A stretch of DNA of 32,220 nt from Terriglobia bacterium (GTDB lineage: Bacteria > Acidobacteriota > Terriglobia > Bryobacterales > Bryobacteraceae): NCBI GenBank assembly GCA_020073265.1, contig JAIQFN010000070.1, forward strand, positions 1 to 32,220. Reading direction: 5' to 3'. How positions within the stretch are numbered: the stretch's first letter is position 1; each line of letters begins with the position of its first letter. Both the position numbers and the translations under genes were made by a program. Under the pieces are notes generated by a model. It saw only the letters and a list, made by a program, of their open reading frames with translations, made no database searches and was not told the DNA's origin. Positions 1 through 32,220 of the stretch are shown piece after piece.

Positions 1-97
1 CGCGAGCCAACCCGAACTCCTTGGCCGCCTCGCGCTCGCTCATCTTATCGACGACAACCGCTCGCCGAACCCGCGCATACAACTCCACTGTGTACAC
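1..97 (-). CDS. istA: IS21-family transposase IstA, N-terminal fragment (runs off the left edge)
   Basis: Read on the minus strand from a GTG at 97, the frame gives VYTVELYARVRRAVVVDKMS followed by EREAAKEFGLA. This is the characteristic start of IstA, the IS21-family transposase, including the beginning of its N-terminal helix-turn-helix. GGAGAG lies directly upstream of the GTG. An in-frame GTG at 88 is an alternative start. Only about 32 residues are inside the window, so completeness and the presence of istB cannot be judged. The identification rests on the N-terminal signature, which is distinctive for this family. Confidence 0.75.
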   Translation of the reverse strand, partial: MYTVELYARVRRAVVVDKMSEREAAKEFGLAR

Positions 98-154
98 CTC
101 TCCGGTGTTCCACAAAACACTTCTCTATGGGAATGTTCGATGGAACCAGTCTCC

Positions 155-219
155 GGCGGCCTGGTTTTGCTCCGCCAGCAACGCCGCTCACGCGGCGTTT
201 ACTGGTCTATTTTGCATCC
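155..219 (-). repeat. Putative IS21 end with subterminal repeats and hairpin
   Basis: Two similar segments lie upstream of istA: CTGGTTTTGCTCCGCC at 161-176 and CTGGTCTATTTTGCATCCGG at 202-221. Between them is a perfect 8-bp stem (AACGCCGC at 180-187, GCGGCGTT at 192-199) with a 4-nt loop. Multiple repeats near the ends are typical of IS21-family elements, so the outer boundary is probably near 216, just before the kdpD-type promoter. The exact end and any target duplication cannot be set because the other end is outside the window. Confidence 0.4.
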
Positions 220-240
220 GGCGCGTATAGCCTATAACGG

Positions 241-295
241 ATTTTGATTGGTTTCATAGGTTTTCATGACTTTTTAATGCCCAACACCCTACAGT
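241..295 (+). promoter_or_regulatory. KdpE-type promoter module 1 (upstream of the sensor kinase)
   Basis: This is a 55-bp module of 11-bp phased elements. TTTCATAGGTT (252-262) and TTCATGACTTT (263-273) are clear; weaker copies flank them. ATGAC at 266-270 is followed by exactly 19 nt and then TACAGT (290-295) as a -10 hexamer. The same geometry occurs at three other places in the window. The repeats cover the -35 position, as expected for an OmpR/KdpE-type activator that contacts sigma. It implies autoregulation of the two-component genes, with a leader of about 40 nt. Binding by the KdpE-like protein is inferred. Confidence 0.65.
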
Positions 296-340
296 GGGAA
301 TGGCTCCTCGAAAGCCTCTGGATCATCGGGTGGCGGCAAC

Positions 341-1876
341 ATGGGCGCGACGAATGTAACAGTTGGCGCAACCACGCGCGAAGGTGCGCGTTTGAGCGAC
401 GGACTGGGTAATACCATTCGGATAACGCGGGCAAGACTTGCCCCCCTGCTGCCATGTGTTCTCTCGTTGGCGGGCGTCGCGGGCTGCACCTGGATATCCT
501 TCCGTCTCGGCCAGAATCTGGCATCGGTTGGATTCCTTTATCTTGTTTGTGTCGTTCTGGCAGCGGTCTATGGCGGATTCCGGCAGGCAACGCTGGTCTC
601 GGTGGTCTCGGTGGCGTGCCTCGACTACTTCTTCAACGAGCCGATCTTCAGCTTTAGCGTCGACCGGTTGTCGAACTGGGTCGAGCTTGGCGCCTTCGAG
701 TTCACGGCTCTGGTCATCAGTCAACTTTCCAACCGGGCTCAGCTTCGGGCTTCGGAGGCGGTCGCGGAGCGGCGCGATACTACCCGGCTTTACCAGACCG
801 CGCGGCGCATTCTGCTCCTGGACAGCAGTGGCCACCCTGGCAACCTGGTTGCCTCGCTGTTTCGAGAAACGTTCGAACTGAGCGGTGTCGTGTTATTTGA
901 CGCCCTGTCGGGCACGCTGTATGAGAGCGGCGATCCCACACCGGGAATTGAACAGCGTACGCGGGAAGCATACTTTGCTGACGCGGACACCTTCATATCC
1001 ACAGAGAGGAGTTGGCTCTGTATCCTTCGCCTCGGCGTGAGGCCGGTTGGAGCGCTGGCGCTGTGCGGCACTGAAATGAAGTCCCTGACTGCTACAGCAC
1101 TGGCATCGCTCGGTGCAATCGCTTTAGAGCGGGCGCGGACCCTGGAGAAGCAGTACCACGCGGAGGCGGCGCGGCAAGCCGAACAATTGAGAACCGCGGT
1201 ACTGGATGCCCTGGCGCACAAGTTCAAGACCCCTTTAACAGTCATACGGACCGCCAGCTCGGGGCTTCCCGCAGCCGGCAAATTATCCGAACTGCAAACC
1301 GAGCTAGTCAGTTTGATAGACCAGGAAGCCCGCAAGTTGAACGAACTGGCTTCCCAGCTGGTGGGAACGCCGAAACTGGAGTCCAAGGAATTCGCACCGC
1401 AACTGGAGCCGTTGCTACTTTCGCGATTGATGAAAGCCGCTATTCAGGAACTCGACGAGCAGAGCGATCGCGATCGATTTCACGTCGCAGTTCCGGCGCA
1501 GGAGCCACCGGTGTTTGCCGACCGCGAGCTGATTCTGACGGCGCTCAGCCAACTGGTGGACAACGCGCTCAAATACTCGATCTCCGGGTCTCCCATCGAG
1601 GCCGGATTCATCGTCAAGGAAGCCGCTGTCGTGCTCACACTGCGCAGCCAAGGCTTAGTAGTGGCGGCGGCCGATCGCGAGCGCATTTTCGAACGCTTTT
1701 ATAGGGCGCCAGGAGCTCAGCAATGTTCCGCCGGCACCGGACTTGGGCTATCCATTGTCAAAACGATCGCCGCGGACCATCATGGGCACGTGTGGGCCGA
1801 CGGCGAGCTGGACTACGGGACGGTGTTCTCGCTCTCGCTTCCTGTGGGACCTAAGGGGAGCGTCTATGAACAGTAG
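341..1876 (+). CDS. KdpD-like sensor histidine kinase (DUF4118 + HisKA + HATPase), short form
   Basis: This 511-residue protein has a cluster of membrane segments at about residues 35-140, resembling the DUF4118 membrane domain of KdpD. A GAF-like stretch follows, then a HisKA dimerisation domain with the phospho-acceptor His293 in AHKFKTPLTVIRT. The ATPase domain has an N box near 407 (DNALKYS) and a G box near 465 (GTGLGLSI). Full KdpD is nearly 900 residues and begins with the KdpD sensor and USP domains. Those are absent, and the sequence upstream is promoter and IS flank, so this is a genuinely short form. The stop overlaps the regulator start by 11 bp, showing translational coupling. 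The kdpA and kdpC genes nearby support a role in potassium or osmotic sensing, but the signal is inferred. Confidence 0.85.
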   Translation: MGATNVTVGATTREGARLSDGLGNTIRITRARLAPLLPCVLSLAGVAGCTWISFRLGQNLASVGFLYLVCVVLAAVYGGFRQATLVSVVSVACLDYFFNEPIFSFSVDRLSNWVELGAFEFTALVISQLSNRAQLRASEAVAERRDTTRLYQTARRILLLDSSGHPGNLVASLFRETFELSGVVLFDALSGTLYESGDPTPGIEQRTREAYFADADTFISTERSWLCILRLGVRPVGALALCGTEMKSLTATALASLGAIALERARTLEKQYHAEAARQAEQLRTAVLDALAHKFKTPLTVIRTASSGLPAAGKLSELQTELVSLIDQEARKLNELASQLVGTPKLESKEFAPQLEPLLLSRLMKAAIQELDEQSDRDRFHVAVPAQEPPVFADRELILTALSQLVDNALKYSISGSPIEAGFIVKEAAVVLTLRSQGLVVAAADRERIFERFYRAPGAQQCSAGTGLGLSIVKTIAADHHGHVWADGELDYGTVFSLSLPVGPKGSVYEQ

Positions 1877-2585
1877 TCGGATACTGGTGGTTGACGATGA
1901 GCCGCAACTGCGTCGCGCGTTGAGGTCCACGTTGTCCGCGCTCGGATTTGTGGTGGCTGACGCGGAGACCGGAGAGACAGCCTTGGCGAGCGTCCGCGCA
2001 GAGAAATTCGACCTCATACTTCTGGACATCAACATGCCCGGACTCAGCGGACTCGAGACCTGTCGCGCCATCCGGGCGAGGTCGGACATAAGCATCCTTA
2101 TGTTGACCGTCCGTGATCGAGCGGAAGACAAAATCGAGGCCCTGGATGCCGGGGCGGACGGCTACGTCACCAAGCCCTTCGATGTGAACGAACTGCTGGC
2201 TCGTATTCGAGCCACGCTACGCCGCGCTCCGGCTTCCGCGCTCGGTGAATCGCGAGTGCTGCGGCTGGATGGCCAGGAAATCAGCTTTCGCGACCGCCAG
2301 GTGAGAGTCAAGGGACGCGTGACGCGGCTTACGCCGACAGAGCTCGATCTTCTGCACTACTTTGTCACACATCCTAACGAGGCCTTGCCTCACGACCGGA
2401 TTCTCCAAGCCGTGTGGGGCCCCGAGTATGGGGACGAAGTCGAATACCTCAGAGTGTTTGTGAATCAATTGCGGAAAAAGATCGAACCCGATCCCGCGCG
2501 ACCGCGCTATATTCTCACCGAGCCATGGCTCGGCTATCGTTTCGATATGCAGGAGAATGCCGCTGGGTCATACATGCAGCGGTGA
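1866..2585 (+). CDS. kdpE: KdpE-like response regulator (OmpR/PhoB family)
   Basis: This 239-residue regulator has a receiver domain with an acidic pocket (VVDDEPQ), phospho-acceptor Asp54 in LLDINMPG and the conserved lysine in YVTKPFDVNELL. A winged-helix DNA-binding domain follows at about residues 130-230, with LTPTELDLLHYF and the recognition-helix region YLRVFVNQLRKKIE. The ATG at 1866 lies inside the end of the kinase gene. Sequence and length agree with KdpE. The four phased direct-repeat promoters in the window are the natural candidates for its targets, since OmpR-family proteins bind direct repeats at about one helical turn. The assignment as KdpE rather than another OmpR regulator rests on similarity plus the kdp neighbourhood. 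Confidence 0.85.
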   Translation: MNSSRILVVDDEPQLRRALRSTLSALGFVVADAETGETALASVRAEKFDLILLDINMPGLSGLETCRAIRARSDISILMLTVRDRAEDKIEALDAGADGYVTKPFDVNELLARIRATLRRAPASALGESRVLRLDGQEISFRDRQVRVKGRVTRLTPTELDLLHYFVTHPNEALPHDRILQAVWGPEYGDEVEYLRVFVNQLRKKIEPDPARPRYILTEPWLGYRFDMQENAAGSYMQR

Positions 2586-2658
2586 CGTGGCGAAGGCCGC
2601 AGGCATAATGCACCGTGTGACCCCATGGCAGAGCGTGTTATCACTGCGCGGCGTATGA

Positions 2659-3147
2659 TTGGCAGCGGGAGGTTTGGTCCTGTCCGACGAACCAGAGAAG
2701 AGCGTGGATGAGAGGTTGGCTAGCATCGAGCGCGGCCTGGAGCATCTGAAAGCCGGCCTCGGGGTGCTTGGCATCACGCCTTGCAGTTGGTGCGGCATTT
2801 ATTACCGGCGTTCCGATCCGGGCGCCTTATTCCACTGCCGCGAGTTCGTTTGCTATAACTGCGTTCCCCAGTGGTGGTTGGACCGAAGTCCGGAACTCAG
2901 CGCCGATGATCGGCAAAGAGCCGAGCGCGAGCTGCGCCGCTGGCTGGTCAGTCATCACCATGCGGAAGTGATTGGTAAGTCGGGAGACTTGCCAGAACCT
3001 GATCGGCTGCTGATGAAACTGGTCACCGGCTGCGAACAATGTGATGCCAGCGGAAAGACCTATGCGGGAGGGCGGTGCTCTCACTGCGACGGCCGAGGAA
3101 CCGTATGGGTGGTGGTACGCGCCCCGGATTTTCCTCACTCTGCATAA
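2659..3147 (+). CDS. Zinc-ribbon protein of unknown function
   Basis: The reading frame gives up to 162 residues with two Cys-rich clusters. The first is CSWC followed later by C-x5-C-x2-C (CREFVCYNC) at about residues 42-72. The second is CEQC...CSHCDGRG at about residues 127-151, resembling a DnaJ-type CxxCxGxG zinc module. The start is unsure: TTG at 2659 gives the full length, GGGAGG at 2667-2672 could serve a CTG at 2680, and an in-frame GTG lies at 2704. No function can be assigned; a zinc-binding chaperone-like or regulatory role is only a guess. It lies 73 bp after kdpE on the same strand. Orphan promoter module 4 begins 23 bp beyond its stop and points back across it. Confidence 0.6.
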   Translation: MAAGGLVLSDEPEKSVDERLASIERGLEHLKAGLGVLGITPCSWCGIYYRRSDPGALFHCREFVCYNCVPQWWLDRSPELSADDRQRAERELRRWLVSHHHAEVIGKSGDLPEPDRLLMKLVTGCEQCDASGKTYAGGRCSHCDGRGTVWVVVRAPDFPHSA

Positions 3148-3170
3148 GCGCAGTGCGCAACTAGGGGCAG

Positions 3171-3225
3171 CGCATAGGCGTAAAGGCCTGAAAGAGTCAT
3201 AGAAAAACCATGAAGAAAACATGAA
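3171..3225 (-). promoter_or_regulatory. KdpE-type promoter module 4 (no clear target gene)
   Basis: On the minus strand this 55-bp module reads TTCATGTTTTC, TTCATGGTTTT, TCTATGACTCT and TTCAGGCCTTT in consecutive 11-bp steps. ATGAC (3200-3196) is followed by exactly 19 nt and TATGCG (3176-3171) as the -10. It is close to module 3, sharing the fourth 11-mer exactly and a downstream GTTGCGCACTGC. It points left into the 3' end of the convergent zinc-ribbon gene, where I see no credible minus-strand gene. It may be a duplicated copy whose gene was lost, or it may make an antisense or small RNA. Confidence 0.55.
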
Positions 3226-3346
3226 GAGAGTGAGGTTGATCTTGGCGCATTTCGATCTGCCTAACTTCAAGAAACACAAATCTGTTAGCGGAAGTGGTCA
3301 TCTGAATTGATGTGGCGCACGAGCCGGCTCGTGGGTGAGCATTCGG

Positions 3347-4024
3347 TTACCAAATGAAAGGCACCAGTCGATACTTCACCTTGTTTCGATATTCCGAGTA
3401 ACCCGGCAGGCTCCTGGCCAGGAACTCTTCCTCATCCAGGAGCCTCCATACGATGACCAGCGCAAGCGGAATGGCCGCGAACAATCCAAACCACGAGCCC
3501 AGAGCAGGAGCTACGCCTAAGAGCATGATCAGGGCTCCCAGGTACATCGGATGGCGCACCAGCGCATACGGTCCAGACGAGATGACTTTCTGCCCGGAAT
3601 CGACTTCAATAGTTGCCGAGGCGAAAGTGTTCTCTTTGAACACGAGAAATATGACCAGCATCCCCAGCGCGACGAAAACGTCTCCCGCAACCACGGCATA
3701 GAGCGGCGCCACGGACCATGCGAAGCGATGATCCATGGCCGGCAAAACGATCACTGCGATGAATGCTATGGTTGCGATGAATTGTATGACCTTCTGGCTG
3801 CCCTCTTTCTCCGCGCCTGGACCCGAGTGCATTCGGCGCTCCAGAAGTCTCGGATCGTTCTTCATAAGGTACAGGGTGATCGCCAGCACCGACGCGGAAA
3901 ATACGACCAGAAATATCCAGGCTTCGCGGTAATCGAGAGTCCAGGCCGGAAGGAACAGCAACACTCCCATGCTCGCGAGGAGCCACACGAGGCCGCCAAA
4001 CGCTCTCTTGTCCAGATCTTTCAT
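3347..4024 (-). CDS. Isoprenylcysteine carboxyl methyltransferase (ICMT)-family membrane protein
   Basis: This is a polytopic membrane protein of about 225 residues with four to five hydrophobic segments. The C-terminal signature of the ICMT/PEMT family is clear: GPYALVRHPMYLG, then LLDEEEFL, PGYSEYRNKVKYRL and a terminal VPFIW. Family members are SAM-dependent methyltransferases acting on membrane substrates; the bacterial substrate here is unknown. I prefer the ATG at 4024, which has GGGA six bases upstream; a GTG at 4045 would add seven residues. It is the last gene of the run that starts with the porin at 9495, about 120 bp after the small membrane protein gene, so co-transcription is likely but not certain. 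Confidence 0.8.
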   Translation of the reverse strand: MKDLDKRAFGGLVWLLASMGVLLFLPAWTLDYREAWIFLVVFSASVLAITLYLMKNDPRLLERRMHSGPGAEKEGSQKVIQFIATIAFIAVIVLPAMDHRFAWSVAPLYAVVAGDVFVALGMLVIFLVFKENTFASATIEVDSGQKVISSGPYALVRHPMYLGALIMLLGVAPALGSWFGLFAAIPLALVIVWRLLDEEEFLARSLPGYSEYRNKVKYRLVPFIW

Positions 4025-4142
4025 CTCTTGTCCCAGCCCGGCCACGCCGTGCTCGGTTCTGTGGATGACAACCCGGTCTACTTCATCACCGGGACTTGTG
4101 CTGACGCCTCTATTATCTGCAAGAGCGTTCGGCCCCGTTTGA

Positions 4143-4385
4143 TCAGTTCGCTTGATGAGCCACCCGAACGATTAGTCGGATCGCGAAGGCGAGCAAGCCG
4201 ATACCCAGAAGGCGCAGGAAGAGTTTCTTGCCCCAGTCTCCCGGATTGACCTCCGGAAAAAGCTGCAGGCTCTCGTGAACCAGATTTCCAAAGCGAGCAG
4301 GCGCGATGAGCATGAATAGGCCGACGCCGCTCCATGCCAGCACCATTGCCGCGTAAATAAAGACGACGCCAAGAAGACGGCTCAT
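4143..4385 (-). CDS. Small two-helix membrane protein, unknown
   Basis: This 80-residue protein has two hydrophobic helices, at about residues 3-29 and 57-75, joined by a polar loop containing FPEVNPGDWGKK. I do not recognise a family. The ATG at 4385 lies 7 bp after the permease stop, and AGGA just upstream overlaps the permease end, so translation is probably coupled. Its position suggests an accessory subunit of the ABC transporter or of the methyltransferase that follows, but there is no direct evidence for either. Confidence 0.65.
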   Translation of the reverse strand: MSRLLGVVFIYAAMVLAWSGVGLFMLIAPARFGNLVHESLQLFPEVNPGDWGKKLFLRLLGIGLLAFAIRLIVRVAHQAN

Positions 4386-4392
4386 CGTATCC

Positions 4393-6147
4393 TCATGTGA
4401 ATTCGAGTTTGAATCTGGTGGAAGCCAAGGTGTATAGCCGTCTCCAGATAAGACGGTTTACAGTGACTACCATGGCGCTGATGACAATCGTCGCTCCCAG
4501 CAGCACCGGGAAGTTTCCGGCGTCGGTGGCACGGCTGATTACCGCACCCAGCCCGGTTATGGAGAAGGTCTGGTTCCGGAATCGGAAGTACTCCGCGATG
4601 ATGCTCGCATTCCACGCTCCGCCTGAGGCAGTGACGAAACCGGTGATCAGGTAAGGGAAGATGGCCGGCAGGATCAGTTTGCGCCAGCGCTGGATTTTGC
4701 TCAAGTGAAAGGTCTCACAGACCTCTTTCAGGTCCGAAGGGATGGCGCTTGCGCCGGCGATCACATTGAACAGGATGTACCATTGCGTACCCAGCAACAG
4801 CAAGACAATCGAGGCGATTCCCAACCCCCCGCCCACGCGGATTAGAAGCAACAATACGATTGGAAACAGGGCCGGCGCCGGTATGGAAGCCGCAATCTGA
4901 GCCATGGGCTGGGCAATCGCGGAAAGTTTTGGCCTTAGTCCGATGAAGACTCCTACCGGGATCGTCCAGAGAGCTGCCAGCACCAGCGTGAGCTCGATGC
5001 GAAGAAAAGTGGCCCCTGCGCCCCAAAAGATGTCCCGCAGGTCCGATCGCGCCAGCGAGGTGAGCATCAGGCCCATTTTTCCAACCGCGTAGAGGACACC
5101 ACCTGTGGCCAGCGCGGCCAGAATCCACGAGGTCCATTTGGCCAGATTGCGTTCGTGATGAGCGGCCTGGGGGACCGCGTCGCCGCGCGCAAAATACAAT
5201 GTCAGCGCTTCGCGGGCCGGCGCCACCGACACGCTTGCGATTCGCGACAAAAGCTTAGAGCGCCGCAAGAAATTGAGAACGGGCGAACCGGGCGACTCTG
5301 AAGCTTCCACCTGCTCGAATTTGAACTTCTCGCTCCAAGCGATGATGGGACGCCAGACGAGCTGGTCAATCAGAATGATCACCGCAACCATCGCGATCAA
5401 TCCCCAAACGATGGATCGAGTCGCCCCGGCATTGGAGGCGGTCTGCAAGTACGAGCCGAGGCCGGGAAGCCGCAGGTCGCGGTTTCCCAAGACGAACATC
5501 TCGCATACCATCAGAGCAAACCAGCCTCCGGCGACCGACATCATCGAATTCCAGATCAGACCAATAGCCATGTGCGGCAGCTCCAACTGCACCAGCTTCT
5601 GCCACCAGCTCAGGCGGTACAGGCGCGCGGCCTCGAGCATTTCGCGCGGGATACTCTTCAGCGAAGAGTAGACGCTGAAGGCCATGTTCCACACTTGCCC
5701 GGTAAAGATCAGCAGGATGGATCCCAGCTCCACTCCCAGTTGTGTGGTTGGGAACAGCGCGACCATGGAAATCATCACGCCGGGCAGGAAGCACAACACC
5801 GGGATCGACTGCAGCGTATCGAGCAGCGGAATCATGAGCCGCTCCGCCTTAGCGCTGTTCGCGGCGACATATCCATAGATCACGCTGACGGCCAGACTGA
5901 GAAAATACGCCACGGCAATGCGCGCGACTGAAAACAAGGCATAGGCGGGCAGCGCGGATGGATTGAGGTCAATGTTGGCCTGGGTATTGACCGGGGCCGT
6001 CCAGTATCGAGCCAGCGAAAGCAGACCATAGAACAAAGCCATCCCCGCGAAAGCGATAGGAAGGTCAGTCAAAAGAGAAGACACTCTAGTGGAGAAACTT
6101 CCCCAAGGCGGGAGGCGCGCGATCGTTTTTTCGGACGGAGAGGACAT
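4393..6147 (-). CDS. ABC transporter double permease (NitT/TauT-like, two fused membrane domains)
   Basis: This 584-residue membrane protein contains two binding-protein-dependent permease domains in one chain, at about residues 70-270 and 365-575. Each has a loop of the kind that contacts the ATPase: EAARLYRLSWWQKLVQLELP in the first half, and KEVCETFHLSKIQRWRKLIL in the second. Such fused permeases of nearly 600 residues occur with NitT/TauT-type ATPases that carry an AAA-associated C-terminal domain, as here. The ATG at 6147 shares one base with the ATPase stop (TGATG); an upstream TTG at 6150 is less likely. No substrate-binding protein is encoded nearby. The substrate is unknown; anion or sulfonate annotations of this family are mostly by similarity. 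Confidence 0.85.
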   Translation of the reverse strand: MSSPSEKTIARLPPWGSFSTRVSSLLTDLPIAFAGMALFYGLLSLARYWTAPVNTQANIDLNPSALPAYALFSVARIAVAYFLSLAVSVIYGYVAANSAKAERLMIPLLDTLQSIPVLCFLPGVMISMVALFPTTQLGVELGSILLIFTGQVWNMAFSVYSSLKSIPREMLEAARLYRLSWWQKLVQLELPHMAIGLIWNSMMSVAGGWFALMVCEMFVLGNRDLRLPGLGSYLQTASNAGATRSIVWGLIAMVAVIILIDQLVWRPIIAWSEKFKFEQVEASESPGSPVLNFLRRSKLLSRIASVSVAPAREALTLYFARGDAVPQAAHHERNLAKWTSWILAALATGGVLYAVGKMGLMLTSLARSDLRDIFWGAGATFLRIELTLVLAALWTIPVGVFIGLRPKLSAIAQPMAQIAASIPAPALFPIVLLLLIRVGGGLGIASIVLLLLGTQWYILFNVIAGASAIPSDLKEVCETFHLSKIQRWRKLILPAIFPYLITGFVTASGGAWNASIIAEYFRFRNQTFSITGLGAVISRATDAGNFPVLLGATIVISAMVVTVNRLIWRRLYTLASTRFKLEFT

Positions 6148-7856
6148 CAATGGTCCGCAAGATTAGGCTGGTGCATCAATAGCCTGTCGTTCTCGGAATC
6201 GTACGCGAAGATGTCGCCATACCGGCCCCAGTTCAAAGCGGTCTCGATTTGCCGCTGGACATCGTCGTCGGAGAAGTGCTCATCCAAAGTGTCACGAAAC
6301 AGCTCCACGGGCATGCTATGGTCGGACTTGCTTTGAAGGGCGCTGTTCATCTGCTGAAGTAGTGTGACGTGGGCCAGCGCAGCTTCGCGGAACTGCACTT
6401 TTCGCGTCGAGATATCGGCTTCCGCAAACGCCTTGCCGCTCGAAGTGAGTTCAATATCGCCGTGTTCAGATTTTACGAACGAAAGCAGTGTCGCCGCCTC
6501 CACGATCGGCAAGATGTCGTCCAACTCCATGAGGAGTTCCTCCGCAATGCGGTACAGGTCCTCCTTGCCACCTCGGTCATTCAGCAGTTCAACCAGGCCT
6601 GCGATCGAACCCGGCCGCGCATGCGGGAGCATCCGGTATGACTTTTTCACCTCGCGATCCGCGGCGGCAGGTGGTCCAGCCGCGAGTTCCGGTTGCGTCA
6701 TGAGCTTGTAGATGTAGTCCACGTACAGAAGAAACTCCGCGGAGTTACGCTCGCGCGGTTGCGGGAAAGGGACTCGAAAATCCGCGCGGACCTTGGCAGG
6801 ATCGCGCCCTAGAACGATGATGCGGTCCGCGAGCAGCACCGCTTCCTCGATGTTGTGCGTCACCAGGAAAATGCTCTTGGTCGGGATCTTTTTCCCGAGC
6901 CAAAGCTCCATCAATTCGCCGCGCAGGTTCTCCGCTGTCAGAACATCGAGTGCTGAAAATGGTTCATCCATGAAGAGAACTTCGGGCTCCACAGCCAGGG
7001 CTCGGGCGAATCCCACCCGTTGCCGCATGCCTCCAGAGAGCTCTTTGGGGTACGCAGTTTCGAATCCTTTCAAACCTACGGAGTGCAGCGTCCGGAGAGC
7101 CCGGCGATGGCGCTCCGCGTGCTTCACTCCACGCGCTAGCAGCGGGACCTCCACGTTCTCCAGCACCGTGAGCCAGGGAAACAGCGCGAAACTCTGGAAC
7201 ACGATGGCCGCGTTGGGGGTGGATTCGCTCAGGGGTTTGCCGTGCCAGAGAACCTCTCCGGCGGATGGAGCCGTAAGACCCGAGAGCATCCGTAAGAGCG
7301 TGGATTTGCCGGAGCCAGACGGTCCGAGAAGCGCGACAATCACGCCCGGCTCCACTGACAGGTTGGTGGGCGCGATGACCTGAATTTGTCCGCCATCTGG
7401 GCGCTGGAACGCCTTCTCAATCCAGCGCGCCTCGATGATCGGCTGCATCGGCGCGGCGGCGCGGTCCTGGACGGAAATTGAAACTCCGCCCGCAAGGCTT
7501 GCGGCGGGTTGGTGCTCCGAAAGTTCGTCTGTGATCTGCTGCCAGGCTCCCTCGGGCAGCTCGTCGAGAAACATCGAGCGCTCAATCGGATTCATTTTCT
7601 CGACGACCGCGATCATTTGGTCTTTCGAGAGGCTGTGCAGTAGAACGAACGTGTGGTAGTAAGGAAAGATCGGCGCGAGCTTTGCGGCAAGCTCGATCGG
7701 CAAACGGCGGAACAGGACCTGCTGGTCCTCGTAGGGCATGCTCATGAACGTATCCGCCGCGACCGTGGGGTCCAGCCGCTGCAGGATCGCGACGGCCCGA
7801 TCCCAGCCTCCTTGCCCCAGGATCGTTTGCAGCTCGTCGGCTCTGGTCCGATTCAT
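6147..7856 (-). CDS. ABC transporter ATPase with MgtE_N-like and AAA-associated domains
   Basis: Numbering from the ATG at 7856 gives 569 residues. Residues 1-115 form helical repeats of the MgtE_N type (VAILQRLDP, LFRRLPIELAAKLAP, LFLDELPE-like). A NitT/TauT-type ATPase follows: Walker A GPSGSGKST near 178-186, Q loop FQSFALFPW near 220-228, signature LSGGMRQR near 273-280, Walker B VLFMDEPFSALD near 293-304, and switch His334. Residues 400-569 match the AAA-associated C-terminal domain (GGKEDLYRIAEEL, NWGRYGDIFAYD). The MgtE_N part is unusual, as it normally gates Mg2+ transporters. A TTG at 7871 would add five residues; no start has a good ribosome-binding site. It is coupled to the permease gene through TGATG. 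Confidence 0.85.
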   Translation of the reverse strand: MNRTRADELQTILGQGGWDRAVAILQRLDPTVAADTFMSMPYEDQQVLFRRLPIELAAKLAPIFPYYHTFVLLHSLSKDQMIAVVEKMNPIERSMFLDELPEGAWQQITDELSEHQPAASLAGGVSISVQDRAAAPMQPIIEARWIEKAFQRPDGGQIQVIAPTNLSVEPGVIVALLGPSGSGKSTLLRMLSGLTAPSAGEVLWHGKPLSESTPNAAIVFQSFALFPWLTVLENVEVPLLARGVKHAERHRRALRTLHSVGLKGFETAYPKELSGGMRQRVGFARALAVEPEVLFMDEPFSALDVLTAENLRGELMELWLGKKIPTKSIFLVTHNIEEAVLLADRIIVLGRDPAKVRADFRVPFPQPRERNSAEFLLYVDYIYKLMTQPELAAGPPAAADREVKKSYRMLPHARPGSIAGLVELLNDRGGKEDLYRIAEELLMELDDILPIVEAATLLSFVKSEHGDIELTSSGKAFAEADISTRKVQFREAALAHVTLLQQMNSALQSKSDHSMPVELFRDTLDEHFSDDDVQRQIETALNWGRYGDIFAYDSENDRLLMHQPNLADH

Positions 7857-7871
7857 CGATGCACCAAACAA

Positions 7872-8055
7872 TTACTATGAGGGGTCAGTCTCATCGGGAC
7901 TCACCGGAAAGCCGGTTCCCGGCCCGGTCCGCAATCTCTCATCACTGCCGCCGACGAACAAACGCCGGGCCGCTTGCAAGCGAAACGAGTCGCCGACCTC
8001 CGACGAAGTGATCCACTGCGGCGGGAATCACAGTCCGGACAGCCCTAAACCACGA
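7872..8055 (-). other. Leader region of the ABC operon with a strong hairpin
   Basis: About 180 bp lie between the porin stop and the ATPase start. They contain a two-part stem at 7895-7921: CGGGA, a CTC bulge, ACCGG, loop AAAG, CCGGT, TCCCG (given on the + strand). On the minus strand it is followed by GATGAGACTGACCCC; a similar GATGAGA occurs further upstream. I compared it by eye with cobalamin, ydaO (c-di-AMP), Mn and Mg riboswitches and found no convincing match. It could be an attenuator or an unknown leader RNA, or simply an intercistronic processing site. Confidence 0.3.
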
Positions 8056-9495
8056 TCACCAGCCTCCCTCTTTCGCACCAAACCACCACACGAGCCCTAG
8101 CGTGGCGGTATTCTGTTCCTTCTTGAGGAGGCCCAGCACGTCGGTCAGGAAATAGGGGTGGTTTGAAAAATCCCGGCGCCATTCCTGCCGCAGCAAAAAG
8201 CCTTCTGCCAGCCGTTGTTCGAATGTCAGCGTGGTCTCTTTCACAATCTGTGTGGCTCCGGTGAACAGGCCGCCGCGGTCGGAGAGGTACTCGGTCCTTC
8301 CGGCGATTGCTATCTTTGGCGTGAATTGAAAGCGCGCGTACGCGGCTCCACCGCTTGTACGAGCTGGGGGCGATGAGGTCGCCAAGCGCTGAATAACATA
8401 ATCGCCCTCCACAGCTAGGGTCAATTTGGGCGATGCCTGCCACGTAAGGTAGGTATCCAGGATGTGCAGTTTCCCTTTAGGCGCGTTCGGGATCGGCTCA
8501 AACGACGTCCCTTGTTGGGTGGGGAGGTTCGATCCCGTCGCGGCGGGCACAAACTGGACATCGGGGTGTTCCTGTCCCAGATAGTAGTTGACGGTCCACG
8601 CCACGTTCTTATGCGGTTGGAGGCTCAGTCCGATGAGCTGATCCTTGAAGTTATTAAAGGGCTCGGTTTGTTGAGTACCGTTGGTGACCCAATAGTTCAC
8701 GGCTATAGTGTCGTTGAATTTGTAATTTACGCGCGCGCCGGTATGATAGAAAGGAAGAAAGTTGAACCAAAAGGAACGCGAGTAGTTCATCTGATCCTTC
8801 GTGTAGTTTCCCTCGATGCCCAATGAACTGGCCCACTTACCGAAATCGACGGTCAATCCACTCCCCACGGGAACCACATAGGTCCCATACGCTTGGAAGA
8901 TGTTGCGCCAGACGTTCGGACGCAGTTCGTTAACGGCGTTGCCCTGCAACGTTTCGGTTGCCTGTCCGAATTGCAAGTCGAGGCGGAGACCGAATCGTTT
9001 ACCGTGCCCAGGATCGGCAGGATTCTCAAGCACAACATCCGCCTGATTCAGGCTGAAGGAATTACTGCTAACGTCGTAGGCGCGGAGGAGATTTACCCGG
9101 CCGATAGGATTGTTGAAGTTGTAACCATAGTAGCCGTCTAACAGGAAATTGACCGTCGTGCCTCGTAGAACGTCGCTTCCGCCAGGCAAGGTACTCGATG
9201 CCGTCGTCGGATTGGCGGCCGGCGTGTTCACAAGCGCTTCTGACGTTTGGTTCGGTGCTGTCGAAGCTGGCACACTGGTTTTGCCCGAGGCTCTTAGCTT
9301 TTCTTCCAGATCGTCTACTCGCGCCTGAAGCGTGTGTACGAGTCTAGTCAGCTCGGCAATCTGCCGATTGGTCTCCGCTGGATCTGCTCGATTCTCCTGC
9401 GCGCGCGCCAGGATGGGGAAAAGCGCCGGCAACACAAACCATGCCGTGGTTCTTCCGAGAGTGAAATGTAGTCCTTTGCATTTGTAGTGGAACAT
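8056..9495 (-). CDS. Outer-membrane beta-barrel porin (BBP2/OmpL-like)
   Basis: This 479-residue protein has an N-terminal signal sequence of about 32 residues (hydrophobic TAWFVLPALFPILARA). A short coiled coil follows at about 42-68 (IAELTRLVHTLQARVDDLEE), then a Ser/Thr/Pro linker. The rest is a barrel rich in alternating aromatic strands, beginning LDGYYGYNFNNP and ending WWFGAKEGGW; the pattern fits the putative porin family BBP2. The ATG at 9495 has AAAGG with suitable spacing. Promoter module 3 lies about 110 bp upstream, so this gene leads the operon that continues into the ABC transporter. A role as outer-membrane entry for the same solute is plausible but inferred. Confidence 0.8.
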   Translation of the reverse strand: MFHYKCKGLHFTLGRTTAWFVLPALFPILARAQENRADPAETNRQIAELTRLVHTLQARVDDLEEKLRASGKTSVPASTAPNQTSEALVNTPAANPTTASSTLPGGSDVLRGTTVNFLLDGYYGYNFNNPIGRVNLLRAYDVSSNSFSLNQADVVLENPADPGHGKRFGLRLDLQFGQATETLQGNAVNELRPNVWRNIFQAYGTYVVPVGSGLTVDFGKWASSLGIEGNYTKDQMNYSRSFWFNFLPFYHTGARVNYKFNDTIAVNYWVTNGTQQTEPFNNFKDQLIGLSLQPHKNVAWTVNYYLGQEHPDVQFVPAATGSNLPTQQGTSFEPIPNAPKGKLHILDTYLTWQASPKLTLAVEGDYVIQRLATSSPPARTSGGAAYARFQFTPKIAIAGRTEYLSDRGGLFTGATQIVKETTLTFEQRLAEGFLLRQEWRRDFSNHPYFLTDVLGLLKKEQNTATLGLVWWFGAKEGGW

Positions 9496-9605
9496 AACCC
9501 TGCCTTTGGTGAAAGACGGAGTCCCATCGTCAATGCCCGGATCGTCACACAGCTAACGCTTCGCCTTACAGAGGGCAGTGCGCAACGGGGAGCACCGCTT
9601 GTTCG

Positions 9606-9660
9606 AGCATATGCGGAAAGGCCTGAAGGAGTCATAGAGAAGCCATGAAGAATTCATGAA
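9606..9660 (-). promoter_or_regulatory. KdpE-type promoter module 3 (porin/ABC operon)
   Basis: On the minus strand this is the clearest module: TTCATGAATTC, TTCATGGCTTC, TCTATGACTCC and TTCAGGCCTTT follow each other in 11-bp steps. ATGAC (9635-9631) is followed by exactly 19 nt and TATGCT (9611-9606) as the -10. The repeats overlap the -35 region. The module abuts, and slightly overlaps, the stop codon of the broken gene upstream. It drives the porin and probably the ABC transporter genes. Confidence 0.65.
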
Positions 9661-10281
9661 GATTGGGCAGCCCGTCCTCCTTGCTCCGGAAAGTCGCGCA
9701 TTCGACAAACGCATCCCACGCATTCGTCAACTGCCGGTCCATCAAGAAAGTGGTCTCGCCCGTGACCTTCCGGCGACACTGGGTGGTCGGCCAATACACC
9801 GACACATTCCCGCGGCCGTCCAGTTCGATGAAAGCGCCCGCGACCAACGCAACTGCACGGATGGATCATATCCGTGACTTGAAATGGCGCCAGCGCCCGT
9901 CGGCAGACTGAGCGATAAGACCAGCGAAACGTCGAAACCGCCTGGCGTAGGGCCTAGTTGCTGCTTCATCCCGACCGCAAGATCGCCAAAGCCGGAAGTC
10001 ATTCCCACCAGGCCAAAATAGTCCGGAGCAATCAGACGCAGCTCAGTTTTCGATGCTACCCCGAAGCGCAGCAACGTCTCCGGAGCATCGGACGTGCGTT
10101 GTCCCAGGCTCAGGGTTTCTGCGAATCCGTTCTCGGCCTGGAGACTCCCGGGCGGGACCACGATGCTGGAATCGGTGACCGAGGGCCGATCGGTAGCGAT
10201 CGGAGTGGCTGCGGCGTCGCTTCCAACCGCGTGCCCGGATATCGCAACAACCATGGAGGCAACCAGGATCTGTCTCGTCAT
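9654..10281 (-). pseudogene. MetA-pathway/'transporter' outer-membrane protein gene, frameshifted and truncated
   Basis: The ATG at 10281 starts a protein with a signal sequence (ILVASMVVAISGHAVG) and features of the Phenol_MetA_deg outer-membrane family (TDRPSVTDSS, FGDLAVGMKQQLG). The frame is intact to AAGM at about 9805. There one base is missing, and homology resumes one frame over as VSVYWPTTQCRRKVTGETTF and LMDRQLTNAWDAFVE. A second shift near 9692 leads to DFPEQGG and a stop at 9654. The final beta strands expected for the family (about 40 residues) are absent, the gene ending where promoter module 3 begins. It starts 10 bp after kdpA, in the same operon. Sequencing error cannot explain the missing 3' end. 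Confidence 0.75.
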
Positions 10282-10291
10282 TGTTGAAAGC

Positions 10292-11980
10292 TCAGTGCTG
10301 AAAGAACTCCACGATGGGACCAAGCGCGAGAGCAGGAAAGAAGCACAGCGCTCCGACCAACAGAATTGTGCCGAAAACCAGCGCACCGAAGGTCGGCGTA
10401 TCGCTGGGCAGGGTCCCGGCAGTGATAGGAAGGCGGCGCTGGGCGGCCAGCCGTCCGGCCAACGCCAGAGCCAGTACCGCCAGCCCGTACCGGCCAGCCA
10501 GCATGGCAATCGTCGTGGTGAGGTTGTAGAACACGCCGTTCGCGTTCAATCCCGCCATCGCCTGTCCATTGTTGGTCATCGAGGAAGCATACGCGAACAG
10601 TATTTCGGTGAACCCGTGCGGTCCCGAGTTGGTTACCAGCCCGGACCGGCCAGCGCTGGTGCCGACCGCGACGGCGGTCAGCGCGAGCACCACCATGGGC
10701 GTCAAGAGACTATACAAAGCGATCCAGCGCGTTTCGCCCGGACCGATTCTCTTGCCCAGGTATTCCGGCGTGCGGCCCACCATCAAGCCTCCCAGGAACA
10801 CACCCACCAACGCGGCCATGACGATGCTGTACACGCCTGCTCCGAGCCCTCCGAAAACTACTTCGCCCAACAGCATGCAGACTAAAGGCGCGAGCACGCC
10901 CAGTGGCTGATAGGAGTCGTGCATGGAGTTGTAGGAGCCGGTTGACGTATTCGAAGTCACGATGGCCGTCAACACCGACTCACCGACGCCGAACCTTACT
11001 TCCTTTCCCTCCATGTTTCCGCCCAGGATGTGCAGTCCGGCCAGTTGTGGCGGTGATTCCGACTCCGCCCAATCGCAGACCACCAAGCCAACCAGGAACA
11101 GCGCGACCATGACCAGCAGCAATACCCAACCGGCCCGCGGCCTGTACGTGATGTGGCCGAATGTGAGCATGAGCGACGCGGGAAGTACAGCGATCGCAAG
11201 CATTCCAAGAAAGTTCGTCAAAGGCGTGGGATTCGCGTAGGGATGGGCGCCGTTGGCGTTGAAGAAGCCGCCGCCGTTGGTGCCCAGATTCTTGATAAAT
11301 TCCAGAGCGGCCACCGGTCCCTGCGCAATGGTTTGGGTGCGGCCCTCCAGAGTGTGAGCCAGAGTGTAGGGCGCCATGTTCAATGGAACGCCTTGCCAGA
11401 TCAGAACCAGGCTGCCAAGCAGCGTCAACGGCACCAGGACATAGAGCAATGACCGAATAAGGTCTACCCAGAAATTGCCGATGGTAGCCGAGCGTTCTCG
11501 AGCAATGCCTCGGATAAAGGCGAATCCAACCGCCAGCCCGGCAGCACCGGCCAGGAAGTTCTGTGCAACCAGCCCAATCACCTGCGCCAGGTACCGGAGC
11601 GTGTTCTCCCCGCCATAGGCCTGCCAGGTTGTGGTTGTTGAGAAACTCACGGCGGTGTTAGCAGCCAGGTCCTTAGTCATGGGCGTTGTCAGGTAGGCGT
11701 CCACGGGACCGCCGGGCAGCCACCGTTGGAAGATCAACACCAGAAACAGCGCAATTGCGCATCCTGCGCCGAACAACAGGAAGCAAATGATGTAGACCCC
11801 TGCGGTCATCTCTTGTTCCGGGCGCACACCGAGCAAGCGATGCAACACCGCCTCGACGGGACACAACAGCGGATCCAGAAAAGTGCGCCGGCGCTGGCCC
11901 ACGCGCGCAAGATACAGGCCTGCCGGCTGGGCGAGTCCCACCACGATCAAAAGGAAAACGATGTATTCCAGCCAGCGCAT
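10292..11980 (-). CDS. kdpA: Potassium-transporting ATPase subunit A
   Basis: At 562 residues this matches the usual KdpA length of nearly 560. KdpA is the channel-like K+-binding subunit of the KdpFABC P-type ATPase. All four pore regions can be seen: WQAYGGENT after a TTTT stretch, GTNGGGFFNANGAHP followed by NPTPLTN, YNSMHDSYQPLG with GEVVFGGLGAGVYS, and NSGPHGFTEILFAY with MTNNGQAMAGL. Nothing suggests decay. The start ATG lies 6 bp after the kdpC stop. The order kdpC-kdpA with no kdpB between or beside them is abnormal: KdpA needs the KdpB ATPase to pump, so kdpB must be elsewhere in the genome or the complex is not functional as a pump. Confidence 0.95.
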   Translation of the reverse strand: MRWLEYIVFLLIVVGLAQPAGLYLARVGQRRRTFLDPLLCPVEAVLHRLLGVRPEQEMTAGVYIICFLLFGAGCAIALFLVLIFQRWLPGGPVDAYLTTPMTKDLAANTAVSFSTTTTWQAYGGENTLRYLAQVIGLVAQNFLAGAAGLAVGFAFIRGIARERSATIGNFWVDLIRSLLYVLVPLTLLGSLVLIWQGVPLNMAPYTLAHTLEGRTQTIAQGPVAALEFIKNLGTNGGGFFNANGAHPYANPTPLTNFLGMLAIAVLPASLMLTFGHITYRPRAGWVLLLVMVALFLVGLVVCDWAESESPPQLAGLHILGGNMEGKEVRFGVGESVLTAIVTSNTSTGSYNSMHDSYQPLGVLAPLVCMLLGEVVFGGLGAGVYSIVMAALVGVFLGGLMVGRTPEYLGKRIGPGETRWIALYSLLTPMVVLALTAVAVGTSAGRSGLVTNSGPHGFTEILFAYASSMTNNGQAMAGLNANGVFYNLTTTIAMLAGRYGLAVLALALAGRLAAQRRLPITAGTLPSDTPTFGALVFGTILLVGALCFFPALALGPIVEFFQH

Positions 11981-11986
11981 AGACGG

Positions 11987-12670
11987 TTAGTGTGACGTTG
12001 AGGGTCCGCCTTGTTGCATTTGGTCTAACGCTAGATTCAGCTCGAGCACCGGCACCCGCGGGCTGCCCAGGAATCCGAACTGCCGCCCCTCCGTGTGATC
12101 CGCTACCCGGCGCCGGACAGCCTCTTCACTCAGGCCGCGCGCCCGTGCCACGCGCCGAATTTGCAGCGCCGCATTGGCAGGCGTGATGTGGGGGTCGAGC
12201 CCGCTCCCCGAGCGGGTCACTGCATCGATGGGAATTGGGGCGTCGGCCCTCAGGCCGTTTTGCGTGCGGTACTCCGCGGCCAGTTGCCGGATGCCGGCGA
12301 AGTCGGCTGCACCACTCTTCAGCTTAGGATTGTTGGGGCCGAGGTTTGTGCCGCCAGACGAGGTTCCGTCGTAGCCGGCGCCGGCCGCCGACGGCCGCGA
12401 TTGAAAGTATTCGGGCCGCGTGAATTGCTGTCCGATGAGGTCTGAACCGATGACGGCTCCGCCTCGCATGATCAGGCTCCCGCCGGTCTGGCGCGGGAAC
12501 AGCGGCCAGGTAATCGCGAACAACAGGCAAGGGAAACCACAGCCGCACAGTAGTGTTAGCACCAGCACGCTTAAGATCGCCGGGCGGATTTGCTCGCTCA
12601 GCTTGGCTTGCGGGACAGGAGGAAACATCTCCTGCCCCGTACTATCCGCAGGCTCGTTGGAGTCGCTCAT
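11987..12670 (-). CDS. kdpC: Potassium-transporting ATPase subunit C
   Basis: This 227-residue protein has one N-terminal membrane helix (about residues 30-55) and a periplasmic domain with KdpC hallmarks: GSDLIGQQF, PEYFQSRPSAAGAGYDG, SGGTNLGPNNPKL, PIPIDAVTRSGSGLDPHITPA and FLGSPRVPVLELNLALD. KdpC is usually about 190 residues; the extra length is a polar N-terminal extension. KdpC stabilises the KdpFABC complex and aids ATP use. It is the first gene of its operon, placed directly behind promoter module 2. The predicted leader is only about 12 nt, so ribosome binding may depend on the weak ACGGATGG just before the ATG. Confidence 0.93.
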   Translation of the reverse strand: MSDSNEPADSTGQEMFPPVPQAKLSEQIRPAILSVLVLTLLCGCGFPCLLFAITWPLFPRQTGGSLIMRGGAVIGSDLIGQQFTRPEYFQSRPSAAGAGYDGTSSGGTNLGPNNPKLKSGAADFAGIRQLAAEYRTQNGLRADAPIPIDAVTRSGSGLDPHITPANAALQIRRVARARGLSEEAVRRRVADHTEGRQFGFLGSPRVPVLELNLALDQMQQGGPSTSH

Positions 12671-12688
12671 AGGACCATCCGTAACTGG

Positions 12689-12743
12689 AGACTAGCAGAA
12701 ACCAACTGAGGAAGTCATAAAGAAGCCGTAAGGAATCCGTAAA
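12689..12743 (-). promoter_or_regulatory. KdpE-type promoter module 2 (kdpCA operon)
   Basis: On the minus strand, TTTACGGATTC, CTTACGGCTTC and TTTATGACTTC are consecutive 11-bp repeats. ATGAC (12718-12714) is followed by exactly 19 nt and TAGTCT (12694-12689), preceded by TGC as in an extended -10. The core repeat differs from module 3 mainly by ACGG in place of ATGG. Its place directly in front of kdpC supports the reading of all four modules as Kdp regulator targets. Confidence 0.65.
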
Positions 12744-12811
12744 CGGCACTATGTTCCTATTGATGGCGCGGCTCCGCACTCGCGCACGGCATGCCCGCTG
12801 GCGCCGTTATG

Positions 12812-15505
12812 CTACCTTTCCCGCGGGTCCGGCTTCACTAACAATGGCTGCGAGTAGGTCTGTCCACCCACCGTCAGCTTTACGGTGTAGCTGCCCGCCG
12901 GCATCCACTCACCCTGTGCGACCGGAGTGTCCCGATAGATCGCCGAGATGGGCGGCTCACCGCCGCCACGCCGCCCGCCGCGCCCTGGTGTGGCTGCCGC
13001 GTGCAGGTCCCAGATGAAACGATGCATGCCGGCTTCGGCGGAAAGAGGCTGGAACGGCCGGATCCAAAAGGCCGGTACATCGAGCTGGGGGTTCGGCGGA
13101 TCGGGCTGGTCGGTGGACACGAAACGGCGCACCAGCTTGTCGTTGCTGTCGAGCACCTCGAGCGTCACCGGTCCCGCGGCTGCCGACTTCAAATAATAGT
13201 AGAGGATTGCCCCGTCCGGCGGATTCTTTCCCGCCGGCTCCTCGGGCGGCAACGGCGTATCGTCGTTGGTGTCGCGCGGCAATCGGTACGTGATCCGCGG
13301 AGCGAACAAATGCGCATTGGCGGTAGCCACTTCCGCGGTCATCTGCCGCAGCGGCGACATGTCGTCCAGAATCCAGAACCCGCGGCCGTGGGTTCCCACC
13401 ACCACATCTTCCTCGTGAATCACCAGGTCGCGGATCGACGTGGCCGGCATGTTCAGGCGCAGCGGCTGCCAGTTGTCGCCATCGTTGAACGATACGTAAA
13501 CCGCAAGTTCGGTCGCGGCGAACAGCAGTCCCTTGCGCACCGCGTCTTCGCGCACTGCGTTCACCGGGCCGTCCGGCAGGCCTTGCACCGTCTCCTTCCA
13601 AGTCGCGCCGCCATCGTGCGTGCGATAGATGTGCGGGCGCAGGTCGTCCAGCCGAAGGGCGTTGATGGCGGCATACACCGTCTGATCGTCGAAGTGCGAG
13701 GAATCCAGTTGCGAGACCTTGTCCCACGGCCGCATGGCCTGCGGCGTGACGTTCTTCCAACTCTTGCCGCCGTCACGGGTCACGTGGATGAGGCCGTCGT
13801 CGGTGCCGGCCCAGATGGTGTTCACGTTCAAATACGAAGGTCCGATGGCGTAAACCACGCCGCGACGCGTGGCTTGGCGCCTGGCGGCCTCGCCATACGA
13901 GCTCACGCTGGCCGGCACGTCATAGGTTTCGCGCGAAAGGTCCGGGCTGATGGTCTCCCAGTTCTTCCCTCCATCGATGGTCTTCATCACGGATTCGGTC
14001 CCGATGTACAGGGTATGCGGTTCCACTTGCGAAAACAGAACCGGCAAAGTCCGCAGATGGCGGTGAGTTCCCGCGGGTCCAACGTGTTCGATATTGCCCG
14101 TCATGCGGTTATAGCGGGTGACCGCATTTTCGCTGGGGCCACCCATGCCGCCGCCATAGATGATGTTCGGATTCAGCGGGTCGGGTGCGACATAGGCATA
14201 CTCGGCGGCGCCCACCGGGTGCCACTCGCGGACGGTGATCTGGCCGTCATTCCCACGGCTGGCCACGCCCGCCGAGCCGCTCTCCTGCTGCCCTCCGTAG
14301 ACCCAGTAAGGGAACTGGTTGTCGGTGATCACGTGGTAGAACTGCGCGGTCGGCTGGTTGTACCAGGAACTCCAGGTCCTGCCGTAGTTCACGCTCACCG
14401 TGGCGCCCTGGTCGACGGCCAGCAGGATGATATTGGGGTTGTTCGGATTGATCCAGATGTTGTGATAATCGTCGCCGCCGGGAGCGCCCTTGATTGCGGT
14501 GAAAGTCTTGCCGGCGTCCGTGGACCGGTAGGTGGAGGTATTGGCGACGTAGATCACGTCCTTATTCTTGGGATCCACGCGGACGCAGGCGAAGTCCGAG
14601 CCGCGTCCATAGACCCGTTGCTCGCTGTTGACGCGGCTCCACGTGCCGCCGGCGTCGTCGGATCGATACACCCCGCCCGCTTCCCGCGATTCCACCAGGG
14701 CGTACATCCGGCTGGGATCGCTGGGGGCCATGCCAATGCCGATTCGTCCGAGTCCCTGCGCGAATGTGGGCAACCCCCCGGTGAGCGGATTCCAGGTGTT
14801 GCCGCCATCGGTGGACTTGAACAGGCCGCTGTTGGGTCCCGAGAAGGCGCCGTTCTCCCACGGACCCTGGCGCGCCTGCCACAACACCGCGTAAACGGTT
14901 TGCGGATTGCGCGGATCGAAGGCCAGATCCACCGCGCCCGTGTGCTCGTCTTTATAGAGAACCTTCTGCCAGGTCTCTCCGCCGTCGGTGGAGCGGAAGA
15001 CGCCGCGCTCGGCATTCGGTCCGTAGGGGTGGCCGAGGACGGCGACGAACAGACGGTTGGGATTGCGCGGGTCCACCAGGATCGCGGGGATCTGCTGGCC
15101 GTCGCGAAGCCCCATGTGACGCCACGTTTTTCCGCCGTCTGTACTCTTGTACATGCCATCGCCCACGGAGAGATCGGGCCGCTGCAAGCCCTCACCGCTT
15201 CCCACGTAGATGATGTTGTTGGGATCGGAGGGCGCCACCGCCACGGCGCCGATGGATCCGGTAGGCTGATCGTCAAAGATCGGTCTCCAGGTGTGGCCGT
15301 AGTCGTCGGTCTTCCACACGCCGCCGTTGTTGACCCCGATGAAGAAGATGTTGGGCTGGTCGGGAATGCCGGCGGCGCCGACGGTGCGGCCTCCCCGAAA
15401 CGGCCCGATCATGCGCCATTCGAGCCCGGAGTATAGCTTCGGTTCGAAGCTCTGGGCCGAGAGGACTGGCAGAAAACACACGAGGGGGAAGAGCAATCGG
15501 CGCAT
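12812..15505 (-). CDS. Secreted BNR/VPS10-type beta-propeller protein ('glycosyl hydrolase-like')
   Basis: This 897-residue protein has a signal peptide (MRRLLFPLVCFLPVLSAQ). Sialidase/BNR (Asp-box) motifs recur along residues 25-690: VWKTDDYGHTW, MYKSTDGGKTW, VFRSTDGGETW, LFKSTDGGNTW, VYRSDDAGGTW, TYRSTDAGKTF, VMKTIDGGKNW and IHVTRDGGKSW. These build two sortilin-like propellers. The C-terminal 200 residues are a beta-sandwich-like region ending GGQTYSQPLLVKPD, similar to FlgD-type Ig folds. Proteins of this design are common in Acidobacteriota and are often labelled exo-alpha-sialidase or glycosyl hydrolase without proof of activity. It stands alone, convergent with nothing, about 70 bp from promoter module 2. 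Confidence 0.85.
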   Translation of the reverse strand: MRRLLFPLVCFLPVLSAQSFEPKLYSGLEWRMIGPFRGGRTVGAAGIPDQPNIFFIGVNNGGVWKTDDYGHTWRPIFDDQPTGSIGAVAVAPSDPNNIIYVGSGEGLQRPDLSVGDGMYKSTDGGKTWRHMGLRDGQQIPAILVDPRNPNRLFVAVLGHPYGPNAERGVFRSTDGGETWQKVLYKDEHTGAVDLAFDPRNPQTVYAVLWQARQGPWENGAFSGPNSGLFKSTDGGNTWNPLTGGLPTFAQGLGRIGIGMAPSDPSRMYALVESREAGGVYRSDDAGGTWSRVNSEQRVYGRGSDFACVRVDPKNKDVIYVANTSTYRSTDAGKTFTAIKGAPGGDDYHNIWINPNNPNIILLAVDQGATVSVNYGRTWSSWYNQPTAQFYHVITDNQFPYWVYGGQQESGSAGVASRGNDGQITVREWHPVGAAEYAYVAPDPLNPNIIYGGGMGGPSENAVTRYNRMTGNIEHVGPAGTHRHLRTLPVLFSQVEPHTLYIGTESVMKTIDGGKNWETISPDLSRETYDVPASVSSYGEAARRQATRRGVVYAIGPSYLNVNTIWAGTDDGLIHVTRDGGKSWKNVTPQAMRPWDKVSQLDSSHFDDQTVYAAINALRLDDLRPHIYRTHDGGATWKETVQGLPDGPVNAVREDAVRKGLLFAATELAVYVSFNDGDNWQPLRLNMPATSIRDLVIHEEDVVVGTHGRGFWILDDMSPLRQMTAEVATANAHLFAPRITYRLPRDTNDDTPLPPEEPAGKNPPDGAILYYYLKSAAAGPVTLEVLDSNDKLVRRFVSTDQPDPPNPQLDVPAFWIRPFQPLSAEAGMHRFIWDLHAAATPGRGGRRGGGEPPISAIYRDTPVAQGEWMPAGSYTVKLTVGGQTYSQPLLVKPDPRER

Positions 15506-15696
15506 AGTTTATCAGGGTATCATTTCGTGGGCAGACAGTTCCTGGCTGGCACATATGCAGGTTACATGCGCCAAAGTCGTCCGTTGCGATTGTGATACCG
15601 AGAGCAAGCGCTGCCTGCGCGTGCTCGAAGGGCATGCAGACAGAGCTTCGTGTCTTGCGTGGAGTGGTAATCAGCGCTACCGCGCTCTCCTCTACC

Positions 15697-17091
15697 TCAC
15701 TTCTTTCCCAGGGCGCGTCTCTTTGCGGCCCACTCGGCTTTGATCACCTGGCGCGCGCGGCCAATCGCCAAGGCATCGGGAGGCACCGCTTCGGTCACAA
15801 CCGAGGCCGCCGCCACGTACGCGCCTTCGCCGATCTCGATGGGCGCCACCAGCGTCGAGTTGCTGCCGATGAACGCGCGGTCGCCGATCTTCGTCGGGTG
15901 CTTACCGAAACCGTCGTAGTTGCAGGTGATCGTACCGGCTCCCACATTCACGCGCGCGCCGATCTGGGAATCGCCGAGATACGCCAGATGACTGGCTTTG
16001 GACTTCGCCCCCATGCGAGTCTTTTTCAACTCCACGAAGTTTCCGACGTAAGCGCCCTCCCCCAGGTGGTTTTCCATGCGCAGCCGCGTAAATGGCCCGG
16101 CCTGGGCGCCGCGCTCCAGCAGCGACGTAACCACGATCGTGAACGCTCCGATTACCACCTCGTCCGCGAGTTCGGAATCCCGCACGATCGAGCAGGCCCC
16201 GATGCGGCAGTTCTCCCCGATCGTGGTCCGTCCCAAAATCTGCGCGAACGGCTCGATCACCGTGTCCATTCCAATCGACACGGCGGCATCCACCGTCACC
16301 GTCTCGGGCTTCTCGATCGTGACCCCCCCCAGCATCAAGGCCCGCAATTTGCGTTCGCGGAGCAGCCGGTCCACCTCCGCCAGTTCCAGGCGGGTGTTGA
16401 TTCCCAGTACCTCGCGCTCGTCGTCAATCGGCATAGCGTCCACGTGGTGCCCGGCGCGATTGAGAATCTCCACCATGTCGGTGAGGTAATACTCCTGCGC
16501 GGGATTGTCCGTGCGAATCTCGTCGACGTGTTTCCAGAAGAGGTCCGCGCGGTAGCAGTAGATCCCCATGTTGGCTTCGCGGATGGCGAGTTGTTCGGGC
16601 GTGCAGGCCTTCTGTTCCACGATGGCCGCCACGCCTCCGCGGGCATCGCGAATGACGCGGCCGTAACCCGTGGGATCGGCCATCCGGGCGGTCAGCAGCA
16701 CGCCCGCCGCGTCGCCCGCTGCCGCGGCCTCTATCAGGTGCTTCAGCGTTTCCGCTCGCAGCAAGGGCGAATCGCCGTAGAGGATCATGAGGTAGCCGCC
16801 CAGCCCGGCGAGCGCCTCGCGCCCCACCATCACGGCGTGACCCGTGCCTTTCTGCTCCTTCTGCTCGATGAACCCGACGCCCGGCGTAGCGACGGCCTTA
16901 CGAACCTCTTCGGCCTGGTGTCCCACCACCACGAAAATACGTTCCGCCGGGGCCAGCTCCAGCGCGGTCGCCACCACGTGCTCCACCAGCGCCTTACCGC
17001 CCGCGCGGTGAAGTACCTTGGCCTTGCGCGATTTCATGCGGGTGCCGAGGCCGGCGGCGAGAATCACAACGGTTACAGGGGTCTGCATCAT
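15697..17091 (-). CDS. glmU: Bifunctional N-acetylglucosamine-1-phosphate uridyltransferase / glucosamine-1-phosphate acetyltransferase
   Basis: The length of 464 residues is normal for GlmU. The N-terminal half (about 1-235) is the uridyltransferase with LAAGLGTRMKS, YGDSPLL and GYGRVIRD. The C-terminal half is a left-handed beta-helix acetyltransferase with NFVELKKTRMGAKSKASHL, YLGDSQIGARVNVGAGT, CNYDGFGKHPT and FIGSNSTLVAP. It makes UDP-GlcNAc for peptidoglycan and outer-membrane glycans. Two ATGs (17091 and 17088) are possible starts. It begins 5 bp after the yvcK stop and forms an operon with it, a telling pairing because YvcK/GlmR proteins bind UDP-GlcNAc. Confidence 0.95.
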   Translation of the reverse strand: MMQTPVTVVILAAGLGTRMKSRKAKVLHRAGGKALVEHVVATALELAPAERIFVVVGHQAEEVRKAVATPGVGFIEQKEQKGTGHAVMVGREALAGLGGYLMILYGDSPLLRAETLKHLIEAAAAGDAAGVLLTARMADPTGYGRVIRDARGGVAAIVEQKACTPEQLAIREANMGIYCYRADLFWKHVDEIRTDNPAQEYYLTDMVEILNRAGHHVDAMPIDDEREVLGINTRLELAEVDRLLRERKLRALMLGGVTIEKPETVTVDAAVSIGMDTVIEPFAQILGRTTIGENCRIGACSIVRDSELADEVVIGAFTIVVTSLLERGAQAGPFTRLRMENHLGEGAYVGNFVELKKTRMGAKSKASHLAYLGDSQIGARVNVGAGTITCNYDGFGKHPTKIGDRAFIGSNSTLVAPIEIGEGAYVAAASVVTEAVPPDALAIGRARQVIKAEWAAKRRALGKK

Positions 17092-17096
17092 TACTA

Positions 17097-18128
17097 TTAT
17101 GACTGGGCCCTCCGCCGCCGTCTGCCTTCCTGTGCCAGCCTTACGACCACCGCGGCGGTTGCCTCCGAATCGTGCCGCACTTTATCGGTAAGGTCCGCCA
17201 GCCTTCCGGCTACCACTTTCAACCCCATTTTGAACAGGGCGTCAATATCGTTCTCCACCGGCAGAGCTTCTTCCTGGGCGTAGCGTTTCTTCATGACCGA
17301 AGTGATCGGCCGTATGTTGACGATCGCATAGTCCAGGAGTTTACCTCCCGCATGCTGGTGGATGGCCTTCACGTGATCGGAGGCCCGAAACTCCCTGGTT
17401 TCTCCCGGTTGCGACATGAGATTCACGAAGTACGCCTTCACCGCCGGCGACCTGCGGACGGCCTCCGGAATCCCTTCCACCAGAAGGTTCGGGACGACGC
17501 TGGTGAACAGCGAGCCGGGCCCCAAGGTGATCACGTGGGCGTCCGCGATGGCGCTCAAAGCCGCGGGCAGCGGCCGGACTTTGCCCGGGGACAGCCGAAT
17601 GCGCTTGATCCGCTGCGTGCTGCGGCTGATGAGGGTCTCCCCCACTACGGTCGAGCCGTCCGCCAGCGTGGCTCTCAGCGCGACGTTGGCGTCGGTCGAG
17701 GGAAAAATGTGGCCGGCGATCTTGAGCACCTCCGAAGAGACCTTCACGGCGTCGGGAAAATCGCCCATGATTTGCGTGAGCGCCATCAGGAAGAGGTTGC
17801 CGAAACTGTGGCCCTTGAGACCGCGGCCGGACTGGAACCGGTATTGAAACAACCGCGACAACAGGGCCGAATCCTCGCTCAGCGCCACCATGCAGTTGCG
17901 GATGTCACCGGGCGGCAGGACGTCGAATTCACGGCGCAGGCGGCCGGAGCTGCCGCCGTCATCCGTCACGGTGACGATGGCCGTGATGTCCACGGTGGGG
18001 CCGGCCGAGTCGCCGGGCTTGGTGTAGTGCTTCAGGCCCTGCAGGAGCGCCGAGAGCCCGGTGCCCCCGCCCATCGCGACTACCCGAAGTGGTGAAGTAT
18101 CGTCCATGACAGTGGGAACCAAGGCCAT
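17097..18128 (-). CDS. yvcK: YvcK/GlmR-family gluconeogenesis factor (CofD-like UDP-sugar-binding protein)
   Basis: About 343 residues with the CofD-like fold of YvcK: MGGGTGLSALLQGL near the N-terminus, TVTDDGGSSGRLRREF, PPGDIRNCMVALS, GHSFGNLFLMAL, LGPGSLFTSVVPNLLV and YFVNLMSQPGET. YvcK proteins bind UDP-GlcNAc and, in Firmicutes (as GlmR), link carbon state to GlmS activity and wall precursor supply. I chose the ATG at 18128, preceded by AAAAGAG; an ATG at 18107 is possible. The frame is open further upstream, but that part is TPR-gene and repeat sequence read in another frame. It is directly followed by glmU (5 bp). Confidence 0.88.
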   Translation of the reverse strand: MALVPTVMDDTSPLRVVAMGGGTGLSALLQGLKHYTKPGDSAGPTVDITAIVTVTDDGGSSGRLRREFDVLPPGDIRNCMVALSEDSALLSRLFQYRFQSGRGLKGHSFGNLFLMALTQIMGDFPDAVKVSSEVLKIAGHIFPSTDANVALRATLADGSTVVGETLISRSTQRIKRIRLSPGKVRPLPAALSAIADAHVITLGPGSLFTSVVPNLLVEGIPEAVRRSPAVKAYFVNLMSQPGETREFRASDHVKAIHQHAGGKLLDYAIVNIRPITSVMKKRYAQEEALPVENDIDALFKMGLKVVAGRLADLTDKVRHDSEATAAVVVRLAQEGRRRRRAQS

Positions 18129-18160
18129 CGCGGCTCTTTTCAGCGACCGTTTTCCTTTCC

Positions 18161-18220
18161 GAGCCGCGACCGGTCGAGCCGCACCGTTTTTTTCGGAGCC
18201 GCGACCGTCAGGGAGCGGTC
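18161..18220. repeat. Dispersed palindromic repeat ('GAGCCGCGACCG' type)
   Basis: GAGCCGCGACCG occurs at 18161-18172 and again at 18196-18207. The second copy continues into GACCG-tcagggag-CGGTC (18203-18220), a stem with an 8-nt loop. The first contains the perfect palindrome CGACCGGTCG (18167-18176). A T run lies between them. In one frame it encodes PLPDGRGSEK, a peptide I associate with repeats scattered through Solibacter-type genomes (from memory, not searched). It fills the gap between the TPR gene and yvcK. Confidence 0.55.
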
Positions 18221-18228
18221 TTGGTCTT

Positions 18229-18858
18229 CTACCAGCCCTTCTTCTCAGGATAGAGCAGCGCGTCGAAAGGAGGCTGATGCGCGAGCGGGGCGAAGTCCTG
18301 ATCCTGCCGCGCGATGATGCGGTTGCGCGGCTCCAGTTCGATGGCGCGTCGCAGATTCTCATACGCGCGCGTGGGGTCGCCGCCCAGGGCCTGTGCCAGG
18401 GCCAGCGCATAGTGAACGTGGTCCGCGTTCGGTGTGATTTCGAGGGCCTTTTCCAGGTGCACCCGAGCCTCGGCAACGTTGCGTGTATTGATCAGGGCCA
18501 CGCCGTAGTTGTAGTAGTCCTCAGCCGAAAGCAGGTTCACGGGTGCCTGTTCCAGACGCCGGTCGCACATGGCGATATGCAGCCGCGAGCGCTGTGCCAC
18601 GTCGCGCTCGGGTCCGCCCGCCGCATTCACAAACAGTTCCCGCGCTTCTCGCCATTGACGCATGTGAAACAGCTTCACGGCGGCTTCGAAAACGCTACGC
18701 TGCTTCTGTGGGTCGGTGGACTGCGCCAGGGCTGCGGCTTTCACGCGAGAGGAGACCGGTGCAGCCTCGGGATCGGACTCCGCCGGTTGGGTTGCCTGTG
18801 GTTTGGTCATTCTCCGTTCGGTGTTCTTCGGTACCGCACGCTTGTTTTTCCCGGTCAT
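18229..18858 (-). CDS. TPR-repeat protein
   Basis: This 209-residue soluble protein has a polar, Pro/Ala-rich N-terminus (about 1-45) and TPR-like helices after it. Recognisable repeat segments are AAVKLFHMRQWREARELFVNA, YYNYGVALINTRNVAEARVH and HYALALAQALGGDPTRAYEN, with LEKALEITP and LRRAIELEP in the second helices. TPR proteins are usually scaffolds; no partner is evident. It is upstream of yvcK-glmU on the same strand, about 100 bp away across the palindromic repeat, so co-transcription is possible. ATG 18858 is the longest start; an in-frame ATG at 18810 is also possible. Confidence 0.7.
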   Translation of the reverse strand: MTGKNKRAVPKNTERRMTKPQATQPAESDPEAAPVSSRVKAAALAQSTDPQKQRSVFEAAVKLFHMRQWREARELFVNAAGGPERDVAQRSRLHIAMCDRRLEQAPVNLLSAEDYYNYGVALINTRNVAEARVHLEKALEITPNADHVHYALALAQALGGDPTRAYENLRRAIELEPRNRIIARQDQDFAPLAHQPPFDALLYPEKKGW

Positions 18859-18950
18859 GTCAGCCAGCCGTTACTGGCATAGGGAACGATTAGGCGTTTA
18901 TACCAGACCGCGCCCCATCGGCGCAAGGGCTCGCTTCGCTCGCCGGAGTT

Positions 18951-18974
18951 GGGGTTAGGGGTTAGGGGTTGGGG
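18951..18974 (+). repeat. Telomere-like G-quadruplex motif
   Basis: Four runs of GGGG are separated by TTA, TTA and TT at 18951-18974, an ideal intramolecular G-quadruplex pattern made of a 7-bp unit GGGGTTA. About 100 bp away, CCAACCCCCAACCCCC at 19071-19086 puts two more G5 runs on the opposite strand and is partly complementary. Both lie in the 235-bp space between galT and the TPR gene, where I see no gene. Confidence 0.7.
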
Positions 18975-19093
18975 CGAGAGAGCCGGTGTCGGAGACAAAA
19001 GGGTAGTCGCTATCGTGGCGAGGCAACAGGGCCAGGGTGCGCCTGACGAGTTCGCGGCGGGCTGCGGTGTCCAACCCCCAACCCCCGCTTCTC

Positions 19094-20095
19094 TTATCCC
19101 AAGCCGGCTTCGCGCAGGAATCGCGCGGATTCCTCGGGGGGCGTGGGGTTAATGTAGAACCCGGTCCCCCATTCGAATCCCGCCACCTTGGTCAGTTTGG
19201 GGATGATCTCGATGTGCCAGTGATAGTATGGCAGCGACGGCTCCTGCACGGGGGCGCTGTGCACGATGAAATTGTAGGCGGGCCGCTCCAGTACCTTGTC
19301 GATCTTGCGCATAGTGGAACGTAAAATCCACGCCATGTTCTGCAGCGTGGGCGCGTCCGCTTCCTCGAAGTGCGATGCATGTCGTTTCGGCAGGATCCAG
19401 GTTTCGAACGGGAATCGTGGGGCGTACGGCTGCAGCACCGTGAAGCGGTCGGTCTCGGTCACCAGCCGAACGCCGGCCGTGCCTTCCTGCCGGATGATAT
19501 CGCAGAAGATACAGCGCTCTTTCAAGTCGTAGAACGCCTCCGAGGCGTCCACTTCTTCCTTCACGCGCTTGGGAATGACCGGCAGTGCGATGAGTTGGCA
19601 ATGCGGATGTTCGAGCGACGCCCCGGCCGCTTCACCATGATTCTTGAACAGCAGAATATAGCGGAACCTGCGGTCCTTCTTGAGGTCCGAGACCCGGTCC
19701 CTGAAGGCCCAGAGCAACTCTTCGATCTGCTTCTCGGGCATCTCCGCCAGGGTCGCGGCGTGGTCGGGAGTCTCGATGATCACCTCGTGCGCGCCGATGC
19801 CATTCATCTTGTCGTACATCCCTTCGCCCTGGCGATTGAGCTCGCCTTCGATGCCCAGCACCGGGAACTTGTTGGGCACCACGCGCACGCGCCAACCAGG
19901 CTGGTCGCGGCCGCCGCTCGTGCGGTAGGCCAGAATCTCCGGCGGGGTCTTGTGCTCGTTGCCGGAATCGAATGGGCAAACGCCGGTCGAGGCCGGCGGC
20001 ACCGACTGCCGGATGAAATCGCTGGGGCGCTTGGCGCGATCGGTGGCAATGATGACCCAACGCCCCGTAATGGGATCTTTACGTAACTCGGGCAA
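19094..20095 (-). CDS. galT: Galactose-1-phosphate uridylyltransferase
   Basis: About 333 residues of the GalT family (HIT superfamily): start region LPELRKDPITGRWVIIATDR, NKFPVL, AHEVIIETPDH, NHGEAAGASLEHPHCQLIA with the catalytic His-Pro-His, CIFCDII, and WHIEIIPKLTKVAGFEWGTG. It exchanges UDP between glucose-1-P and galactose-1-P in the Leloir pathway. I place the start at the TTG at 20095, because GGAGGA lies 10 nt upstream and family members begin with (M)PELRKDP. A TTG at 20122 would add nine residues but has no ribosome-binding site and would lie about 12 nt from the predicted transcript start. No other gal genes are nearby; it is transcribed away from the hydroxyproline operon. Confidence 0.9.
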   Translation of the reverse strand: MPELRKDPITGRWVIIATDRAKRPSDFIRQSVPPASTGVCPFDSGNEHKTPPEILAYRTSGGRDQPGWRVRVVPNKFPVLGIEGELNRQGEGMYDKMNGIGAHEVIIETPDHAATLAEMPEKQIEELLWAFRDRVSDLKKDRRFRYILLFKNHGEAAGASLEHPHCQLIALPVIPKRVKEEVDASEAFYDLKERCIFCDIIRQEGTAGVRLVTETDRFTVLQPYAPRFPFETWILPKRHASHFEEADAPTLQNMAWILRSTMRKIDKVLERPAYNFIVHSAPVQEPSLPYYHWHIEIIPKLTKVAGFEWGTGFYINPTPPEESARFLREAGLG

Positions 20096-20141
20096 TTCGA
20101 CGAGTTCCTCCGGTATCGGCAACTGGCATGAGTACTAGACG

Positions 20142-20147
20142 ATTATA
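20142..20147 (-). promoter_or_regulatory. Putative -10 box of galT
   Basis: A consensus TATAAT reads leftward at 20147-20142, 47 bp before the TTG at 20095. No good -35 hexamer is visible at 17 bp. The position fits a leader of about 40 nt with the GGAGGA ribosome-binding site. Confidence 0.4.
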
Positions 20148-20215
20148 GCGTGACCGCTAACGAACTCGTCCTCTTTCTTCCTTTCCCACCCAAGATCTGC
20201 GCCAGCCGATTCCTC

Positions 20216-20221
20216 TATAAT
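20216..20221 (+). promoter_or_regulatory. Putative -10 box of the hydroxyproline operon
   Basis: A consensus TATAAT lies at 20216-20221, 21 bp before the ATG at 20243. The -35 region is weak, suggesting an activator or a poorly conserved element. The leader would be about 15 nt. Confidence 0.4.
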
Positions 20222-20242
20222 CAACAACGGGTCAACAAAAAC

Positions 20243-21151
20243 ATGAAAGTTAACTGGAGGGGTGTATTCCCCGCTATCACAACTCAGTTTCGGCAGGACC
20301 AGTCTTTGGATCTTCGAGCGACTGCCGGGCATTTGGAAGCCATGATGCGGGCCGGGATTCATGGTGTGGTTCTTCTGGGAACTGTGGGCGAGAACACGGC
20401 CCTCGAGCCCCAGGAAAAGCTCGAAGTCCTCAGGGAAATGAAGCAGGTGGCCGGTGGCCGGATTCCCGTCCTCACCGGAGTGGCCGAGTACACCACCGCG
20501 CTGGGCTGCCGCTTCGCGCGCGACGCCGAGAAGATCGGTGTCGATGGCCTGATGGTGCTGCCCGCCATGGTCTACAAATCCGATGACCGCGAGACCCTCC
20601 ACCATTTCCGAACCGTGGCGCGCGCCACGGGGCTGCCCGTCATGGTCTACAACAACCCGGTTTCGTACAACGTGGATGTCTCGCCGGAAATGTTCGCGCA
20701 ACTGGCGGATGAGCCCAGCCTGGTGGCCATCAAGGAATCGTCCGAGAACGTTCGCCGCATCACCGACCTGGTGAACATTGTGGGCGATCGTTACATCCTC
20801 TTCGGGGGCGTGGACGACCTGGTGCTTGAAAGCGTTCTGCTGGGCGCGCAGGGCTGGATTTCCGGCCTGGTCAACGCGTTTCCCGACGAGAACCGCGCGC
20901 TGTGGGACCTGGCCACGGCAGGGAAATGGAAGGAAGCGCGCGAGCTCTACCGCTGGTACACGCCGCTTTTGCACCTCGACACCAAGGTGAAACTGGTGCA
21001 ATACATCAAGCTGGCGATGGCCGAGACCGGGCTGGGATCGGAGATGGTGCGGGCGCCGCGTTTGCCCATCGTGGGCGCCGAGCGCGACGAGATCCTGGGA
21101 GTGATCCGGCGTGCCATCGCGACACGGCCGGCGCTGGCGGCGGCGCAATGA
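20243..21151 (+). CDS. DapA-family lyase, probably 1-pyrroline-4-hydroxy-2-carboxylate deaminase
   Basis: This 302-residue protein has a (beta/alpha)8 DapA fold: GVFPAITTQF, LLGTVGENTALEPQEK, catalytic Tyr in MVYNNPVSYN, Schiff-base Lys in LVAIKESSENV, and the GGVDDL segment. The family includes dihydrodipicolinate synthase, but the genes that follow (epimerase, FAD dehydrogenase, [2Fe-2S] subunit) point to hydroxyproline breakdown. There a DapA homologue deaminates pyrroline-4-hydroxy-2-carboxylate to 2-ketoglutarate semialdehyde. The ATG at 20243 follows a consensus -10; an upstream GTG at 20150 would overlap the promoter. The stop overlaps the next start (ATGA). The semialdehyde dehydrogenase for the last step is not in the window. 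Confidence 0.85.
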   Translation: MKVNWRGVFPAITTQFRQDQSLDLRATAGHLEAMMRAGIHGVVLLGTVGENTALEPQEKLEVLREMKQVAGGRIPVLTGVAEYTTALGCRFARDAEKIGVDGLMVLPAMVYKSDDRETLHHFRTVARATGLPVMVYNNPVSYNVDVSPEMFAQLADEPSLVAIKESSENVRRITDLVNIVGDRYILFGGVDDLVLESVLLGAQGWISGLVNAFPDENRALWDLATAGKWKEARELYRWYTPLLHLDTKVKLVQYIKLAMAETGLGSEMVRAPRLPIVGAERDEILGVIRRAIATRPALAAAQ

Positions 21152-22110
21152 CACGACGCGTCCGCGTGGTCGACTCCCACACGGGCGGCGAACCCACCAG
21201 GGTGGTGGTCTCCGGAGGGCCGGATTTGGGCGCTGGGCCAATGGCCCAACGCCTGGAACGATTTCGCGCCGGGTTCGACAGCTTCCGCTCCGCGGTGGTG
21301 AACGAGCCGCGCGGCAATGATGCCATCGTCGGGGCGCTCTTGTGCGAGCCATCCGACCCTTCCTGCGACGCCGGCGTGATCTTCTTTAACAACGTCGGCT
21401 ACCTGGGGATGTGCGGCCACGGCACCATCGGGCTGATGGTGACGCTGGCGCATCTGGGGCGGATTCGCGGAGGCGTGTGCCGCCTCGAAACCCCGCCGGG
21501 CGTCGTGGAAGCTCGCCTCCATCACGATGGCCGCGTCACCTTTCGCAACGTGGCCAGCTACCGCAGCGCGGCGCATGTGCCCGTGGAAGCGCCGGGAATT
21601 GGAAGAGTGTACGGGGACATTGCCTGGGGCGGGAACTGGTTCTTCCTGTCGAGCGGCCACGGCCAGGCCCTGACTCTTGACCGGCTGGATGAGCTCACCG
21701 ACTTTGCCTGGCGCATCCGGCAGGGTCTCACGGCCCACGGCATCACCGGCTCGGGTGGCGGCGAGATCGATCACATCGAGCTTCTCGGCCACCCCACCGT
21801 TCCCGGCGCCGACAGCAAGAACTTCGTCCTGTGCCCCGGCAAAGCGTACGACCGTTCGCCCTGTGGCACCGGAACCAGCGCCAAGCTGGCCTGCCTGTAC
21901 GCCGATGGCAAGTTGCAGCCCGGCCAGACCTGGCGCCAGGAGAGCATCGTCGGAAGCATTTTCGAAGGGACCGTTTCCCTGGTGGACGGCAGGATCTATC
22001 CGGAGATCACCGGCTCCGCGTACGTGAATGCCGACGCCGAGCTGATTCTCGATGAGAGCGATCCGTTCTGCTACGGAATCCGGGGAGCATGCGCGCAAGT
22101 TACGACGTAG
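21148..22110 (+). CDS. 4-hydroxyproline 2-epimerase (proline racemase family)
   Basis: This 320-residue protein begins with VRVVDSHTGGEPTRVV. It has both catalytic cysteines of the two-base mechanism: one in MCGHGTIGL (about residue 90) and one in SPCGTGTSAKLA (about residue 236), with GGGEIDHIEL between them. Cys-Cys pairs with CGHGTIG are typical of hydroxyproline epimerases; trans-3-hydroxyproline dehydratases carry Thr at the second position. It would convert trans-4-hydroxy-L-proline to cis-4-hydroxy-D-proline. It overlaps the upstream gene by 4 bp and the downstream gene by 22 bp, so it sits in a tight operon. Confidence 0.9.
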   Translation: MTRRVRVVDSHTGGEPTRVVVSGGPDLGAGPMAQRLERFRAGFDSFRSAVVNEPRGNDAIVGALLCEPSDPSCDAGVIFFNNVGYLGMCGHGTIGLMVTLAHLGRIRGGVCRLETPPGVVEARLHHDGRVTFRNVASYRSAAHVPVEAPGIGRVYGDIAWGGNWFFLSSGHGQALTLDRLDELTDFAWRIRQGLTAHGITGSGGGEIDHIELLGHPTVPGADSKNFVLCPGKAYDRSPCGTGTSAKLACLYADGKLQPGQTWRQESIVGSIFEGTVSLVDGRIYPEITGSAYVNADAELILDESDPFCYGIRGACAQVTT

Positions 22111-23216
22111 CCATCGCCGGTGGCGGCATTGTAGGCGCCGCCTGTGCCGCGGAGTGCTCCGCCGCGGGGCTCTCTGTGGTGGTGGTGGAACCCGGGCCCG
22201 TCGGCGGAGGCGCCACCGCGGCGGGCATGGGGCACATCGTGGTGATGGACGATTCACCGGCGCAGATCGCCCTTACCCTCTATTCGCGCAGCCTCTGGAT
22301 CGCACTTTCGGGCGAGCTTCCCGCCGACGTCGAATACCTGCCGTGCGGCACCATGTGGGTGGCGGCCGGCGAGGAAGAGATGGCCGAGGTCCGGCGCAAG
22401 AAGCGCCTGCTCGATGGCATCGGCGTGCGGGCCGAAGTGCTCGATTCCCGGCAACTCGCCGAAGCCGAGCCGCATCTTCGGCCGGGACTCGCCGGCGGGC
22501 TTCTGGTGATCGACGATTCGGTGGTGTACCCACCCTGCGCGGCGCGTTTTCTGCTGGAGCGCGCCCGCGTGCATGGGGCCGTGGTGTGCATAGGGGAGCG
22601 CGCCGCCGAACTGACCGGCCAGGGGATCAAACTCCGCGACGGCACCGTTCTGGCCGCGGGCATCACCGTGAATGCTACCGGCGCGTGGGCGCCCGAACTC
22701 ACCCCCGGAATCGAGGTCCGCAAACGCAAAGGGCACCTCTTGATTACAGAACGCTATCCGGGATTTGTCCACGCGGTGCTCATCGAGTTGGGATACCTGA
22801 AGAGCGCCCACTCCACCACCGCGGATTCGGTGGCGTTCAACGCGCAGCCCAGGCGCACCGGCCAGGTGCTGATCGGGTCGTCGCGCCAGTTCGGCGCGGA
22901 GGATACCGCCATCGATACTCACATGCTGCGCCGCATGCTCCAGCGGGCCGAGGATTACATGCCCGGCCTCGCGGATCTCATTGCCATCCGCACCTGGACC
23001 GGCTTCCGCGCCGCGACTCCGGATAAGCTGCCGCTGATCGGTCCGTGTCCCGGTAACGAGACACTGTACCTGGCTACGGGACACGAAGGCCTTGGAATCA
23101 CCACCTCGCTGGCGACCGGCAAGCTGGTAACGGATCAGATACTTCGCCGCACGCCCCCGATTCCGTTCGAGCCCTATCTCCCCAGCCGCCGTCACGAGGA
23201 GGCATCGCATGGCTGA
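22089..23216 (+). CDS. FAD-dependent D-amino-acid (D-hydroxyproline) dehydrogenase, catalytic subunit
   Basis: This 375-residue DAO-family flavoprotein has an N-terminal Rossmann motif VAIAGGGIVGAACAAECSAA, then VVVVEPGPVGGGATAAGMGH. A substrate-domain core follows, and a C-terminal RTWTGFRAATPDKLPLIGP and ATGHEGLGITTSLATG that close the FAD site. In context it is the beta-type subunit of a multi-subunit D-hydroxyproline dehydrogenase feeding electrons to the [2Fe-2S] subunit encoded next. Start ATG 22089 lies within the epimerase end with GGGGAG upstream. The stop overlaps the next start through ATGGCTGA. Confidence 0.85.
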   Translation: MRASYDVAIAGGGIVGAACAAECSAAGLSVVVVEPGPVGGGATAAGMGHIVVMDDSPAQIALTLYSRSLWIALSGELPADVEYLPCGTMWVAAGEEEMAEVRRKKRLLDGIGVRAEVLDSRQLAEAEPHLRPGLAGGLLVIDDSVVYPPCAARFLLERARVHGAVVCIGERAAELTGQGIKLRDGTVLAAGITVNATGAWAPELTPGIEVRKRKGHLLITERYPGFVHAVLIELGYLKSAHSTTADSVAFNAQPRRTGQVLIGSSRQFGAEDTAIDTHMLRRMLQRAEDYMPGLADLIAIRTWTGFRAATPDKLPLIGPCPGNETLYLATGHEGLGITTSLATGKLVTDQILRRTPPIPFEPYLPSRRHEEASHG

Positions 23217-23457
23217 CACAGTGAGTCTCTCTGTAAACGGCGCCAACGTGACGGTGCCCTCCGGCGCGATGGTGTCCGCCGCCGTCGCGTTGGCTGGTGT
23301 GAGTAGCTTCCGCAAGTCCGTAAGCGGCGAGCCCCGCGGCCCTCTTTGCGGTATGGGTATCTGTTTCGAGTGTCGCGTGACCATCAACGGCTGGGAGCAC
23401 TGCCGCAGTTGCCAGATCCTCTGCCAGGAAGCCATGGAGGTCCGCACCGATGGCTGA
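23209..23457 (+). CDS. (2Fe-2S)-binding subunit of D-hydroxyproline dehydrogenase
   Basis: This 82-residue protein has a ferredoxin-like fold, with cysteines in CGMGICFECRVTING and a later CRSCQILC, fitting the small HcnA-like iron-sulfur subunit of multi-subunit amine or hydroxyproline dehydrogenases. The ATG at 23209 has GAGGAGG at ideal spacing and overlaps the catalytic subunit stop by 8 bp. Such enzymes also need a large FAD/NAD-type subunit of about 450 residues, which would start at 23450 but is cut off, so the complex is probably incomplete in this genome copy. Confidence 0.85.
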   Translation: MADTVSLSVNGANVTVPSGAMVSAAVALAGVSSFRKSVSGEPRGPLCGMGICFECRVTINGWEHCRSCQILCQEAMEVRTDG

Positions 23458-23485
23458 GGCGTTGCGATCAACTGTAAGAACGTGA
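23450..23485 (+). pseudogene. Truncated start of the large dehydrogenase subunit
   Basis: ATGGCTGA at 23450-23457 overlaps the [2Fe-2S] gene stop exactly as at the previous junction. The frame reads MAEALRSTVRT and stops at 23485. The first residues resemble the expected N-terminus of the alpha (FAD/NAD, HcnB-like) subunit, whose GGGPAG motif should follow at once but does not. The remaining 1.3 kb is gone, so the break is at about 23465-23475. This is inferred from gene order and the conserved overlap. Confidence 0.5.
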
Positions 23486-23793
23486 TAATCGGCCGCCGAT
23501 GAACGCGGATGAAAAACAGACGTTTCCGCAACTCCATGAGAAGAGTTGCCGGCCATTGGGAGCTCTGTCCGAGTGGCGCGTCAACCGCCCGGAGCACTCA
23601 ATTGCGGGCCGATAACGTCGGTAAACGTTGCGCGACCAGGCGTGAGTAATGTGCACTGGGCGGGTCAAGGGGACTCCTACGTCTTGGGCGCGCGAAGATC
23701 AGCTTCTGAGGAACTCCCCCGGAAGTTGTTGATAATACGGGATCGGTAGCCTGTTGAAAAATGTCGGAAACTGGCGTCGCGCAAGCAGGAGTA
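23486..23793. other. Gene-free scar between the hydroxyproline operon and IS110
   Basis: I see no gene in this stretch. It holds GGCCGCCGATGAACGCGGAT near 23490, a phrase that resembles dispersed repeats of environmental bacteria. TGAGGAACTCCC at 23707-23718 recurs at 23833-23844 within the IS110 flank. The rest looks like decayed sequence next to insertion elements. Confidence 0.4.
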
Positions 23794-23869
23794 CCTCCCC
23801 GGTATGGCCCCACCGAGCGGGCAGTTTGCTTTTGAGGAACTCCCTCCTCGGACCTTTTGATTCAGCCGG

Positions 23870-25315
23870 TTACGCGGCAGGTTTTTCTTCGATTGGGACC
23901 AGTTTGTAGCCCAGTCGCTGCGCCTGCCGTTTGAGTTTCGCTTCGAGGCGTTTCTCGCGCTCGGCATCACGCTGGGCCCACAGCGAAATATCGTATTCCA
24001 CTTGGTTCTTCACCATCGTGTAGAAGATGATCGCGATTTTATGGGCCGTTGACGTGGTGGCCGCCGGCGCGTCCATTTTGCTCTTCATCCGGCGGAGATA
24101 GTCGCCCAGCGGCGATTGGTCATTATGCAGAGTATACGCCGCCAGTCGAAATAGGTCCCCCGCCCGGTTGTGTACCCTGCGCACTCCCCTCCACAACACC
24201 CGCCCGCCACTGATGTCGTTATCCGGGCACAGTGCCAGCCAGGACACGAAGTGCCCTGCCGTCGGCCATCTCGACATGTCCCGCCCCACTTCGCTGAACA
24301 ATGTCAAGACCATCGCCATCAGCCCGGGGATCTGCGTCAGGTCCACACCGAACAGTTTGTAGGACTCCGTTCGAAGCTCGAAACCCGTCTTTGGATTCAC
24401 GTTTTTCTTCTTGCGTCCGTGCTGCTTTTTCTTTCGGTCCGGTGGTAATGGCTTCTCTGCGGGGTCCACCCGGGGCTGGAACGCCACCAACAACTTCTCG
24501 ATCTCTTCATCGCAAGCGGCGATCTGCGTCTGGTAATGTTGGTACATCTGCCGCGACTGCTTCAGCGTGAAAAGATGCTCCGGCCGCCAATTGCCCACCA
24601 GCGATTTGCGAATCGTCTCTTCGCTGGCATGGATGCGCCGGTCCCGCAGTTTCGCCAACTCCACCGGGTCGCGTTGCCCGTCCCCAATGGCATCCACGAT
24701 AGCCAGACCTGTCAATCCGGTGATGTCGCTGATCACGTGATGGATCTGCACATTCATCTGCGTCAGCGCTTTCTGCATGTGCTGGATATGCTGGCTGGTC
24801 ATCTGCACCAGATCGCTGCGGTGCCGCATCAATGACCGCACCGCGCATACTTCCCCGTCCGGTCGAAATGCAGCGCGCAGCAGGCCTACCGAATGCAGGT
24901 ATTGCAGCCATTGGCATTCGTGCCAGTCGGTTCGCCGTCCCGGTACGTTTTTCATGCCACGGGCGTCCACCAAACAGGGTTTCACCCCGTGTTGCTCCAG
25001 CACATCGTAGGTCGGAATCCAGTACACTCCTGTGCTCTCCATCGCCACCGTGGTGACCCCACAACTCACCAGCCACTTGGCCATGCTCTCCAAATCTTCG
25101 GTGAAGGTTGAGAATACTCGCACCGGATGCTCATCCCGATCCGGCGGAACGGCTACATAAATTTCCTTCGCACCGATATCAATTCCAGCTGCGTTCACTT
25201 CCAGTGAGGGTCGATCTTCCAGGCACATCCCTTTCCTTTTTCGGCCCCGTTTGCCTTTGCCCGCCGCAGTCTTCTGCTCACCGAGCGGTTTGGAATGCTT
25301 CTTCTGTTTGGACAT
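23870..25315 (-). CDS. IS110-family transposase (bridge-RNA-guided recombinase family)
   Basis: This 481-residue protein has a basic N-terminus and a RuvC-like domain: Asp46 in GIDIGAKEIYV, Glu93 in AMESTGVYW, Asp117 in CLVDARG, and Asp130 and Glu133 in RRTDWHECQWL, so the fourth acid is Glu rather than the common Asp. The C-terminal Transposase_20 domain has IPGLMAMVLTLFSEVG, FVSWLALCPDNDISGG with the probable catalytic serine, and HNRAGDLFRLAAYTLH. IS110 enzymes recombine DNA using a structured RNA from the element's own non-coding end. The gene is intact. It lies next to an ISL3-type remnant, in a zone where insertions have accumulated. Confidence 0.92.
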   Translation of the reverse strand: MSKQKKHSKPLGEQKTAAGKGKRGRKRKGMCLEDRPSLEVNAAGIDIGAKEIYVAVPPDRDEHPVRVFSTFTEDLESMAKWLVSCGVTTVAMESTGVYWIPTYDVLEQHGVKPCLVDARGMKNVPGRRTDWHECQWLQYLHSVGLLRAAFRPDGEVCAVRSLMRHRSDLVQMTSQHIQHMQKALTQMNVQIHHVISDITGLTGLAIVDAIGDGQRDPVELAKLRDRRIHASEETIRKSLVGNWRPEHLFTLKQSRQMYQHYQTQIAACDEEIEKLLVAFQPRVDPAEKPLPPDRKKKQHGRKKKNVNPKTGFELRTESYKLFGVDLTQIPGLMAMVLTLFSEVGRDMSRWPTAGHFVSWLALCPDNDISGGRVLWRGVRRVHNRAGDLFRLAAYTLHNDQSPLGDYLRRMKSKMDAPAATTSTAHKIAIIFYTMVKNQVEYDISLWAQRDAEREKRLEAKLKRQAQRLGYKLVPIEEKPAA

Positions 25316-25546
25316 GCCTCTGATCCTTTCGGCTCAGGTAGGGGCCAAGTCGCGCAAATCAAGGTACTCTTTTGAAGGGAATCAGCCTGGGGTGCTGCCT
25401 CAGGCTGTAACCACTGTATGGCGCACGGAACTTGGGACCACGCTTCTAATCGGATTTAACAGCACCACTGTTCTATCGGCCTACTTCCGCTACCTGACAT
25501 CCACCATTCTCCTCGAATCGGCGTGCGACGCGCGCGACGCCAAGTT
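25316..25546 (-). ncRNA. Candidate bridge-RNA region of the IS110 element
   Basis: About 230 bp upstream of the transposase start hold no gene, but they carry a clear hairpin: CAGCCTG (25383-25389), an 11-nt loop, CAGGCTG (25401-25407). In IS110-type elements the bridge RNA is transcribed from the 5' non-coding end and contains stem-loops with internal target- and donor-matching loops. The place and structure fit; the guide loops could not be matched by eye, so this is a positional call. Confidence 0.35.
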
Positions 25547-25584
25547 CCTCCCCGGTATGGCCTTGCCACGCGGGTGCTTGGCTT

Positions 25585-25790
25585 CTAAGGTGCTCAATGA
25601 CGATCAGGAAGAGCGGCTCTCCACATTGGTCCGCCGGAACACGCCGCTGGTGCGTGCCTGGTACCTGAAGGAATCGTTCTACCGTTCTGGGCCTACCAGC
25701 AGCCCTGGCGAGCCGCGCAAAATCTCCGGAAGTGGATGAATTCGGCCATGCGCTCGAAGCTGGTTGCCCGAATGAGGCGGAGGCGCCAGT
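25585..25790 (+). pseudogene. ISL3-type transposase remnant, frameshifted
   Basis: The + strand reads LNDDQEERLSTLVRRNTPLV then RAWYLKESFYR, matching the late part of ISL3-family transposases. At about 25685 one T is missing; in the next frame it continues FWAYQQPWRAAQNLRKWMNS and AMRSKLVARMRRR, as expected for that family. The N-terminal two thirds and the very end are absent. It abuts the right limit of the IS110 element. Confidence 0.65.
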
Positions 25791-25831
25791 GCGGGGAGAC
25801 TGGCGCTATCGCCTCAGTTGATCTCAAGAAC

Positions 25832-25856
25832 TGAGCCCTTTTCCGGGATGGGCTCA
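25832..25856 (-). terminator. Hairpin after beta-helix gene A
   Basis: TGAGCCC (25832-25838) and GGGCTCA (25850-25856) form a 7-bp stem with an 11-nt loop, 34 bp beyond the stop of the beta-helix gene. On the minus strand it is followed by GTTCTTG, a weak T stretch, so it is a possible intrinsic terminator. Confidence 0.5.
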
Positions 25857-25889
25857 CGCTTCAGAGTGTGGCCGTACGCTGTTTCCCTG

Positions 25890-27326
25890 TCAGGGCGCGA
25901 GGTTGTCGTTGCTGGTGGAGGCGTGGTTCTTCTCGATCTCGGTCCTGCTGTCGAAGCTGAAGGTGCCCAGATGGTAGACGCCGCCGCCGATGCCCTGGCC
26001 CGCGGTTCCGCCGCCGACAGCGAAGTTATAGCTGACCGTCGCGCCCGAGAGGGGGAGCGTCGTCCCGGGGTCGTTATAGAGTCCACCTCCCCAACCGTTG
26101 CCACCGTTGCCACCGGACCCACCTTTGCCGCCGAGGGCATTGTTGTGTTCGACCGTGGAGTTGCTGACCGTGACACTCGTCCCAAACCCAAAGGCATTGG
26201 TGACGGCGATCCCGCCGCCTGCGCCGAGGCCGCCATTGGCGCCTGGGCCCCCCGTGCCACCGAGGGCCTCGTTATGCTCCAGCGTGCAGCCGCTGATCTG
26301 GCCCACGCCGTTCCAGACGTCGATGGCGCCACCATAAGCGCTGCCGCCGCCGTACCCTATGCCGCCGGTTCCGCCAATGGCCTGGTTGTGGTCAAAGCTG
26401 CTGTTGCTGACATCTAGCGCTACCACCAATCCGGGTTCGCCGCCACTGCCGATAGCGCCGCTGTTAGCAGCACCGGCGAAGGGGCCAATATTGTCGTTGC
26501 CGCCGATAGCTTGGTTATGACTGAACGCGCTGCCGGTGACGGTTAGGACTCCAGCGTTTCCGATTGCGCCGCCGAAACCGAAGCCGGGGACGGGCCCGCT
26601 GCAGCCGTCGCCGCCCCGAGCCACGTTGCCGGTGAACTGACTATCGGCGATTGTGGCGGATACCATATTCCCGATTGCGCCACCAATGCCGACCCCGACT
26701 TGGTCCGTACTGCTGCTGCAGCCGTCGCCGCCCCGGGCCAGGTTGCCGGTGAACTGAGTGGCGGCGACATCTAGTCTTCCGCCGAACCAACTGGCGATGC
26801 CCCCCGCTACGCCCCATCCCGGGCGACCGAATGCGCCGGGGCTAGCATCGGCGAGGGCTGCGTTGTCTGACACCACATCGTTACGCAGAGTCAGGCTGGC
26901 GAAGCTAAGGACTCCACCGCCGGTGCTCGCGAGGATCGGCGACCTGGCGTCGGCAAGGCCGCGGGTGATCGTGATCCCGGCGAGAGTCACTGTTCCGCTC
27001 TGGATGACGAAGACCCGGCTGGCGTGGTTGCCGCTGATCTTCAGCTTGTTGGGGCCTGGACCCTCGATGTCCAAGTTCCGGGTGATCGTCAAGGCGCCAC
27101 TGGTCAGGGTGATGGTCCCGGTGACGCTGAAAGTGATTGTGTCGCCCGCGACGGCGTCAGTGATGGCCTGACGCAGGGAGCCGGGGCCGCTGTCGTTGCG
27201 GTTGCTCACCGAGTGGGTGGCAGCACGGGCGCTGGTCGCGCTCCCAAGCGCGGCCAGAGCAAGTGCGCAAGCTGCGAGGGTCGCACTACCACGAACAAGT
27301 AGTGAAGCTTTCTTTGAATTCTCCAT
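25890..27326 (-). CDS. Secreted right-handed beta-helix repeat protein, copy A
   Basis: This 478-residue protein has a signal peptide ending at about residue 35 (AALGSATSARA). The N-terminal module NDSGPGSLRQAITDAVAGDT resembles the CSLREA-type start of many extracellular beta-helix proteins. About ten Gly/Asn-rich rungs follow, with repeated GGAIGN, F/L-x-H-NQAIGG and VSDNAAL motifs. It ends in IEKNHASTSNDNLAP with no visible anchor. The start has AGGAGG at ideal spacing. It is a tandem paralogue of copy B. Function is unknown; pectate-lyase-like surface binding, adhesion or a structural role are all possible. Confidence 0.82.
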   Translation of the reverse strand: MENSKKASLLVRGSATLAACALALAALGSATSARAATHSVSNRNDSGPGSLRQAITDAVAGDTITFSVTGTITLTSGALTITRNLDIEGPGPNKLKISGNHASRVFVIQSGTVTLAGITITRGLADARSPILASTGGGVLSFASLTLRNDVVSDNAALADASPGAFGRPGWGVAGGIASWFGGRLDVAATQFTGNLARGGDGCSSSTDQVGVGIGGAIGNMVSATIADSQFTGNVARGGDGCSGPVPGFGFGGAIGNAGVLTVTGSAFSHNQAIGGNDNIGPFAGAANSGAIGSGGEPGLVVALDVSNSSFDHNQAIGGTGGIGYGGGSAYGGAIDVWNGVGQISGCTLEHNEALGGTGGPGANGGLGAGGGIAVTNAFGFGTSVTVSNSTVEHNNALGGKGGSGGNGGNGWGGGLYNDPGTTLPLSGATVSYNFAVGGGTAGQGIGGGVYHLGTFSFDSRTEIEKNHASTSNDNLAP

Positions 27327-27332
27327 CTAGAA

Positions 27333-27362
27333 CCTCCTATTTCTGAACCTTCTATTTCTGTT
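27333..27362 (-). promoter_or_regulatory. Tandemly duplicated ribosome-binding segment before copy A
   Basis: On the minus strand the 15-bp unit CAGAAATAG(A/G)AGGTT occurs twice in a row just before the start codon. The copy next to the ATG carries the perfect AGGAGG, the other AGAAGG. The same arrangement precedes copy B at about 29064-29094. Confidence 0.6.
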
Positions 27363-27509
27363 TCTTTCTTTCCGCCACCCGCCTTGAGTGGCGAAGTCTT
27401 CGGTACGAGAGAGATGCGTCCTTGCGGTCGCAGGCCGGATTCCTCTTGGGTCGGATTGTCCAGCCAGACGATCGAGATCCCCGGCGAAGGGCGTCGAGAT
27501 TAATCTTGC

Positions 27510-29057
27510 TCAGGGCGCGAGGTTGTCGTTGCTGGTGGAGGCGTGGTTCTTCTCGATGACGGTCGTGCTGTCGAAGCTGAAGGTGCCCAGACGGTAGACG
27601 CCGCCGCCGATCCCCTGACCGTCGCTGCCGTGAGCGCGCGCCTCGCCGCCAAGGGCGAAGTTGTAGCTGACGGTCGCGCCTAAGAGGGTGAGCGTGGATG
27701 TGGCGTCATCGTACAGTCCCCCGCCCAAGCCGTTCCCGCCATTCCCGCCGGAGCCACCCTCGCCGCCCTGCGCTTGGTTGTGGGCCACAGTGGTGCCGCT
27801 GACGGTGAGCGTCGCCGCGTCGCCGCTGAGGAGTCCGCCGCCCCGGGCCTCGCCGCCGTTGCTCCCGGGCCCTCCGCGTCCGCCGCGAGCCACGTTGTGT
27901 TCGACCGTGGTGTGGCTGACGGTGACATTCGACCCGAGGCCGAAGTCATTGGCGACGCTCATAGCGCCGCCCAAGACGACGCCGCCGTTGGCACCCAAGC
28001 CTCCTGCCCCCCCGAGAGCCTCGTTGTGATCCAGCGTGCAGTTGCTGATCGTGCCGGGCCCTTTGATTGCCAAGATGGCGCCGCCGGCAGCCCAGCCCCC
28101 CGCGACCCCCGCGAGATTGCCGTTGTTGCCACCGATGGCCTGGTTGTGCTCGAACCTGCTGTCCTTGGCAATCAGCATCACCCCGGGTTGTCCGACCCCG
28201 CCAGTGTAAATGGCGCCCCCGAGACCCCTGCCCCAGGTGGCGGGATTGTCGTTGCCGGCGACAGCTTGGTTCTCAATGAACGTGCTGCTGGTGACGGTGA
28301 GGGCGCCGGCGTTTCCGATGGCGCCGCCGAGGCCGCTGCCGGCCTCGGGTACGCTGCCGCCACTCCCGCCCTGGGCTACGTTGCGGATGAACTGACTATC
28401 GGTGATTGTGGCGGTTCCGAAAATCCCGACGGCGCCGCCAACGCCTTCACCGTGGGAGCGGTCGCCGCCCCGAGCCAGATTACCGGTAAACTGACAGGCG
28501 GTAACGTTCAACAGTGCGAAACTGAGGACACCTCCGCCGGCACCAAAACCCGGGGTGCCAAACGGGCTGGCGCTGGCATCGCCGAGCGCCTCGTTGTCGG
28601 ACACGACATCATTAGACAGAGTCAGGCTGCCGTAGTTGAGGACCCCACCGCCGATGCTGAAGACGATGGGCGAGTTGAGGTCCGCCCGGCCGTTGGTGAT
28701 TGTCATCCCCGCGAGAGTCACTGTTCCGCTCTGAATCAAAAAGACCCGGCTGGCGTGGTTGCCGCTGATTTGCAGCTTGTTGGGGCCGGGACCCTGGATG
28801 TTCAAGTCCTTGTTCACCGTCAATGCGCCACTGGTCAGGGTGATCGTCCCGGTGACGCTGAAAGTGATCGTGTCGCCCGCGGCTGCGTCAGCGATGGCCT
28901 GGCGCAGGGAGCCGGAGCCGCTGTCGTTGCGGTTGCTCACCGAGCGGGTGGCAGCACGGGCGCTGGTCGCGCTCCCCAGCGCGGCCAGAGCAAGTGCGCA
29001 GGCTGCGAGGGTCGCACTACCCCGAACAAGTGGTGAGGCTTTCCGTGAATTCCCCAT
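27510..29057 (-). CDS. Secreted right-handed beta-helix repeat protein, copy B
   Basis: This 515-residue paralogue of copy A has a nearly identical signal peptide and N-terminal module (GSLRQAIADAAAGDTITFSV) and the same C-terminal IEKNHASTSNDNLAP. The middle rungs differ more, and an extra rung region (GGEGGSGGNGGNGLGGGLY) accounts for the greater length. Its upstream leader of about 180 bp is also nearly the same as that of copy A, so the whole transcription unit was duplicated with a period of about 1.73 kb. AGGAGG precedes the ATG at 29057. No anchor or enzyme signature is seen. Confidence 0.82.
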   Translation of the reverse strand: MGNSRKASPLVRGSATLAACALALAALGSATSARAATRSVSNRNDSGSGSLRQAIADAAAGDTITFSVTGTITLTSGALTVNKDLNIQGPGPNKLQISGNHASRVFLIQSGTVTLAGMTITNGRADLNSPIVFSIGGGVLNYGSLTLSNDVVSDNEALGDASASPFGTPGFGAGGGVLSFALLNVTACQFTGNLARGGDRSHGEGVGGAVGIFGTATITDSQFIRNVAQGGSGGSVPEAGSGLGGAIGNAGALTVTSSTFIENQAVAGNDNPATWGRGLGGAIYTGGVGQPGVMLIAKDSRFEHNQAIGGNNGNLAGVAGGWAAGGAILAIKGPGTISNCTLDHNEALGGAGGLGANGGVVLGGAMSVANDFGLGSNVTVSHTTVEHNVARGGRGGPGSNGGEARGGGLLSGDAATLTVSGTTVAHNQAQGGEGGSGGNGGNGLGGGLYDDATSTLTLLGATVSYNFALGGEARAHGSDGQGIGGGVYRLGTFSFDSTTVIEKNHASTSNDNLAP

Positions 29058-29241
29058 ATAGAACCTCCTATTTCTGAACCTTCTATCTCTGTTTCAAGTT
29101 TTCCGCCACCCGTCTTGAGGGGCGAAGTCTTCCGTGTGAGAGAGATGCGTCCTTGCGGTCGCAGGCCGGATTCCTCTTGGGTCGGATTGTCCGGACAGAC
29201 GATCGAGATCCCCAGGCGAAGGGTGTCGAGATTAATCTTGC

Positions 29242-29313
29242 TCAGGGCGCGACGTTGCCGTTGCTGGTGGAGGCGTGGTTGTTCCCGATGACGGTCGTGC
29301 TGTCGAAGCTGAT
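29242..29313 (-). pseudogene. C-terminal remnant of a third beta-helix copy
   Basis: The minus strand encodes FDSTTVIGNNHASTSNGNVAP and a stop at 29242, matching the ends of copies A and B with a few changes. Homology begins abruptly at 29313. The 180 bp between this tail and copy B is the same leader as between B and A, so at least three tandem units once existed. Confidence 0.75.
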
Positions 29314-29596
29314 ATCAATCGCCGCCTGGAATTTCTCCTTTCTCGGTCGTGGACGGAATCGGCATGATGACCGCTTACCTCGCCACCCGGCTTCATATGC
29401 TGATGTGCAGACGGCGATGAAAACCGGACAAGCCCTTTTTCGTGGCAGCTACCCGAGTGAATTGGATCACCCGAGGGGCTGGGTGTTAACACGCCGACAT
29501 ACCGGAGGATCAGAGGTTAGCGGTTTTCCAGGTGCCTGAAAGCCGGGCGTCCAGTGTACAATCAGAAGCGATTATTCATCCCTAACGGATCGGCTT
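29314..29596. other. Gene-free stretch upstream of the sigma factor
   Basis: I see no convincing gene in these 283 bp. TACAAT at 29557-29562 could be a -10 for the sigma factor gene 35 bp downstream, without a clear -35. The break of the beta-helix array at 29313 marks an older rearrangement. Confidence 0.35.
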
Positions 29597-30175
29597 ATGA
29601 CCGGACAGCCCCAGCACGAAGTCACCGGGCTGCTTCAGGCTTGGCGCAGCGGCGATCGAGCGGCGCTGGATCAACTCATGCCTCTGGTCTACGCTGAACT
29701 CCACCGCCTGGCCCACTTCTACCTGGCGCGGGAGCGCCCAGGAAATATTCTGCAGACCAGCGCGCTGGTCAACGAGTCTTATCTTCGGCTTATCGACGCG
29801 AGCCGGGTCGACTGGCGGGACCGGGCCCATTTCTTCGCGGTCGCCGCCAGGATCATGCGCCAGGTGCTGATGCAAAATGCCCGCTGGCGTCATGCCGGGA
29901 AGCGCGGCGGTAGCGCGGTCAGGGTGGAATTCAACGAATCCTTCCTTCCCGCGCCGGAACGGGATGAGGATCTGATCGCACTCGATGACGCGCTCATCGG
30001 GCTCGCAAGAACCGATCCACGTGAGGCCCAGGTCGTCGAACTGCGCTTTTTCGGTGGATTGAGTGAAGAAGAAACCGCTCACGTGCTAGGGGTTTCCGAC
30101 AGGACGGTGAGGCGGGAGTGGGACCATGCAAAGGTCTGGCTTCTGCGGGAACTAAAACACGGAGCACGGGCATGA
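29597..30175 (+). CDS. ECF-type RNA polymerase sigma factor
   Basis: This 192-residue protein is of the Sigma70_ECF group. Region 2 holds LMPLVYAELHRLAHFYLARE, TSALVNESYLRL and WRDRAHFFAVAARIMRQVLM. Region 4 holds ARTDPREAQVVELRFFGGLS and a helix-turn-helix VLGVSDRTVRREWDHAK. This subgroup, common in Acidobacteriota and Planctomycetes, is usually encoded next to a Ser/Thr protein kinase rather than a classical anti-sigma factor. Here too the stop overlaps the kinase start by 4 bp (ATGA), so kinase control of the sigma factor is the natural hypothesis. No promoter target is visible in the window. Confidence 0.88.
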   Translation: MTGQPQHEVTGLLQAWRSGDRAALDQLMPLVYAELHRLAHFYLARERPGNILQTSALVNESYLRLIDASRVDWRDRAHFFAVAARIMRQVLMQNARWRHAGKRGGSAVRVEFNESFLPAPERDEDLIALDDALIGLARTDPREAQVVELRFFGGLSEEETAHVLGVSDRTVRREWDHAKVWLLRELKHGARA

Positions 30176-32088
30176 CCCCGGACCGGTTTCAGGACGCCAA
30201 GCGGATCTATAACTCGGCGCTGGAGCGAGAGCCGGCCCAGCGGGAAGCCTACCTCGCGGAGGCGTGCGCAGGGGATGAATCGCTCAAGCAGGAAGTCGAA
30301 TCCCTGCTCGGCTGCCACACTGAGGCACAGGAATTCTTCAAGGCGCCGGCAGTCGAGGCCGGAGGCAAAGCGCAGGCAAGCGAATCTCCCATCGATTTCA
30401 CCGGCCGCACAGTGTCTCACTATGCCATCGTTGAGAAGATCGGCGAGGGCGGCATGGGTGTGGTCTACAAGGCCCGCGACACACATCTGGACCGCTTTGT
30501 CGCGCTGAAGGTGCTCCCCCCTGAGAAGGTCGCCGACCCGGAGCGCAAGCGGCGGTTCGTGCAGGAAGCCAAGGCGGCCTCCGCGCTGAACCATCCCAAC
30601 ATCGTCACCATTCATGACATCGACACGGCTGACGGCGTGACCTTCATCGCGATGGAGTTTGTGAAAGGCAGGACGCTCGATCGGCTGATTCGGGGCAAGG
30701 GCATCGTTCTGAACGAGACGCTGAAGCATGGCGTGCAGATCGCCGATGCGCTGGCGGCGGCCCACGCCGCGGGCATCATCCACCGCGACATCAAGCCGGC
30801 CAACATCATCGTCACCGACACAGGTCTGGTGAAGGTGCTGGATTTCGGCCTGGCCAAGCTCACCGACCCAGCGGAGAGCATCGAGGCCGGGACCAGGCGC
30901 AGCACGGGGCAGAAGACCGAGGAGGGTGTCATCCTCGGCACGGTCGCCTACATGTCGCCGGAGCAGGCGGAAGGGAAGAATGTGGACGCCCGCTCGGACA
31001 TCTTCTCGTTCGGCTCGGTGCTATACGAGATGACGACCGGACGGCGGGCGTTTTCCGGTGAGACGAACGCGTCCACGCTGGCGGCGGTTCTGCGCGAGGA
31101 TCCGAAGCCGGTCAGCCAGGTGGCGCTCGATACGCCGCCCGAGCTGGAGAGGGTGATCAACCGCTGCCTGCGCAAGGATCCGGGGCGCCGCTTCCAACAC
31201 ATGGCCGACCTGAAGGTCCCGCTGGAGGAGTTAAAGGAGGAATTGGACTCCGGCACGCGGACCGCTGACGCGCCGCCCGCCACGCGCCGCCGTCGCCGGA
31301 CGGCATGGGCGGCGGGCGCGTTTCTGCTGGCTGCGGCACTCGGCCTCGGCGCCTGGTTCGGACTCTTGCGGCGGCCGCCAGCCGGCCCGGCGGCCAGAGT
31401 AGGGACGTTCACCGGGTTCCCGGGAACAGAAACGCAACCCGCCTTCTCGCCGGACGGCAAACAGTTGGCGTTCGTCTGGAACGGACCGAAGCAGGACAAC
31501 GACGACATCTACGTCCAGCTCGTGGATGAAGCAACGCCGCGGCGGCTGACCAGCGATCCCGCCTTAGACTTCAATCCCGTCTGGTCGCCGGACGCCCTCC
31601 GCATCGCCTTCCTGCGGGACACTCCGGCGGGAACCGAGGTCATGGTGGTTCCGGCCGCGGGCGGCACGGAGCGCAGGCTGCTCGTTTCGCCGGTCAGACC
31701 TTTTTCGATGACAGACAAGCAATTCTGCGGGCTGGCCTGGTCGCCCGACGGGAAATTCCTTGCGATTGTGGACAAGGAATCGGAGCAGGCGTCCCCCAGC
31801 ATCTTCCTGCTGGATGTCGAGACACGCGCGAAACGAAGGCTTACTACGCCGGCATCGGAGTTTTGGGACGGCGCCTCAGCATTCTCGCCCGATGGCCGCA
31901 GCCTGGCGTTCCAGCGTGGGCGCGCTAGCCTCCCCCCGAGCGACATCTACGTTCTGCCGCTGTCGGCCAGCGGCCAGCCGCTTGGCGAGCCTCAGCAGAT
32001 CACCCATGACAACAGTTGGATTCACGCTCGAGCCGACGCCACAGCGCGGCGAGCGCCTCGGGATCGCGCCCGGCGACGTCGAACATGA
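30172..32088 (+). CDS. Ser/Thr protein kinase with PD40 beta-propeller, 3' end replaced
   Basis: The kinase domain spans about residues 83-345: Gly loop IGEGGMGVVYKA from residue 90, Lys113 in VALKVL, HRDIKPANI with catalytic Asp206, DFG from residue 224, and YMSPEQ. An Arg-rich segment and one membrane helix (AWAAGAFLLAAALGLGAWF, about 378-400) follow. PD40/WD40-like propeller blades come next (PAFSPDGKQLAF, PVWSPDALRIAF, LAWSPDGKFLAI, SAFSPDGRSLAF). Family members run to about 850-900 residues. Here homology ends at THDNSWIH (about 32026), and the last 20 codons are antisense to a thrC fragment. The ATG at 30172 overlaps the sigma factor stop. Treat it as a truncated gene. Confidence 0.85.
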   Translation: MTPDRFQDAKRIYNSALEREPAQREAYLAEACAGDESLKQEVESLLGCHTEAQEFFKAPAVEAGGKAQASESPIDFTGRTVSHYAIVEKIGEGGMGVVYKARDTHLDRFVALKVLPPEKVADPERKRRFVQEAKAASALNHPNIVTIHDIDTADGVTFIAMEFVKGRTLDRLIRGKGIVLNETLKHGVQIADALAAAHAAGIIHRDIKPANIIVTDTGLVKVLDFGLAKLTDPAESIEAGTRRSTGQKTEEGVILGTVAYMSPEQAEGKNVDARSDIFSFGSVLYEMTTGRRAFSGETNASTLAAVLREDPKPVSQVALDTPPELERVINRCLRKDPGRRFQHMADLKVPLEELKEELDSGTRTADAPPATRRRRRTAWAAGAFLLAAALGLGAWFGLLRRPPAGPAARVGTFTGFPGTETQPAFSPDGKQLAFVWNGPKQDNDDIYVQLVDEATPRRLTSDPALDFNPVWSPDALRIAFLRDTPAGTEVMVVPAAGGTERRLLVSPVRPFSMTDKQFCGLAWSPDGKFLAIVDKESEQASPSIFLLDVETRAKRRLTTPASEFWDGASAFSPDGRSLAFQRGRASLPPSDIYVLPLSASGQPLGEPQQITHDNSWIHARADATARRAPRDRARRRRT

Positions 32089-32220
32089 AGCGCTCGAAGT
32101 TCGAGGCCTTCGAGATGTCCATCGACGGCGACGACGTCGCGTGCGTCTCCGCCGCGGCGCGGGGGCGGTAGCGGCCGGTGCGAAAGAACTCGTCCAGCAC
32201 GTCGTTCTCGTTGGTCGCGA
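32027..32220 (-). CDS. thrC: Threonine synthase, C-terminal fragment (partial at both ends)
   Basis: The minus strand from the right edge reads ATNENDVLDEFFRTGRYRPR, then ATSSPSMDISKASNFERFMF and DVAGRDPEALAALWRRLE. These are landmarks of the long proteobacterial-type threonine synthase (NDxL...TGxY, SPSMDI, SNFER). The fragment ends at about 32027, where kinase sequence begins on the other strand, so roughly the last 100 residues are missing. Its base composition is even richer in GC than the kinase gene. It is either a rearranged piece or the sign of a chimeric assembly. Confidence 0.7.

Follow-up and report, generated by a model that had tools for sequence, protein, structure and literature searches.

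The window, a 32,220-nt stretch of DNA, carries a promoter-like repeat layout in four places, which raises the question of what reads this layout and which genes it serves. The original prediction held that one 55-bp module of 11-bp phased units and a TAnnnT hexamer defines a Kdp regulon. All four stretches (S1 to S4) were found at the coordinates it gave; it had placed three of them before genes, and S4 indeed precedes no gene. The sites and the genes around them are:

241..295, + strand: S1, half of a box upstream of the sensor-kinase/regulator operon, with degenerate units 1–2, units 3–4 at 263–279, −35-like ATGACT at 266–271 and −10-like TACAGT at 290–295
341..1876, + strand: sensor histidine kinase (DUF4118, HisKA and HATPase_c)
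1866..2585, + strand: KdpE-like OmpR-family response regulator (receiver and Trans_reg_C domains)
3171..3225, − strand: S4, full four-unit box with the altered hexamer TATGCG, between convergent genes
4393..6150, − strand: ABC permease (BPD_transp_1)
6147..7871, − strand: ABC ATPase (MgtE_N and AAA_assoc_C domains)
8056..9495, − strand: BBP2 (OmpL-like) beta-barrel porin, the first gene after S3
9606..9660, − strand: S3, full four-unit box before the BBP2 porin, ABC ATPase and permease genes, with the −35-like hexamer at 9635–9630 and −10-like TATGCT at 9611–9606
10292..11980, − strand: kdpA, with no kdpB beside it
11987..12670, − strand: kdpC
12689..12743, − strand: S2, full four-unit box before kdpC-kdpA, with −35-like ATGACT at 12718–12713 and −10-like TAGTCT at 12694–12689

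Architecture of the box and its window copies

The predicted element comprises four half-sites, YTTAYG, in 11-bp steps, followed by a −10-like hexamer at a fixed distance. In a 70-site family set, selected for TA at the fixed offset but not for the final T of the hexamer, position 1 of the half-site is mostly T or C (T in 66, 37, 69 and 49% of units 1–4), position 2 is T in 90, 97, 73 and 96%, position 4 is A in 96–100% in each of the four units, and the final T of the hexamer is present in 70/70 sites. The phased repeats of the original prediction are present, but in this set they number four units, not three; unit 4, which reads TTCAGG, CTCAGT or TTAATG in the window copies, is conserved at T2 (96%), A4 (100%) and G6 (86%). 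A conserved ACTT is found only in unit 3 (ATGACTTC), whose ATGACT lies exactly 18 bp before the TAnnnT hexamer and matches TTGACA at four of six bases. In sigma-70-type promoters a TAnnnT −10 hexamer follows the −35 hexamer after 16–19 bp, and the box has this arrangement, with S4 deviating.

The same layout had been claimed for all four places, and S2, S3 and S4 are full copies, but S1 keeps only units 3–4 and the −10, being without a recognisable unit 1 and with its unit-2 hexamer one base out of register. S1 reaches 5.1 bits with the full 55-column matrix; its columns 23–55 (units 3–4 plus the −10) reach 24.2 bits, a score not equalled in 3 Mb generated by a first-order Markov model. Because MAFFT, given nothing but the four window sites, shifted S1 one unit out of register, this site was excluded from both covariance models (R1, with 8 sites, and R2, with 22 sites, which replaced R1) and kept as a test; it was absent from the results when its own genome was searched with the two models. 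Some other matrices, a 14-site matrix among them, included S1, and its scores there do not count as evidence. The −10-like hexamer of S2 lies 18 bases before the start of kdpC, and S3 is the top-scoring site of the genome. S4 lies between convergent open reading frames at 2659–3147 (+) and 3347–4045 (−) and enters neither in sense. No Rfam family matched the window at gathering scores.

That the element is hard to obtain by chance was borne out by null sequence and by decoy matrices. A matrix built from the sites of six relatives alone scored S2, S3 and S4 at 42.3, 50.1 and 30.6 bits and S1 at 9.2 bits; the maximum in 4 Mb of null sequence was 12.5 bits, and the S1 score was equalled six times there. 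Twenty column-permuted decoy matrices gave no position of ≥15 bits in 2.44 Mb (both strands), where the real matrix gave 85, training sites and neighbouring registers included. When the box was scored with a 39-column matrix that ignores the −10, TAnnnT was found at the exact reported offset in 52 of 70 held-out sites and at the next-best offset in three, a test that is partly circular, most loci having been retrieved with a model of which the −10 is part. When kdpA loci were instead picked solely for the gene, TAnnnT stood at the exact offset in 11 of the 13 boxes that were not training sites. The hexamer itself fits TAnnnT in three of the four window sites, but not in S4.

Occurrence in the genome, family and phylum

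Each covariance model gave nine matches at E ≤ 10 in the 6.4-Mb genome to which the window belongs, seven of them strong, on three contigs with kdp or kinase/regulator genes, and not hundreds of unrelated ones; this search scored 150 of 406–542 first-look candidates, and weak sites may be missed. With R1, 8 of 25 genomes had sites at E ≤ 0.1, and in the family search 37 of 101 had matches at E ≤ 0.01 (the genome of the window counted in both), with site counts that are lower bounds, as 56 candidates were scored per genome under stricter filters. The element occurs in 26 of the 76 sampled genera of the family, with the same kinds of target. The family search yielded 75 places, 17 of them training sites and 58 others; one place counted among the others, G096:C625:13697, has a 39-column box identical to that of a training site. 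Fifty-six of these others comprise 25 before kdp operons, 13 before BBP2 porins (four of the porin labels rest on 29–31% matches, and two boxes share one porin), three before kinase/regulator genes, six before a Ser/Thr kinase, one before SecDF and eight before none of the target classes; two further places, G004 C12:151360 and C37:76110, precede no target-class gene. Overall, 48/58 non-training matches precede kdp, BBP2, kinase/regulator, Ser/Thr kinase or SecDF genes, and 10/58 have no recognised gene downstream.

The association with kdpA was counted for boxes of ≥15 bits within 1.5 kb upstream. Of 37 KdpA matches, seven were without a locus and two had too little upstream DNA; among the 28 examined, a box was found upstream of 19 kdpA genes (13/22 without training sites), with the other nine upstream regions scoring <15 bits, compared with 0/18 trkH genes. 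A box is present in 19/31 genomes with kdpA (E ≤ 1e-100) versus 1/30 without (Fisher p = 1e-6), a test in which the presence of all 61 genomes in the family search was inferred; the sole box genome counted as lacking kdpA, G057, has a kdpA fragment beside the box. A regulator gene lies directly upstream of box and kdpA at L040, L044 and L049, and the order regulator-box-kdpA recurs in several held-out loci (e.g. L119, L121 and L138). Across the phylum, 15 of the 199 genomes searched had matches at E ≤ 0.01, the genome of the window among them, with few strong matches outside the family. In four genomes of another family in the same class (G212, G221, G273 and G281), a box precedes kdpA but lacks TA at the position of the −10; G305 carries two sites next to kinase/regulator genes.

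Candidate regulator, proposed mechanism and alternatives

Among PDB sequences, the KdpE entries 4kny and 4kfc rank second and third for the regulator at 1866..2585, with RegX3 and MtrA matching it less well. The residues through which KdpE contacts DNA (R193, R200 and T215) are kept in 45/45 alignment rows, representing 43 distinct genes, that of the window included. The NCBIfam KdpE model scores the regulator at 178.7 bits, below its cut-off of 325 and tied with MtrA, and none of the window proteins reached the cut-offs of the NCBIfam KdpD and KdpE models. By these comparisons the protein is KdpE-like rather than a certified KdpE; five further regulators in the same genome share 44–56% identity with it. 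The N-terminal KdpD domain PF02702, expected of a fused KdpD, was not found in the window kinase. Stand-alone PF02702 proteins occur on contig C38, which also encodes a KdpB.

Reading the sites as a Kdp regulon gained support from the kdp, BBP2 and two-component targets in relatives, the KdpE-like regulator and the likeness of the half-sites, and the box appears, on sequence evidence, to be a well supported KdpE-type regulon element. The original prediction had tied both the porin and the ABC transporter to Kdp. The porin part stood, with boxes found before BBP2 porins in relatives, and the porin is a well supported candidate member of the box regulon, but the ABC link is weak: in 13 other ABC contexts the box never directly precedes the ABC gene, and kdp, regulator, BBP2 or box features are nearby in only four. 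Gene order suggests that the ABC ATPase may be an operon partner of the porin.

The element is very probably the operator-promoter of a KdpE-type response regulator. For binding, start sites and potassium control we infer a scheme in which a DUF4118 sensor kinase would signal potassium shortage and two dimers of phosphorylated regulator would bind the box in tandem, the four half-sites lying on one helix face (∼−61 to −23 if the hexamer is the −10). Unit 3 would double as the −35, and for that reason would differ from the other units and keep a fixed distance to the −10; the regulator would recruit RNA polymerase to this poor −35. PhoB sites likewise replace the −35. The kdp genes and the BBP2 outer-membrane porin would be turned on and, in some genomes, also the regulator's own genes, the Ser/Thr kinase, SecDF and stand-alone KdpD domains following kdp or porin genes. 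In the window, the predicted targets are kdpCA for S2, the porin, possibly in one operon with the ABC genes, for S3, and the two-component genes for S1, whose effect would be weak.

A box belonging to another OmpR/PhoB-family regulator (e.g. PhoB- or MtrA-like), with kdp genes only some of its targets, is unlikely. The PHO boxes of PhoB/PhoP are also 11-nt tandem direct repeats of variable unit number, sometimes several per promoter (excerpts of PMC4415409), and the tie between the MtrA and KdpE models and the Ser/Thr kinase and SecDF targets would suit such a regulator. PHO boxes nevertheless differ in half-site sequence and in the genes they precede (same excerpts), the consensus YTTAYG being near KdpE TTTATA/TTTACA and unlike the CTGTCAT of E. 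coli PHO boxes; moreover, matches concentrate at kdp loci, kdpA and the box co-occur, and the PDB comparison favours KdpE. It is quite improbable that an alternative sigma factor, and not a regulator, reads unit 3 and the −10. These two rigidly spaced parts are the best conserved of the box, and one open reading frame on contig C111 weakly resembles sigma-70 region 4, scoring under the Pfam cut-off, but units 1, 2 and 4 are also conserved in 11-bp phase in the 70-site set, which would be superfluous for a sigma factor, and the hexamer resembles a housekeeping −10.

S3 and S4 share 47/55 bases, with 8/10 identical in the unconserved spacer, and are followed by a common 12-mer, GTTGCGCACTGC, 19 and 9 nt after the site, respectively. 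Together with the lack of a gene behind S4, this would fit a recent local duplication of one promoter with no selected regulon. For S4 alone duplication is likely; it is probably a decayed copy, and its promoter activity is doubtful. As an account of all four copies, duplication retains very little probability and is largely refuted by the recurrence of the element with the same target kinds across the sampled genera and by a mean column identity of 72% over 22 sites. Chance or low-complexity similarity, to which T-rich, simple units might lend themselves, is scarcely conceivable given the null maximum, the decoy scans without a position of ≥15 bits and the nine matches at E ≤ 10 in the genome.

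Comparison with known systems

In related bacteria the box stands before genes for the potassium pump, an outer-membrane pore and sensors, suggesting that these bacteria turn on the uptake of potassium through the inner and outer membranes jointly. Evenly poised between right and wrong is the broader proposal of a family-wide, possibly wider, acidobacterial potassium-shortage regulon spanning the whole envelope, in which one KdpE-type regulator, acting at a four-unit operator merged with the −35, would co-induce the Kdp pump, the BBP2 porin (which would admit potassium), stand-alone KdpD sensor proteins, the Ser/Thr kinase, SecDF and B-less kdpCA modules. A candidate KdpE-type operator of distinct architecture can be followed through 26 of the genera sampled in one acidobacterial family. 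It puts forward new candidates for membership in a potassium regulon, above all an outer-membrane porin, and provides a condition under which uncharacterised genes can be tested. Among the matches listed from the open-licence PMC literature (titles and abstract openings), no such box or porin link is described for Acidobacteriota.

By 2017, no more than four species had a located KdpE site, according to excerpts of PMC5401905. That of Mycobacterium smegmatis is likewise an operator upstream of kdpFABC, but is an A-rich 22-bp sequence with no noticeable similarity to other KdpE motifs (same excerpts). In Deinococcus radiodurans, the regulator also binds a T-rich region upstream of kdp, and the N-terminal half of KdpD forms its own gene part beside a separate kinase, whereas a tandem four-unit box is not described in the excerpts of PMC5716572.

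The closest comparison is with E. coli, for which promoter features were taken from excerpts of PMC3264566. Its kdpFABC promoter has two half-sites, TTTATA and TTTACA, 11 bp apart; the element spans 23 bp, from −72 to −50. The acidobacterial box shares with it the 6-bp T-rich direct repeats with A at position 4, the 5-bp gap giving an 11-bp step, the position upstream of kdp genes and a regulator with R193, R200 and T215. The first two bases of each KdpE half-site are T, invariantly across genera (PMC3264566); position 1 of the units in the box is mostly T or C, and the box is therefore termed KdpE-type and not an E. coli-type KdpE site. It further differs in having four half-sites instead of two, set over the −35 and at a constant phase relative to the −10, and in serving a wider range of genes, since porin, two-component, Ser/Thr kinase and SecDF genes also follow it.

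Architecture and quality of the box

The four 55-base stretches predicted in the window (S1 to S4) were all found, together with a 12-mer that lies downstream of two of them.

241-295 (+), S1, ahead of the kinase and KdpE-like regulator genes
12743-12689 (-), S2, ahead of kdpC-kdpA
9660-9606 (-), S3, ahead of the BBP2 porin, ABC ATPase and permease genes
3225-3171 (-), S4, flanked by convergent genes
3161-3150 and 9586-9575 (-), identical 12-mer GTTGCGCACTGC, shortly downstream of S4 and S3
23870-25315 (-), IS110-type transposase

Three 11-bp units had been proposed for the module; the window sites and those of relatives show four, with the consensus YTNAYGnnnTC, YTTAYGnnTTC, TTTATGACTTC and YTTATG, followed by 10 weakly conserved bases and TAnnnT. 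The letters were read by eye off the column table of 70 non-window sites, each reaching 20 bits or more under a matrix of the box alone and having TA at the fixed distance; training sites (those used for building a model) are among the 70. Conservation in this set peaks at A4 of all four units (96-100%), at C8, T9 and T10 of unit 3 (99%) and at the hexamer's T, A and last T, which reach 100%, the TA by selection.

The predicted fixed spacing between box and hexamer was borne out. A hexamer-blind matrix of 39 columns placed TAnnnT at the reported offset in 52 of 70 held-out sites and at any other offset in at most three, in a test that is not fully independent, as most of these loci came from a hexamer-including model. 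For this reason the spacing was examined again at kdpA loci chosen by gene, where 11 of the 13 non-training boxes (≥12 bits) had TAnnnT at the reported offset and every other offset was seen at most once.

Under the 70-site matrix S2, S3 and S4 score 55.5, 61.2 and 43.0 bits. S1, which lies 45 bases from the kinase ORF, scores 5.1 bits as a whole but 24.2 bits on units 3-4 plus hexamer, a value without equal in 3 Mb of Markov sequence; S1 is thus half a box. S4, with the hexamer TATGCG, is identical to S3 at 47 of 55 bases, and may be read as a decayed duplicate or else as a predicted binding site without promoter function.

Rarity and gene context

Chance does not account for the box. Scored with a matrix built solely from six relatives' sites, S2, S3 and S4 reached 30-50 bits, where 4 Mb of null sequence gave at most 12.5; S1 reached 9.2 bits, equalled six times in that null. 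None of 20 permuted-column decoy matrices had any position at or above 15 bits. When the entire 6.4-Mb genome was searched, each of the two covariance models returned at least nine hits at E≤10, with 150 of 406 and 150 of 542 first-look candidates scored; S1 was reported by neither search among these candidates. Seven hits are strong: three in the window, one on contig C111, preceding kdpC, and three on contig C38, of which one precedes a small ORF ahead of kdpA-kdpB-kdpC and the other two are as follows.

L035 (contig C38) 13570, strong box ahead of a Ser/Thr protein kinase
L035 (contig C38) 16052, strong box ahead of a small ORF/SecDF

Both weak hits lie on C111. A weaker box on that contig (L038, 3086-3140) stands ahead of a von Willebrand-domain protein. 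Genes for an ammonium transporter, a BBP2 porin and three KdpE-like regulators share the contig.

A single kdpB in the genome passes the family cut-off, on C38, and there are three kdpA matches, on C38, in the window and on C111 (cut by the contig end), the last following kdpC as in the window. The window pair (10292-12670, -) is without kdpB; a similar C-A pair stands ahead of a full kdp operon in genome G080 (L118), and in L080 and L081 kdpC is followed by an additional kdpA.

Across the family, a search with R2, the 22-site covariance model, gave box hits at E≤0.01 for 37 of the 101 genomes and 26 of 76 genera, own genome included. Its table holds 75 places, of which 17 are training sites and 58 are held out. 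Of 56 held-out places labelled in one script by tblastn matches to genes of the window's own genome, the box stands ahead of kdp operons at 25, BBP2 porins at 13, a Ser/Thr kinase at six, the kinase-regulator pair at three and SecDF at one, with nothing recognised after eight; two further held-out places, both in G004, likewise had nothing recognised. A repeated target therefore follows the box at 48 of 58 held-out places, or 41 of 58 without the Ser/Thr kinase and SecDF labels, which derive from the genome's own C38 sites. In G004, L082 at about 10327-10403 (-) has four consecutive 11-bp units that lack TAnnnT at the reported offset; no labelled target gene was found in its stretch.

Among 37 KdpA matches listed, seven came without a locus and two had fewer than 300 bases upstream; in the 28 used, a box of at least 15 bits lies within 1.5 kb upstream at 19 and is lacking at nine (13 of 22 have it once training sites are removed). 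At trkH loci the same search gave 0 of 18. The box occurs in 19 of 31 genomes with kdpA and one of 30 without (Fisher p = 1e-6), and in this sole genome a kdpA fragment adjoins the box.

The porin and the ABC transporter

The original prediction tied both a porin and an ABC transporter to the Kdp system. The porin link is good, as judged from sequence: BBP2-like genes follow 13 held-out boxes (four of these labels being 29-31% matches, and one porin, L133, having two boxes ahead of it), and others lie within kdp clusters (L119, L121, L138). The ABC link is weaker, and in the genome itself rests on gene order after S3. Thirteen contexts were fetched of 25 other places with the ATPase/permease pair; kdp, regulator, BBP2 or box features are nearby in four (G004, G005, G096, G112) and were not found in nine, and none of the 13 has a box directly ahead of the ABC gene. 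In G112 the arrangement runs kinase, regulator, ABC, permease, box, kdpABC; the pair thus belongs to the kdp cluster but precedes the box. In the window, the ATPase (6147-7871, -) is fused to an MgtE N-terminal and an AAA-associated C-terminal domain, with the permease adjoining; no binding-protein family was found among the scanned neighbouring ORFs.

The regulator and its proposed operator

The window regulator (1866-2585) combines a receiver with a winged-helix domain. By sequence, its closest PDB entry is 6lgq, named as a response regulator and identical to 4kny in the aligned stretch, followed by KdpE 4kny and 4kfc. Arg193, Arg200 and Thr215 of Escherichia coli KdpE, which PMC3264566 gives as important for DNA binding, are kept in 45 of 45 homologues with at least 200 aligned residues (43 genes, two being counted twice in overlapping stretches; the window's own is included, and not all are next to a box). 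Neither RegX3 nor MtrA has Arg at the Arg193 position, as read by eye in PDB-sequence alignments. The product scores 178.7 of the 325 bits of the NCBIfam KdpE cut-off and is consequently termed KdpE-like, an assignment made from sequence. Since the genome encodes five further regulators with 44-56% identity to it, it is one of several candidate partners of the box. Its ten best named matches are MAGs labelled Acidobacteria or groups within (Terriglobia, Acidobacteriia), including two Bryobacterales and one Solibacteraceae.

A domain search found no KdpD domain in the window kinase; on C38, kdpC is followed by genes for stand-alone KdpD-domain proteins, and the kdp clusters of many relatives encode such proteins too. 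L036 (5807-8029) has two of them (PF02702) after kdpC, one with a Usp domain, separate from any kinase; many relatives carry this pair behind their kdp operons.

If the hexamer is taken as a -10 element, the third half-site would overlap the -35. ACTT is conserved in unit 3 only, giving ATGACT, which matches four of the six bases of the -35 consensus TTGACA, 18 bp ahead of the -10-like hexamer. The simplest reading is that two dimers would bind in tandem and that the -35 forms part of the operator. The analysis shows the sequence of the box, its phasing and spacing, its gene context and the kept regulator residues; regulator binding, phosphorylation, a potassium signal and the transcript start sites are inferred.

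A literature search, covering the titles and abstract openings listed for open-licence PMC papers, turned up no earlier four-unit, -35-overlapping KdpE-type box or porin-containing regulon. OmpR-family operators with 11-nt direct repeats, as in KdpE and PHO boxes, are already known. According to PMC3264566, the E. coli KdpE site has two half-sites, TTTATA and TTTACA, separated by 5 bp within a 23-bp element that spans -72 to -50, whereas the box described here has four half-sites, which would span about -61 to -23 were the hexamer the -10.
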